Under the pieces are notes generated by a model. That model was given only the letters and a program-made list of their open reading frames with translations. It had not been told where the DNA came from and made no database searches. DNA of 64,000 nt from Bacteroidales bacterium. GTDB taxonomy: Bacteria > Bacteroidota > Bacteroidia > Bacteroidales > UBA12077. The stretch covers positions 186,001 through 250,000 of the forward strand of contig JAEINU010000003.1 in the NCBI GenBank assembly GCA_016342685.1. The letters are read 5' to 3'. Shown here piece by piece: positions 1-64,000 of this stretch (position 1 is the first letter of the stretch; each line of letters begins with the position of its first letter). Made by a program: the position numbers and the translations under genes.

Positions 1-62
1 CGAAGTTTCGAATCTTTTAATAATCCCAAAGATTTAGTGCAAATTCCCATTTAATTTTTTAT

Positions 63-79
63 TTGGCATAGTGATTGCA
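63..79 (+). promoter_or_regulatory. Putative sigma-54 promoter of lon
   Basis: The stretch reads TTGGCATAGTGATTGCA. GG lies at 65-66 and GC at 77-78, which is the 12-base spacing of the -24/-12 consensus (TGGCAC-N5-TTGCW). The predicted transcript start is near 90, giving a leader of about 70 bases before the lon ATG at 161. Control of lon by sigma-54 is inferred from this match alone. I see no good TAnnTTTG box closer to the gene. Confidence 0.5.
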
Positions 80-160
80 AATTCACTATTTCAGAAAATT
101 TCATTTCGGCAGCTGACAATTTGTCTCAAATGAAATGATTGTATAAATAGAAAGAGAACT

Positions 161-2626
161 ATGAGCATTAAAAATAACGATAAAAATAAATTTAGCAATA
201 TACTTTTTGCAGCGGATTCGGAGAGTGACGGAGATTTTATTCCATTAATTTCTGATGATGATGAGGATGTGGATTTTAAAAAATCAGAATTACCGAAAGA
301 ATTGCCAATTCTTCCATTAAGAAATACTGTTTTATTTCCTGGAGTTATTCTTCCAATAACAGTCGGTCGAGAAAAATCGATTCGATTAGTTAATGAAATA
401 AATAAAAAAGATCGTTTAATAGGCGCTGTTGCGCAGAAAGATCCTAATGTAAACGAGCCTGAAGAAGATGATATGTTTAGGTTTGGTACCGTAGCTCAAA
501 TTCTTAAAGTGCTAGAAATGCCTGATGGTAGTACATCTGTAATTATTCAAGGGCGACAGAGGTTTGAAATGATTGAAATGGTTCAGGCAGAACCTTATCA
601 TAAGGCAAGTGTAAAACTTCTAAAAGATGAAAAGCCAAAAAATAAAAAAAGAGAGTTTGAAGCAATAGTTGGTTCCTTAAAAGATTTATCATTAAGGATC
701 ATTAAACTTTCAGCCAATATTCCACCAGAAGCTTCGTTTGCGGTCAAGAACATCGAGAACTCAAAATTTCTTGTAAATTTCATTTGCTCGAATAGCGATA
801 TTGAAATTTCTGAGAAGTATAAATTGCTTGAAATTAGCGATCTAAAAGAGCGATCAATTAGATTATTAGAACATCTTACTCGACAAATTCAAATGTTGGA
901 GCTGAAGCATGATATTCAGAGTAAAGTTAAAAACGATTTGGATTCGCAACAACGTGAATATTTATTGCACCAGCAAATGAAAACTATTCAGGATGAGCTG
1001 GGTGGAAGTCCAATTGATCAGGAAATAGAAGAGCTTAAAAAGCGTGCAAAAGATAAGAAGTGGGGCAAAGAAGTCGGCGAAATATTTGAGAAAGAAGTTA
1101 ACAAGTTACACAGATTGAATCCAGCAACAGGCGAATATTCGGTTCAATTAAACTATTTGCAAACCTTATTAGATTTGCCTTGGAATGAGTTTACCGAAGA
1201 TAATTTTGATCTAAAAAGAGCACAAAAAGTACTCGACAATGATCACTTTGGTTTAGAGCAAGTTAAAGATCGAATTCTAGAATATTTAGCAGTTCTTAAA
1301 TTGAAAGGGGATTTAAAATCTCCAATTATTTGTTTGTATGGACCTCCAGGTGTTGGTAAAACATCTTTAGGGAAATCTATTGCAAAAGCGCTTGATAGAA
1401 AATTTGTTCGAATGTCTTTGGGGGGATTACATGATGAATCAGAAATTCGTGGGCATAGAAAAACATACATTGGTGCAATGCCTGGCAGAATTATTCAAAA
1501 CATAAAAAAATCGAAATCATCGAATCCTGTATTTATTTTGGATGAGATTGATAAGGTTGGTCGTGATGTTCATGGAGATCCTGCTTCTGCATTGTTGGAA
1601 GTTCTTGATCCTGAACAAAACAATGCTTTTCACGATAATTATCTTGAGCTCGAATATGATTTATCAAATGTAATGTTTGTTGCCACGGCTAATACATTAT
1701 CTACAATAAGTCCAGCTCTTCGCGATAGAATGGAAATGATTGATGTTAGTGGTTATATTATTGAGGAAAAAGCAGAAATTGCCAAACGCCATCTGATTCC
1801 AAAGCAGTTGGATGCACATGGAGTGAAAAGATCTCAGGTTTCGTTAACCAAAAAAGTTATTGAATATATTGTTGAGAATCATACTCGTGAATCTGGTGTG
1901 CGAACATTAGATAAAACAATTGCAAAAATTGCCAGAAACTTGGCTCGAAAAGTTGCTTTAGAGGAAAAATTTAATAAAACATTATCAATTGAAGATATAA
2001 AGACAATTCTTGGACCACCAGAGTTTACAAAAGACAGATATCAGGGAAATGAATTTGCTGGAGTTGTTACAGGCTTGGCTTGGACTGCTGTTGGAGGAGA
2101 GATTTTATTCATCGAAAGTAGTTTAAGTAAGGGGAAAGGAAAACTTACCTTAACCGGAAATCTGGGAGATGTAATGAAGGAATCGGCAGTTATTGCTTTG
2201 GAATATATTAAATCGCATGCCGATGAATTAAATATTGATCAAGAAGCATTCGAGAAATGGAATTTACATATCCATGTTCCTGAAGGTGCGATACCTAAAG
2301 ATGGACCTTCGGCAGGTGTTACTATGGCAACTTCTATTGCTTCAATCTTTACACAACGGAAAGTAATAAGTAAAGTAGCCATGACAGGAGAAATTACTTT
2401 ACGAGGAAAAGTATTACCTGTAGGAGGTATAAAAGAAAAGATTCTTGCAGCTAAACGTGCGGGAATTACAGATATTATTTTATCATCTGAGAATCTGAAA
2501 GACATAAGTAAGATTAAGGATATGTATTTGAAAGGTTTAAATTTCCATTATGTAGATGAGATAATGGAAGTGCTTGACATAGCTCTAATGAAAGAAAAAG
2601 TTAAAAAGCCTTTAAAAGTATCTTAA
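161..2626 (+). CDS. lon: ATP-dependent Lon protease
   Basis: Cytosolic AAA+ serine protease that degrades misfolded and regulatory proteins. The 821-residue length is normal for a bacterial LonA. The N-terminal substrate-binding domain starts at about residue 45 ([15 protein letters not shown]). The Walker A motif GPPGVGKT is at about 394-401 and Walker B (FILDEID) about 65 residues later. The C-terminal protease domain has the catalytic serine in PKDGPSAG (Ser about 717), and its partner lysine lies in the later GGIKEK segment. The first 40 residues are acidic (SDDDEDVD), a common extension in Bacteroidota Lon. It is a single-gene unit with a sigma-54-like promoter upstream and a strong terminator directly after the stop. 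Confidence 0.98.
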
Positions 2627-2647
2627 TTAGATTTTTATAATACAGTG

Positions 2648-2675
2648 AGCCAACTAGGAATAGTTGGCTTTTTTA
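2648..2675 (+). terminator. Rho-independent terminator of lon
   Basis: A perfect 9-bp stem, AGCCAACTA (2648-2656) with TAGTTGGCT (2661-2669), closes a GGAA tetraloop and runs into a T tract. It sits 21 bases after the lon stop. Because of it, an upstream start for the next gene at 2664 is unlikely. Confidence 0.9.
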
Positions 2676-2738
2676 TTGACATTAATTAAGAAATCCGTAA
2701 ATTTATCTTTTATAAATATTTGTTTAATTTTTAATACT

Positions 2739-3275
2739 ATGAAAATGGGAGCTGGATTATTTTGGGGTATACTCTTAATTTTAATTGGATTAGGTGTAGT
2801 TATTCGAGTTGTTTTTAATGTGCATTTTCCAATTGTGAAATTTGTAATAGCCTTCTTTTTTATTTTTATTGGAATAAAATTATTAATTGGAAATTTCAAC
2901 TTCTTTAATGGTCATTCTGATGGTGAAACGACCATTTTTAGCGAAAGTAAAATTTATGCTTCCGATAAAGATTATAAAGAATATAATGTGATTTTTGGAG
3001 GATCTGTAATAGATATGCGAGATGTTGATTTATCTAAAGGATCAAAAGAAATAAAGATTAATACAATCTTTGCTGGATCTCTGCTAAAAATCAATAAAGA
3101 AACTCCATATAAAGTAAAAGCCGATGCAGCTTTTGCAAATGCCGATTTGCCGAATGGAAATACTGCTGCTTTCGGAACCGCAAAATACAAGAGTGAAACA
3201 TATGCAAAAGATACAAATTACCTTTATATTAAAGTGGATGTTGTATTTGGTGATTTTAAGGTAAGAACTTACTAG
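2739..3275 (+). CDS. LiaF-like two-TM membrane protein
   Basis: A 178-residue protein. Two hydrophobic segments at about residues 5-25 and 29-50 resemble the DUF5668 membrane hairpin. They are followed by a short beta-repeat domain with recurring phrases (VIFGGSVIDMRD, TIFAGSLLKIN, VVFGDFKV) typical of the LiaF C-terminal 'cell wall-active antibiotics response' fold. In Firmicutes LiaF acts in envelope-stress sensing; the role in Bacteroidota is unknown. The ATG at 2739 is preferred because the in-frame start at 2664 lies inside the lon terminator and would add 25 residues before the natural membrane start. It is monocistronic, with terminators on both sides. Confidence 0.75.
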   Translation: MKMGAGLFWGILLILIGLGVVIRVVFNVHFPIVKFVIAFFFIFIGIKLLIGNFNFFNGHSDGETTIFSESKIYASDKDYKEYNVIFGGSVIDMRDVDLSKGSKEIKINTIFAGSLLKINKETPYKVKADAAFANADLPNGNTAAFGTAKYKSETYAKDTNYLYIKVDVVFGDFKVRTY

Positions 3276-3295
3276 AATTAAACGGTGCAAATTTG

Positions 3296-3328
3296 AAAAG
3301 CAGTCTTTACTGGACTGCTTTTTTTTGG
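3296..3328 (+). terminator. Rho-independent terminator
   Basis: The stem AAAAGCAGTC (3296-3305) pairs with GACTGCTTTT (3313-3322) around a 7-base loop and continues into a run of T. It ends the LiaF-like gene 20 bases after its stop. Confidence 0.88.
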
Positions 3329-3419
3329 TTAGTGCTAAATGCCTTAGTTTCTCAAATTGAAAAAGAAGGGCAAATGATCACATTTATTAAAACTTCCTGA
3401 TTTTTTCAATCAAATGTTT

Positions 3420-3427
3420 TAAGTTTG
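3420..3427 (+). promoter_or_regulatory. Bacteroidota-type -7 box of coaD
   Basis: TAAGTTTG matches the TAnnTTTG -7 consensus exactly. Transcription would begin near 3432, 19 bases before the coaD ATG. I see no clear TTTG -33 element at the expected distance. Confidence 0.45.
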
Positions 3428-3450
3428 TTACTTCATAAAAATAAGAATTA

Positions 3451-3921
3451 ATGGAAAAGATAGCTGTCTTCCCGGGAACGTTCGACCCATTTACCGTTGG
3501 TCACGAATCAATTGTAAATAGAGCACAAGATTTATTTGATAAAATATACATAGCCATTGGAAACAATGCACAAAAAGATGCATTATTTTCGTTAGAAGAT
3601 AGAATAGGCTTTATTAATCAGGTTTTCAAGAATGATCCTAAGATTGAAGTAGTTCATTTTGAGGGCTTGACAATTGATTTTTGCAAAAAGCTGGGGGCAA
3701 ATTATATCTTACGAGGTTTAAGAACTGCAGCCGACTTTGAATATGAACGTGCAATTGCACAAGTTAACAAAGCAATGTTTGATGGAATAGAAACCGTATT
3801 CCTTTTAACAATGCCTGAACATACTCCTGTTAATTCTTCAATTGTTAGGGATATTTTGCGTCATGGGGGCGATGCTAGTCAGTTTATTCCTAAGAATATC
3901 AAAATTAATAAAATCAAATAA
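3451..3921 (+). CDS. coaD: Phosphopantetheine adenylyltransferase
   Basis: Transfers AMP from ATP to 4'-phosphopantetheine to give dephospho-CoA, the penultimate step of CoA synthesis. The 156-residue length is typical. The nucleotidyltransferase signature GTFDPFTVGH is at residues 9-18, and LRGLRTAADFEYE and the late NSSIVRDI segment are also characteristic of CoaD. The ATG is the only sensible start. A 9-base tandem repeat begins in its last codons and fills the gap to the next gene, which probably shares its transcript. Confidence 0.97.
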   Translation: MEKIAVFPGTFDPFTVGHESIVNRAQDLFDKIYIAIGNNAQKDALFSLEDRIGFINQVFKNDPKIEVVHFEGLTIDFCKKLGANYILRGLRTAADFEYERAIAQVNKAMFDGIETVFLLTMPEHTPVNSSIVRDILRHGGDASQFIPKNIKINKIK

Positions 3922-3946
3922 TTCAAATAATTCAAATAATTCAAAT
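3914..3946 (+). repeat. 9-bp tandem repeat, 3.7 copies
   Basis: TCAAATAAT is repeated three times without change (3914-3922, 3923-3931, 3932-3940), followed by the partial copy TCAAAT. The first copy contains the coaD stop codon and the last base precedes the ATG at 3947. The array therefore makes up nearly the whole intergenic spacer. Confidence 0.9.
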
Positions 3947-5359
3947 ATGGTTTTAAAACTAAAGTTCTTTACAGTATTATTTTTCATATGCACAATAAAT
4001 CTTGTTGCGCAAGATGTGCATATTCATGGAAATGCAATTGATTATGCTGGCGAAGAACTTGTTTTTTTAACTTTTGCCGACCAGATTACTTATTCAGAAA
4101 AAGAGTTGTGCAAGACCATAATAGACGAGAATGGTAATTTTTCATGTTCTTTTTCAACAAATGAAACGATTTACGTTTTTCTTCACTTGGGGAAATACGA
4201 AGCGTTTCTATTTACAGAGACCAATAAAGATTATGAAATAATACTTCCTGAAAGACTGAAAAAATCTATTGGTGATGAATTAAATCCATATTTTGAACCA
4301 ATACAGTATCATTTAGGAATAGAAAATTCATCTGAAAAGGAACTGAATTATCAATTGGCCTTTTTCGATGAGGTGTTTTCTATACTATTAAAAAATACAT
4401 CTTATGCTATATATACTAAAGATAAAACGCTTGATATTGATCTGGAAATATCTAAAGTAGACTCCGTTTTTTCTAATGTCGACAACAAATATTTTAACGA
4501 TTTTAAAAAGTATAAATATGCTTCATATAGGCATTTAGCTTATCAAGAGAAATCAAAAAGCATATCGAATACCTATTATCTTAATAATGAGATTTTATAT
4601 TCGAACCCTTCATATATGGGTTTGTTTAATCAGGTTTATAAGGAGTATTTTCAATATTTTGGAAGAACAGAAGCAGGCAAAAAAATATTCGAGGATATAG
4701 GAAAACACAAAAGTATTTCCTTGTTAAAAGAGACACTTGGGCAAGATTCAATTTTAACAAACGATACCCTCAAAGAACTTGTAATTTTAAAGTGTTTGCA
4801 CGATGAGTTTTATAACGATTTATTGTCTCGCTCTGCTATGGTAACTGTTTTAGATTCATTAGCTTCTGAAACAGAAATCCTGCGTCATAAGCAGATAGCT
4901 AGCAATATTCGGGAAAAAGTAACTAAGCTGATGGTTGGTTACAAACCGCCAGAATTCCAGTTGTTCGATAAAGACAGTAATTTAGTTTCTTTGGAATCTT
5001 TTAAAGGGAAATATGTTTATTTGAGTTTTTGTACCACTGTGAGTTATGCATGTATTAAAGAGTTCGAAATGCTTCGGACCTTATACGATAATCATAAAGA
5101 TCATTTCGAGATTGTGGTTATTTGTTTGGATGAAACATTGGCTCAAATGAAGCACTTTGTCGAATTGAAAGAATATCCATTCACTTTTCTGCATTATGGA
5201 AATCAGTCGGAAGTGTTTAAGGATTATGACATAAGAGCTTTTCCTACATACTACTTTATAAATAAAAAAGGGGAGTTAGAGTTATCGCCCGCACCATCGC
5301 CTGATCAAAAGGCTGAGTTCATAATTTATAATGTTATGAAAGCAAATGGAGATATTTAA
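3947..5359 (+). CDS. Secreted TlpA-like thioredoxin-fold protein
   Basis: A 470-residue protein with a Sec signal peptide ending near LVAQ (about residue 19). It has a large N-terminal region of the kind that precedes the redox domain in Bacteroidota TlpA/DUF4369-type proteins, and a C-terminal AhpC/TSA-like thioredoxin fold from about residue 330 (PPEFQLFDKDSNLVSLESF, then KGKYVYLSF). The usual WCxxC active site reads VSYAC here: the first cysteine position is Ser366 and only Cys369 remains, so disulfide reductase activity is doubtful. The ATG at 3947 was chosen because it is followed at once by the signal peptide; longer in-frame versions read into the tandem repeat and coaD. The stop overlaps the convergent NUDIX gene. 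Confidence 0.82.
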   Translation: MVLKLKFFTVLFFICTINLVAQDVHIHGNAIDYAGEELVFLTFADQITYSEKELCKTIIDENGNFSCSFSTNETIYVFLHLGKYEAFLFTETNKDYEIILPERLKKSIGDELNPYFEPIQYHLGIENSSEKELNYQLAFFDEVFSILLKNTSYAIYTKDKTLDIDLEISKVDSVFSNVDNKYFNDFKKYKYASYRHLAYQEKSKSISNTYYLNNEILYSNPSYMGLFNQVYKEYFQYFGRTEAGKKIFEDIGKHKSISLLKETLGQDSILTNDTLKELVILKCLHDEFYNDLLSRSAMVTVLDSLASETEILRHKQIASNIREKVTKLMVGYKPPEFQLFDKDSNLVSLESFKGKYVYLSFCTTVSYACIKEFEMLRTLYDNHKDHFEIVVICLDETLAQMKHFVELKEYPFTFLHYGNQSEVFKDYDIRAFPTYYFINKKGELELSPAPSPDQKAEFIIYNVMKANGDI

Positions 5360-5967
5360 ATCTCTATTTTTTTAAGAACATTAATTATTGAAGGGAAGGT
5401 GTTTTTGTAAACTTTCGAGAATTCATTCTGTGGTAACCAACATGCTTCAGTAATATCTTCTTCAAATTGGGGTTTTGGTGATTCTGCTCCAAGATATTGC
5501 ATTTCGTACCAATATGTAGGTTTTAAAATAATTTTATTATTCAGAGGATATGTATGGTAAGTTATTTCAAGTGGTCTTACGATTTTTAGATTTGTAATTC
5601 CACACTCCTCTTCAACTTCTCTAATTGCGGCAATCTCTGAGCTTTCGTTTTTTTCAATTTTTCCTTTTGGTAAATCCCATTTATTTCTTCTAAAGATAAA
5701 AAGGATTTCATTATTCTTATTTATTACTGCTCCGCCGGCAGCTTCAATAACAGTATAAAAACCTGAGTATTCTTTAAAAGTAGATTCTTCGTTAGAACAT
5801 AACACATAAAGCGTTTTAAATTCTTCTGAATTTAAAAAATCTGTTATTTTTAATTTAAGCTCATCTGCATTTTTATAATTGTAAACAATACTTTTTTCAT
5901 TAACCTGAATAAGTTCTTTGTTTTCTGTAAAAAAAACAGTTCTCTCGTTATAAAAAACTTTATACAT
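5356..5967 (-). CDS. NUDIX hydrolase
   Basis: A 203-residue protein expected to hydrolyse a nucleoside diphosphate linked to another moiety; the substrate is not evident. The complete Nudix box (GX5EX7REUXEEXGU) is visible: G and E in GKIEKNE, then REVEEECGI. A roughly 75-residue N-terminal region (MYKVFYNERTVFFTENK...) precedes the Nudix fold, as is common in Bacteroidota members. The ATG at 5967 is preferred over one at 5991, which would run 17 bases into pyrE. The gene is head-to-head with pyrE, with only 7 bases between start codons. Its end overlaps the TlpA-like gene by 4 bases. Confidence 0.9.
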   Translation of the reverse strand: MYKVFYNERTVFFTENKELIQVNEKSIVYNYKNADELKLKITDFLNSEEFKTLYVLCSNEESTFKEYSGFYTVIEAAGGAVINKNNEILFIFRRNKWDLPKGKIEKNESSEIAAIREVEEECGITNLKIVRPLEITYHTYPLNNKIILKPTYWYEMQYLGAESPKPQFEEDITEACWLPQNEFSKVYKNTFPSIINVLKKIEI

Positions 5968-5970
5968 TTG
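5963..5970 (+). promoter_or_regulatory. -7 box immediately before pyrE
   Basis: TACATTTG fits TAnnTTTG exactly and ends only 4 bases before the pyrE ATG at 5975. In Bacteroidota the transcript usually starts about 4-7 bases after this box, so the pyrE mRNA would have almost no leader. The box overlaps the start codon of the divergent NUDIX gene. No -33 TTTG lies at the normal distance. Confidence 0.4.
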
Positions 5971-5974
5971 CGAT

Positions 5975-6604
5975 ATGGAAAATTTAGACAAAAAAATAGC
6001 TCAATCCTTGATGCAAATTAAGGCAATTAAGTTACAACCTGCAAATCCATTCACGTGGGCTTCGGGATGGAAATCGCCTATTTATTGTGATAATAGAAAG
6101 ACTTTATCGTATCCGGAAATCCGAAAGTTGATAAAAGAGACATTTGTAAAAACGATTGAAGAAAAATATGGCAGACCCGATGTTATTGCTGGTGTTGCTA
6201 CAGGTGCAATTGCAATAGGAATGTTAGTGGCAGAAGAAATGCAGTTGCCTTTTGTTTATGTTCGACCAAAACCTAAGGAGCACGGATTAGGAAATATGAT
6301 TGAAGGAGAAGTTCCAATAGGAAAGAAAGTTGTTGTTGTTGAGGATCTTATATCGACCGGAATGAGCAGCTTAAATGCAGTTAAAGCATTGCGTGATTCT
6401 GATATTGATGTAATGGGAATGGTAGCTATTTTCACATATGGATTTCAGTTGGCAGAACAGAACTTTATCGATGCAAATGTTGAATTAACAACTCTAAGTA
6501 ATTACAATGTTTTAATTCAAGCAGCTCTTGAAACAGGATATGTGAAAGAATCTGATATTGATGCATTAGAGCAATGGAGAATTGATCCAGGAAACTGGAG
6601 TTAA
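5975..6604 (+). CDS. pyrE: Orotate phosphoribosyltransferase
   Basis: Joins orotate to PRPP to give OMP in de novo pyrimidine synthesis. The 209-residue length is normal. The PRPP-binding loop VVVVEDLISTGMSS lies at about residues 118-131, and the N-terminal FTWASGWKSPIYCDNR motif is characteristic of PyrE. The protein stays in the cytosol. An SRPBCC gene follows 28 bases after the stop and is probably co-transcribed. A -7 box lies so close upstream that the mRNA may be leaderless. Confidence 0.97.
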   Translation: MENLDKKIAQSLMQIKAIKLQPANPFTWASGWKSPIYCDNRKTLSYPEIRKLIKETFVKTIEEKYGRPDVIAGVATGAIAIGMLVAEEMQLPFVYVRPKPKEHGLGNMIEGEVPIGKKVVVVEDLISTGMSSLNAVKALRDSDIDVMGMVAIFTYGFQLAEQNFIDANVELTTLSNYNVLIQAALETGYVKESDIDALEQWRIDPGNWS

Positions 6605-6632
6605 AATAATTTTTTGATTTAGGAAGAAAAGA

Positions 6633-7058
6633 ATGAGTAAATACACAAGTAAAATAGGAAAAGTAAAAAAGTCTGAAGCAACAATCTATAATTTCCTCTC
6701 AGATTTTAATAACCTAAAAGCAGTTATTCCTGCCGATAAAGTGACGGATTTTGAATCTACAGAAGACACTTGTAAATTTAATATACAAGGAGTAGGGCAA
6801 GCAGGATTAAAGATTATAGAAAAGGAAGAAAATAAGCTTATTAAAATAACGAGCGATGGAAAATCACCATTTAGTTTCTTTTTTTGGATTCAGTTAAAAC
6901 CGATGGAAGAGGAAGAAGGTACTACTGCTATACGTTTAACCATTGATGCAAATTTAAATCCAATGATGAAAATGATGGTGGGGAAACATATGCAAAAAGG
7001 AATTGATTCTATTTTAGATCAGGTTGTTGTGTTTTTTAACGAGAAAATTAAAGAATAA
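6633..7058 (+). CDS. SRPBCC (START-like) family protein
   Basis: A 141-residue soluble protein with the pattern of a SRPBCC/polyketide-cyclase-like ligand-binding fold: an N-terminal strand, FLSDFNNLKAVIPADKV, a hydrophobic central sheet and a long C-terminal helix (MMVGKHMQKGIDSILDQVV). The ligand cannot be read from the sequence. It is probably transcribed with pyrE, although the products have no obvious common pathway. It converges on birA with a 5-base gap. Confidence 0.75.
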   Translation: MSKYTSKIGKVKKSEATIYNFLSDFNNLKAVIPADKVTDFESTEDTCKFNIQGVGQAGLKIIEKEENKLIKITSDGKSPFSFFFWIQLKPMEEEEGTTAIRLTIDANLNPMMKMMVGKHMQKGIDSILDQVVVFFNEKIKE

Positions 7059-7063
7059 CAATA

Positions 7064-7801
7064 CTATAAAACGAATTCGATTTCTTTGAGATCGAATTCA
7101 TTCGTAACTCCGTCTAAAGAAATAGCTTGTAAATGACCAAATTCATTTACTCCTGTAATTTTTAATTCTAGAGTTTGATTTTCTATTTTATATAAATGAA
7201 ATTCATTATATCGAAACATTTTTTCTAAATATAATTTGTTTAGAGATACTCTATCCGTTTTTAATTTTAAGTAGGAATCTTGAATAAAATCTCTAAGAAC
7301 TAATAATTCTTTATCTATTTCGAAATCAATACCTGTAATGCTTTTTAATGATATTGGATTGGGAGCATTACTTACAAATAGTTCTTGATTAAGATTTAGC
7401 CCAATTCCAACAATACTTTTTTCTATTTTTGAACCCTTAATAGAATTTTCGATTAATATTCCGGCAAGTTTTTTATTTTGATAATAGATATCATTAGGCC
7501 ATTTTATTTTTATATCGTCAGTTTTGGTGTTACAATAGTCAGAAATGCCTAGTGAAACAGCTTTTGAAAGCAAGAATTGATCTTTTACCTCCAGAAAACT
7601 AGGATACAATACGATACTTAATAATAGATTCTTTCCCTTTTCGCTTTCCCAAGTGTTGGATCCCAATCCTTTACCTGCAGTCTGACTCATCGAAAAAAAT
7701 ATGCTTCCTTCAGGCAACTTTTTTTGTTTTAATATGTTTGATGTATGTTCATTTGTTGAGTCAACTGAATCGAGTTTTATAAGTTTTTGCCAAATTTCCA
7801 T
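7064..7801 (-). CDS. birA: Biotin--[acetyl-CoA-carboxylase] ligase
   Basis: Activates biotin to biotinyl-AMP and attaches it to the biotin carboxyl carrier protein. The 245-residue protein has only the catalytic and small C-terminal domains and lacks the N-terminal helix-turn-helix of E. coli BirA, so it should not act as a repressor. The substrate loop is visible as TAGKGLGSNTWESEKGKNLL, where the usual GRG(Q/R)(R/G)G is varied to GKGLG. The IKWPNDIY motif and KLAGILIE are typical of the family. It is transcribed alone; a -7 box lies upstream. Confidence 0.94.
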   Translation of the reverse strand: MEIWQKLIKLDSVDSTNEHTSNILKQKKLPEGSIFFSMSQTAGKGLGSNTWESEKGKNLLLSIVLYPSFLEVKDQFLLSKAVSLGISDYCNTKTDDIKIKWPNDIYYQNKKLAGILIENSIKGSKIEKSIVGIGLNLNQELFVSNAPNPISLKSITGIDFEIDKELLVLRDFIQDSYLKLKTDRVSLNKLYLEKMFRYNEFHLYKIENQTLELKITGVNEFGHLQAISLDGVTNEFDLKEIEFVL

Positions 7802-7821
7802 AACCTTGAGTAATTATTTTT

Positions 7822-7829
7822 CAAAGTTA
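7822..7829 (-). promoter_or_regulatory. -7 box of birA
   Basis: On the minus strand the sequence is TAACTTTG, an exact TAnnTTTG match ending 21 bases before the birA ATG. The TTG of CTTG (7843-7845 on the plus strand) is closer than the usual 19-21 base spacing, so the -33 element is uncertain. Confidence 0.4.
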
Positions 7830-8039
7830 ATCCGAAATATGACAAGTTGTAAAAAAAACATGTCACAATCTTAAATTAGCATTATAATTAAAGGAAAGAG
7901 TGACAAAATTGCCGTTTCTGTAAAACTTAATTACTCTGAGTTTAAAGGGAATGGTTTTTGATTAATAGAGCTTTTAAGTAAATTTATCAGAACTAACTTA
8001 ATAGGAAAGTATTTGGTGTAAATTAAAATGTAATTTTAT

Positions 8040-8047
8040 TACATTTG
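8040..8047 (+). promoter_or_regulatory. -7 box of the rsfS-ftsH-cdsA-psd operon
   Basis: TACATTTG is an exact -7 match. A TTTG at 8012-8015 could be the -33 element, although its spacing of 24 is slightly long. The expected start is near 8052, about 12 bases before the rsfS ATG at 8064. The rest of the 262-base gap (7802-8063) shows no gene. Confidence 0.5.
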
Positions 8048-8063
8048 TCTAAAATTAAATTGA

Positions 8064-8462
8064 ATGGTTAAACAAGGAAACAAGGCGAATAAAAATACGA
8101 ATAAGTTAGTTGAAGCGATAGTTGAAGGATTATTTAAGAAAAAGGGACTAGATGTTGTTAGCCTTGATCTTACCGAGATAGAAAATACAGTTTGCAAATA
8201 TTTTGTAGTGTGTCATGCAGATTCAGACAGACAAGTAGAAGCATTGGCATACTCTGTAGTAGAAACAGTTCGCGAAGAAACAGGAGAAAAAGTTTGGCAT
8301 AAAGAAGGATTAGATACCTCAACATGGGTTTTACTTGATTATGCGGATGTTGTTGTTCATATATTCCAAAAAGATTATAGAGATCTATATAAATTAGAAG
8401 AACTTTGGGCTGATGCAAAATTAAATAAGCACATTGATGATAATAAATTAAAAGAAATTTAA
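8064..8462 (+). CDS. rsfS: Ribosomal silencing factor RsfS
   Basis: Binds ribosomal protein L14 (uL14) on the large subunit and blocks subunit joining during starvation. The 132-residue length fits. The DUF143/Iojap fold is recognisable from VVSLDLTEIENTVCKYFVVCHADSDRQVEALA, GLDTSTWVLLDYADVVVHIF and the YKLEELWADA end. It is the first gene of a conserved Bacteroidota operon; ftsH starts 4 bases after its stop. Confidence 0.95.
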   Translation: MVKQGNKANKNTNKLVEAIVEGLFKKKGLDVVSLDLTEIENTVCKYFVVCHADSDRQVEALAYSVVETVREETGEKVWHKEGLDTSTWVLLDYADVVVHIFQKDYRDLYKLEELWADAKLNKHIDDNKLKEI

Positions 8463-8466
8463 AATA

Positions 8467-10569
8467 ATGGCTGAAAATAAAAAGTACAATAAAGATCCTA
8501 AGATTAATAACAATAAGGATTCAAATAAGCCTAAACCAAAATTTAATATTTATTGGGTTTACGGAGCAATTGCGGTTTTATTTATTGGGCTTCAATTTTT
8601 TAGTATTTCACCAAAGGCTGAAGAAATTAGCATGCAAGATTTTGAGCGCAATATGCTTAAAAATGGTGATGTAGCAAAGATTGTGGTTGTAAATAAAGAT
8701 AGAGCTAACATTTATATTAAGCAAGATAGACTTGATGATGCAAAGTATAAAGATGCAGGTGAAAATGCATTTTCACGTGCACCAAAAGACGGTCCACATT
8801 TTTATTTTACCATTGGCTCAATGGAGTATTTTGAGAAATGGTTGAATGAAGCTCAGGAAACATATTTAGATGGTGAATATATTGAGGTTAGTTATAAAAC
8901 GCAGCCAAACTATTTAAGAGATCTTGCAGGCTGGTTGTTTCCAATTGTTATTATTGTTGCTATTTGGTTGTTTATTTTCCGTCGAATGTCAAAAGGAGGC
9001 GGAGCTCCTGGTGGTAATAACATTTTTAGTGTTGGAAAATCAAAAGCTCAACTTTTTGATAAGGAAAGTAGTACAGTTAAAGTTAACTTTACTGATGTTG
9101 CAGGATTAGAAGAAGCAAAAGTGGAAGTTCGGGAGATAGTTGATTTCTTAAAAACTCCCAAGAAGTATACCGATCTTGGTGGTAAAATTCCTAAAGGTGT
9201 TTTACTGGTAGGTCCTCCAGGAACAGGAAAAACATTAATGGCAAAAGCAGTTGCTGGTGAAGCAAATGTTCCATTCTTTTCAATGTCGGGTTCCGATTTT
9301 GTCGAGATGTTTGTGGGAGTTGGGGCATCACGTGTTCGCGATTTATTTAAACAAGCAAAAGAAAAAGCACCATGTATTATTTTTATCGATGAGATTGATG
9401 CTATTGGACGAGCTCGTGGACGGAATGCAAATTATGGTTCTAACGACGAACGTGAGAATACACTAAATCAGTTATTAACTGAGATGGATGGTTTTGCAAA
9501 TAATGTTGGTGTTATTATTATGGCGGCAACAAACCGTGCAGACATTTTGGATAAAGCACTTATGCGTGCAGGTCGTTTCGATCGTCAAATTCATCTTGAG
9601 TTACCAGACATAAATGAACGAAAAGATATATTCAAGGTTCACTTAAAGCCAATTAAGTTAGAAACAAATCTTGATGTTGATTTCCTTTCTAAGCAAACTC
9701 CCGGTTTTTCGGGTGCAGATATTGCAAATATTTGTAATGAGTCGGCATTAATTGCTGCTCGTAAAGATAAAAAAGTTGTTGAGCGTCAAGATTTTTTAGA
9801 TGCAGTTGATCGTATTGTTGGTGGTCTTGAACGAAAAACAAAGATCATAACAAAGGAAGAAAAGAAAACGATCGCATTTCATGAGGCAGGACATGCAACG
9901 GTAAGTTGGTTGTTAGAACATGCTCATCCTCTTGTAAAAGTTACAATTATTCCTCGTGGTCGCGCTTTGGGTGCAGCTTGGTATTTACCAGAAGAGCGTC
10001 AAATTACAACTCGGGAGCAATTACTTGACGAAATGTGTTCTGCATTAGGAGGAAGAGTTGCTGAAGAGTTAATTTTTGGTAAAATCTCGACAGGTGCTAT
10101 GAACGATCTTGAAAAGATTACAAAGCAAGCCTATGCAATGATCGCATATTTCGGGATGAGCGAAAAAGTAGGACATGTTAGTTTCTACGATTCATCAGGA
10201 CAATCCGACATGGCATTTACAAAGCCTTATAGCGAAAAAACAGCTGAACTTATAGATAAAGAAGTTAAGGATTTAATCGAAGAAGCATATAAACGTTCAT
10301 TCGATCTTCTTAAAAAGAATCAGGCTGGACTGACTAAATTGGCAGACATATTATTGGAAAGAGAAGTTATTTTTAGCGAAGATCTTGAGAAGATTTTTGG
10401 CAAACGTCCATGGAAAACAATGCATGAAAGAGAAGAAGAAGCTAAAAAGGAAATAAAGGAAAAACAGTCTAAGAAAGAGCAGGAAGAGTTAAAAGCCAAA
10501 GCAGAAATTAGCAAAGAAGAATCTGTAAAGGAAGAGCCTGAAGTAGATGTTGATAAAGAAATAGAATAG
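8467..10569 (+). CDS. ftsH: ATP-dependent zinc metalloprotease FtsH
   Basis: Membrane-anchored AAA+ protease for quality control of membrane proteins and regulators. The 700 residues run in the usual order: TM1 at about 28-47, a periplasmic domain, TM2 at about 155-172, the AAA+ domain with Walker A GPPGTGKT at about 249-256, the SRH region around [23 protein letters not shown], then the M41 protease with HEAGH at about 472-476. The last 50 residues are a highly charged Lys/Glu tail, which is common in this phylum. It lies between rsfS (4-base gap) and cdsA. Confidence 0.98.
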
Positions 10570-10582
10570 TTCGAATTTAAAA

Positions 10583-11401
10583 TTGAGAATATTGAGTAAT
10601 TTAGTACAAAGAACAATTACTGGAATTGTTTTTTTAGCCCTTGTTGTCGGAGCAATTTTTTACAATAAAATAAGCTTCTTTATATTGTTCGAATTAATTG
10701 TGATAGGAGCCATGTATGAGTTCTACACCTTGGTCGAAAAGAAGAAATACAAACCTTTAAAAATATATGGAATTATAATTGGCGCAATCGTTTTTGCTGC
10801 CAATTATTTTTTTGTAACAGGATTAGTAAACTCAAATATTTTTCTGGCGATAATTCCAGTAATAATAAGCGTTTTCATAATCGAGTTGTATAGAAAGTCG
10901 GAGCAGGTATTTGTAAATGTTGGATTTACTTTTTTAGGTGTTATTTATATTGCGGTTCCTTTTTCATTTGCAAATTATATTGTCTTTTCTGATAATGTTT
11001 ATAATGCACACTTACTATTAGGATTTTTATTCTTAATGTGGTCATACGATACATTAGCATACGTTTTTGGAGTATCTTTTGGAAAACACCGCTTGTTTGA
11101 AAGAATATCTCCTAAAAAATCATGGGAAGGGTTTATTGGAGGAACAGTTTCAAGTCTTGGAATGGCTTATGTTATTTCTCTAATTTTTCCAGAATTGAGT
11201 TTTTTAAGTTGGGCTTTTGTGTCGGTAATTGTTTCTGTATTTGGAACCTATGGAGATTTGGTCGAATCAGTATTTAAAAGAAATATTGATGAAAAAGATT
11301 CGGGAAGTATTTTGCCTGGACATGGTGGAATCCTTGATCGATTCGATGCTGTATTATTTACATTACCTTTATTTTATTTATATTTACACTTCTTTCTATA
11401 A
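10583..11401 (+). CDS. cdsA: Phosphatidate cytidylyltransferase
   Basis: Makes CDP-diacylglycerol from phosphatidate and CTP at the inner membrane. About 272 residues with seven or eight hydrophobic segments. The signature near the C-terminus is clear (KRNIDEKDSGSILPGHGGILDRFD). There is no ATG at the 5' end: the frame opens at 10565, and the possible starts are TTG at 10583 or TTG at 10592. The shorter form would begin SNLVQRTITG, close to the usual start of family members. It lies 13 bases after ftsH and 19 bases before psd, whose pathway it feeds through PssA. Confidence 0.95.
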   Translation: MRILSNLVQRTITGIVFLALVVGAIFYNKISFFILFELIVIGAMYEFYTLVEKKKYKPLKIYGIIIGAIVFAANYFFVTGLVNSNIFLAIIPVIISVFIIELYRKSEQVFVNVGFTFLGVIYIAVPFSFANYIVFSDNVYNAHLLLGFLFLMWSYDTLAYVFGVSFGKHRLFERISPKKSWEGFIGGTVSSLGMAYVISLIFPELSFLSWAFVSVIVSVFGTYGDLVESVFKRNIDEKDSGSILPGHGGILDRFDAVLFTLPLFYLYLHFFL

Positions 11402-11420
11402 CATTTAAATACTTCATATC

Positions 11421-12080
11421 ATGACAATCCATAAAGAAGGACGTTCCATTGTGGCAATTGCTTTTTTTATCCTGTTAATAATTAATGCACTAGTTTATTT
11501 CTTAATTAGCAGAAACATAATAGTAACATGGACTTTAGGAATTCCATCGGTTTTAATCTTTCTATTTGTTGTTCGATTTTTCAGAAAACCAACACGACCG
11601 TTAATTACAGACGACAATACAATATATGCACCTGCCGATGGTACGGTTTTAGTAATTGAAGAAACTGAAGAGCCGGAATATTTCAAAGATAAAAGGATTC
11701 AGATTTCAGTATTTATGTCTGTTTGGAACATACATATAAATTGGTATCCGTTAAAAGGGATTATTAAATATTTTAAATATCATCCAGGAGAATTTTTAAT
11801 GGCTCGAGTACCAAAATCATCAACATTAAACGAGCGTACTTCAGTTGTTATTGAAGATGAAAAAAAGAGACAAATTCTGGTTCGCCAAATAGCAGGAATA
11901 GTTGCAAGAAGAATAATTTCTTATGCTAAAGAAACTAAAAGTGTTGAACAAAATAGTGAGCTGGGGTTTATTCGATTTGGATCTCGCGTCGACGTTTTCT
12001 TGCCATTAGACGCTGATATAAAGGTTAAACTTGGCGATAAAACAAAAGGTACTCAAACCATTATTGCTACTTTAAAATAA
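11421..12080 (+). CDS. psd: Phosphatidylserine decarboxylase proenzyme
   Basis: Decarboxylates phosphatidylserine to phosphatidylethanolamine. The 219-residue form is the short type found in Bacteroidota. An N-terminal membrane anchor (about residues 10-55, two hydrophobic stretches) precedes the catalytic region. The self-cleavage site is the Gly-Ser in LGFIRFGSRVDVFLP; the serine becomes the pyruvoyl cofactor of the small subunit. Together with cdsA just upstream and pssA at 17.4-18.2 kb, the window covers the complete branch to phosphatidylethanolamine. Confidence 0.95.
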   Translation: MTIHKEGRSIVAIAFFILLIINALVYFLISRNIIVTWTLGIPSVLIFLFVVRFFRKPTRPLITDDNTIYAPADGTVLVIEETEEPEYFKDKRIQISVFMSVWNIHINWYPLKGIIKYFKYHPGEFLMARVPKSSTLNERTSVVIEDEKKRQILVRQIAGIVARRIISYAKETKSVEQNSELGFIRFGSRVDVFLPLDADIKVKLGDKTKGTQTIIATLK

Positions 12081-12097
12081 TTGGCTTGAATTTTGCT
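12081..12097 (+). promoter_or_regulatory. Putative sigma-54 promoter of the secreted-protein gene
   Basis: TTGGCTTGAATTTTGCT has GG at 83-84 and GC at 95-96 of the 12,000 block, exactly 12 bases apart, and matches TGGC-N7-TTGCW. It starts at the first base after the psd stop. The predicted transcript begins near 12108, 19 bases before the ATG at 12127. Confidence 0.5.
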
Positions 12098-12126
12098 AAA
12101 TCGACACTAAATTTAAATCTCAAATT

Positions 12127-12876
12127 ATGAAAAAGATCTTATTCCTTTCAGTTTTAGTAGTTAGTTCGTTCGTAGCAAAATCTCAGGATATTATTAAAAC
12201 CATGTATGGTGATGATATCAATGCAAAAGTTGCAGAAATAACTAAAGAAGAAATTAAATATACTAAAGCAAGCGACTCGGAACTTGTAAACTATTCTATC
12301 CGAATTGTAAAAGTAGAGAAGATTATTTTCGAAGATGGGACTGTTAAGATATTTGGAGGTACTTTAGATTTGGAAGAGGACGAGGCTGAGGTTCTTTTTA
12401 AGAAAAAAGAGAAGCCAGAAGAGTTGGAAAGTGTAGAAGAAACTCAAAAAAATGAGGAAGCTGAAATTGCCTCAATCATTGAAAAAGAATTACAGATTGA
12501 AAAAGAGGTTAATGATTCCGAATTTAGTGGAATTTTTCCTTCAAATGTTGGTTCTATTGCAGGAAAAGGAGCAAAAGTATTTCTTCAATCAAAAGATAAC
12601 AATGCGGCAATTCATGCCAGAAATTATATTAATAAATGGGATTTTTGGGAGGTAACACCAGATTTAAATAACGCTGATCTAGTTATAAAACTCGATGTGC
12701 GTTTTCAAGGACCAATGTACTACTTCGTAAAAGCAAATTTTATAAATCCTAAAAATCAGCAAATTTTGCACTCTACACAAGAGTTTAAACCAGAACGCGG
12801 TAATAAGGATCCTAATCATAAGCGTGCCGCAGTAAAACATTTTGTAGACAAGGTGTTAATCCCAAATTTTAGATAA
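12127..12876 (+). CDS. Secreted protein of unknown function
   Basis: I do not recognise a named family. The 249-residue protein starts with a Sec signal peptide (MKKILFLSVLVVSSFVAKSQ). Residues 20-75 form a domain starting DIIKTMYGDDINAKVAEI, similar in feel to short envelope proteins of Bacteroidota. A very acidic linker rich in Glu and Lys covers about residues 78-125. The C-terminal 120 residues (GSIAGKGAKVFLQSKDNNAA to the end) look like a compact folded domain. It follows psd by 46 bases and has its own sigma-54-like promoter, so it may be a stress-induced envelope protein; that role is an inference. Confidence 0.7.
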   Translation: MKKILFLSVLVVSSFVAKSQDIIKTMYGDDINAKVAEITKEEIKYTKASDSELVNYSIRIVKVEKIIFEDGTVKIFGGTLDLEEDEAEVLFKKKEKPEELESVEETQKNEEAEIASIIEKELQIEKEVNDSEFSGIFPSNVGSIAGKGAKVFLQSKDNNAAIHARNYINKWDFWEVTPDLNNADLVIKLDVRFQGPMYYFVKANFINPKNQQILHSTQEFKPERGNKDPNHKRAAVKHFVDKVLIPNFR

Positions 12877-13066
12877 GTTTTAGTCGAAGTAGTTGTCTAT
12901 ATTTATTTTATACAGATGATCTTGCTCAAAGATGAATGTCTATTTGGTTGCTTCACACATCATAGTGATACTATCTTTTAAACATTTTAATTTGGTTGTA
13001 ATGCGAGATTCAAAGTCCGATTTGGAAATTTACAATTCAACTTTTTATTAAAGTACTAAATAGCAA
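12877..13066. other. Intergenic spacer, no gene seen
   Basis: 190 bases between the convergent secreted-protein gene and the DMT exporter. I find no terminator hairpin, no tRNA and no plausible small ORF. Confidence 0.6.
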
Positions 13067-13984
13067 CTACATAAAGAACATTACTACGCCTCCAACTGCA
13101 ATAAGAGATCCAATAACTTCTTTCATGTTAAGCTTTTCTTTAAAAAAGATAATTGCAGGAGGAATTATAAGCACAGGAACAATAGACATTATGGTAGAAG
13201 CAATTCCGGTTGTGGTATGTTTTACCGATAATAAAGAAAATGACACTCCTAAAAATGGGCCAAAAAAGGCACCAATACCCAAGCTTGTCATAACTTCTTT
13301 GTCTTTGAATACTGTAAAAACTTTTTTCCAACGGCCTAAAATAATAAAGAGTAATGCAAATCCAACAAGGCCCGTAATCACTCTAATTTGAGTTGCTGCA
13401 AAAGGATCAAAATCTTGCATGCCATATTTACTAAGAACCAAACCACTACCTTGTCCTACAGCACCACCAAATGCTAGTAAAATACCTACTATTGGATAAG
13501 AAAGTTTTACGGATTTCTTAGATTTTTTTGAAGAATCATTGGTTGATTTTCGATCAAAAACAACGATCATAATACCTAAGATTGTTAAGAACATTCCAAG
13601 GAAATTTTGTTTTGTTAAAACTTCGTCCATTACAATCCAACCTATAAATGCTGTAATAGGTGGTGTCAAAGACATTATTAGCATTGATACTCGTGATCCT
13701 ATAATAACATATGCTTCGAAAAGCAATAAATCTCCAATTACAAATCCTACAAATCCAGAAAGCGAGAGCCAAACCCATTGATGCGTATTTGCATCGAACG
13801 GAATAAATGAACCACGGGTAATTGAACAGTAAATGCCAATAAATATAAATGCTAAAAACAATCGAATTAGATTGGTTGATAAAGATCCAACTTTTTTACC
13901 GGCAGATTCAAAAGCTACTGCTGTAATTGTCCAAAAAACAGCGGTTAATAATGCAGCATACTCTCCAATATGTGATTGAAACAT
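13067..13984 (-). CDS. EamA/DMT superfamily transporter
   Basis: A 305-residue inner-membrane protein with about ten hydrophobic helices arranged as two EamA repeats; the second repeat starts around LSYPIVGILLAFGGAVGQ. Proteins of this fold export metabolites or amino acids, but the substrate cannot be told. A short lysine- and serine-rich loop (STNDSSKKSKKSVK) separates the halves. The gene is alone on its strand. Its promoter region contains two direct copies of AAATAACTAA 16 bases apart. Confidence 0.88.
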   Translation of the reverse strand: MFQSHIGEYAALLTAVFWTITAVAFESAGKKVGSLSTNLIRLFLAFIFIGIYCSITRGSFIPFDANTHQWVWLSLSGFVGFVIGDLLLFEAYVIIGSRVSMLIMSLTPPITAFIGWIVMDEVLTKQNFLGMFLTILGIMIVVFDRKSTNDSSKKSKKSVKLSYPIVGILLAFGGAVGQGSGLVLSKYGMQDFDPFAATQIRVITGLVGFALLFIILGRWKKVFTVFKDKEVMTSLGIGAFFGPFLGVSFSLLSVKHTTTGIASTIMSIVPVLIIPPAIIFFKEKLNMKEVIGSLIAVGGVVMFFM

Positions 13985-14000
13985 AAGATTCAGTTTTTAA

Positions 14001-14026
14001 AAATAACTAATTTAACAAATAACTAA
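14001..14026. repeat. Direct repeat in a divergent promoter region
   Basis: AAATAACTAA occurs at 14001-14010 and again at 14017-14026, 16 bases apart. It lies just upstream of the DMT gene (start 13984) in the 194-base gap shared with the AI-2E family gene. It could be a regulator site, but the AT-rich sequence makes chance possible. Confidence 0.3.
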
Positions 14027-14178
14027 CTTATAGTAATTATATGCAATTTTAGTTTAAAATATTATTGATATAATCTTCAAATATAAATCCTCGGCATTTT
14101 TTTATAATCGCTTAAAAAAACTTAAATTAGTTCAGAATTTATTGCATTTAGATCGCATCGATTGTTTAAAGTTTAATT

Positions 14179-15282
14179 ATGAATAAAAATATTAGATATT
14201 TAATAGTTGTTCTTGGAATCGCATTTGTAGGTTTTATATTATGGTTTTTTAAATCAATCGTAGCTTATATTCTAATATCAGCTGTATTGTCTTTAATAGG
14301 TCGACGAATTGTAAATTTCTTAAATAAAATTCAGTATAAAAAGTTTCGCATTCCCAATGCAATATCAGCCTTAATAACCTTAGCTCTGTTTTGGACAATT
14401 ATTTTGTTGTTTTTTAGGGTTTTTATTCCATTAGTTGCTACTCAGGCAAGCGAATTGTCAAATATTGATGCAGATGCTGTTATCGAGAACTTAAGCGATC
14501 CAATCGAAAAAATTGAAGGTGTATTCAAAAAATATAATATTAGTTCCAATGGAAATCAATCGATGGAGCAATATTTAACCGATAAATTTATTGAGTTGGT
14601 TAATGTGTCGGCTTTATCAGACTTTTTCAGTTCTATTGCTAGTGTACTAGGAAACATCTTTATTGCGGCATTTTCAATTTCCTTTATCACGTTCTTTTTC
14701 CTTAAAGATAAAGGTTTATTGTACGATGGTATTTTGCTTGTTGTTCCCGATAAATATTTAGAAAATATCAAACATATTTTATCTTCAATAAAAAAGTTAT
14801 TAACAAGATATTTTACAGGAATTGTTATTCAGGTTAGCGGCATTATTGTTTTAGTTTCGATCGGATTGATAATAGTTGGGGTTGATTTCTCAAATGCATT
14901 GGTGATTGGATTGGTCGTCGGATTGATGAATGTTATTCCGTACATAGGTCCAATAATTGGAGCAATTTTAGGATTAATCCTAGGATTAGCAACAAATCTT
15001 GATTTGAACTTTTATACGGAATTGCTACCCCTGCTAGGGTTTATGTCCATTGTTTTTATTGTTGTTCAGGTAATTGATAATATTTTATTTCAGCCATTAA
15101 TATACTCCAGTAGTGTGAATGCTCATCCCTTAGAGATCTTTTTAGTAATAATGATTGCTGGAAGTTTATTTGGAATTACGGGAATGATTCTAGCAATTCC
15201 TACATATACAATTTTAAGAGTTGTAGCCAAAGAGTTTTTCAATAACTTAAAGGTCGTTAAAAAATTAACTGAAAAAATTTAA
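14179..15282 (+). CDS. AI-2E family transporter (UPF0118)
   Basis: A 367-residue polytopic membrane protein with the usual layout: paired N-terminal helices, a soluble region of about 80 residues (residues 90-150), then five or six helices. The conserved C-terminal part VIGLVVGLMNVIPYIGPIIG and the later HPLEIFLVIMIAGSLFGITG are family hallmarks. Members have been linked to autoinducer-2 export or sodium/proton exchange; which applies here cannot be told. It begins with ATG and appears to be transcribed alone. Confidence 0.9.
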   Translation: MNKNIRYLIVVLGIAFVGFILWFFKSIVAYILISAVLSLIGRRIVNFLNKIQYKKFRIPNAISALITLALFWTIILLFFRVFIPLVATQASELSNIDADAVIENLSDPIEKIEGVFKKYNISSNGNQSMEQYLTDKFIELVNVSALSDFFSSIASVLGNIFIAAFSISFITFFFLKDKGLLYDGILLVVPDKYLENIKHILSSIKKLLTRYFTGIVIQVSGIIVLVSIGLIIVGVDFSNALVIGLVVGLMNVIPYIGPIIGAILGLILGLATNLDLNFYTELLPLLGFMSIVFIVVQVIDNILFQPLIYSSSVNAHPLEIFLVIMIAGSLFGITGMILAIPTYTILRVVAKEFFNNLKVVKKLTEKI

Positions 15283-15329
15283 GATAATAAAGTGGTATTT
15301 TATATATTTACATGACTAAATGTATATTA

Positions 15330-15968
15330 ATGGGTAAGCTAAAAGTTTTTATTTTCATACTATTCTTGGTTATTTCGACCAATATAATAGCACAAACGAA
15401 TATTGATTCAGTAGATTTCATTGTAGATTTCCCCGAATCGTATTTAAAAGCGCATGTGAGTTCTGGCTATTTTGAAGGTGCTATAAATGAAAAATTTGAA
15501 CTTGCAGATACTGCAAATTATGAATTCACTTGGAGTGGTGATCTTACACCAGGTATTGATTCTTTGCATGCAGCAATTTATGACTTTAGTATTGAGGGAA
15601 ATTATTTAGTAAGTTTAAGTGTACTGGAAAAATCTACTACAACTGCATTTAGCTTTAGCAGAGTTGTTTCAATAGCAGCACCTGTAATTCTAGATGTTCC
15701 CAATGTATTTACACCAAATGGTGATGGTCAGAATGATTTGTTTGAGGTATTCTATAATGGAACTACGAATCTAGAGATATCCATATTTACAAGAAATGGA
15801 ACGCTGGTTTTCGATGCTGTTTCTCCTAGCATTGTTTGGGATGGTCGTAATTCTTCGGGATCAGAGCTTAGTGAAGGTGTCTATTTTTATATTATTAAGT
15901 CGGCAGTTCTAAGTAAAGAGAAAAAAGGTTTTGTATACTTATACCGAAGTGATATAAACCAAGATTAA
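15330..15968 (+). CDS. Gliding-motility C-terminal domain protein (T9SS type B cargo)
   Basis: A 212-residue secreted protein. A signal peptide (MGKLKVFIFILFLVISTNIIAQ) is followed by about 90 residues without a recognised domain, then the gliding-motility-associated C-terminal domain of about 85 residues. Its consensus is clear: VPNVFTPNGDGQNDLFEVF, IFTRNGTLVFD, WDGRNSSGSELSEGVYFYII. This domain sends proteins through the type IX secretion system and anchors them at the cell surface. The start at 15330 is chosen over one at 15312 because it leads directly into the signal peptide. The cargo part is unusually small. Confidence 0.88.
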   Translation: MGKLKVFIFILFLVISTNIIAQTNIDSVDFIVDFPESYLKAHVSSGYFEGAINEKFELADTANYEFTWSGDLTPGIDSLHAAIYDFSIEGNYLVSLSVLEKSTTTAFSFSRVVSIAAPVILDVPNVFTPNGDGQNDLFEVFYNGTTNLEISIFTRNGTLVFDAVSPSIVWDGRNSSGSELSEGVYFYIIKSAVLSKEKKGFVYLYRSDINQD

Positions 15969-16062
15969 CCTTCTTACCACAATAAATAGTTTTAGTTTCT
16001 CCTAAGTTTCTTGTTATATTTTCATTTCGAAAATATTATCTTTATCACTTATTTGATAAAGA

Positions 16063-17166
16063 ATGGCAAAACTCAAGAATATATCCCAGATAAATAATTG
16101 GTTCGAAAATTTTACAGAACCATTAATAATTGCAGGTCCCTGCAGTGCAGAGACTGAAAAACAAGTTATTGATACAGCAAAACAAATTGCAGCTATTGGT
16201 AAGGTAAGCGTTTTTAGATCAGGAATTTGGAAACCGAGAACTCGACCAGGAAATTTTGAAGGAATAGGAGAGGTTGGATTAAAATGGTTGCAACAGGTAA
16301 AGGCAGAAACAGGATTGCTTACAGCCGTTGAAGTTGCAAATGCTCAGCATTTGGAGCAAGCAATAAAGGCTGATGTTGATATTTTATGGATTGGAGCAAG
16401 AACTACATCTAATCCATTCTCTGTTCAAGAATTGGCCGATCGGTTAAAAGGATACGATAAGCCGATCATGGTTAAGAATCCAATAAATCCTGATGTGCAA
16501 TTATGGGTTGGTGCTCTAGAGCGTTTTCATAAAGCTGGAGTTAATATGTTAGCTGCGATTCATCGCGGATTTTACCCTTTCGAAGCAACAACATTAAGAA
16601 ATATCCCTAAATGGGAAATCCCGATTGAGTTAAAAAGTATTTGTCATGATTTACCAATAATATGTGATCCGAGTCATATTGCTGGGAATACAGAATATAT
16701 TCCTGAAATTGCTCAAAAAGCAATGGATTTGAATATGAATGGTTTAATGATTGAAACTCATTATGACCCATTGGTTGCGTTAAGCGATATGAATCAGCAA
16801 GTAACACCAAGCGAGCTAAACAAATTATTAAATAAACTGGTTTTTAGAAGCATCTCTGCAAAAGACGAAGACTTTACGAGTATATTGGAAACATTAAGGG
16901 ATCAAATTGATTCTATAGATCAGCAAATGCTTGAACTATTGTCGCAACGTATGAGTGTGGTTGAGGATATTGGAAAATACAAGAGTAAAAATGATGTAAC
17001 TATACTTCAATTGCGGCGATGGGAGAAAATTATGTCGACACGAATTAAGCTAGGAAAAAAACTAGGATTGACAGAGGATTTTGTCAAAAAATTACTTCAG
17101 CTTGTACATAAAGAATCAATCCAGAGACAAACCGAAGTAATGAATAAAATATCTTCTAAAAAGTAA
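16063..17166 (+). CDS. Bifunctional DAHP synthase / chorismate mutase type II
   Basis: Catalyses the first step of the shikimate pathway and the chorismate-to-prephenate step. The 367 residues hold an N-terminal DAHP synthase domain related to the AroG/KDSA superfamily (IAGPCSAETEKQVIDTAKQI; WKPRTRPGNFEGIGE; ICDPSHIAGN) to about residue 255. A C-terminal AroQ-type chorismate mutase follows (LRDQIDSIDQQMLELLSQRM, VVEDIGKYK). The fusion is typical of Bacteroidota and allows allosteric coupling. It stands alone, convergent with purS. Confidence 0.96.
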   Translation: MAKLKNISQINNWFENFTEPLIIAGPCSAETEKQVIDTAKQIAAIGKVSVFRSGIWKPRTRPGNFEGIGEVGLKWLQQVKAETGLLTAVEVANAQHLEQAIKADVDILWIGARTTSNPFSVQELADRLKGYDKPIMVKNPINPDVQLWVGALERFHKAGVNMLAAIHRGFYPFEATTLRNIPKWEIPIELKSICHDLPIICDPSHIAGNTEYIPEIAQKAMDLNMNGLMIETHYDPLVALSDMNQQVTPSELNKLLNKLVFRSISAKDEDFTSILETLRDQIDSIDQQMLELLSQRMSVVEDIGKYKSKNDVTILQLRRWEKIMSTRIKLGKKLGLTEDFVKKLLQLVHKESIQRQTEVMNKISSKK

Positions 17167-17185
17167 AAGGCTAAATTGAGCCTTT
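17166..17185. terminator. Weak hairpin between convergent genes
   Basis: AAAGGCT (17166-17172) pairs with AGCCTTT (17179-17185) around a 6-base loop. The T run after it is short. It lies between the ends of the DAHP synthase gene and purS, so it may end transcription on both strands. Confidence 0.4.
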
Positions 17186-17438
17186 ACTCAATTACTTTTA
17201 AAGTATAATCGAAACCTTCCATGATTGGATTCGATAAAATTTTATTACAAGCTTCATTCACACGTTCCATAGCTTTTTCTTCACTTGAAGCTTCGATCTC
17301 AAGGGTTATGTGTTTTCCAATTCGCACATTTGTAACCTCATTAAAACCAATGTTATTCATGCTATGAGTAACAGCTTTTCCTTGAGGGTCTAATAAAGCT
17401 TTTAAAGGCATTACGTTAATTTCTGCAATAAATTTCAT
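17184..17438 (-). CDS. purS: Phosphoribosylformylglycinamidine synthase subunit PurS
   Basis: Small structural subunit that joins PurL and PurQ in the FGAM synthase complex of purine synthesis. 84 residues, of normal length, starting MKFIAEINVMPLKALLDPQG with the characteristic LDPQGKAV motif. The partner genes purQ and purL are not nearby. pssA ends 9 bases upstream on the same strand, so the two are probably on one transcript. Confidence 0.93.
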   Translation of the reverse strand: MKFIAEINVMPLKALLDPQGKAVTHSMNNIGFNEVTNVRIGKHITLEIEASSEEKAMERVNEACNKILSNPIMEGFDYTLKVIE

Positions 17439-17447
17439 AATTCGTGT

Positions 17448-18191
17448 TTAATCAAAGTTATAAATCCAATTGTTAATAGCTGATAATAAAATATATAATA
17501 AGATTATCGCCGGAACGGCAACCGTATGCAATATTATTAATAATATTGCAGATAACACAATAAATATATAACGAATTTTATTGTCGTTCCAGCTTAGGTT
17601 TTTTACTTTTAACGAAAACATTGGAAACTCTGCAACAAGAAGAAGCGAAAATAAGATCGATAACGATGCTAGAAATATCTTATTTGTAAGAATATCAAGA
17701 ACTAAATCATTTGTTACATTTATTGATATAATGTACATGGAAACAAAGAATAAAGCATTTGCCGGAACCGCAAGTCCAATAAAACTTTCACTTTGTCTTT
17801 CATCAACATTAAATTTTGCTAATCGAATACCTGATAGTATTGCAATCGTAAATGGGATTAATAAAAATATAATTTCAATTAGGTCAAGATTTTCAAGCGG
17901 AGGGAGATGCACTGTTCCAAACAATGAAATTTTCATCATGTGAAATATTATTACGGAAGGAGCAACTCCAAAACTCACTAAATCGGCAAGAGAGTCAAGT
18001 TCTTTTCCCATATTCGAATAAGCATTAAGAACTCTTGCTGCCATACCATCAAGAAAGTCGAAAACAGAAGCAGCAAATATTAGAATAACTGCATATGATA
18101 AATAGCCTTCGAAGGCAAGAGCAATAGAAATACATCCCGAAAGTAAATTAAGTGATGTAATTGAGTTAGGAATGTATTTTTTTATATTCAT
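17448..18191 (-). CDS. pssA: CDP-diacylglycerol--serine O-phosphatidyltransferase
   Basis: Makes phosphatidylserine from CDP-diacylglycerol and serine at the inner membrane. 247 residues with about seven hydrophobic segments. The CDP-alcohol phosphotransferase motif DGX2ARX8GX3DX3D is present: [23 protein letters not shown]. The start at 18191 ([19 protein letters not shown]) matches the family start, and a -7 box at 18233-18240 would place the transcript start downstream of the alternative in-frame start at 18233. CdsA supplies the substrate and Psd uses the product. Confidence 0.95.
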
Positions 18192-18232
18192 TTGCATAGC
18201 TATTTTTGTAGAGTGATTAACAATATTTTTCA

Positions 18233-18240
18233 CAAAAATA
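18233..18240 (-). promoter_or_regulatory. -7 box of pssA-purS
   Basis: On the minus strand this is TATTTTTG, matching TAnnTTTG. The predicted start near 18228 gives a leader of about 37 bases to the ATG at 18191. No clear -33 element is visible. Confidence 0.4.
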
Positions 18241-18329
18241 AGTTAAAAAATAGAGTTTGATTCATATTTTATTAATTACTAAGTTTATCGATTCAAAAAA
18301 TGAGTTGATATTTGAAACATATCGATCTA

Positions 18330-19403
18330 ATGGGGCGAAAGATAATCATACCTTTTTTACTTTTAATAGTACATTTTAGCTTTGGACAAACAGCAAAATA
18401 TAGTAATGAGTTTTTGTCTATTGGTGTTGGTGCCCGATCTTTAGGAATGGCAAATGCTTCTGTTGCAAATACAAATGATGTTACATCTGGTTATTGGAAT
18501 CCGGCAGGATTAACATCCATGGAAACAGATTTTGATGCAAGTTTAATGCATGCTGAATATTTTGCTGGAATTGCAAAGTATGATTATTTGGCTGGAGCAA
18601 TGGCTCTCGACGTTAGGAGTAATATTGGAATAACCATTATTCGATTTGGAGTAGACGACATTCCAAATACAACCGATTTAATCGATAGTGATGGGAATTT
18701 AGATTACGATCGAATATCAAAATTTTCGGCAGCCGATTACGCTTTTTTATTAAGTTATGCTCGAAAATCCAATATCCCAAACCTTAGTTATGGTGCTAAT
18801 GTAAAAGTTATTTATAGAAATATTGGTGAGTTTGCAAATGCATGGGGGTTTGGTCTGGATGCGGGTTTGAGATATACGCTTCGAGATTGGAGGTTTGGTG
18901 CTGTAGCTCGCGATATTACGTCAACATTTAATGCATGGACATTTAATGAGGATGAGCTTATTATCGAAGTACAGGATTCTGTATATAATTTTGCTCCCGA
19001 TAACTCATTAGAGATTACATTGCCTAGAGTGATTCTAGGTGTTTCGAGAGATTTTCCAATTTTTAATAAATTTAAAGGGATGGCGGAGTTGAACGCTGAT
19101 TTTACCTTCGACGGACAAAGACATGTATTAATTGAGGGTGATCCTGTAAGTATTGATCCTCATGTAGGAATTGAAATAAATTACAATCGTTTGGCCTTTA
19201 TAAGATTTGGGGTTGGGAATTTTCAACGTGTTACAGAGTTTGACGAGAATGAATCTATGACATTTCAGCCAAATTTAGGAATAGGAATCCAGTTTAAAGG
19301 TGTTTCTATCGATTATGCAATAACCGACATAGGTGATAATTCATTGGCTTTATACTCAAATGTATTTTCACTTCGATATTCCTTCAATGGAAAATTAGAA
19401 TAA
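18330..19403 (+). CDS. PorV2-like outer-membrane protein (PorV/PorQ family)
   Basis: A 357-residue protein with a signal peptide ending SFGQ and a FadL/PorV-like beta-barrel pattern. The opening after the signal, SIGVGARSLGMANASVANT and YWNPAGLTSMET, is the hallmark of the PorV/PorQ/UPF0164 group; the assignment to the PorV2 branch is a judgement from overall resemblance. PorV in type IX secretion receives cargo at the outer membrane, and a T9SS cargo gene lies 2.4 kb away. The ATG at 18330 is preferred to the TTG at 18312. Confidence 0.78.
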   Translation: MGRKIIIPFLLLIVHFSFGQTAKYSNEFLSIGVGARSLGMANASVANTNDVTSGYWNPAGLTSMETDFDASLMHAEYFAGIAKYDYLAGAMALDVRSNIGITIIRFGVDDIPNTTDLIDSDGNLDYDRISKFSAADYAFLLSYARKSNIPNLSYGANVKVIYRNIGEFANAWGFGLDAGLRYTLRDWRFGAVARDITSTFNAWTFNEDELIIEVQDSVYNFAPDNSLEITLPRVILGVSRDFPIFNKFKGMAELNADFTFDGQRHVLIEGDPVSIDPHVGIEINYNRLAFIRFGVGNFQRVTEFDENESMTFQPNLGIGIQFKGVSIDYAITDIGDNSLALYSNVFSLRYSFNGKLE

Positions 19404-19427
19404 AACTTCATTGCTAAAAAAAAATCT

Positions 19428-19435
19428 TACTTTTG
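19428..19435 (+). promoter_or_regulatory. -7 box of the HAD / glutaminyl cyclase pair
   Basis: TACTTTTG matches TAnnTTTG. It ends 21 bases before the ATG at 19457, and rules out the in-frame TTG at 19433, which lies inside the box. Confidence 0.4.
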
Positions 19436-19456
19436 TTTAAAGCTAAATTATCAATT

Positions 19457-19882
19457 ATGACAATTGCAGTTGATTTTGATGGTACCATTGTTGAACACGA
19501 ATATCCTGAAATTGGGAAACCTAAAATGTTTGCTTTTGAAACATTAAAGGCCCTTCAGCAACGTGGAGATCGTCTAATTCTATGGACTTATCGATCTGGA
19601 GAAAAATTGAACGAAGCTGTGGAGTACTGCAAAAGAAACGGAATAGAGTTTTATGCTATAAATAAAAACTATCCAGAAGAGATATTTGATGACACAATTA
19701 GCCGCAAAATTATTGCGGATGTTTATATCGATGATAGAAATTTAGGTGGATTTGTTAATTGGAGTGATGTTTGGCAAATGTTAAATCCAGAATTGTTTAA
19801 AAAAGATATTAAGAAGGAGATAAAAAATATTCCACCTTCGAAAAGAACATTTTGGCAAAAGTTTAAAAGAAATTTTAATTAA
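19457..19882 (+). CDS. HAD-superfamily protein, BT0820-like
   Basis: A 141-residue cytosolic protein. It starts with the HAD motif I IAVDFDGTIVEHEYP, where the two Asp are the catalytic pair. A threonine-bearing motif II follows at LILWTYRSG and the acidic motif at ADVYIDDRNLGG. It has no large cap domain and resembles the small structural-genomics protein BT_0820 of Bacteroides; the substrate is unknown. The glutaminyl cyclase gene starts 2 bases after its stop, so the two are co-transcribed. Confidence 0.85.
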   Translation: MTIAVDFDGTIVEHEYPEIGKPKMFAFETLKALQQRGDRLILWTYRSGEKLNEAVEYCKRNGIEFYAINKNYPEEIFDDTISRKIIADVYIDDRNLGGFVNWSDVWQMLNPELFKKDIKKEIKNIPPSKRTFWQKFKRNFN

Positions 19883-19884
19883 TT

Positions 19885-21006
19885 ATGAATATAATGAGAA
19901 TAGGAATAAAGCATGCGTTTATTGTGCTAATGGTTTTTAGCTTAGGATTTACTTCATGTAATAGTAGTAAAAAGAACGAATCTACTTCAGAAAATAAAAA
20001 CAAACCTGTAAACAATGTGGTTTCCAAACAAGTTTCAGTAATAAAAGTAGTTTCCCCTAAAAATGGAAAGTTGTATACGGTAGGCGATCAGGTTAATATT
20101 AACATTGAATTAAAAGATGTTGATGTAGTTGTAGATTCTTTGGTTGCAGAAACCAGTGCCTCTAGAGCAAAGCTTAATTCGAATAATTTAGTGTACACAT
20201 GGGATACGAAGAGTTTAAATGTTGGACAGAATAAAATCAGATTATATGCGTATTCAGAGGGGCACAGAATTGATACGTATTCATTAAAACTTAGATTTAA
20301 ATCGGATATATCGCCTGAATTATTAGAATGTAAAATAGTAAAAACCTATTCTCACGATAAGAAAGACTACACGCAAGGTTTGATTTTTGAGGATGGAATA
20401 ATGTACGAAGGGACAGGACAGAAAGGTGCTTCGGTATTAAAGAAGATTAATTTTGAAACAGGAAAATTAATGGCTGAACTTAGTTTGCCAGCGCAATATT
20501 TCGGTGAAGGAATTACTATTTTTGGTGATAAGATTATTCAGTTAACCTGGCAATCAAGAACAGGATTTGTTTACGATAAAAAGAGTTTTAAACTGCTTTC
20601 GACCTTGGGATACGATACGCAAGGATGGGGATTAACTTCTGATGGGAAGAAATTAATAATGAGTGACGGGAGTCACACAATTCACTTTCTGGATCCAGTG
20701 TATTTTAATAAAATAGGAGACGTTGAAGTTTACGATAACAATGGTATTATACGAAGTTTAAACGAACTAGAATATATTGACGGCTTAGTTTATGCAAATA
20801 TATATCAGGAGGATATAATTGTGGCTTTTGATCCGGAAACGGGAAAAGTTGTTAAGCGAATTGATTGTAGAAAAATTGTTCCAAAAGAATATATTGGTAA
20901 TCGTAATAATGTTTTAAATGGAATTGCTTACGATAAAAAAGGCGATCGATTATTTGTTACCGGAAAACATTGGCCTAGCTTGTTCGAAGTGAAATTTGTA
21001 AAATAG
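19885..21006 (+). CDS. Glutaminyl-peptide cyclotransferase, lipoprotein
   Basis: Converts N-terminal glutamine of peptides to pyroglutamate; the family is the plant-type/bacterial QCT beta-propeller. 373 residues. The N-terminus carries a lipoprotein signal with lipobox LGFTSC, so the enzyme sits in the envelope. A Ser/Asn/Lys-rich linker and an Ig-like region (about 50-145) precede the propeller (about 150-373), with DYTQGLIFEDGIMYEGTGQ and QLTWQSRTGFVYD as family phrases. The N-terminal Ig-like part is an addition seen in Bacteroidota members. Confidence 0.9.
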   Translation: MNIMRIGIKHAFIVLMVFSLGFTSCNSSKKNESTSENKNKPVNNVVSKQVSVIKVVSPKNGKLYTVGDQVNINIELKDVDVVVDSLVAETSASRAKLNSNNLVYTWDTKSLNVGQNKIRLYAYSEGHRIDTYSLKLRFKSDISPELLECKIVKTYSHDKKDYTQGLIFEDGIMYEGTGQKGASVLKKINFETGKLMAELSLPAQYFGEGITIFGDKIIQLTWQSRTGFVYDKKSFKLLSTLGYDTQGWGLTSDGKKLIMSDGSHTIHFLDPVYFNKIGDVEVYDNNGIIRSLNELEYIDGLVYANIYQEDIIVAFDPETGKVVKRIDCRKIVPKEYIGNRNNVLNGIAYDKKGDRLFVTGKHWPSLFEVKFVK

Positions 21007-21047
21007 AGAGAGAATTTCTCTTTAGTTATAAAGAATATAAAATAAAA

Positions 21048-21074
21048 AGAGGCTTTTTTGAAAGCCTCTTTTTT
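21048..21074. terminator. Bidirectional terminator
   Basis: AGAGGCTTT (21048-21056) pairs with AAAGCCTCT (21061-21069). A run of A precedes and a run of T follows, so it can stop both the glutaminyl cyclase gene and the convergent alpha/beta hydrolase gene. Confidence 0.9.
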
Positions 21075-21095
21075 AGTATGCCTTCAAAAGAAAAA

Positions 21096-22022
21096 TTAAT
21101 CATTAAAATTAAATTCACTTTTAAATTTATTTATAGCATTAATGTAAGGTTCTTTATTGTCTATAAAATTCATGTGACCTCCTTCAATTGAGTATAATAA
21201 CATATTGGGAAATTTTATTTTTTGATAATGATTTTCACCAATGTTTTTATCTTCTGTTCCGTAAACAAATAATATAGGAGTTTCAATTTTATTTGTAATT
21301 ATAGAATAATCTTTATTATACTCATCAATTGAGAATGCGGTCTGCATAAAATCCATATTCCATGCATTGAAGCCAGCGTAAGTTTGTCCAAATTTCTGTT
21401 GAGCTTCAGGTGAATCAAATGACAATTTCCAAGTGTCCTTTTTTTGAGCTAATAATTGCTGAAGAGAATTTATTCGAGTAGCTAATGGAATCGAGTTGTT
21501 AGTATAATCATTTGTATTTTCAATATTATAAAAATCCATTATACTTGGAATATAACTTTCTTCTATACTTTCTTTCAAGTTTAAAGTGCAATTAAACATT
21601 AATATTCCGTCAATTTTTGTCGGGTGTTTTTGTGCATATCCAGTTTGTAATATGCCTCCAAAAGAATGACCCATGATCATCCAGTCTTTTATTTCTAATG
21701 ATTCTCTAATTTCTTCAAAATCTTTTATCATTCTTTCAAGTGAATAATCATTGTTTTCAGGGCTTGTTGATCGGCCACATCCTCTTTGATCCAGATAAAT
21801 CATCATAAAGTTTTTCTCACAAAAATCTCCAGCTAATTTTTCCCAATAATTACTCCCCTGCCCAGGGCCTCCATGAATAAATAAACATGGAGTTCCTTCT
21901 CCTTTTATGTTAATATAAAGTTTTACATTATCGCTGGTAGTTATGTATTTTTCTTGCGCAAACAATGATAAACTTGTAAGAATTAATACAGTTAATAACA
22001 GTGTAATCTTAATCTTTTTCAT
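21096..22022 (-). CDS. Secreted alpha/beta hydrolase (proline iminopeptidase-like)
   Basis: A 308-residue enzyme with a Sec signal peptide ending SLFAQ, so likely periplasmic. The oxyanion-hole motif HGGPGQGSNYWE and LDQRGCGRS, followed by the nucleophile elbow MGHSFGG, match the proline iminopeptidase / alpha/beta hydrolase 1 group. The catalytic Asp is probably in VYGTEDKN and the His in EGGHMNFI. The start at 22022 (MKKIKITLLL) directly begins the signal peptide; a longer frame to 22061 adds 13 unlikely residues. The true substrate is unknown. Confidence 0.87.
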   Translation of the reverse strand: MKKIKITLLLTVLILTSLSLFAQEKYITTSDNVKLYINIKGEGTPCLFIHGGPGQGSNYWEKLAGDFCEKNFMMIYLDQRGCGRSTSPENNDYSLERMIKDFEEIRESLEIKDWMIMGHSFGGILQTGYAQKHPTKIDGILMFNCTLNLKESIEESYIPSIMDFYNIENTNDYTNNSIPLATRINSLQQLLAQKKDTWKLSFDSPEAQQKFGQTYAGFNAWNMDFMQTAFSIDEYNKDYSIITNKIETPILFVYGTEDKNIGENHYQKIKFPNMLLYSIEGGHMNFIDNKEPYINAINKFKSEFNFND

Positions 22023-22115
22023 TTTTAAATTTTTTTGATGTTTTTTAATTGTGAAACACAAAAATAATAATTAATCCAGAGGGGAGTAATATAATTTTTA
22101 AATTTATTAAAAGAA

Positions 22116-23438
22116 TTAGTTGTCGTTTTTCTCAAATGTAAAATCTGTTTCGTATGATTTAAAATTTATTGTACATGTAGGATTGTCAGAAGTTGATCCT
22201 TCGAAAGAATGCTTACTGCTACTTTCAATGTTCATTTCTTTAACGCGTAATTTATCTTTAGGGAAATTAACTTTACCGTACGAAGCATGATACTTTAGAC
22301 TAAACTCCAGTGTTTTATCCAAAGGCATAATAACATAGCCATACTTAAACTCTCCCGAGAAATTCTTAAGGCTCGATTTAGCTTCTCCAATCTTTAGTTT
22401 TAATTCGTAAGCCAGATCAAAGCTTACCGATTCACCGATACTTTTAAACTCTATTTTATCGTACTTAGATTCGGCGCATGAAAAGCTGCCAACATCGCCA
22501 GAAGAAATCTTGGTTTGATATAAAATTCCGCACTTTGCCGTGTTAATATTTAATGAAGTTAAGGATGAATACTTTGATGAATAAACCAGTCTTTGAATAT
22601 TTTTAACGGTTATATCAGATTCATATACATCCATTTTTAAGAAAGCTATATCGCTGTTTAAAATAAAATTTGAATACTTGGCAACACCAGTTAAGCCTTT
22701 AGATAAATTAGAAAAGTTAAATTTATCGTTGTAAGATCCTACAGCAACCATTTCTGAATTTCCAACTTTGAATTTGGAGTATTTGGAGTTTGTACTAAAT
22801 GTTTTAATGTCTTTAACCTCCAATTCACATTCATACACATCAAATCTAGCGGTTTCTCCTGTGCCGATTTCGGCAGTGCTATATTTCATTTTAAATACAC
22901 CCTTTTTAAAACTGGCAAGCGTAAGATCAACTTCGTAAAGATCAAAATTGAGTTCGCCGGTTAAGCTTGCTATGTCTATCGTGTTGTATTTGCTTTTTAT
23001 TTTTAAGGCAACACTCTCAGGTATCCATAAAGTATAATTCGCTTTGTATTTATCAACTCGAATTGTTTTTCCATTAACAAGTGTTATTTTCTTGATTGGA
23101 CCAATAATTATAGTGCTTTTGGCCATGTCAGTTTCGATTTTTAATGAATTTGAACTTTCCGAAACCTCAGGATTAGCAAATACTTCAATAAGTTTATCTT
23201 GATCTTCTGTTTTTCCACCCTGAATAACAATTTCTCCGGTTAATTTAACTTCGTCTTTATTCCATGTATTGATTTTTAAATCGGAATCGTAGCACGAAAA
23301 ATCAAAGTCTCCGGTTGATTTTAGTTTATATGTTTTCTCGAAAGTTTCTTTACGTTCATCGGCAAAGCAATCATTAACAAAGCTTGTTAAAATAAGAATT
23401 GCTAAAAATATTTTAGATATTTGTTTTATAGTTTTCAT
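22116..23438 (-). CDS. Secreted beta-repeat protein of an ECF sigma operon
   Basis: A 440-residue protein with a signal peptide ending DCFAD. The rest is rich in short beta-strand repeats, with recurring phrases like SKYNTIDIASLTGELNFDLYE and SKYSKFKVGN, similar to the DUF4097 family of beta-solenoid envelope proteins. No enzyme motif is visible. It overlaps the anti-sigma gene by 26 bases, which suggests translational coupling, and it is the last gene of the sigma/anti-sigma operon. It is probably the operon's envelope effector or sensor; that is an inference. Confidence 0.72.
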   Translation of the reverse strand: MKTIKQISKIFLAILILTSFVNDCFADERKETFEKTYKLKSTGDFDFSCYDSDLKINTWNKDEVKLTGEIVIQGGKTEDQDKLIEVFANPEVSESSNSLKIETDMAKSTIIIGPIKKITLVNGKTIRVDKYKANYTLWIPESVALKIKSKYNTIDIASLTGELNFDLYEVDLTLASFKKGVFKMKYSTAEIGTGETARFDVYECELEVKDIKTFSTNSKYSKFKVGNSEMVAVGSYNDKFNFSNLSKGLTGVAKYSNFILNSDIAFLKMDVYESDITVKNIQRLVYSSKYSSLTSLNINTAKCGILYQTKISSGDVGSFSCAESKYDKIEFKSIGESVSFDLAYELKLKIGEAKSSLKNFSGEFKYGYVIMPLDKTLEFSLKYHASYGKVNFPKDKLRVKEMNIESSSKHSFEGSTSDNPTCTINFKSYETDFTFEKNDN

Positions 23439-23934
23439 CTTTATTTTCTTTTTCAATTTCGTTTAACATTCTGTCTAATAGCCTTATTTTATTCTGATAT
23501 AAATCCATTAACGAGTTCAATAATCGTGGATTGGGACCATTCTGATTAAGATCATTCGAATATTGATTTATCAACGTATCGATGTATTCAAGATCTCTAA
23601 AACTTGTTGCAAGCAGATTTTTGTTGTATTCAGATTTTTCTAAAACTTTATAATAGACTTTAATTTGATCTTGGAATTGGGCTTCTTGCTTAGCCAGATT
23701 TGGGTCGATGTTGGCTAATATTAATTGTTGATTATTGCTTATAGTTGTTAATTGATAAGTAATGAAAGATAATCCTATAATGATTATAATAGATGCTGCA
23801 ATCTTTAAGAATAAAAATCGTTTAGGCTTATTCTTATTTAAAGATTGAGAAATTCCAGTCCATAAAAAATCTTCGTCGGGTTTTTCCACATCAAATTGAT
23901 GTCGATTTTTTCTCATGTACTCATCAAATTTCAT
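23413..23934 (-). CDS. Probable anti-sigma factor, single-TM
   Basis: A 173-residue protein. The N-terminal 40 residues are cytosolic and charged (MKFDEYMRKNRHQFDVEKPDEDFLW in two parts), followed by one membrane helix at about residues 43-65 and a periplasmic coiled-coil-like region to the end. It lacks the zinc-finger Cys/His pattern of ZAS anti-sigma factors, but its place directly after an ECF sigma gene (11-base overlap) and its topology support the role. It would hold the sigma factor at the membrane until an envelope signal arrives. Confidence 0.72.
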   Translation of the reverse strand: MKFDEYMRKNRHQFDVEKPDEDFLWTGISQSLNKNKPKRFLFLKIAASIIIIIGLSFITYQLTTISNNQQLILANIDPNLAKQEAQFQDQIKVYYKVLEKSEYNKNLLATSFRDLEYIDTLINQYSNDLNQNGPNPRLLNSLMDLYQNKIRLLDRMLNEIEKENKDENYKTNI

Positions 23935-24478
23935 ATTGTATCTCCTTTATTAACTTATCGCGTAATATTTTTTTTGCTCTTAGATATTGTGATTTCGATG
24001 TTGATTCAGAAATTTTGAGTATGTCGGCAATTTCTTTATGTCGAAATCCTTCAAGTAAATAGAGGTTTAAAACAACCCGAGCTTTTTCGGGCAAGGTTTT
24101 TATTGTTTCGTGCACTTTGGCAGGATCAATTTCAGGAAAGTTACTTTCTTCAGAATTAGAACTTTCAATTTGCATTGTGTCAATTTCAGTAAACTCAAGT
24201 TTCTGGCTTCGTAAAAATGAGATTGATTTGTTTATTACAATTCTCTTTAGCCAAGATCCAAATGAAGAGTCGCCTCTGAATTTCTTTAAATTATTAAATG
24301 CACTTATAAAAGATTCCTGAATAATATCTTCTGCATCGAACTGGTTCGAAACCATTCTTATACATGTATTATACATTGCCTGCACATATAATTTATACAG
24401 TCTGTACATGGACTGCTGATTGCCTTTGCTGGCAGAGATTATAAGATCTTTGTGTATGTCGGTATTCTTTTGGCCCAA
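23924..24478 (-). CDS. ECF-type RNA polymerase sigma factor
   Basis: A 184-residue sigma-70 family regulator with region 2 (QSMYRLYKLYVQAMYNTCIR, FDAEDIIQESFISAFNNL) and region 4 (LPEKARVVLNLYLLEGFRHKEIADIL). The only sensible start is TTG at 24478: the upstream frame has no ATG, and the product then begins MGQKNTDIHKDLI, the usual start of ECF factors. The anti-sigma gene overlaps its 3' end. Control of its own operon is likely but I could not identify the promoter. Confidence 0.93.
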   Translation of the reverse strand: MGQKNTDIHKDLIISASKGNQQSMYRLYKLYVQAMYNTCIRMVSNQFDAEDIIQESFISAFNNLKKFRGDSSFGSWLKRIVINKSISFLRSQKLEFTEIDTMQIESSNSEESNFPEIDPAKVHETIKTLPEKARVVLNLYLLEGFRHKEIADILKISESTSKSQYLRAKKILRDKLIKEIQYEI

Positions 24479-24644
24479 ATCCTTTTCTTTTTTATTATAG
24501 ACTAAGCGAAATGTAAAAAGATGGAAAGATTTTTTAATTTTTTTATTGAAAAATTAAAAATAAATCACAAATATCAAAAGTCAAATTACAAAAATCTGAT
24601 TGTTAACTGTTTGAGTTTTGATTATTAATTGTTCTTTTTAGATG

Positions 24645-25382
24645 TTACATTTTCTTAATTCTAACTTCGATATTTTTTTCGACTTTCAATAAATCAATTA
24701 AAGTTGAAGTGTTGGTGTTCCCATAATGATATGGGTATAAAATATTCGGATTAAACACTTTGGCAGCTTTAGCAACCATTTCTGGAGTCATGGTATATGG
24801 TAAGTTCATTGGAAGAAATGCAATATCGATATCTGAAAAAGATTCCATTTCGGGAATATTTTCGGTGTCCCCAGCCACATATATTGTTTTGTCAGCTAGT
24901 TTAAGAATATATCCATTTCCTTCTCCTTTTGGATGAAATGGAACGCCATTTTCACGTTTATTCATAATATTATAGGCTGGAACAGCTTCAATTTCCATTT
25001 GATTGATATTTAAAACATCACCATTTTGCATTACAATAATAGCTGAAATATTTTCACTTATTTCGTCGCACGTTTGTGTTAAAATGATCTTCGTATTTTC
25101 TTTTAGTAGCAGATCAATGGCATTTAAATCAAAATGATCACCATGGTGATGCGTAATAATAATTAAATCAGCTTTAGGGTAGTTTTCGTAATTTCCCATT
25201 CTTAAAACTGGATCGATGTGAATTGTTTTTCCGTCGAATTCAAAGAAAATAGAGCCATGCTTCACAAAGTTGATTTTTAAATCACCCTTATTCGTATTAA
25301 AAATATCTGTTTGTAAATCCTGAGCAAAACATATTGTAGAAAGTAGCACTAAACTTGCGATTAAACCTATTGTTTTTTTCAT
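24645..25382 (-). CDS. Secreted MBL-fold metal-dependent hydrolase
   Basis: A 245-residue protein with a signal peptide ending CFAQ, so periplasmic. The metal site is visible as ITHHHGDHFD (HxHxDH type), with later VAGDTENIPE and PYHYGNT providing the remaining ligands. The overall form is that of the UlaG/RomA-like branch rather than a beta-lactamase. The substrate is unknown. It appears monocistronic; the 166-base gap between it and the sigma factor gene contains no gene. Confidence 0.85.
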   Translation of the reverse strand: MKKTIGLIASLVLLSTICFAQDLQTDIFNTNKGDLKINFVKHGSIFFEFDGKTIHIDPVLRMGNYENYPKADLIIITHHHGDHFDLNAIDLLLKENTKIILTQTCDEISENISAIIVMQNGDVLNINQMEIEAVPAYNIMNKRENGVPFHPKGEGNGYILKLADKTIYVAGDTENIPEMESFSDIDIAFLPMNLPYTMTPEMVAKAAKVFNPNILYPYHYGNTNTSTLIDLLKVEKNIEVRIKKM

Positions 25383-25477
25383 AATAACTTAGATTAAAAT
25401 TAGGTATTAAAGTTAGGTAATAATAGATAGAGAATCAACTTATACAATACCCTATTGTGGGAAACTTAGGACATAAA

Positions 25478-25502
25478 AAAGCCCGAAAATAAATTCCGGG
25501 CT
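25478..25502 (-). terminator. Terminator of the acetate transporter gene
   Basis: On the minus strand AGCCCG and CGGGCT arms form a 6-bp GC-rich stem with a long loop, followed by a T run. It sits about 27 bases after the gene's stop at 25529. Confidence 0.8.
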
Positions 25503-25528
25503 CGATGTAATTATATTTTATGTTGATT

Positions 25529-26110
25529 CTAACTTAATGGAATAACTTCTTTGTTAAATGTACTATTTATAACCATTGCAAGAGCAAGAAATAATGCAAA
25601 GCTACCACTAAAAATACCGTCGATTCCAGCTAAAAGTTTTACGGTTGCGTTGCCTGTAAAATCAGCAATTGCCAAAAGGAAAAATAGAGCAACAACAGAA
25701 CCAAATAGTACTCTCATCATTCTTGTAAGTTTAAATGTTGCTATAAACAAACCTGTTGAGAAAATACCCCAAATTGTAAGAAACCAACCCATTGCTTGTG
25801 GCGAAGGAGCTTCTCCTAATCCTAACTTAGGAATCATCATTAAAGCTATTAAAATAATCCAGAAGAAACCATACGATCCGAAGGCAACCATTCCAAACAT
25901 ATTATTTTTTTTAGCTTCCATATTACCTACCATAACCTGTGCAATTCCACCAAAGAAAATACCCATTGCCATAATCATGGAGTCTAAAGGAAACAGCCCT
26001 ACGTTGTGTAAATTTAATAATAGAGTCGACATTCCGAATCCGCATAGTCCAAATGCAGCTGGGTTTGTTGTTGTATCAACTAATCTCACCAATTCTTGTT
26101 TGCTACTCAT
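25529..26110 (-). CDS. Acetate uptake transporter (GPR1/FUN34/YaaH family)
   Basis: A 193-residue inner-membrane protein with six hydrophobic helices. The opening NPAAFGLCGFGMSTLLLNLHN contains the NPAPLGL-type signature of the AceTr family (E. coli SatP/YaaH), which moves acetate or succinate with protons. The length is as usual. It is transcribed alone, with a strong -33/-7 promoter upstream and a terminator downstream. Confidence 0.9.
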   Translation of the reverse strand: MSSKQELVRLVDTTTNPAAFGLCGFGMSTLLLNLHNVGLFPLDSMIMAMGIFFGGIAQVMVGNMEAKKNNMFGMVAFGSYGFFWIILIALMMIPKLGLGEAPSPQAMGWFLTIWGIFSTGLFIATFKLTRMMRVLFGSVVALFFLLAIADFTGNATVKLLAGIDGIFSGSFALFLALAMVINSTFNKEVIPLS

Positions 26111-26139
26111 TGTTAGTTTGTTTTTGATTTTTGAATCGG

Positions 26140-26169
26140 CAAAAATAGAACTAAAAACTTGTAATACAA
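26140..26169 (-). promoter_or_regulatory. Promoter of the acetate transporter gene
   Basis: On the minus strand TTG (26169-26167) is followed after exactly 19 bases by TATTTTTG (26147-26140), matching the Bacteroidota TTG-N19-21-TAnnTTTG consensus. The -7 box ends 29 bases before the ATG. Confidence 0.6.
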
Positions 26170-26235
26170 CCTTAGCGAGTTTATTTTAATTTAATAAAGA
26201 ATTTTTTATAGAAAAGTTATAATGTATAAAAGTTG

Positions 26236-26307
26236 TTCATCCTTCGATAAACTCAGCATGACAACTTTTAAAGATTTTTTTGTCACACTGAGCTTGTCGA
26301 AGTGTCA
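26236..26307. repeat. Dispersed inverted-repeat element
   Basis: The left arm (about 26236-26264) reads ...CCTTCGATAAACTCAGCATGACAA and the right arm (about 26280-26307) is its imperfect reverse complement, ...ACTGAGCTTGTCGAAGTGTCA, separated by about 15 bases. It lies 39 bases after the end of the DUF5916 gene and may work as a transcript-end hairpin. A degenerate single arm is present at 39757-39786. Confidence 0.75.
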
Positions 26308-26345
26308 TGAATATTTGAGAAATTTTTTTTGCAAATTTTATAATT

Positions 26346-28952
26346 TTAGTTTGTAAATCTATAAGATAATTTAATCAGGAATACGCTATTAGGTTTTGTT
26401 CCAAACAAATCACGCATATCATCCGATAATGAAAAATTTCCGTTGGTATCGTCATAATCTGTCATGTTTGGCGACCATACTAAATATAACAAAGAACCAG
26501 GTTTATATTCCCATCGAAGCACAGCATTTGCTCTAAACTGTTTAAAATTAAAATCATAATCAGTATCATAGTCTTCGTCAGACCATGTCATTTCTGTGCT
26601 GTATCTATCTTTAAACTTATCGGCCTGAGGGTTAGTAATATACTTTGCGTTAGAGTAATTTCCAGCACTTACAAATGGCGAGCCATATAACTGAATTGTT
26701 AAATCAGGTGTAATAGAATAATCTACTCGAACCGTTAAATCGGTTGTGATTCTCTTTATTTTTGCAAAGACATATCTATCATCTCCGTTGAATTCTTCTG
26801 TATCTAAATATTGCATTTCGTTTGTAGAAACAGAATAATCAGGTAAGAAAGATATTTTTAATGCATCAATTGGTCTGTAAATAATATCTATACCATACCA
26901 CGATCTTTCGCTCGAATTTTCTAAGCCCCACGATTTGCCAGTATTTGCATACACTTGTAATTTTTTACGGTTATCGCTACGCATATTTACCCAATAATTG
27001 TAGCTGCCCGGAGTTTTTATAGATGGTCCGCCGCGAAGCATTGTATTTGATGCTGTTGAGCCGTCGAAGTTTGTGCCTCCGCCAAAAGACCAATGGTTTT
27101 TGAATTGCATCCACAGATTAATATTTCCACCATAAAAATTATTGTTAGCTCCAAAATCCCAACCACTCCATTGGTTAAAATTGATGTTCATAGTTCTGAA
27201 AATACTGAACGGTTCAGTAAATCTATAACCAGTCCAGAAAACTTGAAATATTGCATCTGAATGATGTAAAAAACCAACATCGTTGCTTTCATAGCCAGGT
27301 GAACGCCATGTAACCCATGTCATCCATCTTAATTTGCTATTGCCTTGTTTTCCAACTTGTATTGTTCCAGCATGGCCGTTTAAAGAGCTTAATGTTGTAT
27401 CATAAGTTACATAATGGTTATCTGGTCGTTGAAAATATCGCCGCGATGATTCTTGTTGAGTAGTTATTGCTTCTGTATTTCCCTCGATATGACTCATGGC
27501 ATATTTAAAAGTGAGGTAATACTTTTTATCTTTAAAATATTGTGTAAGATCGACACCTCCCGTATAAGCATCTGTGTTAAGGAAATCTAAATGTTCGTCG
27601 TTTTTATTTATAAAACGATTTGTTGATGTTAACATTCCTCCAATGATCGTATTATTATCGTTTAAATCTTTTTGTACACGTGCAACTAAATAGTTTGTTA
27701 ATGGTTCCACGGTAATTTTCTCAGTTTCTTTTGTTGTTGAATTATATATATCAGATTTTTCTTTCGAAGTTAATGTTTCAATAACCCCTACAGACAATCC
27801 ATCACGAGTTTTTCCGGTAAGCTTTAGTGCTCCCCAAATTGTTGTGTTTTGAGGTCTGTTCTCATATTCATTATCGTCTAAGTCGGGATAGTATTGAGGT
27901 GATCGACCAATTCTTCTAGAGTAGAATAAATTATCTAAGGCATACGAGTTTCCACCACTTGATATTTGATAAGAAGTAATTTCTCTACCTTGAATAAAGA
28001 AAGGTCTTTTCTCTTCGAAATAGGATTCAAATGCACTTAGGTTAACTTCAGAAGGATCGGCTTCTACTTGGCCAAAGTCTGGGTTTATTGTGAAATCCAA
28101 TGTAAAGTCGTTGGTTATTCCTATTTTACCATCAACACCATAACCAAGGCTTCTGTCGTAACCTTTATCTTTAAATATGTTGTCTGATTCTTTCGTGAAA
28201 TTTTCTTGTTTGGCAACAATATATGGTGATATCTCTATTTGCCTTTTAGGTTTTATGTTTTTTATACCATGCAATTCACCAAAATGACGAACCCATCCTG
28301 ATTCATCTTGGGAAAAATACGCCCAATGTGAACGTTCTTCGTTTCTAAAAAAGCGTCTATTAACTTGTAATCCCCAAATTTGCTCTATTTTATGATTACT
28401 AAAACGAAGTTGAGTAAATGGGATTTTTATTTCTGCAATCCATCCCTCATTGTCAATGCTTGTTTTTAAATTCCAAATTGGATCCCACGTACGATCCCAT
28501 CTATTGCCATCATTTGAAATAGCTTCATCGCTTTTAACACCCGAAACCGAAGCTGTAAATGAAAAGGCGGTTCGTTTATCGAAATAACTATCAATGTTAA
28601 TTTCAACCCAATCACCGTCGAAGCCATCCCTGCGCGATAAGCGTTTTACAATTTTGTCGGGTTCTGTATCATAGGCGCGAACTAATATATATAAGAAATT
28701 ATCATCGTACAAGATTTTAAAAGCAGTTTCTTGCGAAGGGTCAGCCCCATCTTGTGGTGTTTTTTGAGTAAAATCTCCCGACCATTCAACCTGATCCCAT
28801 ATGTTAGCATCAATTAATCCATCAATTATGGGAGCTGTTTGACTGATTCTGGTTGTATTATATATTCTTTTTTCTTTGGTATTGTTTTGTGCAAAACCAA
28901 CTAAAGGGATAAAAGTCAACAAAAGTAAAATTGTCCGATAATTTAAACGCAT
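26346..28952 (-). CDS. DUF5916 outer-membrane protein with CBM9-like domain
   Basis: An 868-residue secreted protein. A signal peptide ending VGFAQ is followed by a carbohydrate-binding family 9-like domain at about residues 35-235 (APIIDGLIDANIWDQVEWSG is the typical opening) and then a long DUF5916 region of beta strands ending in an aromatic-terminated strand (FLIKLSYRFTN), as in outer-membrane barrels. The function of the family is not known; a role in polymer binding or uptake is possible. It stands alone, next to a 535-base gene-free region. Confidence 0.85.
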   Translation of the reverse strand: MRLNYRTILLLLTFIPLVGFAQNNTKEKRIYNTTRISQTAPIIDGLIDANIWDQVEWSGDFTQKTPQDGADPSQETAFKILYDDNFLYILVRAYDTEPDKIVKRLSRRDGFDGDWVEINIDSYFDKRTAFSFTASVSGVKSDEAISNDGNRWDRTWDPIWNLKTSIDNEGWIAEIKIPFTQLRFSNHKIEQIWGLQVNRRFFRNEERSHWAYFSQDESGWVRHFGELHGIKNIKPKRQIEISPYIVAKQENFTKESDNIFKDKGYDRSLGYGVDGKIGITNDFTLDFTINPDFGQVEADPSEVNLSAFESYFEEKRPFFIQGREITSYQISSGGNSYALDNLFYSRRIGRSPQYYPDLDDNEYENRPQNTTIWGALKLTGKTRDGLSVGVIETLTSKEKSDIYNSTTKETEKITVEPLTNYLVARVQKDLNDNNTIIGGMLTSTNRFINKNDEHLDFLNTDAYTGGVDLTQYFKDKKYYLTFKYAMSHIEGNTEAITTQQESSRRYFQRPDNHYVTYDTTLSSLNGHAGTIQVGKQGNSKLRWMTWVTWRSPGYESNDVGFLHHSDAIFQVFWTGYRFTEPFSIFRTMNINFNQWSGWDFGANNNFYGGNINLWMQFKNHWSFGGGTNFDGSTASNTMLRGGPSIKTPGSYNYWVNMRSDNRKKLQVYANTGKSWGLENSSERSWYGIDIIYRPIDALKISFLPDYSVSTNEMQYLDTEEFNGDDRYVFAKIKRITTDLTVRVDYSITPDLTIQLYGSPFVSAGNYSNAKYITNPQADKFKDRYSTEMTWSDEDYDTDYDFNFKQFRANAVLRWEYKPGSLLYLVWSPNMTDYDDTNGNFSLSDDMRDLFGTKPNSVFLIKLSYRFTN

Positions 28953-29487
28953 AATAATTTATTTTATATGTATTGGGTAAAATGACGTAAGCAATTCAAA
29001 TATGATGCTTGATATAAAAAGACCCAATTGTCGGAAATTATTACAAATTACATGCCTGTGTGATTTAAGTACTTGCTATTAAATACTTAGAGTATGAATT
29101 TTCAGTTTGCAACAAATGTAAAATGACCAATTACGTACAATTAATGTGCGAATGTGTGCAAGCCGAGAAAATGTTTAGGAGAAAAAGAAGAAAAGATTGT
29201 ATGCTAGAATGTTTTTATGAATACTTATGAATATTTAACTATCTATGAACCTAAAATTTCCAGTGTGGAAATGCATACAATCTTTTATGTGAACAAATGT
29301 ATATATAGATTGTATGCCGAAAAAATAAATTCAATAAGTACAGTTTAAAACTAAATAAAAGACTCTAAGGGTTGCATAAGTGGTAATTGTGATTTGTTTT
29401 TACTGCCTTTGTGTTCTGTATAATCGGTAAATTATGATTATGTAGGTAGTTTTATGTTGTTTGTATTTAAATATCGACGATATGTTC
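28953..29487. other. Gene-free 535-base region with an 11-base motif in three copies
   Basis: No plausible ORF or tRNA is seen. The motif AGATTGTATGC occurs at 29194-29204 and 29307-29317 and inverted at 29273-29283. The last two form an 11-bp perfect hairpin with a 23-base loop. A 13-base palindrome, ATATCG-A-CGATAT (29471-29483), follows the hydF stop. The region includes the upstream sequence of the DUF5916 gene and the 3' side of hydF. Confidence 0.6.
29194..29317. repeat. Three copies of AGATTGTATGC, two in inverted arrangement
   Basis: Copies at 29194-29204 (+), 29273-29283 (-) and 29307-29317 (+). All eleven bases match in each copy. They lie 240-370 bases upstream of the DUF5916 start and 170-290 bases downstream of hydF. 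Confidence 0.7.
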
Positions 29488-30717
29488 TTACAAATAATCT
29501 ATTGATGATTCGGTTGTTTTCATAAATGGTGCAATTGCCCTATCGTAAATTCCTTGAACATAAGCAATAGCCATTCCGTAATTTGTAACAGGAATGCCGG
29601 CATCAGTTGCTGGTTTTAGTCTGTTAATTAATTGTTTACGTGTAATTACACAACCTCCACACTGAATCAGAAGCGCATATTCGTTAATATCTCTTGGAAG
29701 ATTATCTAATCCAGAAACAACTTCGTATTCAAGTTTTTTGCCTGTAAAGTTAGATAACCATCGAGGAATTTTTACCCTGCCTATGTCGTCGCAAGATACA
29801 TGATGTGTGCACGATTCAAGTAGCAAAATACGATCGCCATCTTTTAACTCAGATATTTTTGGTGTTCCTTTTAAGTAATGTTCAAAATCTCCCTTATAGC
29901 GCGCCAGAACAGTGCTAAAGCTTGTTAATGGAATGTTTTTGGGAACCGAAGCATCTGCTTTAGTAAATATCTGACTGTCGGTTATTGCAAGGGCAGGGGT
30001 TATTTTTGTTTTTCGTAAAAAGGCATCAACCTCACGTTCTTTTAACACAATTGCAATGGCGTCGTTATCCAGAATATCTCTAATTGCCTGTACTTGTGGT
30101 AAAATCATTCTTCCTGCAGGAGCTTCAATATCGATTGGAGTTATAAGTAAAACAATATCACCATAAGATAATAAATCGCCAACTAACGAAGGTGTTTTAT
30201 AAGACGATTCAGGAATAGTTGTTTTAATTAAACGAATCAATTTTTCGAGGTTCTCTGCTTTTATGGTATCAAACTCAATGATATTTGCATTGGTTTGCGA
30301 AACAATTAATGCTCTCGAATTATCCGATAATTGGTGTAAATCTGATTTGTTGTGTACAATAAAAAATGGAGTATCTGTTTTTTTGAATTCTTCAATAAGT
30401 TGTTTTTCGAATTCATCGAAGTTGTTTTCGGTAATAACAAGAATCGCAAGATCAACAGTTTTGATTGATGTTAAGGTTTTATCGATCCGTTTTATCCCAA
30501 GCTCGCCTGTATCGTCAATACCTGCCGTATCGATAAGGATAACCGGACCAAAACCAGTTATCTCAAATGATTTTTTAACAGGATCGGTAGTTGTTCCAGC
30601 AAAATCAGAAACTATAGAAATATCCTGACCTGCAAGCTTATTGATTAATGAACTTTTACCGTTGTTGCGTCTTCCGTAAATTCCAATATGGGGTTTTGAT
30701 TCTTTTCCTTTAGTCAT
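29488..30717 (-). CDS. hydF: [FeFe]-hydrogenase H-cluster maturation GTPase HydF
   Basis: GTPase scaffold on which HydE and HydG build the 2Fe subcluster of [FeFe]-hydrogenase. 409 residues. The Walker A motif GRRNNGKSS is at about 14-22; DTAG and NKSD GTPase motifs follow. The C-terminal iron-sulfur site is visible as CTHH around residue 303 and CGGC about 50 residues later (CxH-N-CxxC). It starts with ATG and shows no partner gene in the window: neither hydE nor hydG nor a hydrogenase is adjacent. Confidence 0.95.
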   Translation of the reverse strand: MTKGKESKPHIGIYGRRNNGKSSLINKLAGQDISIVSDFAGTTTDPVKKSFEITGFGPVILIDTAGIDDTGELGIKRIDKTLTSIKTVDLAILVITENNFDEFEKQLIEEFKKTDTPFFIVHNKSDLHQLSDNSRALIVSQTNANIIEFDTIKAENLEKLIRLIKTTIPESSYKTPSLVGDLLSYGDIVLLITPIDIEAPAGRMILPQVQAIRDILDNDAIAIVLKEREVDAFLRKTKITPALAITDSQIFTKADASVPKNIPLTSFSTVLARYKGDFEHYLKGTPKISELKDGDRILLLESCTHHVSCDDIGRVKIPRWLSNFTGKKLEYEVVSGLDNLPRDINEYALLIQCGGCVITRKQLINRLKPATDAGIPVTNYGMAIAYVQGIYDRAIAPFMKTTESSIDYL

Positions 30718-30830
30718 GATATAAATTCTTCTGTATAAATACTTTTTTACTCAAATATTCAATTATTAGTAAAGGTTTTATACTTTTATGAGCGGTTCCA
30801 AATTTACGTATTCCAAAGTTTTTTATTACT

Positions 30831-32489
30831 ATGAAAGCATTTAAAATAAACACCATAACAAAGAACGACACGCTATTGTTAAAGGCAATAGGTATTATTT
30901 TAATAGTTTTTCATAATTATTTTAGATGGATAAAACCTATAACAGGAGAAAATGAGTTTGGAATGTCACCAGGTTATCTTTTGAAAAGTTTCAGAATTCT
31001 TTCTTTTAACCCGATGGAAATTATAAACGTTTTTTTTAATTTTTTGGGTCATTATGGTGTTCAGATTTTCATTTTCATAAGTGCTTATGGATTAACAAAA
31101 GCTTATGCTAATAAATCATTTACATGGAAAATCTTTGTTGTAAAACGGTTTTATAAACTATATCCTAGTTTATTGATTGCAACATTTGCAATGATTGTAT
31201 TTAACATTGCAGCCCATGGAAATTTGCCTAGCAAAAACTTACTTATAGAACTGGGATCTCAACTAAGTTTACTTTCTACTCTTATTCCGGGTAAGGCACT
31301 TTCAGCAGTTGGTCCTTGGTGGTTTTATTCAATGATCTTTCAGTTTTATTTGCTTTTTCCGTTGTTGTTGTGGGTAAATAATAGATTTAAAGCAAAAGGG
31401 TTAATATTAATTGCAATTCTTTCATACACATTATTAATCATATTCAATCCTGCTTTATTGAAACTAAGGTTGAACATTTTAAATACAGCCATTGGACATT
31501 TGCCTGAATTCTGTTTTGGGATATGGCTTGCAGGTAAGAAAGATTATAAAATACATTTTGCTATATACTTGGTAGCTTTAAGTGTTTTTGTGTTGGGTAA
31601 TTATTTTAAGCCAGCGTGGTATTTCTCTCATTTGGCTGCCATGATCGTATTGTTGCCAATACTACAGTTTGTGATTTCAAAAATCAAACAAAATGATTTT
31701 ATTTCTAAGGTTATCTTATTTATTGGAGTAACATCGGTTTATTTATTTGCAGTACACGGATTTTTACGTTGGGAATTTGTTGGTTTGGCGAATTTTCTAA
31801 ATTATCCACTTACAGAATTTCTTGTCGCCATATTGTTTTTTCTTTTTTCGCTGGGCTTTGCTTATTTATTAAAATCATTAGAAAAGCAAATGCGAACCTG
31901 GGTTGGTTCAAAAGAGGGGCGTAAAAACCAGTCTTATAGGGTTTTATTGTTATTTGTATTGATGGCAGGCTTGGTTTTGTCGGTAAAATCATGCGAAAGT
32001 ATTAATTACGCTAAGAAAAAGAAACAAAAGGAAGTAGTTGGTAATAAGCACATTGTTGATTTTGAGAAAAATGAAGATATGAATCTCGTAATTGTTGATA
32101 CAGTTGCTTTTTCGGGAAAAAAGTCGTGTTTAATTACACCAAAAAAGGAGTTTGGTCCTGAGTATCGTTTTTTAATTAAAGATGTTAAAATTGAAAAAAT
32201 TAAAGAAATAAAGGTAGGCTGTTTTATATACAATAATTTAAGTTCGTACAGAGATATTCATGTTGTTTTTGATATTCGAAAAAATTCGGGTGGTGCTTCG
32301 GTCAATTGGACAAATCGGCATTTTACAAATGAAACAAATGCTGATCAATGGATAGAGAATAAAATGTCGTTTGAGATTGATGGAGGTGATGCTCGCCCTG
32401 ATTCATATGCCAAAATTTACGTATGGAACAATTCCGAAGAAAGCATCATTATTGATGATTTCTCAGTTGAAATTGTTTATTATGAATAG
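30831..32489 (+). CDS. Acyltransferase-3 family protein with extra C-terminal domain
   Basis: A 552-residue inner-membrane protein. Residues 1-350 form about ten helices of the acyltransferase-3 family (LLKAIGIILIVFHNYFR contains the early His, IFIFISAYGLTKAY follows), which O-acylates surface glycans or lipids. An additional hydrophobic helix at about residues 367-385, ending SVKSC, leads to a soluble domain of about 165 residues with a beta-sandwich pattern (VDFEKNEDMNLVIVDTVAFSGKKS in parts). This tail is not part of the basic family and could bind glycan in the periplasm. It converges on the LTA-synthase-like gene with a 10-base gap. Confidence 0.83.
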   Translation: MKAFKINTITKNDTLLLKAIGIILIVFHNYFRWIKPITGENEFGMSPGYLLKSFRILSFNPMEIINVFFNFLGHYGVQIFIFISAYGLTKAYANKSFTWKIFVVKRFYKLYPSLLIATFAMIVFNIAAHGNLPSKNLLIELGSQLSLLSTLIPGKALSAVGPWWFYSMIFQFYLLFPLLLWVNNRFKAKGLILIAILSYTLLIIFNPALLKLRLNILNTAIGHLPEFCFGIWLAGKKDYKIHFAIYLVALSVFVLGNYFKPAWYFSHLAAMIVLLPILQFVISKIKQNDFISKVILFIGVTSVYLFAVHGFLRWEFVGLANFLNYPLTEFLVAILFFLFSLGFAYLLKSLEKQMRTWVGSKEGRKNQSYRVLLLFVLMAGLVLSVKSCESINYAKKKKQKEVVGNKHIVDFEKNEDMNLVIVDTVAFSGKKSCLITPKKEFGPEYRFLIKDVKIEKIKEIKVGCFIYNNLSSYRDIHVVFDIRKNSGGASVNWTNRHFTNETNADQWIENKMSFEIDGGDARPDSYAKIYVWNNSEESIIIDDFSVEIVYYE

Positions 32490-32499
32490 TTGCAGTGTG

Positions 32500-34497
32500 T
32501 TAATTGTCAGACTTTAAAAGATTGTTTTTTGTAATGTAATCATTTATCAATTTAAATCGGTTAAGTTCTTTTCTTAAAGAATCTTTAAGGTAATTACCTT
32601 CAATTTCTATAAGATTCATTCCCTTTTCGAGTTTAAATAATCGATCACCAGAAATAAAATACTCACCACTTAAATAATCGGTAATTTCTCTGCTGGTTCG
32701 CATAAAAGCTAATTTATGGATGTTTCTAAAACTTTGGCAGGTGTCTATTGAAATTCCAAGACTGTGTGATTTTTCAGGAATTTGAATGTCATATTTATTG
32801 TATAAAAGTGCTTGAATAGCGGGGCTAATATTTGCGTGCGAAGAAACCGATGAAAACGTTCGGCTCATCTGTAATAAAGGAGAATAAATAATGAGAGGTA
32901 CATGATAAATATCTATTGGGTTTTTAATTCCATGCGAGCCAAGCCTATGATCGCCTGTAATTATAAAAATTGTATTGTTGAAATCTTCTCGTGTTTTATA
33001 TTCATTTATAAAATGTCGCATAGCATCGTCGGTATATAAGGCAGTCGCTAAAATATCAGAAAAGGATTGTGTTTTTTCTTTTTCTTCATCAGACAAATCG
33101 AGGCTAGTTAATTTCTGAATAAACAATGAATCGTAATGTTCTTTATTTGGGGGTTGGAATGGGTGATGCAAACTTAGAGTTAAATATAAATCTACCCGAG
33201 GCGAATCGTTTAAGGAATCTATTACTTCGAACGATCTTTCGAATACTGACATGTCGGGATAGCCCCACGAAAAGCCTTCTTCATCTTTTTCTATTTTTGA
33301 ATAATCTGATCCAAAACTTTCGAGAATAAAATCTGTGTTTTGATATTCGAAATAGCGTTTCATATTATCGAAGCTAGTCCAGCCACCGTAAAAGAAAGCA
33401 GAAGAATATCCATTTTGATTTAAAACCTGAAGCAAGCTCGAATGATTAACTGAAAAATCGTCACCAAGTAATTGCATAAAGCCTTTATCTCCGTATGGTA
33501 ATGATCCAGTAATGGAAGGAATTGCATTAAACGTTCGTTCCGAAGTGCTCAAGAAATTCTCCCAATATAAACTATGATTTATTAATGAATCGAGGAATGG
33601 AGTGAAGTTGCCGAGATATGCATTCTTACCGCAAAAAGCACTTGAAAGGCTTTCCATAACAACAATTACAATGTTAGGAGGATCGCTGTTTAAGTTAAAA
33701 AATGGTGCTAAAACATTGCTTGTATCTTGAGCATGTTCCAATGGATAGTTTAAACCGTAAAAATCAAATTTAGGGTGATTTTTTTGATATTCCGAAGCTA
33801 TTTTGTTAAACTCAACAACACTAATTTCCGATTTTCCAATAAAGTATTTAGCCGACGATTTAGCAAAAAACGATAGTTTATTTAATGTTAAATTGAATTC
33901 TTTTTCGTTGGGATAATCTCTACGAGATGGGTTTAAGTTTTTTGTAAAAAAAACACCACTCAGAATAAATACCAGACCTATAATAGTAGTTTGTTTTGCC
34001 GATATTTTTTTAAAGAATAAGTATGGTAATAGAATTGCTAATCCAATTCCAATAAAATATTTGCTGAAAAGAATAAAATTTAAATCAATAGATTTATTTA
34101 CAATATATGCTAATTCATTAATAGGATAGGCAAAAAAGGCATGGTCGAGCGGAATAAAATTGAATTTTAAATAATCGATTAGTGAGATGGAAATAATTAC
34201 AATTAATCCATTAAGAATGTAAAATATAATCCGAGATGTTTTTTGGGAGATCTTGAATAGCAGAATGTAAGGGATTAGAATAATTAATGAGACTAATGCT
34301 ACGAATAAGAAATCATAATAAAATCCTTTAAGTAAAGATTTTAAAATCGATGCACTCAATTGATATTTTAAATAAAACAGCTCAAAAACATGAAGTAGAA
34401 TGAATTCAGATACTAATATTGCTAAAAGGATTCCGAGCTCTTTTAATGCTGGAAAGATCCATTTTATGAATTTCTGAAAATAAATGCGAATTAACAT
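32500..34497 (-). CDS. LTA synthase-like sulfatase family membrane protein
   Basis: A 665-residue protein with five hydrophobic helices in the first 215 residues and a periplasmic sulfatase-fold domain (about 270-600). The catalytic threonine motif is in NIVIVVMESLSSAFCG...TPFLDSL...STSERTFNAIPSI, and metal ligands are recognisable in FIITGDHRLG. This architecture is that of LtaS/OpgB phosphoglycerol transferases, which add phosphoglycerol to glycans or lipids. In a Gram-negative Bacteroidota the acceptor is unknown. It lies in a cell-envelope gene cluster. Confidence 0.88.
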   Translation of the reverse strand: MLIRIYFQKFIKWIFPALKELGILLAILVSEFILLHVFELFYLKYQLSASILKSLLKGFYYDFLFVALVSLIILIPYILLFKISQKTSRIIFYILNGLIVIISISLIDYLKFNFIPLDHAFFAYPINELAYIVNKSIDLNFILFSKYFIGIGLAILLPYLFFKKISAKQTTIIGLVFILSGVFFTKNLNPSRRDYPNEKEFNLTLNKLSFFAKSSAKYFIGKSEISVVEFNKIASEYQKNHPKFDFYGLNYPLEHAQDTSNVLAPFFNLNSDPPNIVIVVMESLSSAFCGKNAYLGNFTPFLDSLINHSLYWENFLSTSERTFNAIPSITGSLPYGDKGFMQLLGDDFSVNHSSLLQVLNQNGYSSAFFYGGWTSFDNMKRYFEYQNTDFILESFGSDYSKIEKDEEGFSWGYPDMSVFERSFEVIDSLNDSPRVDLYLTLSLHHPFQPPNKEHYDSLFIQKLTSLDLSDEEKEKTQSFSDILATALYTDDAMRHFINEYKTREDFNNTIFIITGDHRLGSHGIKNPIDIYHVPLIIYSPLLQMSRTFSSVSSHANISPAIQALLYNKYDIQIPEKSHSLGISIDTCQSFRNIHKLAFMRTSREITDYLSGEYFISGDRLFKLEKGMNLIEIEGNYLKDSLRKELNRFKLINDYITKNNLLKSDN

Positions 34498-34641
34498 AAA
34501 GAAATATTTAACACAATTATAAATTAAAAATCTTGTTTTAGTACTTGTTGCTTAAATTATTATTCATTTATGTTCTACATAAGTATAAAAAATGATAATT
34601 TTAGCCATTAAATCTACTTACTCATTAACCTTATACAAAAA

Positions 34642-35364
34642 ATGATTTCAAAATTATCGATTATAATTCCTGCATACAACGAGGAACAAACCATCAAATT
34701 AATTCTAGATAAAGTATTACAAGTCGATTTAAATCCGGTAAAAAAAGAAATCATTATTGTGAATGATTTTTCAAGAGATAAAACGCAAGAAGTGGTGGAA
34801 GAGTATATTGCTAATCATTCTTCCGAAGATATTCGATTAATTAATCAGGAAAAAAATAAAGGTAAGGGTGCTGCATTGCATAAAGGAATTGAGCAGGCAA
34901 CAGGTGAGTATCTAATAATACAGGATGCTGATTTAGAATACGATCCAAACGAATACAAAGACTTGTTGAAGCCCGTATATGTTGATAATGCTGATGCAGT
35001 ATATGGCTCTCGTTTTAAAGGAGCAAATCCGCATAGAATTTTATTCTTTTGGCATACTATTGGGAATCGATTTTTAACTTCATTATCAAATGTGTTTACG
35101 AATTTGAACTTGTCGGATATGGAAACGTGTTATAAGTTGATGCGAACCGAAATGGTTCAGAGCTTCAATTTAAAGGAGAAACGTTTTGGATTTGAACCAG
35201 AGGTGACTTCAAAAATTTCACGCTATCCAAAAGTGCGTATTTACGAAGTTGGTATCTCGTATTATGGACGAACCTACGAAGAAGGTAAAAAAATTAATTG
35301 GAAGGATGGATTCAAAGCAATGTATTGTATCTTAAAATACAATATCGTTTCAAGAAAACTTTAA
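34642..35364 (+). CDS. Glycosyltransferase family 2 (polyprenyl-phosphate sugar synthase type)
   Basis: 240 residues of the DPM1/polyprenyl-phosphate glycosyltransferase branch of GT2: [62 protein letters not shown] (DxD-like metal site) and the distal [21 protein letters not shown]. It has no C-terminal membrane helices and probably works at the cytosolic face. It is likely to make a lipid-linked sugar donor used by the polytopic proteins encoded next. The next gene starts 2 bases after its stop. Confidence 0.93.
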
Positions 35365-35366
35365 AT

Positions 35367-36791
35367 ATGAAATTTAAGGAATCTAATTATGTTGTAGCTC
35401 TTTATGGAATCTTAATATTAATTTTTGGATACCTTATAATTCATTCTGAAAGCGCATATGGTGGTGCCGATAATTATAGTCATTATCGCATTTCTCATTT
35501 CGCTTGGAAATATCCTAAATTATTTCTTGATCATTGGGGAAAACCTTTGTTTACAATATTAAGTTCTCCATTTTCGAAATATGGGTTTAAAGGATTGCAA
35601 TTCTTTAATGTAATTTTGGGTTTTCTCACTTCCTTTTTTGCGTATCTAACACTTAAAAAGTTAAATTATTCTAATTCATGGATTGTAATTCTTTTCATTC
35701 TGTTTACTCCTATCTATACAGTTGTTTTAGTATCCGGATTAACAGAAATATTATTTGGATTCATCATTATTCTTTCAATTTATCTTTTTTACTCTAAAAA
35801 ATATATTGCTTCGTCTATTGTTATATCATTTATAATATTCTCAAGAACTGAGGGTTTTCTGTTTTTTCCAATATTTATTTTTGCTTATTTATTAGAGAAA
35901 AAATACAAAGCAATCCCGTTTATCTTAGTTGGATTTTTAGTGTTTAGTTTGTTAGGTTATTTTATTCTTGATGATTTCTGGTGGTTTTTCACAAAAAATC
36001 CATATGCTAAAAGTACAGGTATATATGGTTCGGGAGATTTATTTCACTTTATTAAAAAAACCAATATTATAAATGGTATTCCGCTAGCAATCTTTTTTAT
36101 TTTAGGTTTGTTGAGTTATTGTTGGGGAATTATAAAATCTAAGAAAATTTCTAAAAAGATTGTTGTTGAAATTGCACTTATTTTATCTGGATATCTTATA
36201 TACTTAGCAGCACATTCATATGTTTGGTGGAGAGGAGTGGGAGCCTCTTTATGATTAATAAGAGTAATGGCTGGTGTAATGCCTTTGGTTGCAATAGTAA
36301 GTTTACGGGGATTTAATTTAATATATTTTCGGGTAGAATGGAATAGATATTTAAAATATGGTTTTATTGCTTTAGTCGTTTTTTTTATTGTAAGAACTCC
36401 ATTTGTAATTTACAAAATGCCAGTAAAAAGAGATTCACGTGAAAAAGTGTTATACAATTCAGTTAATTGGTTGAAAGAATCGAATCTTAAATACGGGAAA
36501 GTATATTATTACGATACATATTTTTGCCATTTGCTTGGAGTAGATCCTTTCAATTATGAAAAATGTCAGGAAAGAATTTCTTTAACTGAGTCTTCAAATA
36601 ACACAATTCCAACTGGGTCTATAGTTCAGTGGGATGCTCATTTTAGTCCAACGACTGGGAAGTTGGCTTTAGATTCACTGCTTAAAAACGAACGATTCGT
36701 TTTGTTAGAATCTTTTAAACCAGAGGTTTCGTTCAACACTTATGCTGGGTATAATTATGAAGTACACTTATTTCAAAAAGTTAAAGATTAA
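35367..36791 (+). pseudogene. Polytopic membrane glycosyltransferase-like gene interrupted by a TGA
   Basis: Two ORFs in one reading frame are separated only by a TGA at 36252-36254: residues before it end WWRGVGASL, and after four codons the frame continues with VMAGVMPLVAIVSLRGFNL. Read through, the protein is about 474 residues with about ten helices followed by a soluble tail, like GT39/mannosyltransferase-type proteins. A GGA-to-TGA change (Gly to stop) would explain it. The start at 35367 is 2 bases after the GT2 stop. It may be a real nonsense mutation, a sequencing error, or a gene working as two pieces. TGA is used as an ordinary stop elsewhere in the window (55661-55663). Confidence 0.8.
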
Positions 36792-36794
36792 ATT

Positions 36795-38174
36795 ATGATG
36801 AATAATATTTTTAGCAAAAACAGATTATCCTTATACGTTGTTCTATTTTCAATATTTGTATATGTCTGGACTGTTTTTAATATATCGAGTTGGGAGCGAA
36901 ATAAAGTAATTATACACGACATTATTTCGTATTATTCGTATTTACCCGCCACTTTTATTTATCATGATTTGAGTTTTGAATTTACCGATGATTTAACCGA
37001 TGAAGTAAAATCTAAAATCTGGTATTTAAAGGACCCGAATGGTGCACGTGTTCAGAAAATGAGTATGGGTTTGTCTATTATGTACTCGCCGTTTTTCTTA
37101 ATTGCGCATCAAATTGCAAAGTTCTTTGGAATTCCTGCCACAGGATATTCATGGATTTACAGCCTATTTTTAGTATTAAGTAGTTTATTTTACTTTTTTG
37201 TTTCATTGATTTTTTTACGAAAAATTCTTTTGCGATTTTTCGATGATAAATCAACAGCTCTTACATTATTAATCTTGGCATTCGGAACTAACATATTGTT
37301 CTATGTTACCAATGAAAGTCCAATGTCGCATTCATACAATTTCTTTTTATTTGTATTAATGATTTATCAGACTTTAAAATGGCACGATAATCCGACATTT
37401 AAAATGGCATTTTACATCGGGATTATTAGTGGTTTAATCACGATCGTGAGACCAAGTAATATTATTATTCTACTTATACCTTTGTTTTATGGAATATGGA
37501 ATAAAGAAACATTCATACAAAAACTACAAGTTCTTATACAGAAGTGGTATCAAGTTTTAATAATACTTGCCTTAACAGTGTTGATTTTTTCTCCGCAAAT
37601 GTTTTATTGGAAACATATTACAGGTGATTACTGGTATTATTCTTATGGCGATGAAGGTTTTTTCTTTTTGAGTCCGAAGATTTTTAAAGGATTATTTAGT
37701 TTCAGAAAAGGATGGCTAATTTATACTCCGGTAATGATTTTCGCTATTGCAGGTATTCCTTTAATGTTTAGACAACTAAAGAATTTTGCTGTTCCTGTTA
37801 GTCTGTTTTTTGTGTTGAATATATACATTGTTTTTAGCTGGTGGTGTTGGTGGTATGGTGGTAGTTTTGGAATGCGATCTTTAATAGAATCGTATGCTGT
37901 ATTATCTATTCCTTTGGCTTTATTTATTAAGAATGCATTTCAGAAAAAACGCTTATTGAAAATATCTACAATTGTGCTTATGTTTTTATTAATATCCTTG
38001 AATACTTTTCAAACATTGCAATATAGAAGAACTGTTATTCATTGGGATTCAATGACAAAAGAAGCTTATTTTGCAGTTTTTGGGAAGTTGAAATTTCCAG
38101 AAAACTATCAGGATCTTATTGAGAGTCCAGATTATAGAAGTGCAAAAAAGGGTGAACCAGAAAAAGCGGAATAA
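36795..38174 (+). CDS. Polytopic membrane protein, probable glycosyltransferase
   Basis: A 459-residue protein with about eleven hydrophobic helices. Early acidic residues after the first helix (the segment IIHDIISYYSYLPATFIYHD) and the WWCWWYGGSFGMRSLIESYA segment near the C-terminus resemble the GT39/ArnT/PMT-like group that uses polyprenyl-phosphate sugars. No precise family can be assigned. It starts 3 bases after the broken gene and is the last gene of the GT2 operon. It converges on aspA with a 6-base gap. Confidence 0.75.
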   Translation: MMNNIFSKNRLSLYVVLFSIFVYVWTVFNISSWERNKVIIHDIISYYSYLPATFIYHDLSFEFTDDLTDEVKSKIWYLKDPNGARVQKMSMGLSIMYSPFFLIAHQIAKFFGIPATGYSWIYSLFLVLSSLFYFFVSLIFLRKILLRFFDDKSTALTLLILAFGTNILFYVTNESPMSHSYNFFLFVLMIYQTLKWHDNPTFKMAFYIGIISGLITIVRPSNIIILLIPLFYGIWNKETFIQKLQVLIQKWYQVLIILALTVLIFSPQMFYWKHITGDYWYYSYGDEGFFFLSPKIFKGLFSFRKGWLIYTPVMIFAIAGIPLMFRQLKNFAVPVSLFFVLNIYIVFSWWCWWYGGSFGMRSLIESYAVLSIPLALFIKNAFQKKRLLKISTIVLMFLLISLNTFQTLQYRRTVIHWDSMTKEAYFAVFGKLKFPENYQDLIESPDYRSAKKGEPEKAE

Positions 38175-38180
38175 TACCTA

Positions 38181-39626
38181 TTATTCGATAATATCCTTTA
38201 AAGTAAATCCCATTTTTAATAAATTCTGAGGAGCAAGAATTTGCTCTAATCTATCAGGATCTATAAGTTTTAATTTGATGTTTGCTCTAAAAATATCTTT
38301 TTTAGATTTTTTCATCTCTTTAGCCAAATCCGCTGCTTTGTTATAACCAATGTATGGACTTAAAGCTGTCGTTATTGCAGGGCTGCTATACAATCTATCT
38401 TCGGCTCTGTCGTTGTCAATTTCAATTCCATTAAATAGATTTTCCTTTAATGTTTTATTTGCAGCAATTAAAAGCTTGATGCTTTCTAAAAGGGCATTCC
38501 CAATAACTGGTAAATAAGCATTTAAATCTAAACAACCTTGTGCACTTAATGATGAAATTAAAGAATCATTCGTATATACCTTATGTGCTGCGCTAATAAC
38601 AAATTCAGGAATTACAGGATTTACTTTCCCTGGCATAATAGAGCTTCCAATTTGTTTTTGAGGTATTGTAATTTCTCTTGATCCAACTACATCCGATGCT
38701 AACAATCGAATATCGGAAACCATTTTTTCCAGATTTACAGCATGTGATTTAAGAATAGCATGTACTTCAACCAGAGAATCCATGTTGCTTGTTGCATCGT
38801 GCATATTTTCGCTACGAGTAATGGGCAAGTTTGTTAATCGTTGCAGGGCAGAAACAACTTCCATAATAAAATATCTGGGTACAGAAATTCCTGTTCCGAT
38901 TGCACTTCCACCTAGGTTTACAACTTTAATACGTTCGAAACATTTTGAGACTCTCCACCAATCTCTGGAAAGTGCTTCGTTGTAAGAGCTAAATAACATG
39001 GCATACGACGAAGGAACGGCTTCCTGCATTTGAGTATATGCAATACGTAACTTATTACGGCTTTTATTTTCTAAAGCCTCAATATCGAAACGCAAATCGT
39101 TAATCTTTTCTTCGAGCTCAACCAAAAGTTTTATGGCGGCAACTTTTAACGATGTCGGAATAACATCGTTGGTTGATTGATAGATATTTGCATGCTCAAT
39201 AGGGTCGATAAGAATATATTCTCCTGGGTCATGATCGAGTTTTAAAAGAGCCTCGTTAGCAATAATTTCATTTACATTCATGTTAATACTCGTTCCTGCT
39301 CCACCCTGAATTGCAGGTACAATAAAGTGGTTGAAATATTTTCCTTCGGCAATTTCTTCTGCTGATTCAACTAATGCTGCTATAATAGAATCATCGAATA
39401 GGTTAAGAGGGACTTTTTTTTCGGAATGCTTTTCAAGAATGGCTTTTTTGAAATTTTCATAGGTCATAAAGCAAGCAAGCTTGGTTAATCCAATTGCTTT
39501 GTACCATTCAATATGAAAAGGAGTATTGTCGGGGAAGTTTTCACGAGCTCTTAATGAGTGAATACCGTACAACGAATTTTTGTTTATTCGCACTTCTCCT
39601 AAAAAATCCTTTTCTATTCGTGCCAT
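38181..39626 (-). CDS. aspA: Aspartate ammonia-lyase
   Basis: Interconverts aspartate with fumarate and ammonia. 481 residues of the fumarase/aspartase superfamily. The signature loop GSSIMPGKVNPVIPE, with the catalytic serine, is present. The opening RIEKDFLGEVRINKNSLYGIHSLRARENF and QGGAGTSINMNVNEIIANEA fit aspartase better than fumarase. It is transcribed alone; the 175-base gap to the next gene holds only a degenerate repeat arm. Confidence 0.93.
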   Translation of the reverse strand: MARIEKDFLGEVRINKNSLYGIHSLRARENFPDNTPFHIEWYKAIGLTKLACFMTYENFKKAILEKHSEKKVPLNLFDDSIIAALVESAEEIAEGKYFNHFIVPAIQGGAGTSINMNVNEIIANEALLKLDHDPGEYILIDPIEHANIYQSTNDVIPTSLKVAAIKLLVELEEKINDLRFDIEALENKSRNKLRIAYTQMQEAVPSSYAMLFSSYNEALSRDWWRVSKCFERIKVVNLGGSAIGTGISVPRYFIMEVVSALQRLTNLPITRSENMHDATSNMDSLVEVHAILKSHAVNLEKMVSDIRLLASDVVGSREITIPQKQIGSSIMPGKVNPVIPEFVISAAHKVYTNDSLISSLSAQGCLDLNAYLPVIGNALLESIKLLIAANKTLKENLFNGIEIDNDRAEDRLYSSPAITTALSPYIGYNKAADLAKEMKKSKKDIFRANIKLKLIDPDRLEQILAPQNLLKMGFTLKDIIE

Positions 39627-39756
39627 TTCTTTTATAATTAAGAATTAAGAATTTCAAATTACGAATTATTTAAACTCGCTTTTATTGATTTTTGAATTGA
39701 TCCGATTATTTTTTTAATTGTGCATTATTAATTATTCGAGATTGCAAAAAAACATT

Positions 39757-39786
39757 TCATACTGAGTTTATCGAAGTATAACAACT
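39757..39786. repeat. Degenerate arm of the dispersed repeat
   Basis: TCATACTGAGTTTATCGAAG and the bases after it resemble the reverse complement of the left arm at 26236-26264. The 15 bases CTGAGTTTATCGAAG (39762-39776) are identical to the complement of 26242-26256. Like the first copy, it lies a short distance after the stop of a minus-strand gene. Confidence 0.65.
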
Positions 39787-39801
39787 TTCTATTCTATAAT
39801 T

Positions 39802-40968
39802 TTACTTCGAAATTGGTTGTGCGTAGGCTATCACATCTTTTCCTGTAATTTCCTTTTCGCACAATATTATTAGTCTTTCTAGTACATTTCTAAACTCGCG
39901 AATGTTTCCTGTCCAGTTAATTTTTTTCAGTTCGTCAATAGCATCTTTCTTAATTTCTTTTTTTGGAACACCATAATCTGCGCAAATCAAATTATTAAAA
40001 TGTTCGACTAATAATGGAATATCATCTTTTCGATCGTTTAAGGATGGAACCGAAATAAGAATAACACTTAATCGATGATATAAATCCTCACGGAAATTAT
40101 TATTATGAATTTCTTCTTTCAGGTTTTTGTTTGTAGCGGCAACAATACGAACATCAACATTAATTTCTTTATCGCTCCCAACTCTTGATATTTTCTTTTC
40201 TTCGAGTGCCTTTAGCACTTTAGCTTGAGCATTTAGACTCATATCGCCAATTTCATCTAAGAAAATAGTTCCCGTATGTGCTTGTTCGAATTTTCCTTTT
40301 CGTTGTTTGTGAGCCGATGTAAAAGCGCCCTTCTCGTGGCCAAACAATTCACTTTCAATCAATTCGGATGGAATTGCAGCGCAATTAACCTCGATAAAAG
40401 GAAACTCTGCACGTTGACTTTTTTCGTGCAGCCAGCGAGCAACAAGTTCTTTGCCCGATCCGTTCGGGCCAGTAATTAAAACACGAGCGTCGGTTGGAGC
40501 AACTTTTTCGATCATGTCTTTAACCATATTAACAGGTTCCGATTCTCCAACGATATCGTAGGTTTTGGTAACTTGTCGTTTTAAGGTTTTAGTTTCTTTA
40601 ATAAGAGAAGTGCGATCCATCGCATTGCGAATGGTCACCAATAATCGATTTAGGTCGAGTGGTTTTTCGATAAAATCGTAAGCACCTTTTTTTATTGATT
40701 CAACCGCAGTGTCAATATTTCCATGACCAGAAATCATAATTACCGGAACATCCGTAGCAACTCCAAAAATATCTTCAAGTACTTCAATGCCATCTTTCTT
40801 TGGCATTTTAATGTCGAGTAAAACAATATCGTATTTCGTGCTCGAAAATTTTTCTAAACCCACTTCACCATCTTCGGCAACATCAACCTTATGATCTTCG
40901 TATTCTAATATTTCTTTTAAGGTTTCGCGTATGCTTTTTTCGTCGTCGATCACTAATATCTTAGCCAT
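39802..40968 (-). CDS. Sigma-54 response regulator lacking a Fis domain
   Basis: 388 residues. An N-terminal receiver domain (1-120; phospho-acceptor Asp in YDIVLLDIKMP, Lys in FIEKPLDL) precedes a sigma-54 activator AAA+ domain with Walker A TGPNGSGKE at about 164-172, the sigma-54 contact loop GAFTSA (standard GAFTGA with a Ser) and FLDEIGDM. The protein ends about 25 residues after the R-finger region (EFRNVLERLI), so the usual C-terminal Fis DNA-binding helix-turn-helix is missing. It may work from solution. A Ppx/GppA gene starts 5 bases upstream on the same strand. Confidence 0.92.
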   Translation of the reverse strand: MAKILVIDDEKSIRETLKEILEYEDHKVDVAEDGEVGLEKFSSTKYDIVLLDIKMPKKDGIEVLEDIFGVATDVPVIMISGHGNIDTAVESIKKGAYDFIEKPLDLNRLLVTIRNAMDRTSLIKETKTLKRQVTKTYDIVGESEPVNMVKDMIEKVAPTDARVLITGPNGSGKELVARWLHEKSQRAEFPFIEVNCAAIPSELIESELFGHEKGAFTSAHKQRKGKFEQAHTGTIFLDEIGDMSLNAQAKVLKALEEKKISRVGSDKEINVDVRIVAATNKNLKEEIHNNNFREDLYHRLSVILISVPSLNDRKDDIPLLVEHFNNLICADYGVPKKEIKKDAIDELKKINWTGNIREFRNVLERLIILCEKEITGKDVIAYAQPISK

Positions 40969-40973
40969 AAAAA

Positions 40974-41909
40974 TTAATTTTTTCTGTTTAATATTTTGTC
41001 GGCCATTCCTTCTTTAATTGCAAATGCCGATTGTGTTAATGTTTTAATATTTAATTTCTTGATTATAAAATTAGTAAAAATACTTGCCAGAACAATCATT
41101 TCTACTCGTATCAATTCTAATCCTTTAATATTTTTGCGTTCTTCGGTTGTTGATTTTAGCAGTTCCTTATGTAAAATCGCATAATCATTTAAATCAATAG
41201 GATAGGCATTACTCTTTTTTACCTCTTCGGGAATTCCACCATTTTTTGCAATTATCATTGAACGGAACGAATCGAAAGTTCCAGAACAACCGATCAAATC
41301 GGAGGGTTGATATTTCTTGCATGCATCGAATAAAAGCTGTAATTCTGAATCAATATATTCTTCAACTTTTAAAACATCAGCCTTGGTAATTGGATTTGAT
41401 GGTTTAAACAGATCAAGAAGGCGAGCAATTCCAAGTTTAAAGCTATGTTTCCATATTAATCCGGAGCTATTCGCAATAATAAATTCGTTGCTTCCACCAC
41501 CAATATCAAGAATCAAGGCATTGTGATTATTAAATTTCACAGCTTGTTTTACGCCACGATAAATTAACTCGGCTTCTTCATCACCTGAAATTATCTGAAT
41601 CTTAATTTCGAATTTCTTTTCGATTGCTTCAACAAACTCTTTCCCGTTTTTTGTACTTCTTACTCCTGATGTTGCTGTTGCAACAACTTTATCCACATTA
41701 TAATTCTGAATACTTTGCATGTGATAAGAAATAGCATTTACTCCGCGTTCAAACGCTTCTGGTGTTATAACTTTATCGTTTATTCCTCCTTTACCAAGCT
41801 TAACTCCAGCTTTATCTCTGAAAAGTATATTGTATGTATTGTTTTCTATCGTTTCTGCTATGAGTAAATTAAATGTATTCGTACCCATATCAATAATTGC
41901 TATTCTCAT
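40974..41909 (-). CDS. Ppx/GppA family phosphatase
   Basis: A 311-residue member of the exopolyphosphatase/guanosine pentaphosphatase family, which hydrolyses polyphosphate or pppGpp. The ASKHA-type motifs are present: AIIDMGTNTFNLLIAE at the N-terminus and ALILDIGGGSNEFIIAN at about 130-146. It lacks the extra C-terminal domain of E. coli Ppx, as is usual in this phylum. It lies directly upstream of the sigma-54 regulator gene and is probably transcribed with it, which could link stringent or phosphate status to the regulator. Confidence 0.92.
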   Translation of the reverse strand: MRIAIIDMGTNTFNLLIAETIENNTYNILFRDKAGVKLGKGGINDKVITPEAFERGVNAISYHMQSIQNYNVDKVVATATSGVRSTKNGKEFVEAIEKKFEIKIQIISGDEEAELIYRGVKQAVKFNNHNALILDIGGGSNEFIIANSSGLIWKHSFKLGIARLLDLFKPSNPITKADVLKVEEYIDSELQLLFDACKKYQPSDLIGCSGTFDSFRSMIIAKNGGIPEEVKKSNAYPIDLNDYAILHKELLKSTTEERKNIKGLELIRVEMIVLASIFTNFIIKKLNIKTLTQSAFAIKEGMADKILNRKN

Positions 41910-41926
41910 AAGTCGATTTATAAAAG

Positions 41927-41959
41927 AAAAACTATCTGCTAAATAAGCAGATAGTTTTT
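41927..41959. terminator. Strong terminator after the ABC-2 exporter operon
   Basis: AAAAACTATCTGCT (41927-41940) pairs perfectly with AGCAGATAGTTTTT (41946-41959) around a 5-base loop. It is symmetric and ends the ABC operon on the minus strand 29 bases after its stop. Confidence 0.92.
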
Positions 41960-41987
41960 AAATAATAAAGTATTTAGTGTAATTATT

Positions 41988-43343
41988 TTATGATTTGTAT
42001 CGAAGCCACTTCCAAAGCTCTTTGTAACTTGTTTTTTTACCGTACATTAAGATTCCTGTTCTATAAATTTTTCCAGCCAACCAAACAGACCCAATAAAGG
42101 TAATTACCAACAATCCCATTGATAATGCAAGCTCCCAATATGGTACTCCGAATGGAATTCGAACCATCATAACAATTGGTGATGTAAAAGGAATAATTGA
42201 GAACCAAAATGCGATTGGACTATCAGGATTTTGCACTACGTTCATCATAACCACTATTCCTAAAATTAGAGGAATAGTAATTGGGAGCATGAATTGTTGT
42301 GTGTCAGTTTCGTTATCAACTGCAGCTCCAATTGCTGCGAATAGAGATCCGTACAATAAATATCCACCTAAAAAGAAAAAGATAAATGAACCAAATAGTA
42401 CGCCGTAATCAATAGATTTGGCAGCATTTAAAATACTACTGAATTTATCAAAATTTTGAGGTTGAATCGTTTCAACCTGTGGGATATTTTCTTGTCCAAA
42501 TAAATCTTGAACAACAACTTCTTGCTTAACAATATCTTGGGCGTTTTGTGTTCCCAATTCAGGGAAAAACGCTGTTTTAACACCGGTTAGAATTATAAAA
42601 GTTAGAACAATCCATAATAAGAACTGTGTTAATCCTACTAAGGCAATTCCAACAATTTTCCCCATCATTAATTGAAAAGGTCGTGCCGATGAAATTATAA
42701 TTTCAACTATACGATTGGTTTTTTCTTCGATAACACCACGCATTACCTGCGCTCCAAATAAGAAGATAAAGAAATAAATTAAAAATCCACTTGCATATCC
42801 AATAGCCATATTAACCTCTGTTGAGCTTTCTTTTTCTTCTCCATCATCGGTCCATTGAATCGTTCTAATCGAAACATCAGATTTAATGGACTTTAACACA
42901 TTCTCATCTATTCCATTCGCTCTAAGTTTTTGATTTCTTAATTCTTTTTCCATGGAATTCGCAATATGCGATTTGATAGAAAAACTTGGTTGTGTGTTCG
43001 AGAACAAATGAACAGCACTTGGCTCATAAGTAATGCTAGGTAGAATTTGTAATACAGCATAATACTCAGATTCCGGAAATTCTTTTCTTACTTCATCTAT
43101 CGATTTGTTTTGAAGATATTCAAATTTAATATATTCAGTGTCTTCAATACGATTAATAAAGATTCCAGAGCTATCAACAACTGCAATGTTTCTAACTTCG
43201 GTATCTTCGCGAGATGCTAACCATGCAGGTACAATCATCATTGCTGCAAATAGAATGGGACCAAGAAGTGTCATTACTAAAAACGACTTTTTCTTTACTC
43301 GTGTTAAATATTCTCTCGATATAATTAGTTTTATCTTATTCAT
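41988..43343 (-). CDS. ABC-2 type transporter permease (NatB-like)
   Basis: 451 residues. A first membrane helix (residues 19-40) is followed by a periplasmic domain of about 130 residues and then about five helices at 175-440, a typical ABC-2/NatB layout (MRGVIEEKTNRIVEIIISSARPFQLMMGKI is a hallmark segment in parts). In B. subtilis NatAB exports sodium; here the substrate is unknown. The ATPase gene lies 24 bases upstream on the same strand. Confidence 0.9.
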   Translation of the reverse strand: MNKIKLIISREYLTRVKKKSFLVMTLLGPILFAAMMIVPAWLASREDTEVRNIAVVDSSGIFINRIEDTEYIKFEYLQNKSIDEVRKEFPESEYYAVLQILPSITYEPSAVHLFSNTQPSFSIKSHIANSMEKELRNQKLRANGIDENVLKSIKSDVSIRTIQWTDDGEEKESSTEVNMAIGYASGFLIYFFIFLFGAQVMRGVIEEKTNRIVEIIISSARPFQLMMGKIVGIALVGLTQFLLWIVLTFIILTGVKTAFFPELGTQNAQDIVKQEVVVQDLFGQENIPQVETIQPQNFDKFSSILNAAKSIDYGVLFGSFIFFFLGGYLLYGSLFAAIGAAVDNETDTQQFMLPITIPLILGIVVMMNVVQNPDSPIAFWFSIIPFTSPIVMMVRIPFGVPYWELALSMGLLVITFIGSVWLAGKIYRTGILMYGKKTSYKELWKWLRYKS

Positions 43344-43367
43344 GATTCTATATTTTCTGGCTATTTG

Positions 43368-44288
43368 CTAGTTTTTATTTTCGTTTACTACTTTAATAAA
43401 GATATCATTCATGCTTGGAATAACTTCTTTGAATGAAATAATTTCAACTTTTGGAAGGATTAATGAAAGTAATTCATTCTCGTTTGTTTGTTTATGAATT
43501 TGAACTTTAACTGCATTGTAACCATCTACTTTAATCTTTTCAATGATTTCGTAGTTTGGATTTAATGAGGATGCTAACTTGTCGGTTTCTCCGTTAAAAG
43601 CAATTTCGTAAATATTTGATTTATATTCTTTTCGGATATTATCAATCTGACCTTCAAGAATATTCTTCGAGTTATTTATTAAAGTTATGTGATCGCACAA
43701 TTCTTCAACCGATCCCATATTGTGAGTAGAAAAAATAATGGTTGAACCTTTTTTCTTTAATTCAAGAATTTCTTGTTTTAGCATATTCGCATTAATAGGA
43801 TCGAATCCGCTAAATGGCTCGTCGAATATTAAAAGCTGAGGTTCGTGCAAAATTGTAGTAACAAACTGAATTTTTTGTGCCATTCCTTTCGAAAGTTCTT
43901 CAACTTTCTTATCCCACCAAGCTTGAATTTCAAACTTCTCAAACCACATTTTTAAACGCTTTAGGGATTCCTTTTTCGAAAGGCCTTTTAATTGAGCAAG
44001 ATATAAAGCTTGTTCACCAACTTTCATTTTTTTATACAATCCGCGCTCTTCAGGTAAATACCCAATTAGATTTACATCTTCCGGTTGTAAAGGTTTTCCG
44101 TTTAGTAAAACCTCGCCTTTATCAGGAGCTGTGATTCTGTTAATGATTCTAATTAAGGTTGTTTTTCCTGCACCGTTCGGGCCGAGTAAACCATAAATGC
44201 TATTTTCCGGGATGCTTATGCTAACATTGTCTAAGGCAACATGATTTGCAAATTTTTTCTCAATATTATGAGTTGTAAGAATATCCAT
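43368..44288 (-). CDS. ABC transporter ATP-binding protein (NatA-like)
   Basis: 306 residues with Walker A GPNGAGKTT at about 36-44, the Q-loop region (LIGYLPEERGLY), the signature LSKGMAQKIQ in place of LSGGQ, Walker B LLIFDEPFSGFDP and the H-loop (FSTHNM). A C-terminal extension of about 90 residues is typical of this NatA group. It forms an exporter with the permease encoded downstream. Confidence 0.93.
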   Translation of the reverse strand: MDILTTHNIEKKFANHVALDNVSISIPENSIYGLLGPNGAGKTTLIRIINRITAPDKGEVLLNGKPLQPEDVNLIGYLPEERGLYKKMKVGEQALYLAQLKGLSKKESLKRLKMWFEKFEIQAWWDKKVEELSKGMAQKIQFVTTILHEPQLLIFDEPFSGFDPINANMLKQEILELKKKGSTIIFSTHNMGSVEELCDHITLINNSKNILEGQIDNIRKEYKSNIYEIAFNGETDKLASSLNPNYEIIEKIKVDGYNAVKVQIHKQTNENELLSLILPKVEIISFKEVIPSMNDIFIKVVNENKN

Positions 44289-44477
44289 TGATTTAAAATT
44301 TTTTCGTAAAATATATAATGATATAAAGTTAGTATACTCTAAGGAGATAATATTACAAAATCGTTTAAAAAAAGTTTAAAGAGCATTTTAAAAATTAATA
44401 GTAAAATATTATAAGTTATTTTTTTACAGACTTATAGATAGGTGTGTTTAGTTAGATTCTATTTGATATTTTTTGTA

Positions 44478-44485
44478 TATTTTTG
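44478..44485 (+). promoter_or_regulatory. -7 box of the TPR histidine kinase gene
   Basis: TATTTTTG matches TAnnTTTG and ends 23 bases before the ATG at 44509. The in-frame TTG at 44473 would lie upstream of the transcript start and is therefore not used. Confidence 0.4.
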
Positions 44486-44508
44486 TCACAGAACCGATTT
44501 CCTTTTAT

Positions 44509-46401
44509 ATGAAAAAAATTACCTTAGTTATTGTAGGCCTTCTTTATTCCGCTTTATGTTTTTCAGAAAGTAACCCAGAAGTTGATAGTCTTTATAAACA
44601 ATTAATAAATATTGATGATTCCTTAAAAGCAGGTGTTTTAAATAATTTAAGTTGGGAACTAAGAAATTCTGAACCTGAAAAGTCCATTGATTATGGTAAA
44701 GAGGCCATTCGATTAGCCGAAAGTCATAATGATTACGAGAATTTGGTAAAATCGCATAGTTTTATAGGTGTTGCTTATAGAATACTAGGAAACTATTCCG
44801 AAGCGATAGATTACTATTATAAAGGATTGGAGTTAGCAAAAAAATATGGAGAAACCGAGCAGGAAGGTTATGCATATATAAATATCGGAAATCTACATAT
44901 ATATCAAGAGTATTATTACAATGCAATTGAAAACTTGGAAAAGGCAAGAGAAATTGCAGAGGAAATAGATAATAAACGTATGCTTGCTTATGTGCATCTA
45001 AATATTGGGAGAGCACAAATGTTAAGAAATGAGCATCACGAAGCTTTATTGAATTTTAATAAAGCATTGGATTTAAGAATTGAGATTGATCAGCTTGGAG
45101 GACAGGCGGTTTGTTACAAATATATTGGAGATATATATCGAAATTTACTTGAATATAATAAGGCTTTAGAAAACTATAATAAATCTTTAGAGGTTGTTAA
45201 TAAGGAGTCGGATATGGACTTGTTTGCAAGCACTCAAGCTATGATTGCTCGTGTTTATATGGAACTTGGGAATTTTCGATTGTCGAAAGAATATGCCAAT
45301 AAAAGTTTAAAGGTTGCACATTTGATTGGTGCAAAATTGATTCTTAGGGATAATATTAAAATATTGGCTGACATTAGTTTAAAGACAAAAGATTATGAAT
45401 CAGCGGCAAATTATCTAAATTATATAATTGAATATAACGATACCTTGTTTAATCAGCAGTTATCCGAGAAAATTTTTAATTTAGAATATAAGTTTGAAAA
45501 ACAAAGGAAACAAGCTGAGTTCGATATCCTAACTAAGGATAAAAAGATACAAGATTTAGAGCTTAGTAGAGCAAAAACTTCAAATATCACATTAATCGTA
45601 ATACTTATTCTAATTACATCAATGTTGGGTTTTGTGATGGTATCACTAAAAAATCGTCGAGAAAAGAACTTTCTATTGGAAAAGCAAAAAGCAGATCTTG
45701 ATAAGATTAATAAGACAAAGGATCGAATGTTTCTTATTATTAGCCATGATTTACGAGGTCCGATAGGAAACCTGAAATCGTTAATAGAAATATTGCTTGA
45801 AGATGAGGAAATTATTCAGAATAAAAGCTTAATGGAGACATTTAGCATTTTTATGAAATCGGTTCAATCCGTAAGTGATTTACTAGAGAATCTCCTACTA
45901 TGGGCGAAAAGTCAAAGAGGCGATGTGAATTTTGATCCTGAGAACATTACTTTAAATACGGTTGTTAATAGAAATTTGCAATTGTTTAAGTCTATTGCAG
46001 AAATTAAAGGAATTGATCTTAAAGTTAGCATGGAAGATAGCTACGAAGTTTATGCCGATAAAAATATGTTAATGACGGTAGTTCGAAATATCATCTCAAA
46101 TGCTATTAAATATACTCCCAAGGGTGGCGAAGTAAAGATTGTAATAGATCGAGATTCGCAGTTTTATAAAGTTTCTATTACAGATAACGGAATTGGCTTT
46201 AATAAAGAAACTGCCGATAAAATTTTCGACACAAAAAGTTTTTACACAACAGCAGGAACAAATAATGAAGCTGGCTCTGGCTTAGGTTTATTGTTGTGTA
46301 AAGAATTTACCGAGAAAAATGGTGGTAAAATATGGGCAAATAGTGTTCCGGGTAAAGGTGCTAATTTCTATTTTTCGGTTCCTATTGCAAACTTTAACTA
46401 A
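44509..46401 (+). CDS. TPR-containing sensor histidine kinase
   Basis: 630 residues. A signal peptide (about 1-18, ending LCFSES) leads to a periplasmic domain of about six tetratricopeptide repeats (residues 30-320; IGVAYRILGNYSEAIDYYYKG is a typical unit). A coiled coil and one membrane helix follow at about 362-384, then HisKA with the phospho-acceptor in FLIISHDLRGPI, and HATPase with N box (RNIISNAIKY), DNGIGFNKE and GSGLGLLLCKEF. No receiver or DNA-binding domain is attached, and no adjacent response regulator gene is seen, so its partner is elsewhere. The TPR part probably senses an envelope protein. Confidence 0.92.
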   Translation: MKKITLVIVGLLYSALCFSESNPEVDSLYKQLINIDDSLKAGVLNNLSWELRNSEPEKSIDYGKEAIRLAESHNDYENLVKSHSFIGVAYRILGNYSEAIDYYYKGLELAKKYGETEQEGYAYINIGNLHIYQEYYYNAIENLEKAREIAEEIDNKRMLAYVHLNIGRAQMLRNEHHEALLNFNKALDLRIEIDQLGGQAVCYKYIGDIYRNLLEYNKALENYNKSLEVVNKESDMDLFASTQAMIARVYMELGNFRLSKEYANKSLKVAHLIGAKLILRDNIKILADISLKTKDYESAANYLNYIIEYNDTLFNQQLSEKIFNLEYKFEKQRKQAEFDILTKDKKIQDLELSRAKTSNITLIVILILITSMLGFVMVSLKNRREKNFLLEKQKADLDKINKTKDRMFLIISHDLRGPIGNLKSLIEILLEDEEIIQNKSLMETFSIFMKSVQSVSDLLENLLLWAKSQRGDVNFDPENITLNTVVNRNLQLFKSIAEIKGIDLKVSMEDSYEVYADKNMLMTVVRNIISNAIKYTPKGGEVKIVIDRDSQFYKVSITDNGIGFNKETADKIFDTKSFYTTAGTNNEAGSGLGLLLCKEFTEKNGGKIWANSVPGKGANFYFSVPIANFN

Positions 46402-46450
46402 AAATCTTATTTAACATATACTTAATGTTTATTTAAAGAGTTGGATGTTT

Positions 46451-46486
46451 TGTTGATTTAGCTTTGCTAGCAAAATTAAATCAACA
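46451..46486. promoter_or_regulatory. 36-base dyad over the marC promoter
   Basis: TGTTGATTTA (46451-46460) and TAAATCAACA (46477-46486) are perfect inverted arms; inside them TTTGCTAGCAAA (46463-46474) is a perfect palindrome; only the GC/AT pairs between do not match. 32 of 36 bases pair. A -7 box TAGCTTTG (46459-46466) lies within it and the dyad ends 3 bases before the ATG at 46490. It is a candidate operator for a dimeric repressor or an mRNA hairpin. Confidence 0.65.
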
Positions 46487-46489
46487 ATT

Positions 46490-47119
46490 ATGTTAACACT
46501 TTATTTTACTGTTTTTGCTGCATTGTTTTCTGTTGCAAATCCCTTGGGAACCATGCCAATATTTATTGGAGTAACAGAAAAAAATACCAAAGAAGAACGA
46601 AATAGAGTAGCATTAAAGGCTAGCTTCTATATGTTTCTAATTCTTACAATATCGTTTATTGGAGGAAAGTATCTGATTTCTTTTTTTGGAATAAGTATTG
46701 AATCTCTGAAATTCGCAGGTGGATTAATTATTGCCAGTTCTGGTTTTGCCTTGCTTACCGGAACTTTCTCGAAGCATAAAGGGATGAGTGAAAAAGTTAA
46801 AGATGAGGCCATAAATAAAGATGACTCTTCATTAACACCTCTCGCGATTCCAATGCTTGCTGGGCCGGGGTCAATTTCCTTATTAATATCATTAAACGAA
46901 AATTATTCAGGCTTTACAGAGTCTGTTGTAATATTTCTAACAATTCCGGCTGTGGGATTTGTAACTTATTTAATTTTAAGATCATCACATTTTATTTTTT
47001 CAAAATTGGGTGCATCAGGACTAAATTCTATTTCAAGAATTATTGGTTTTATTGTTATTGCTATTGGGATCGAATATATTATTTCAACTGTGATTGCAAT
47101 TATTGAACGATTTCTATAA
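46490..47119 (+). CDS. MarC family integral membrane protein
   Basis: 209 residues with six hydrophobic helices, in the UPF0056/MarC family (FTVFAALFSVANPLGTMPIF at the start, then LAIPMLAGPGSIS at about 121-133). The biochemical function of the family is unknown; it was once linked to antibiotic resistance in E. coli but this was not confirmed. A large dyad lies over its start region. Its stop codon abuts that of the convergent lysA without a spacer. Confidence 0.93.
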   Translation: MLTLYFTVFAALFSVANPLGTMPIFIGVTEKNTKEERNRVALKASFYMFLILTISFIGGKYLISFFGISIESLKFAGGLIIASSGFALLTGTFSKHKGMSEKVKDEAINKDDSSLTPLAIPMLAGPGSISLLISLNENYSGFTESVVIFLTIPAVGFVTYLILRSSHFIFSKLGASGLNSISRIIGFIVIAIGIEYIISTVIAIIERFL

Positions 47120-48289
47120 TTAAATAAATGATTCTTGCAAAAGCGTGTCTGAAAAATACTTAGGCGCAATCGACCTTAAATTATATTTAGAAGCCATAAC
47201 TTCTCCATATGCGCCAACGGAATAAATTGAAAGAATATCGCCGCGACTGGTTTTTGATAATTCAATTGATTTCCCAAAATAATCGCTTGTTTCACAAATT
47301 GGACCTGCAATATCATATTTTTCCTTTATATCAAATGAACTAGAATTAATAATTTTATGTGAGGCTTGATACAAGGCAGGGCGCAATAGTTCAGTTAAGC
47401 CAGCATCTACAATAACAGTTTTTTGTTCGTTTGTTTCTTTAATAAACAAAGCCTTTGTAAATAAATATCCGCACTGTCCAACAATTGAACGACCTGGTTC
47501 GAAATGAATTTTCACATTTTGCGGGATATTAAGATTCTTTTGAAAAATTTTGAAATAAGCCAGAAAATCGGGAATTTGATTTTCTGGCTTGGTGTAATTA
47601 ATCCCCAAACCTCCTCCGAGATTAATATGATTTAGTTTAAAATTTTTATCTTGAAAATGATTATAGATCTCATTAACTACAATACAAAGTTTAGCAAAAA
47701 CAGAAAGGTCTGTAATTTGAGATCCAATATGAAAATGCAAGCCTTCAATGTTTAGATTTTTAAAACTGTGTTTTTGAGATATAATATATTGCAAATCTGT
47801 TATGGGAATGCCGAATTTATTTGTTTTTAATCCGGTTGTTATGTTCTGATGCGTGTTGGCATTAATATCAGGATTAATCCTTAGAGCAACTCGGACCGTT
47901 TTATTATTTTGTTTAGCAATTTTATCAATTACTTCTAGCTCTTGAACAGACTCGCAATTAAAGCTAAAAATATTGCTTTGAATGGCATAGTTGATTTCTT
48001 TATCGGTTTTTCCAACACCTGCAAAAACAATTTTTGAAGCTGAAAATCCATTATCTATTGCTACTTCAATTTCATTTCCACTTACGCAATCTGCTCCAAA
48101 CTTATGTTTGCTTATAAGGCGAAGGATTTTTTTGTTTGCATTAGCCTTGATGGCGTAGTGTAAATTATAATTGAACAAGTCTGCTGCGTCTTTTATGGCA
48201 AAAAGGGTCTTTTGCAACAGACTTGTATCATAAAAATAGAATGGTGTTTCTATTTTTTTTAACGTAGATATTAATTGTTCACTAAACAT
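47120..48289 (-). CDS. lysA: Diaminopimelate decarboxylase
   Basis: Decarboxylates meso-diaminopimelate to lysine using PLP. 389 residues, slightly short for the family. The PLP lysine is in LHYAIKANANKKIL, the glycine-rich phosphate loop is INLGGGLGINY, HFEPGRSIVG and the active-site cysteine region GPICETSDYFG are also present. It overlaps the 3' end of lysC by 19 bases, so the two are coupled in one operon: first and last step of lysine synthesis. Confidence 0.96.
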   Translation of the reverse strand: MFSEQLISTLKKIETPFYFYDTSLLQKTLFAIKDAADLFNYNLHYAIKANANKKILRLISKHKFGADCVSGNEIEVAIDNGFSASKIVFAGVGKTDKEINYAIQSNIFSFNCESVQELEVIDKIAKQNNKTVRVALRINPDINANTHQNITTGLKTNKFGIPITDLQYIISQKHSFKNLNIEGLHFHIGSQITDLSVFAKLCIVVNEIYNHFQDKNFKLNHINLGGGLGINYTKPENQIPDFLAYFKIFQKNLNIPQNVKIHFEPGRSIVGQCGYLFTKALFIKETNEQKTVIVDAGLTELLRPALYQASHKIINSSSFDIKEKYDIAGPICETSDYFGKSIELSKTSRGDILSIYSVGAYGEVMASKYNLRSIAPKYFSDTLLQESFI

Positions 48290-49608
48290 TTTGTCTCTTC
48301 TAATATACAGTTGTTTAAAGCATTAAGTGCTTCTATTTTATACTCGGAATCTATTACAAATGATATGTTAATTTTACTAGAACCAAATGAAATCATTTGA
48401 ATAGGAATTGAGTCTAACGTGTCCACAATTTTTTGAATTGATTCATTTCCATTATTGCAGAAATCTCCCACAATACATACTATTGTTTGATTGGATTCAA
48501 CCTTAACTTCGCCTAATAGAGATAGTTCTTTCGAAATATTGTTAAGATTAGAGATGTTTTCAATTGTCATGGCAACAGAAACCTCGGATGTTGTTAGCAT
48601 GTCTACAGATGTTTCGTATTTCTCGAATACTTCGAATACTTTTCTCAAAAAGCCATAGGCTTGCATCATTCTTCCAGATCTTATTTTAATTGTTGTAATT
48701 CCATCTTTTGCCGCAATTGCTTTTATTCTTTTTGGAATAGAATAGTCTGAGATAACAGTTCCCTGATTTTCTGGATCTAGTGTGTTTTTAATAATCACAG
48801 GAATACTTCTTTTCTGGACAGGAACAATGCTTAACGGATGCAAAATCTTTGCTCCAAAGTAAGCTAATTCGCTTGCTTCATTATAAGAAATGTGACGAAT
48901 AGCTTGCGTGTTCTCCACAAATCTGGGGTCGTTATTATGCAAGCCATCTATGTCTGTCCAGATTTCCACAATTGAGGCGTTTAGAACATTTCCAATAATT
49001 GTGGCAGTATAATCACTGCCTCCGCGACCTAAATTATCGATTTTGTTCTTATGATCTTTGCAAATAAATCCGCTTGTAATAAAAAGTCGACATGAGGGAT
49101 ATTTATTAATCTCTTTATTTAATGCTTTATGTATGAATGATAGATCAGGCTCTCTTTGATCATTTAATTTCATATAATTAAAAGCATGAATTAAAGCAAC
49201 ATCAATTTCTTGCTCTAACAGAAATAAATAGATTATCTTAAGAGATAAAAGTTCTCCTTGGGTAAGAATTTTATTTTCCTCGTTTAAGCTAACCCTTTTG
49301 TCAAGAAACTTCTCTAAGATATTTTTTGATTGTTTTATTTGTTGGACAGCTATTTTCTTAAAATTAGTACTTGAAAGCAATCTATTTGTAATGTTCAGAT
49401 GGTTATCCTCAACGATCTTTAAAATTTGCTCACTAACAATCCAATTGCCTATTTTAGATTGTTTAATAAATTCCGAAAGTAGATTTGTAATGCCTGAAAA
49501 AGCAGATAATACAATAATATTGTTATTTCTATAATTTGGTATTTTGAAAGCTCTTTTTATTTGGTTTGGAGTTCCAATTGAAGTGCCTCCAAATTTTAAT
49601 ACGTGCAT
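48271..49608 (-). CDS. lysC: Aspartate kinase (monofunctional)
   Basis: Phosphorylates aspartate, the entry step to lysine, threonine and methionine. 445 residues: kinase domain to about residue 290 (VLKFGGTSIGTPNQI at the start; LGRGGSDYTATIIG; WTDIDGLHNNDPR), followed by two ACT-type regulatory domains (TTKIRSGRMMQAYGFLRKVF; VCIVGDFCN). No homoserine dehydrogenase is fused. Its promoter fits the Bacteroidota consensus perfectly. Lysine feedback is likely but not readable. Confidence 0.95.
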   Translation of the reverse strand: MHVLKFGGTSIGTPNQIKRAFKIPNYRNNNIIVLSAFSGITNLLSEFIKQSKIGNWIVSEQILKIVEDNHLNITNRLLSSTNFKKIAVQQIKQSKNILEKFLDKRVSLNEENKILTQGELLSLKIIYLFLLEQEIDVALIHAFNYMKLNDQREPDLSFIHKALNKEINKYPSCRLFITSGFICKDHKNKIDNLGRGGSDYTATIIGNVLNASIVEIWTDIDGLHNNDPRFVENTQAIRHISYNEASELAYFGAKILHPLSIVPVQKRSIPVIIKNTLDPENQGTVISDYSIPKRIKAIAAKDGITTIKIRSGRMMQAYGFLRKVFEVFEKYETSVDMLTTSEVSVAMTIENISNLNNISKELSLLGEVKVESNQTIVCIVGDFCNNGNESIQKIVDTLDSIPIQMISFGSSKINISFVIDSEYKIEALNALNNCILEETKCLVNN

Positions 49609-49624
49609 AGTTTCATTTTGAGAT

Positions 49625-49655
49625 CAAAACTAGGTGTTGGATTTTGTTTAGCAAA
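49625..49655 (-). promoter_or_regulatory. Consensus promoter of lysC-lysA
   Basis: On the minus strand TTTG (49655-49652) is followed after exactly 19 bases by TAGTTTTG (49632-49625). This is a complete match to TTTG-N19-21-TAnnTTTG. The transcript would start near 49620, about 11 bases before the ATG at 49608. Confidence 0.72.
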
Positions 49656-49682
49656 AAAAGGGAGCAATAAAGTACAATAAAA

Positions 49683-49715
49683 TAACAAAATGTTATATAT
49701 TTAACAAAACGTTAA
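49683..49715. promoter_or_regulatory. Two tandem operator-like palindromes, lysC / ACT-like gene spacer
   Basis: TAAC-AAAAT-GTTA (49683-49695) and TTAAC-AAAAC-GTTAA (49701-49715) are two copies of the same interrupted palindrome 19 bases apart, so on roughly the same face of the helix. They lie 28 bases upstream of the lysC -33 element and 9-41 bases before the ATG of the divergent gene. Confidence 0.6.
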
Positions 49716-49724
49716 TTAAATAGA

Positions 49725-50381
49725 ATGATTACAATATCTCAGGCTGTTGAAAATATTATTAGCAATAAACCATTTATTGTTGAAGCATTGCGCGATGGAA
49801 TAATTAATTACTCATCGTTGGCAAAATTTATAAAAGAGGATGTAGAGTGTTTGTTAAATAAAAATGTTAATGAGGGTGCTATAGTAATGTCAGTGAGGCG
49901 TTATGATTCTACTACTTCAATTGATATTAGTAAGAAGGTGAATGATCTGGTTCGAAGAATAGGAGATATTGTTGTTAGATCTAACTTGGTAGATTATACG
50001 TTCAGAAATTCCGATTCTTTATTAAGAAAGCAACAAGATCTTTTAAAAATTATTGGAGAAAGGAGAGATTTCTTTTATACTATTTCGCAAGGGGTTCATG
50101 AAACAACATTTGTGTTAAGTGATTTGATAAAAGATGAAATTCCAATTATTTTCGATGGAGAAAATTTAATTTCATATAATTATGGGTTATCATCAATTAC
50201 AATAAAACTACCTAAGGAAAATACGGATCAACCTGGTTTGTATTATTTCATTTTTAGAAAATTGGCTTGGGAAGGAATTAATATTTTAGAAGTAATTTCT
50301 ACGTCAAATGAGTTTACAATTATTTTAAACGATAAAGATATTGATGGAGCATTTTCTGTTATCAAAAGAATAAAAGAATAA
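49725..50381 (+). CDS. ACT-like domain protein, possible regulator
   Basis: 218 residues with no precise family known to me. The N-terminal 65 residues look like a helical, possibly winged-helix domain (MITISQAVENIISNKPFI, INYSSLAKFIKEDVECLL, then NEGAIVMSVRRY). The C-terminal part (about 140-218) has the beta-alpha-beta pattern of an ACT-like domain (ITIKLPKENTDQPGLYYFIF, INILEVISTSNEFTII, then a helix). It is divergent from lysC. An amino-acid-sensing transcription regulator of the lysC operon is a reasonable inference but not shown. Confidence 0.65.
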   Translation: MITISQAVENIISNKPFIVEALRDGIINYSSLAKFIKEDVECLLNKNVNEGAIVMSVRRYDSTTSIDISKKVNDLVRRIGDIVVRSNLVDYTFRNSDSLLRKQQDLLKIIGERRDFFYTISQGVHETTFVLSDLIKDEIPIIFDGENLISYNYGLSSITIKLPKENTDQPGLYYFIFRKLAWEGINILEVISTSNEFTIILNDKDIDGAFSVIKRIKE

Positions 50382-50420
50382 ATTGTCACAGCGAACTATT
50401 AAGCCATAACAATTTATTCT
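50375..50420. terminator. Long-loop hairpin between convergent genes
   Basis: AGAATAAATTGT (50375-50386) and ACAATTTATTCT (50409-50420) form a 12-bp inverted repeat with a 22-base loop. The left arm contains the stop codon of the ACT-like gene. It may end transcription for this gene and for the MATE gene. Confidence 0.5.
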
Positions 50421-50433
50421 ATATCATTTATCA

Positions 50434-51873
50434 TTATACTTTTTCCTTTTTCCAGTCGCCTTTTTTGAATAACCACATTGCTATTATTGTCATTATGGAT
50501 TCGGCAATAATTATTGCTGTGTAAACCCCATATTCGTTCATGCCATTCATTGTTGCTAAATAATATGCAACAGGAATTTCAATTATCCAGAAACAAACAA
50601 TATTAATTAGAGTAGGAGTTCTTGTATCACCGGCTCCATTAAATGCTTGAACCATTACCATTCCCATGGCGTAAAAGATAAATCCAAAACTAATTATTCG
50701 TAATCCTTTCGCACCCGATTCAATAACGTCTATTTCATTTGTAAAGATTCGGATAAAAAAATGAGGCTCTATTATAAATATAATTGAGAATACACCCAAT
50801 AAAACCATATTCACATAACTGGTTGCCCACACAGCTTTTTCGGCTCTTTCAGGTTTATTCGCTCCTAAATTTTGTCCAACTAATGTTGCGGCCGCATTAC
50901 TTAAGCCCCATGATGGTAACAAAACAAATATTATTATTCGAATAGCAATTGTATATCCTGCTAGAGCTGCGCTTCCGAAAATTGCAATTATTCGAACCAT
51001 TCCTATCCAACTTGAATGTGCGATGATGGATTGCAGTATTCCACCAAATGAGATTTTTATTAGATCTCGCATTACTTTTAGATTTAATCGAATGGCTTTT
51101 TTAAAGATTTTTATTCTACCATTACCTTTCAAAAGCATGTAAAACTGGAATATGACAGCTAAACCTCTACCTATTGTTGTTGCAATTGCTGCACCTTTTA
51201 TCCCAAAAGCAGGAATTGGTCCAAAGCCAAAAATAAAAATTGGATCAAGAATAATATTGGCGAAATTCGCTAAAAATAATACACGCATCGAAATAGCAGC
51301 ATCTCCTGAACTTCTAAAAACTGCATTAATAATGAATAGAAGCATAATTATTAAGTTGCTACCTAATAGTATGGATGCATAAACATAGCCTGTTTCTATG
51401 ATTTCGGGACTGGCTCCCATTATTCTTAATAAATCTTTAGCAAAGATCATTGCTGGTATTCCAATAATTATTGAAACCAGTGCCCCTGCTATTATCGATT
51501 GCACTGCAGCGATGGAAGCTCTGTATGGTTTTCTTTCGCCAATTCTTCTGGAAACAAGCGCAGTTGTTCCCATACTTAAACCCATTCCAATAGCATAAAT
51601 AATTGTGAGCAAAGATTCTGTTAATCCAACGGTTGCAATGGCATCTGGGCCAAGTTTTGAAACAAAGAAAATATCTGCAATTGCAAATATCGATTCCATA
51701 ATCATCTCAATTACCATTGGTATTGATAAAAGTATAATAGCTTTACTTAAACGGGTTGTTGTAAAATCTTTATCGGTACCGGAAATAGCTTCTCTAATAC
51801 TTTTTAATAATGAAATGAAGTTGTTTTTAGAAATAGAAGGATTGTTATTTGACAATCTTTTTTTATAAGACAT
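50434..51873 (-). CDS. MATE family efflux transporter
   Basis: 479 residues with twelve hydrophobic helices in two halves (IPMVIEMIMESIFAIADIFFVS opens the first; ISFGGILQSIIAHSSWIGMV the second). MATE proteins export cationic drugs or metabolites with sodium or protons. The N-terminus has a 40-residue soluble stretch before the first helix. It is monocistronic, with a perfect 9-bp palindrome about 55-75 bases upstream of the start. Confidence 0.92.
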   Translation of the reverse strand: MSYKKRLSNNNPSISKNNFISLLKSIREAISGTDKDFTTTRLSKAIILLSIPMVIEMIMESIFAIADIFFVSKLGPDAIATVGLTESLLTIIYAIGMGLSMGTTALVSRRIGERKPYRASIAAVQSIIAGALVSIIIGIPAMIFAKDLLRIMGASPEIIETGYVYASILLGSNLIIMLLFIINAVFRSSGDAAISMRVLFLANFANIILDPIFIFGFGPIPAFGIKGAAIATTIGRGLAVIFQFYMLLKGNGRIKIFKKAIRLNLKVMRDLIKISFGGILQSIIAHSSWIGMVRIIAIFGSAALAGYTIAIRIIIFVLLPSWGLSNAAATLVGQNLGANKPERAEKAVWATSYVNMVLLGVFSIIFIIEPHFFIRIFTNEIDVIESGAKGLRIISFGFIFYAMGMVMVQAFNGAGDTRTPTLINIVCFWIIEIPVAYYLATMNGMNEYGVYTAIIIAESIMTIIAMWLFKKGDWKKEKV

Positions 51874-51925
51874 GATATAATAGTAAATAGATAAAACAAT
51901 AAGTTAAATAAGTCAATAATCGAAG

Positions 51926-51947
51926 TTTTAAGACAGTAGTCTTAAAA
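51926..51947. promoter_or_regulatory. Palindrome upstream of the MATE gene
   Basis: TTTTAAGAC (51926-51934) and GTCTTAAAA (51939-51947) are perfect inverted arms around AGTA. The size and position fit a site for a dimeric repressor such as TetR or MarR type. The rest of the 241-base gap (51874-52114) has no gene; a terminator lies at its far end. Confidence 0.55.
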
Positions 51948-52060
51948 AATGGGCGCCACAATGGCTGTAAGTGCAGAATTAAATTTCATCGCTTTAAGTT
52001 TTATCTGGCTACAAAGATAAAGGAAAACAAGGCTTTAATCCAAATAATAATAAAAATTAG

Positions 52061-52092
52061 GCAAAAAAAAAGGATTCCAATGGGAATCCTTT
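52061..52092 (-). terminator. Terminator of the acidic protein gene
   Basis: AAAGGATTCC (52069-52078) pairs with GGAATCCTTT (52083-52092) around a 4-base loop; on the minus strand a run of about ten T follows. It is 23 bases after the gene's stop. Confidence 0.92.
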
Positions 52093-52114
52093 CGAGCAAA
52101 ATATCTATGTTTCT

Positions 52115-52459
52115 TTAATCTTCGTACGCTTCGTCTTTTACATTTTCGGCTTCGTCAAAATTATCATCAAGGTATTTATTTCCTTCTTCGTTTTCATCAT
52201 CTTCAAAATCATCACGCAATTTACCATCATCGCCGTAATCGTCATCTTCTTCAATAATTTCTCTAGCTTCATTTTCTGTCATCCGAATCAAATAATATAC
52301 TTCTTCAGTTTCGAATGGAAGTGCAGAAACAAATGCTCCCTTCGCATTTGTAAATGTGATTAGGTTATCTTCGAATCCTTCAGGATATTCTATCTTAATA
52401 TTGTTAATAATATCACCCGGAAGTTTTTCGTAATCAATTACAACTCTTTTACTTGCCAC
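52115..52459 (-). CDS. Small acidic protein of unknown function
   Basis: 114 residues, no family recognised. The first 75 residues look like a small alpha/beta domain (VVIDYEKLPGDIINNIKIEY, GAFVSALPFETEEVYYLIRM). The last 40 residues are almost entirely Asp/Glu with a few Asn, Gly and Lys and are probably disordered. No signal peptide or membrane helix is present, so it is cytosolic. It has its own terminator. The high Asp/Glu content could suit protein or metal binding, but nothing more can be said. Confidence 0.75.
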   Translation of the reverse strand: MASKRVVIDYEKLPGDIINNIKIEYPEGFEDNLITFTNAKGAFVSALPFETEEVYYLIRMTENEAREIIEEDDDYGDDGKLRDDFEDDENEEGNKYLDDNFDEAENVKDEAYED

Positions 52460-52642
52460 TTTGTTTCTAGTTTTAGTTTATGTCCGAAATATATTTAGAA
52501 AAAATCAAAAAATAAAATATTTTTTACGATGTTTAATTAATTATTTAAAGCACTACACAAGATGTTTTTGCGTCTCTATTTTTTACTTTATACATCGAAA
52601 TTTATTTAATGTTCTGTTTTTTTTATAGAAATTGTAAAAAAA

Positions 52643-52674
52643 AATGCCCAAAAATTTAGTTGTTTTTGGGCATT
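52643..52674 (-). terminator. Terminator of the FtsX-like permease gene
   Basis: AATGCCCAAAAA (52643-52654) pairs with TTTTTGGGCATT (52663-52674) around an 8-base loop; on the minus strand a T run follows. It lies 20 bases after the stop at 52694. Confidence 0.92.
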
Positions 52675-52693
52675 AGAAATATGATTCGTTAAT

Positions 52694-55087
52694 TTATTCG
52701 TATCTAAGAGAGTCAATAGGTTTTGAATTAGAGGCTTTAAGAGTTTGTGAGGCTATTGTTATCATTCCAAAAGATGTAATTATGAACACCCCGATAAAGA
52801 TTGTCCCGAATCCAAATGGTGGATGATTTGAAATGTATTGTAACCAAGAGTTATTAATAACATAAGCTAGGGGTGATGCTATTAGAGCTGCAATTAAAAA
52901 CATTTTTAAATATGACTTAGAAATTAAATATATTATTGATTTATTTTCAGCTCCATATACTTTTCGTATTCCTATTTCTTTAATTCTTGTTTGTGTACTA
53001 TAAGTTGCCATTCCAAGTAAACCAAGACACGCTATAATAATTGCAAGAATAGAAGTAAATCCGACCGTATAAAGAATATCCTCAAAATACGAATAGAAAT
53101 CTTTGATTTCGGTGTCAAGAAATTCACCTTCGAATTCATTGTATTTATCTATTTCTTTCCATTGTTTTTTTATTTTGCTAATAATTGCAGGACTAACACT
53201 TGCATTTATTCGGAGTGCAGCTATTCGAAAGTTGGATGGATTGTAACGCAACACAAGAGGCCTTTTAGGTAGAAAAAGAGCTGCATATTGATAGTTTTTT
53301 ATTACTCCAACAACTTCTACAAGTATTGAATCTTCCACAATAATGCTTTTCCCAATAGCATTTTGTGGATTCTCAAACTGGAATAATTTAACGGTACTTT
53401 CATCAATAAGAATAAAGCTTTCATTCTCAGCATTCATCTGTTCAGGAAAGTTCTTTCCTGCAATTAATTCTAACCCCATAACATCAATATAGTTTTCATC
53501 AATCGAAAAGGAATGGGCATTCAATTTTTCATCTTTAAAGTTTAGTCGTAGTTCTGTATCTTGTATTCGACCAACTCCAGGAACATGCGAAGCACCAGAA
53601 ACATTACGGATTTCCGGAATTTGTGTATAATAGTTCTTTACTTTGTCAAAATCATTTTCCCCCAATTTTATATTATATACAGCATCGCGATCAAAACCCA
53701 TTTTGGCAGTTACCATATAGCTCATTTGCTGATATATTAGTATAATTGAAATTATAAATATCATTGAAAAAACGAATTGTGTTACAAGTAAAATTTTGCG
53801 TAATGTTATTTTACTAAGGAGTTTAATGTTAGTTGCCCCTTTTAGTACTTTTATTGGATTAAAAGCTGAAATGTAAAAGGCAGGCAATATCCCAGAAACA
53901 AATCCGGTTGTTAGTGCAAATAAAAAGAACCAGATGTAAATTGAGAAATCTTGCGATGGCGAAATATCAAGAAGCGACATCAATTTCATGCCTGAAAATC
54001 CTGGTAAGATGAATTGTAAAATGATAAAAGCAAAAACAAGTGCAAAAATGGCGATTAATATAGCTTCAGCAAGAAATTGAAAAATTATCTGGTACCTTGT
54101 TGCTCCTAATGTTTTTCGAATCCCAACTTCTTTTGCTCGCATTAGAGAGCGTGCCATAGAGAGGCTAGTGTAGTTAAAGGCAGCAGAAATAATTATGACC
54201 AATGCTAATCCTGCAAAAAATAGTATAAATACTTTTGGCAAAAACGTTCCAATCTCGTTCCCAATAAATGCACCGGGAACAATTTTATTAAATGGTTTCA
54301 GATAAAACGAAACATCTTCTTCCTCTAAATCGGCATAATTTTCTTTGCTTATTTCATCAAGAGCAGCCTGAATGTTTTCCAGATTATTATTATTGTTAAC
54401 AAGTATATAAATATAATTCGACCAATAACTCGACCAATTATTAGAGATTTCGGAAATTTTTTCGCTTTTCTCAAGAATATCAATAGTACTTGACGATACT
54501 AAAACATCAAACTGAAACTGTGTTTTATTAATAGGTTTCTTAATTATTCCAGTAACTTTAAATTCACCCAAACTATCAACCGAAATAAATTTTCCTAAAG
54601 GGTTTTCCGTTCCAAAAAACTTCTCAGCTATTTCTTCTTTTAATAAAATCGTGAATGGTTCTTTTAATTGCTCCTTTGTAGAGCTTTGGATTATCTTAAA
54701 ATCGAACAATCTAAAAAAGGACTCATTTGTATAGAATCCATTGATAGCTATTCTTTTTTCGTTGTAAATGCCATTGTCGTTAAAGCTGTTATTTAGAACT
54801 ACAGCATCTTCAACAAGTGCATAATTGTTTATTAATTTATCATATAAAGGATACGCCGTTGAAGCATAATTTTTAAGGGAATATGTACTATTGTTATTTA
54901 TGCTTTCGATTCTGTATATTCTATCTTTCTTGGAAACAAAATCATCATATTTGAATTGATCAGCAATTACAACAATAATAAGCATGCACACAGACATACT
55001 TAGAGCAAGTCCAAGTATATTAATAAAAGAGAATCCTTTTTGTCGGAGAATATTTCTAAATGCGGTGATTAAGTAATTTTTTATCAT
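52694..55087 (-). CDS. FtsX-like ABC transporter permease (MacB_PCD-FtsX)
   Basis: 797 residues. One N-terminal helix (about 21-42) precedes a large periplasmic domain, then three helices around 285-400, one more at about 427-447, a second periplasmic domain, and three final helices (about 680-790). This double MacB_PCD-FtsX layout is common in Bacteroidota, for ABC permeases in antimicrobial-peptide or lipoprotein handling. LSMARSLMRAKEVGIRKTLGA and TQTRIKEIGIRKVYGAE are the two repeat hallmarks. No ATPase gene is adjacent, so the partner is elsewhere. Confidence 0.92.
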   Translation of the reverse strand: MIKNYLITAFRNILRQKGFSFINILGLALSMSVCMLIIVVIADQFKYDDFVSKKDRIYRIESINNNSTYSLKNYASTAYPLYDKLINNYALVEDAVVLNNSFNDNGIYNEKRIAINGFYTNESFFRLFDFKIIQSSTKEQLKEPFTILLKEEIAEKFFGTENPLGKFISVDSLGEFKVTGIIKKPINKTQFQFDVLVSSSTIDILEKSEKISEISNNWSSYWSNYIYILVNNNNNLENIQAALDEISKENYADLEEEDVSFYLKPFNKIVPGAFIGNEIGTFLPKVFILFFAGLALVIIISAAFNYTSLSMARSLMRAKEVGIRKTLGATRYQIIFQFLAEAILIAIFALVFAFIILQFILPGFSGMKLMSLLDISPSQDFSIYIWFFLFALTTGFVSGILPAFYISAFNPIKVLKGATNIKLLSKITLRKILLVTQFVFSMIFIISIILIYQQMSYMVTAKMGFDRDAVYNIKLGENDFDKVKNYYTQIPEIRNVSGASHVPGVGRIQDTELRLNFKDEKLNAHSFSIDENYIDVMGLELIAGKNFPEQMNAENESFILIDESTVKLFQFENPQNAIGKSIIVEDSILVEVVGVIKNYQYAALFLPKRPLVLRYNPSNFRIAALRINASVSPAIISKIKKQWKEIDKYNEFEGEFLDTEIKDFYSYFEDILYTVGFTSILAIIIACLGLLGMATYSTQTRIKEIGIRKVYGAENKSIIYLISKSYLKMFLIAALIASPLAYVINNSWLQYISNHPPFGFGTIFIGVFIITSFGMITIASQTLKASNSKPIDSLRYE

Positions 55088-55256
55088 GACTTTCCTGTAT
55101 TTTGTTTTTTGAGTTTGACGCTGTATTGTAAATCTTAGTTACAAATTACGTTTACAGAAAAGACTGATAGAAAATGAGATAGTTGTAAAATTAAATAGAT
55201 TTTTAAATTAATAGTTTGTGGATTTTATGAGCTAAGGTTTATGAATATTGATATTA

Positions 55257-55661
55257 CTAATATTTTTCTAATTGCATTCCAGATTGGTTGTCGGGTCTTT
55301 TTTCAAAACCCAATTTTTCGTAAAATCCGGTTTTGTCTTTTGCCGAGAATAGTTGAATGTCTCTAATATTATGTTTCTTACATTTAGCAACGAGTTTATC
55401 CATTATTTGTTTGCCTATTCCCATATTCTGCATTTCAGGATCAACTATAACATCAAGAATTAGCGCATGAACAATACCATCACAAATGATTCTTCCAAAG
55501 CCAATTAAATCAGTTTTTTCAAATACCGAAATGCTGAACCAAGAGTTTTTTAATGCAATATATAATTCATCTTTTGAAAGCTCATATTTTGAATTCCAGC
55601 CTGTAGTTTCAAATAGTTTGAAGAACTGTTCTGAAGTAGGCTTCTTCTCTGTGTATTGCAT
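55257..55661 (-). CDS. GNAT family N-acetyltransferase
   Basis: 134 residues. The acetyl-CoA binding motif A is VDPEMQNMGIGKQIMDKLV (Q/RxxGxG/A), with the preceding HALILDVIV strand and a C-terminal FYEKLGFEKR. The substrate is unknown. The ATG at 55661 shares one base with the TGA of the upstream tauE-like gene (TGATG), which favours it over the TTG one codon earlier and indicates translational coupling. Confidence 0.9.
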   Translation of the reverse strand: MQYTEKKPTSEQFFKLFETTGWNSKYELSKDELYIALKNSWFSISVFEKTDLIGFGRIICDGIVHALILDVIVDPEMQNMGIGKQIMDKLVAKCKKHNIRDIQLFSAKDKTGFYEKLGFEKRPDNQSGMQLEKY

Positions 55662-56398
55662 CAAATTATATTATTTATTGAATTGTAAATTAATAAACTG
55701 CCAATAACTATAAGTATGATATAAATGTATTTATAAAAGTTGTGAGATATTCGTTTATTATATATTCGACCTAAATAAATTGCTAGAATAACAATTGGCA
55801 GCGTGCATATGAAATACAATAGAACTTCTTTTGTAAAATTCCCCGCTATGCCATGACCGGTAATAACCAGAATCCCTGTTGTAAAAAAGTAACCCTGTAA
55901 GGTAGCCCTAAAATTTTCAGGGTTCCATTTCTTTAAAGAGCTATAGATTACAATTGGTGGACCGTTTGTATTATATGCTCCGCCTAATATTCCGGCAATA
56001 AATCCAAATAACCAAGATAGTTTTTCTCCTTTAAGTTGATGTAATTTAGGTTTTACTAAACTATAGATTGCAAAAAACAATACTATTATTCCAAGAACAA
56101 GTTTAATTATGTTCTCGTTAATATCATCTAAAAACCAAAGTCCGATTGGAATTCCAATCAATGATGAAACAATTAATCGCCAAGCACTTTTTATTTCTAC
56201 TCTTTGCCAACTTCTAATTAAGATCGAAATAGCAATAAAAAATGCAATTAATGCAACTAAAGGAGTAGCTATTTTTATGTCGATAAATAAAGCAAGCAAG
56301 GGCATGGCAATTAGAGCATCGCCAAATCCAAAAGTTGATCTCGTTAAGGTAGAAATAAACACAACCCCGATAATGACAAAGAGAATGTTAATATCCAT
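55661..56398 (-). CDS. TauE/SafE family sulfite exporter-like permease (TSUP)
   Basis: 245 residues with seven or eight hydrophobic helices. Family phrases: TRSTFGFGDALIAMPLLALF near the start and FGFIAGILGGAYNTNGPPIVIYSS in the middle, the two TSUP repeats. Members move sulfite, sulfoacetate or related anions; the substrate here is not evident. The TGA stop overlaps the GNAT start. This gene also shows that TGA is a normal stop in this genome. Confidence 0.92.
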   Translation of the reverse strand: MDINILFVIIGVVFISTLTRSTFGFGDALIAMPLLALFIDIKIATPLVALIAFFIAISILIRSWQRVEIKSAWRLIVSSLIGIPIGLWFLDDINENIIKLVLGIIVLFFAIYSLVKPKLHQLKGEKLSWLFGFIAGILGGAYNTNGPPIVIYSSLKKWNPENFRATLQGYFFTTGILVITGHGIAGNFTKEVLLYFICTLPIVILAIYLGRIYNKRISHNFYKYIYIILIVIGSLLIYNSINNII

Positions 56399-56468
56399 TA
56401 AGATAGTTAATTATGATTGTTTGTGAAAATAAGAAAATAATGTGACGAAGGGATAAAAAAAGCTGGAA

Positions 56469-56849
56469 TTAGTTCCAGCTATTATATTCTTTGAAATCAA
56501 TAAAGACTTCGCTTGTTTTGTTTTCATTGACAATGAACTTTCCTTTAATCGATTTTCCAGGTTCACCATCGTAGGAATAAATTTTTGCTTCGAAGTCGTG
56601 TACTCCAATATTTAACTTCTTTTGAAGTCTTTCTTTTATACTTATTGATTGCTTTAGTTCTTCCTCTTTTTCATTTAATGATCCAATTTTTGCGCCATCA
56701 ATATAAATGTCTACATCAAAAGAACTATTTAAAATTGATTGATTCGACTCAAAACTCACTTCTCCAATCTTTTGCTCAACCTGTTCGTCCATCTCACAGC
56801 TAAGAAGCAGAGTTATAAGCATTATGCCTATAAATTTTTCAGGTTTCAT
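56469..56849 (-). CDS. Small lipoprotein of unknown function
   Basis: 126 residues with a lipoprotein signal (MKPEKFIGIMLITLLLSC; lipobox LLSC). The mature part has a beta-sandwich pattern (SFDVDIYIDGAKIGSLN, VHDFEAKIYSYDGEPGKSI, SEVFIDFKEY). No known family is recognised. It lies 70 bases upstream of the TauE-like gene start on the same strand. Confidence 0.75.
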   Translation of the reverse strand: MKPEKFIGIMLITLLLSCEMDEQVEQKIGEVSFESNQSILNSSFDVDIYIDGAKIGSLNEKEEELKQSISIKERLQKKLNIGVHDFEAKIYSYDGEPGKSIKGKFIVNENKTSEVFIDFKEYNSWN

Positions 56850-56952
56850 GTTTATGCGTTTTTAATTTATATTTATAAGATGATTTTTTGTTATAAAAAG
56901 TTGCTTGTACATTAATCAATCTTGCTAACAAATTATAAACACCATTAAAAGC

Positions 56953-58359
56953 ATGACAAAATTTAAAGATAAAATAGTCCTAATAACCGGAGGCACATCA
57001 GAAATTATAAAATTGCAAAGAGAGTTCTTTTTAGGCAATAAAACGAAATCAGTAAAATTTCGATTAGAGCAATTAAAACGTTTTCGTCATATTTTGAAGG
57101 AAAATGAAGCACTTCTTTACGATGCTATTTATGCTGATTTTGGAAAATCTGTTTTTGAAACTTACGAAACAGAATTGGTACTAATTTATCACGAAATTAA
57201 TCAGGCAATTAAAAAGGTAAAGCAATGGAGTAAACCTAAAAAAGTACGCACGAACTTAGCTAACTTCCCCGGAAAAAGCCGAATTTATTCAGAGCCATTT
57301 GGTAATACTTTAGTTGTAGGCGCATGGAATTACCCATATCAACTTACCTTGGTTCCTGTTGTTTCTGCAATTGCGGCAGGCAATACGGTGGTAATAAAAC
57401 CTAGCGAGTTAGCCTCACATACATCGGCCATAATGGCTAAATTAATAAATGAAAATTTTCCAAAGGATTTTTTATATGTTCAGGAAGGTGGTGTTTCAGA
57501 AACAACAGATTTGTTAAATCAGAAATTCGATAAAATATTTTTTACAGGAAGCACAAGGGTAGGGCGAATTGTATATGAAGCAGCGGCTAAGAATTTAACT
57601 CCTGTTACATTAGAGTTGGGAGGCAAGAGTCCAAGCTTTGTATTTCCTGATGCAGACTTAAAAATGACAGCGAAAAGAATTGCGTGGGGCAAATTCTTAA
57701 ATGCAGGACAAACTTGTGTTGCTCCGGATTACGTTTTAGTTCATTCCGATGTAAAAGATCGATTTTTAGAAGAACTAAAAAATCAGATTTTGCAAATTCA
57801 AGGCGAAGATCCAAAAGGGTGTGAGTCTTATGTCCGAATAATTAACAAACAAAATTTCGATCGATTATCAGAATTAATAGATCCGGATAAGATTTACTTT
57901 GGAGGCGAAACTTCTGTTGAGTATTTGCATATTAATCCAACTGTGTTGCAGAATGTTACTTTTAACGATAAAGTAATGGAAGAAGAGATATTTGGACCAA
58001 TTCTTCCCATAATAGAATTCAACGATCTTGAAGAAATAATAACTGATGTAAAAAGAAGACCCAAGCCATTGGCACTTTATGTGTTTACCAAAAAGGAAAG
58101 TATAAAGAGAAAGATTTTGAATGAAGTATCATTTGGTGGAGGTTGTGTGAACGATACGATTATGCATCTGTCAAATCCAAAATTACCTTTTGGGGGAGTA
58201 GGATCAAGTGGAATGGGAAATTATCATGGAAAGATGGGCTTTGATTGTTTTAGTCACAAAAAAAGTGTTCTGCATAAAGGAATCTGGTTCGAACCATTTT
58301 TAAAGTATAAGCCATACACAAATCTTAATAAGAAAATTTTGAAGTGGATTGTTGAGTAA
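56953..58359 (+). CDS. Aldehyde dehydrogenase (class 3 type) with SDR-like N-terminus
   Basis: 468 residues. Class-3 aldehyde dehydrogenases oxidise medium-chain aldehydes with NAD(P). The catalytic Cys lies in FLNAGQTCVAPDY (about residue 256), the general base Glu in LELGGKSP, and VVGAWNYPYQ is the cofactor-side signature. The C-terminal membrane-associating LNKKILKWIVE fits class 3. Residues 1-16 (MTKFKDKIVLITGGTS) do not belong to this family: they read like the first beta strand and TGxxxGxG start of a short-chain dehydrogenase. The real family start begins at residue 17 (EIIKLQREFFLGN). A deletion may have joined two adjacent genes. It is monocistronic. Confidence 0.9.
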   Translation: MTKFKDKIVLITGGTSEIIKLQREFFLGNKTKSVKFRLEQLKRFRHILKENEALLYDAIYADFGKSVFETYETELVLIYHEINQAIKKVKQWSKPKKVRTNLANFPGKSRIYSEPFGNTLVVGAWNYPYQLTLVPVVSAIAAGNTVVIKPSELASHTSAIMAKLINENFPKDFLYVQEGGVSETTDLLNQKFDKIFFTGSTRVGRIVYEAAAKNLTPVTLELGGKSPSFVFPDADLKMTAKRIAWGKFLNAGQTCVAPDYVLVHSDVKDRFLEELKNQILQIQGEDPKGCESYVRIINKQNFDRLSELIDPDKIYFGGETSVEYLHINPTVLQNVTFNDKVMEEEIFGPILPIIEFNDLEEIITDVKRRPKPLALYVFTKKESIKRKILNEVSFGGGCVNDTIMHLSNPKLPFGGVGSSGMGNYHGKMGFDCFSHKKSVLHKGIWFEPFLKYKPYTNLNKKILKWIVE

Positions 58360-58447
58360 ATCTATTAAAGTGTTTGGTTTACGTCATCATAACAAATCAT
58401 AAGAAAAGTAACAATTTGATTTTTAAAATAATCGAACAAATCAGGAA

Positions 58448-59431
58448 TTGTATAAATATGAATATTTCAAAATAGTTTTTTTAGTCATTATATCTATCCA
58501 ATTAGTTTCATGTAATGAGGAGATCTTATCAGATGATAAAAAAGAACCAGATTACTCAAACTCAGATTATTGGGCTTCTTTGCCAGAATCAATAGAAAAA
58601 GATGTTGATGTTTTTTTTGTGTACCCGACTTTATTTGGTGGTACAGGGAAAATGAATATGGATATAACCAATGATGAAATGAGAATGCGTGTGCAATCGG
58701 TACTTTTAAAACAAAGTTCTGTTTTTAATACTGATTGCAATATTTATGCGCCCTATTATCGTCAAATGGCAATGGATGGTTTAACAATGGATCAAAGTGA
58801 AAGAGAAATTTATTTTAGAATTGGTTTGGATGATATTGAAAAAGCATTCGATTACTATATTAATCATTTAAACAATGGTCGTCCATTTATTTTGGCAGGA
58901 CATAGTCAGGGCTCGCAAGTACTAATCAATTTATTGAAAAGTAGATTTAACAAGCCTGAATTAATGGATAAACTGGTTGCTGCTTATTTAATCGGATACT
59001 CATTAACCGACAACGACTTGATGCAATGCAATTGGTTGAAAATTGCACAAACATCCGATGATACGGGGGTAATAATCACATACAATACGCAATCGGCAAA
59101 TGCTGAAGGTTCTCCTGTTTTATTAGCGAATGCAAAATGTGTTAATCCGCTTAATTGGAAAAACAATTTGGAATATGCACCAAAAGAAATGCACTTAGGT
59201 GCTGTTTTTTTTAAAGATAATGGAGAAGTTGATTCAACTGTTTTTCAATTCACCGATGCTTGGATTGACGAAAATGGAGCTCTAGTTCCCGGGCTTATAA
59301 ATAGCGATTTATATAGCACTTCGGATTTTCCTGAAGGTGTTTATCATAAATATGATTACAGTTTTTTCTACAATAATTTGAAGCAAAATGCAGGTGATAG
59401 AATTAAGGCTTATTTTAACAAAAACAAATAA
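58448..59431 (+). CDS. DUF3089 lipoprotein, alpha/beta-hydrolase fold
   Basis: 327 residues with a lipoprotein signal (lipobox QLVSC). The mature part is DUF3089: VDVFFVYPTLFGG near residue 50, the nucleophile elbow LAGHSQGSQV, and CVNPLNW. The family is probably an esterase or lipase of unknown substrate. The only start in this frame is TTG at 58448. A nearby ATG at 58458 is one base out of frame; one more A in the run at 58469-58472 would give the natural start MNISKIVFLVIIS. The start is therefore uncertain: either a TTG start or a 1-base deletion. Confidence 0.8.
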   Translation: MYKYEYFKIVFLVIISIQLVSCNEEILSDDKKEPDYSNSDYWASLPESIEKDVDVFFVYPTLFGGTGKMNMDITNDEMRMRVQSVLLKQSSVFNTDCNIYAPYYRQMAMDGLTMDQSEREIYFRIGLDDIEKAFDYYINHLNNGRPFILAGHSQGSQVLINLLKSRFNKPELMDKLVAAYLIGYSLTDNDLMQCNWLKIAQTSDDTGVIITYNTQSANAEGSPVLLANAKCVNPLNWKNNLEYAPKEMHLGAVFFKDNGEVDSTVFQFTDAWIDENGALVPGLINSDLYSTSDFPEGVYHKYDYSFFYNNLKQNAGDRIKAYFNKNK

Positions 59432-59471
59432 GGCATGCATGCTATAGGTGCTGGCATGTAGAAATGTAAAT

Positions 59472-59508
59472 AAAAAAGAGGGAGCTTAAACTAAACTCCC
59501 TCTTTTTT
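59472..59508. terminator. Bidirectional terminator
   Basis: AAAAAAGAGGGAG (59472-59484) pairs with CTCCCTCTTTTTT (59496-59508) in a 13-bp stem with an 11-base loop. It lies between the convergent DUF3089 and M3 peptidase genes and serves both. Confidence 0.93.
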
Positions 59509-59524
59509 ATAATAATCTGTGTTT

Positions 59525-61618
59525 TTATTTCAATCCGTTTCTTTCTAGGAAAGCATCTAATTGAGGTTCCATTCCACGGAATTTTTTATAAAGATCCATT
59601 GCAGGTTCTGTATTTCCTCTTGAAAGCACATTATCTCTGAAAGATGCAGCAGTTTCTTGGTCGAACAAACCTTTTTCTTTAAATACACTAAAAGCATCAG
59701 CGTCTAATACTTGTGCCCATTGGTAGCTGTAGTATCCCGAAGAATATCCACCACCAAAAACATGTCCAAAATAAGTACTTCTATAACGAACAATGATTTC
59801 TGGAATCATTCCAATTTTTGACATTACATCATTTTCGAATTGTGTTGCATCGTGTTCTTCAACTTCGTTAATTGTATACCAATTCATGTCTAATAATGCA
59901 GCCGATGTATATTCTAAAACTGTAAAGCCTTTATTAAATAGACCACTGTTAGATATTTTTGCAATTAACTCATCAGGAATAACTTCACCAGTTTCGTAAT
60001 GCTTAGCATACATTCTCATAACTTCTGGTTCAGCAGCCCAGTTTTCCATTACTTGAGAAGGTAGTTCAACAAAATCTCTTGTTACAGATGTTCCCGACAA
60101 CGAATGGTATTTACATTTCGAAAATAATCCGTGTAATGCATGTCCAAACTCGTGGAAAGTTGTGCTAACCTCGTCGAAAGATAATAATGCTGGATTATCA
60201 CCAACAGGAGCCGTATAGTTAAAACAAGTTGTAATAATAGGATCAACACCTTCAGATTGTTTTCTGAATGGTTCCATCCATGCTCCACTAATTTTACTTG
60301 CACGTGGAAACCAATCCATATAAAGAATTCCTAAGAATGATCCATCAGGATTTTGCACTTCGAATACTTCAACATCTTCGTGGTATTTAGGAACATCAAA
60401 TCTTTCAACAAATTTCAATCCCCATAACTTAGTAGCAACTTCAAAAGCACCGTTACGCACATTGTTTTTTTCAAAATAAGGGCGAAGCATTTCTTCGTCT
60501 AAAGCATATTTTTGTTTACGCAATTTTTCTGCATAATACCACCAGTCCCAATGTGCTAGTTTAAAGTTCCCACCTTCGCGGTCGATCATTTTTTGTAATT
60601 CGTTAGCTTCTTTCTTTGCAATAGGAAGAGCAGCATCCCAAACCTTGTTTAAAAAACTGAAAACAGTTTCAGGATTCTTAGCCATGTTAACATCTAAAAC
60701 ATATTCAGAATAGTTTTTAAATCCAAACAAATGAGCTTTCTCAGCACTTAAAGCAGTTATTTTAGAAACTATTTTTTTATTATCATATTCGTTGTCGTTA
60801 TCGCCACGCATAATATAAGCAGTGTGTAACTTCTGACGCAATTCTCTATTCTTAGCATAAGTTAAGAAAGGAAGCATACTTGGTTTCTGTGTTGTGAAAA
60901 TCCATTTACCTTCCATTCCTGCAGCTTTTGCAGCTTCTGCAGCACCTTGAATAACAGATTCTGGTAATCCTGCTAAGTCAGCTTCTTTTTCGATAATTAA
61001 TTTAAAGTTATTGGTTTCAGCCAAAATGTTATTACCGAATTTTAAAGCAAGTACCGAAAGTTCAGAATTAATTTCTCTTAGTTTCGCTTGTTTCTCTTCA
61101 TCAAGATTAGCACCACCACGTTCGAAGTTCTTATATGTAACTTCTAATAAACGAGCTTGTTCTGGAGTTAATTCAAGTTCTGTTCTTTTTTCGTAAACAG
61201 CTTTAACTTTTTTAAACAACTTCATGTTTAAAGAAATATCATCGCTATGTGCCGATGTAAGAGGAGCAGTTTCTTGCGCAACTTTTTGCATTTCGTCATT
61301 TGTTGAAGTATTATTTAAATTCATAAATGTATACTCAACTTGTGTAAGAAGTTTACCACTAAATTCTAAAGCTTCAATAGTATTTTCAAAAGTTGGAAGC
61401 TCTGGATTATTAACTATAGCTACAATTTCTTCATCGTGCACCTTTATTGCTTCTATGAAAGCAGGAACAAAATGCTCAACTTTAATTAATTCAAACGGAG
61501 GAACTCCATGTGGAGTGTCAAATTTTTTCAATAATGGATTTTCCATTTTTTCTGAATTTACGGTACACGATGCTAGGATTATTCCAAGGGCAAGTACCAT
61601 TAATGTTACTTTTTTCAC
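59525..61618 (-). CDS. dcp: M3 family peptidyl-dipeptidase, lipoprotein
   Basis: 697 residues of the M3 thimet family; Dcp removes C-terminal dipeptides. The zinc motif is HEFGHALHGLF at about residue 486, with the third ligand Glu in the following helix. GGYSSGYYSYQWAQ is the C-terminal substrate-binding signature. It begins with a lipoprotein signal (lipobox LASC), so it works in the envelope. The start codon is GTG at 61618; the first ATG would remove the Lys-Lys of the signal. Confidence 0.93.
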   Translation of the reverse strand: MKKVTLMVLALGIILASCTVNSEKMENPLLKKFDTPHGVPPFELIKVEHFVPAFIEAIKVHDEEIVAIVNNPELPTFENTIEALEFSGKLLTQVEYTFMNLNNTSTNDEMQKVAQETAPLTSAHSDDISLNMKLFKKVKAVYEKRTELELTPEQARLLEVTYKNFERGGANLDEEKQAKLREINSELSVLALKFGNNILAETNNFKLIIEKEADLAGLPESVIQGAAEAAKAAGMEGKWIFTTQKPSMLPFLTYAKNRELRQKLHTAYIMRGDNDNEYDNKKIVSKITALSAEKAHLFGFKNYSEYVLDVNMAKNPETVFSFLNKVWDAALPIAKKEANELQKMIDREGGNFKLAHWDWWYYAEKLRKQKYALDEEMLRPYFEKNNVRNGAFEVATKLWGLKFVERFDVPKYHEDVEVFEVQNPDGSFLGILYMDWFPRASKISGAWMEPFRKQSEGVDPIITTCFNYTAPVGDNPALLSFDEVSTTFHEFGHALHGLFSKCKYHSLSGTSVTRDFVELPSQVMENWAAEPEVMRMYAKHYETGEVIPDELIAKISNSGLFNKGFTVLEYTSAALLDMNWYTINEVEEHDATQFENDVMSKIGMIPEIIVRYRSTYFGHVFGGGYSSGYYSYQWAQVLDADAFSVFKEKGLFDQETAASFRDNVLSRGNTEPAMDLYKKFRGMEPQLDAFLERNGLK

Positions 61619-61665
61619 GATTTATCTAATTTTAGATTATGGTTACTATTAATTAACTAAAGGCT

Positions 61666-61673
61666 CAAATTTA
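61666..61673 (-). promoter_or_regulatory. -7 box of the M3 peptidase gene
   Basis: On the minus strand TAAATTTG, a TAnnTTTG match, ends 47 bases before the GTG start. No -33 element is clear. Confidence 0.38.
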
Positions 61674-61732
61674 AAATTATTCTTAGGAATAAAAAAAGAT
61701 GTATTTTTACGAACCTAAAATAGATCTTAATC

Positions 61733-61924
61733 ATGAAAAATTTTGTACGAATAATTGGTTTGATTTTGTTATTGTGTTCAACAATCGTTTTTGTTTTAAA
61801 GTTGAAGATTGCCATCCCGATCGAGAATATTCATTTGCTGATTTTATTTATAATTGGGGCTACTTGTTTGTTATGGTCAAATTATCGTAATAAACCTAAA
61901 GAGGAGAGAATCAGAAGATTTTAA
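61733..61924 (+). CDS. Small two-TM membrane protein
   Basis: 63 residues with hydrophobic helices at about 6-24 and 31-48 and a basic tail (YRNKPKEERIRRF). No family recognised. The overlapping 61699 frame is less convincing because it has no clear membrane pattern. truA starts 7 bases after its stop on the same strand, so the two are probably co-transcribed. Confidence 0.65.
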   Translation: MKNFVRIIGLILLLCSTIVFVLKLKIAIPIENIHLLILFIIGATCLLWSNYRNKPKEERIRRF

Positions 61925-61931
61925 TTATCCT

Positions 61932-62735
61932 ATGACTAGATATTTTTTTCATATTTCTTACAAAGGAACGAATTATCGCGGTTGGCAACGACAAAAAAAA
62001 GTGCTTACTATTCAAGAGATATTTGAGACTAAACTTGAGCAAGTTTTTAAATATAAAATCCCTTGTTTAGGATGTGGAAGGACAGATGCTGGAGTTCATG
62101 CGGCTCAGTATTTTTTTCATATTGATCTTAAAAAAGAAATTGATTTTGATTTAAAGTTTAGGTTAAACAAAATGTTGCCACATGATATTTCTGTTTATGA
62201 TGTTATAAAAATGGAACAGGATTACCATGCACAATTCGATGCTTCTGAACGTACGTACGATTATTTTATACATACCTATAAAGAACCTTTTCTCTCAAAT
62301 CAAAGTTCATTCTATTTATTCGATGAACTTCTAGATTTGAAGAAAATGAATCAAGCTGTATTGATGCTTTTAAAATATCACGATTTTAAAGCTTTTTGTA
62401 AGACGCCCGACAAGCATGATAATACCATTTGTAATATAAAAGGAGTTAAGCTTTTTAAAAATGACAGTGGAGATAGAATTCGATTTCAAATAACTGCTAA
62501 TAAGTTTCTGAAAAGCATGATTCGAATAATCGTTTATAGATTGTTAGAAATCGGAAGTGATAAATTAAGTGTTGATGAGTTTGAACATTTTTTAGTAAAT
62601 AAGGAACCTTCTAAATTTAATAATTTAGCATATCCACAAGGATTGTATCTATCAAGGGTTAAATACGAATTTTTAGATATAACACCCAAAAATGATTTTT
62701 CTAATATCTTGAATAATTATTGGCAAGTTGTTTAA
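61932..62735 (+). CDS. truA: tRNA pseudouridine(38-40) synthase TruA
   Basis: Makes pseudouridine at positions 38-40 of the tRNA anticodon arm. 267 residues. The catalytic Asp is in CGRTDAGVHA (about residues 48-57), preceded by YKGTNYRGWQRQ. The end FLKSMIRIIVYRLLEIG is also typical of TruA. The ATG at 61932 (MTRYFFHISYKG) is the family start; the 26 residues encoded upstream in frame overlap the small membrane protein gene and are not real. Confidence 0.95.
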   Translation: MTRYFFHISYKGTNYRGWQRQKKVLTIQEIFETKLEQVFKYKIPCLGCGRTDAGVHAAQYFFHIDLKKEIDFDLKFRLNKMLPHDISVYDVIKMEQDYHAQFDASERTYDYFIHTYKEPFLSNQSSFYLFDELLDLKKMNQAVLMLLKYHDFKAFCKTPDKHDNTICNIKGVKLFKNDSGDRIRFQITANKFLKSMIRIIVYRLLEIGSDKLSVDEFEHFLVNKEPSKFNNLAYPQGLYLSRVKYEFLDITPKNDFSNILNNYWQVV

Positions 62736-62821
62736 ATAAACATTTTGTATTCTTATTATGTTTTAAATTACTTTAGAAGTGGCTGTACAAAATGTCTCTT
62801 TTTTATTTTAATAATATAATT

Positions 62822-63109
62822 ATGATAATAGTAACAGTAAAATCAAATCCCAAACCTGAATTTAAAATTGATTTCTTAAACGAATTCAATAATATAGCCA
62901 AAACGGTTCGAGAAGAGCAAGGTTGTATAGAATATCAAATTTATCAAAAGGATAAAGACAGCAGTGATTTATTTGTTTTCGAACGTTGGGAATCTCGCGA
63001 CGCTTTGGATGCTCATTTGAAAACCAAACATATGATTGAGTTTTTTGAAACAACAGGATCTTGGTTCGAATTAGAGAAAGAACTAAAAATATATGAAGTG
63101 TCGGAGTAA
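62822..63109 (+). CDS. Antibiotic biosynthesis monooxygenase-like (ABM) protein
   Basis: 95 residues, ferredoxin-like fold typical of the ABM/YgiN quinol monooxygenase family: VTVKSNPKPEFKIDFLNEF, REEQGCIEYQIYQ, FVFERWESRDALDAHLKTKH. It probably dimerises. The substrate is unknown. The ATG at 62822 is the family start; an in-frame start at 62792 adds ten unlikely residues. It precedes the flavoprotein gene by 69 bases, possibly a redox pair, though a promoter lies between them. Confidence 0.88.
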   Translation: MIIVTVKSNPKPEFKIDFLNEFNNIAKTVREEQGCIEYQIYQKDKDSSDLFVFERWESRDALDAHLKTKHMIEFFETTGSWFELEKELKIYEVSE

Positions 63110-63126
63110 ATTAATATAATTAGTTT

Positions 63127-63156
63127 CAAATTTAATTTAAAAACGAATTAAATTTG
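63127..63156. promoter_or_regulatory. Palindrome overlapping the flavoprotein -7 box
   Basis: CAAATTTAATT (63127-63137) and AATTAAATTTG (63146-63156) are perfect inverted arms around an 8-base loop. The right arm contains TAAATTTG (63149-63156), an exact -7 box; the ATG at 63179 is 22 bases further. TTTC at 63124-63127 is 21 bases before the -7 box and could be a weak -33 element. A regulator bound here would block RNA polymerase. Confidence 0.5.
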
Positions 63157-63178
63157 CGGTCTAATAATAAAAGGAAAT

Positions 63179-63814
63179 ATGAAAGTAGTTGCATTTAACG
63201 GAAGTCCAAAACCAAAAGGGAATACATACTATGCCATTAAGCTGGTAACCGATGAATTAGAAAAGCAGGGTATAGAAACGGAAATTATTACAATCGGAAA
63301 TAAAATGATAAGCGGTTGCATTGCATGTAATCAGTGTATTAAGAATAAAGATGAGAAATGCTCAATTAAAAATGACGGAGTAAATGAGTGGATACAGAAT
63401 ATGAAGGAGGCCGATGGTATTATTCTTGGTTCGCCGGTACACTATGCGTCTATGGCTGGAAATATGAAATCATTCTTAGATCGAGCATTTTATGTTGCTG
63501 GTGTAAATGATTCTTTGTTTCGACATAAAGTAGGGGCTTCTGTTGTTGCTGTTCGCCGATCGGGTGGTTTGCCGGCTTTTAACGAGCTAAACAATTTCTT
63601 GAATTATTCCGAAATGATGATTCCAACATCGAACTACTGGAATGTGATACATGGAACAAAACCTGGAGAGGTTCTTCAAGACGAAGAAGGAGTTCAAATT
63701 ATGAAAACTCTAGGGCAGAACATGGCATATCTTCTTAAACTCATTGAGTTTGGAAAAGGAAGTGTTAAAGCTCCGGATATGACTAAAAAGATCTACACTA
63801 ATTTTGTAAGATAA
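63179..63814 (+). CDS. Iron-sulfur flavoprotein / NADPH-dependent FMN reductase
   Basis: 211 residues. The flavodoxin-like FMN site is FNGSPKPKGNTYYAI at the N-terminus. A compact cysteine motif CIACNQCIKNKDEKC follows at about residues 45-59, like the [4Fe-4S] site of ISF-type iron-sulfur flavoproteins, and HYASMAGNMKSFLDR is the second FMN contact segment. The electron partners are unknown. A palindrome over the -7 box suggests repressor control. Confidence 0.9.
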   Translation: MKVVAFNGSPKPKGNTYYAIKLVTDELEKQGIETEIITIGNKMISGCIACNQCIKNKDEKCSIKNDGVNEWIQNMKEADGIILGSPVHYASMAGNMKSFLDRAFYVAGVNDSLFRHKVGASVVAVRRSGGLPAFNELNNFLNYSEMMIPTSNYWNVIHGTKPGEVLQDEEGVQIMKTLGQNMAYLLKLIEFGKGSVKAPDMTKKIYTNFVR

Positions 63815-63866
63815 AAGGAATCTTTAGCAGATAAATTCTGCCTTTTCTAAAGCATAAAACCAATAA

Positions 63867-64000
63867 ATGAAAAATAAATTAATAACAGGATATGCTTTAG
63901 CTTTGCTAGCAACTGCGCTCTGGTCGGGGAATTTTATTGTTGCACGTGATTTATCTGAGAGTGTGCATCCTTTCAGCCTTTCGTTTTATCGTTGGCTAGT
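63867..64000 (+). CDS. EamA/DMT transporter, 5' part only
   Basis: The first 44 codons of a gene cut by the window end: MKNKLITGYALALLATALWS, then GNFIVARDLSESVHPF and the FYRWL that is usual after helix one of EamA proteins. It starts with ATG 52 bases after the flavoprotein stop. It is the second DMT-type exporter of the window; the substrate is unknown. Confidence 0.8.
   Translation, partial: MKNKLITGYALALLATALWSGNFIVARDLSESVHPFSLSFYRWL

Follow-up and report, generated by a model that had tools for sequence, protein, structure and literature searches.

The aldehyde dehydrogenase (ALDH) gene at 56953-58359 (+ strand) of the window, that is, of the whole 64,000-nt stretch of DNA that was analysed, begins with the start of another gene. 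We consider it very likely (probability about 0.92) that a deletion of ~780 bases removed the rest of an upstream short-chain dehydrogenase (SDR) gene and fused its start to the ALDH. Relatives kept the two genes intact and in order, the leader in front of the fusion was homologous to theirs, neighbouring genes were held in common, and both the SDR and the ALDH's own start codon were absent. Among the genomes compared, one per species, the fusion is known from one, represented by a single assembly.

The fusion ORF encoded 468 amino acids with the N-terminus MTKFKDKIVLITGGTSEIIKLQREFF, its frame was closed 8 codons upstream of the ATG at 56953, and this one open frame contained parts of both genes. 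Its first 14 codons (MTKFKDKIVLITGG; 56953-56994, + strand) stopped inside the TGxxxGxG loop and specified the start of the G005 SDR (14/14 residues identical, with 7 synonymous codon differences and 0 replacements), compared to 1-5 replacements against each of the remaining six SDR starts in the genus. Two junction codons of ambiguous origin followed (ACA TCA, encoding T15 and S16; 56995-57000, + strand), and then the body of an ALDH3-type enzyme (57001-58359, + strand), which began at the residue matching E5 of its orthologues. The first-pass annotation had located this hybrid start correctly (56953-57060); its assignment of the first 16 residues to the SDR held for residues 1-14, residues 15-16 being ambiguous. 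SDRs are marked by the motifs TGxxxGxG, NNAG and YxxxK. This set was not found in the window protein (the product of the fusion ORF), which retained the TGG of the TGxxxGxG loop and no later SDR part, so SDR activity would not be expected; Pfam reported no SDR model for the protein at E ≤ 0.001.

Orthologues of the ALDH were searched for at E ≤ 1e-100 in 59 genomes (own genome included) and then in 20 genomes of the genus, six of which had one (own, G010, G016, G015, G017 and G005); the five others were 71-76% identical to the window protein. As the first-pass annotation had anticipated, an intact SDR gene stood directly upstream of the ALDH in four of these five (G010, G016, G015 and G005), on the same strand and encoding 268-270 amino acids. 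The two genes were thus separate and intact there, with 6 nt (G016), 8 nt (G010) or 12 nt (G015 and G005) from the SDR stop to the ALDH ATG. All five relatives began their ALDH 4 residues ahead of a conserved EII/EIV, so the start seen in the window was unique among the six orthologues, and the hybrid N-terminus recurred in 0/5. The resemblance of the 14-codon stub to an SDR is not a matter of chance, because four relatives had that same SDR immediately in front of their orthologous ALDH, and the 5' flank aligned too. This flank, the intergenic leader at 56850-56952 (+ strand), was homologous to the SDR leaders of relatives in a MAFFT alignment of 9 leaders, with TTATATTTATAAGATG (56867-56882) and GTTGCTT (56900-56906) invariant in 9/9; it is presumed to be the promoter region.

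The surroundings were compared using nine gene probes. To the left, a divergent small gene at 56469-56849 (- strand; MKPEKFIGIM...), here called lipoP, adjoined the SDR or the ALDH in the own genome and in G010, G016, G015, G017, G011, G013, G005 and G002, and is conserved to the left of the SDR in relatives. It had no Pfam match, and we read it as a putative lipoprotein gene from its LLSC motif. The order in the window was GNAT, TauE, lipoP, ALDH, DUF3089, M3, TruA, and that in G010 was GNAT, TauE, lipoP, SDR, ALDH, M3, TruA. G015 had lipoP, SDR, ALDH, M3, TruA (GNAT and TauE fell outside the stretch read), G016 had GNAT, TauE, lipoP, SDR, ALDH, and G017 had GNAT, TauE, lipoP, ALDH, TruA. The M3 peptidase gene (59525-61618, - strand) was a right neighbour common to G010, G015, G011 and G002. 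The right side of the locus was variable: M3 did not occur in the sequence read for G016 and G017, and the window had an additional DUF3089 gene (58448-59431, + strand) between ALDH and M3 that was missing from what was read around the locus in G010, G015, G016 and G017.

Measured on the G016, G015 and G005 templates, the missing stretch, which opens with SDR codon 15 and ends with ALDH codon 2, was 783 nt; it was 785 nt on the template of G010, where the SDR and ALDH genes lie in different frames. The earlier proposal that all but the first 48 bases of the SDR gene had been deleted in frame was thus borne out as an in-frame deletion of ~783 nt, but the securely kept part is 14 codons and the ALDH start codon was lost too. 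When a single deletion was modelled, the first 90 nt were best matched with 41 nt of SDR kept on the G005 (72/90) and G015 (70/90) templates, with 41-47 nt kept on G010 (63/90), and equally with 47, 62 or 63 nt kept on G016, the least similar template (59/90). Codons 15-16 had three candidate sources: ALDH codons 3-4, which read ACATTA in G015 and G005; SDR codons 15-16, which encode A-A or A-T in 7/7 SDRs of the genus and A-S in 5/5 more distant ones; and the 3' end of the SDR gene. Because of these three possible sources, we place the junction somewhere between codons 14 and 17. The microhomology suggested for it was not seen, as runs of identical bases shared by the SDR and ALDH genes of each of four relatives were no longer than 3 in the fitted register.

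The third of these sources underlies the most serious competitor to a single deletion, less probable than it but of real weight, in which the event had two steps: one deletion would have brought SDR codon 14 up against the final SDR codons (ACATCAGAAAT), which share the frame of the ALDH, and a later short deletion between GAAAT repeats would have taken the ALDH start codon. ACATCAGAAAT matched the SDR 3' end exactly over 11 nt in G010 and over 10 nt in G013, lengths reached by 3 and 12 of 1000 shuffles with seven relatives tried, which counts against a single event, and the ALDH frame behind ACATCAGAAAT was open in G010. However, the longest exact match in the other five of the seven relatives was 6-8 nt, reached by 37-492 of 1000 shuffles, and ALDH codons 3-5 of G015 and G005 (ACATTAGAA) account for the same bases almost as well in one event, whereas the alternative needs two. 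Two steps may have been involved, but on the bases at the junction we prefer one deletion.

According to the single-deletion reading, the ancestor would have had a two-gene unit, with an HSD17B11/13-like SDR followed 6-12 nt on by an ALDH3-type ALDH. An in-frame deletion of ~783 nt would have taken the SDR from codon 15 to its end, the stop codon, the gap and the first ALDH codons including the ATG. The ALDH would now be translated from the SDR start codon, with a short N-terminal tail made of 14 SDR residues, and would have moved from second to first gene, its gain being the SDR start codon. We infer that the protein is expressed from 56953 and that the tail is harmless and functionless. Since the ALDH ATG lies so close behind the SDR stop in relatives, as the second gene of a pair, its promoter was likely not newly captured; the ALDH was probably transcribed from the SDR promoter before the deletion, and what changed would be the translation start and the gene order. 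The earlier claim that the ALDH now uses the promoter and start of the SDR therefore appears sound for the start, but probably not as a case of promoter capture.

A second alternative holds that the stub is untranslated, the ALDH being initiated at the TTG at 57013, or else at a non-canonical start, with the frame in front of it open by chance. Within codons 1-30 of the fusion ORF, the only ATG, GTG or TTG codons were the ATG at 56953 and the TTG at codon 21 (57013-57015, + strand); among non-standard codons, ATA occurred at codons 8, 11 and 19 and ATT at codon 18, so that ATT and ATA were available at codons 18-19. In an AlphaFold prediction (29 sequences; mean pLDDT 77.9), residues 1-13 scored below 50 and the stub was predicted to be disordered, consistent with this alternative, and the first ALDH helix spanned residues 13-27. 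The model is only fair, as residues 395-423 and 436-448 were low too. Initiation at the TTG would nevertheless cut into helix 1 and take away part of it, the SDR start and leader were kept, and the 14 codons differed from those of G005 only synonymously. We therefore regard an untranslated stub as improbable. The tryptic peptide IVLITGGTSEIIK, predicted for residues 8-20, spans the junction.

Beyond the stub, the ALDH core looked intact from its sequence. Aldedh (PF00171) was the only Pfam match, covering residues 29-439 at 291.6 bits, and the protein carried WNYP at 125, ELGG at 221 and GQTC at 252, which we take to be the catalytic Cys/Glu/Asn motifs; its classification as ALDH3-type rests on the domain together with these motifs. 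Twelve distinct solved sequences matched it at E ≤ 1e-60, starting at residues 15-23 and ending at 439-465, and all were aldehyde dehydrogenases by their depositors' names, among them a class 3 enzyme (1ad3), a fatty aldehyde dehydrogenase (4qgk), dimeric NADP-preferring ones, and a benzaldehyde and a steroid aldehyde dehydrogenase. Every invariant column of the 29-sequence alignment was present in the window protein, necessarily so, as it is itself one of the 29. In comparisons of the own ALDH with relatives, NG86 dN was 0.17-0.21 (five comparisons) and dS was 1.6-3.8 (four comparisons; not computable against G010), and the low dN/dS points to constraint over the whole divergence, not specifically since the fusion.

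The intervening DNA was missing from the own genome (G000). A search of every contig gave no SDR orthologue; ten matches were found at 25-32% identity (best E 7e-24), whereas the SDR orthologues of six other genomes of the genus were 79-97% identical to the G015 query. That the SDR is present but was dropped in assembly is very unlikely: the fusion is seen in a single assembly only, but in the fitted register repeats at the junction reached no more than 3 nt in relatives, loss of the ALDH start is unlike a repeat collapse, the contig extends over 622,795 nt, and the SDR orthologue was on no contig of a genome estimated to be 100% complete. The least probable alternative, that the stub was acquired by recombination from another SDR gene, could draw on the ten other SDR-like matches in the own genome, but the leader corresponds to the one in front of the neighbouring SDR of relatives, with the same left neighbour beside it, and we give this alternative almost no weight.

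Beyond the genus, the SDR-ALDH pair was found in G044, G039 and G042 and at the loci L051 and L053. Among the 42 distinct ALDH loci (duplicates L031, L033 and L034 left out), 9 had a relative of the SDR (E ≤ 1e-5) within the stretch examined. The pair was carried by L013, L014 and L015, from three other families of the order, and by L051 and L053, from two Bacteroidota MAGs, with SDR identities of 48-53%. Its occurrence outside the genus at such identities indicates that the pairing is old, older than the genus. As a guess, the pair might convert an alcohol to an acid via the aldehyde. Seven loci at which the tblastn match began before residue 15 (L036, L037, L039, L045, L046, L048 and L057) were considered as further hybrid starts and rejected, the match extending a few codons ahead of the likely Met start; none of the seven had an SDR at E 1e-5.

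Within the genus (n = 20; cut-offs 1e-100 for the ALDH and 1e-40 for the SDR), both genes were present in 4 genomes, the SDR only in 3 (G011, G002 and G013), the ALDH only in 2 (own and G017) and neither in 11, with 6 of these 11, and G002, being less than 90% complete. In G017 the ALDH had its own ATG, the leader was kept (L005, 1286-1494), and ~110 nt of unalignable DNA replaced the SDR between leader and ALDH. We had likened this stretch by eye to the C-terminal part of the SDR, but dropped the idea because SDR-body alignment scores were, with each of the four templates, no better than those of 200 shuffles, inside whose range they fell. Neither the ALDH tree nor a tree of a peptidase paralogue (18/20 genomes; G002 and G014 had no copy) settled which genome is the sister of the own genome. 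The ALDH tree grouped G017 with G015 and G005 (support 100/99), apart from the own genome; given this placement and the different footprint, two losses of the SDR in the genus are the simplest account.

In the three genomes with only the SDR (loci L073, L074 and L075 of G011, G002 and G013), an aldehyde ferredoxin oxidoreductase (AOR) followed it, in the place of the ALDH. AOR and ALDH, two aldehyde oxidisers unrelated to each other, have been swapped in place next to the same SDR. The AOR protein of G013 matched PF02730 and PF01314, a 454-aa part from G011 matched NF007354 far below its cut-off, and the next probed gene beyond the AOR was M3 in G011 and G002 and TruA in G013. More distant AOR paralogues were found in 19/20 genomes of the genus, own included (E ≤ 1e-20), so the swap concerns only this place and this copy of the AOR. 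Loci L078 and L079 likewise had the SDR followed by an AOR instead of the ALDH. Tentatively, the SDR and aldehyde-oxidiser locus might be a remodelling hot spot of the genus, with no fewer than two losses of the SDR (one of them fusing its start to the ALDH) and an in-place replacement of the oxidiser by an unrelated AOR; on this rather doubtful proposal, the SDR start was perhaps favoured by giving the ALDH the translation rate of a first gene.

The locus provides a clean natural example, near base level, of how a deletion can merge both genes of an apparent operon into one hybrid and still keep the downstream enzyme whole, and cautions annotators that an N-terminus can be the fossil of a vanished neighbour. 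With a second, separate SDR loss and an in-place enzyme swap, the genus adds material on the dismantling of alcohol/aldehyde oxidation pairs. Among the matches listed in open-access PMC for SDR, ALDH, AOR and deletion fusions, nothing concerned this locus. Like class 3 and fatty aldehyde dehydrogenases (6k0z, 4qgk and 1ad3), to which it aligned from residue 16-23 to 448-460, the window protein is an ALDH, but unlike them it has a 14-residue SDR-derived tail. By sequence, the intact G015 SDR was closest among solved proteins to HSD17B11 and HSD17B13 (1yb1 and 8g93), of whose kind only the first 14 SDR residues are left in the window.

The fusion belongs to an already described kind, the deletion-born gene fusion. 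A preprint by Kaul et al. (2026; PMC12803068) describes single ORFs that arise when a genomic deletion fuses portions of two genes, and presents narX of M. tuberculosis as consistent with such a fusion within an operon. The present case is like those of the preprint in that a deletion unites parts of two genes in one ORF, and differs from them in that a 14-codon start and a nearly complete enzyme make a changed start, not a new domain combination. In Pseudomonas fluorescens SBW25 (PMC4395868), deletions obtained under laboratory selection fused genes to an upstream gene, in frame for PFLU0183, and a clear rise in transcription was measured for 2/3 fusions. Unlike in those cases, the Bacteroidales ALDH was probably already on the same transcript as the SDR.
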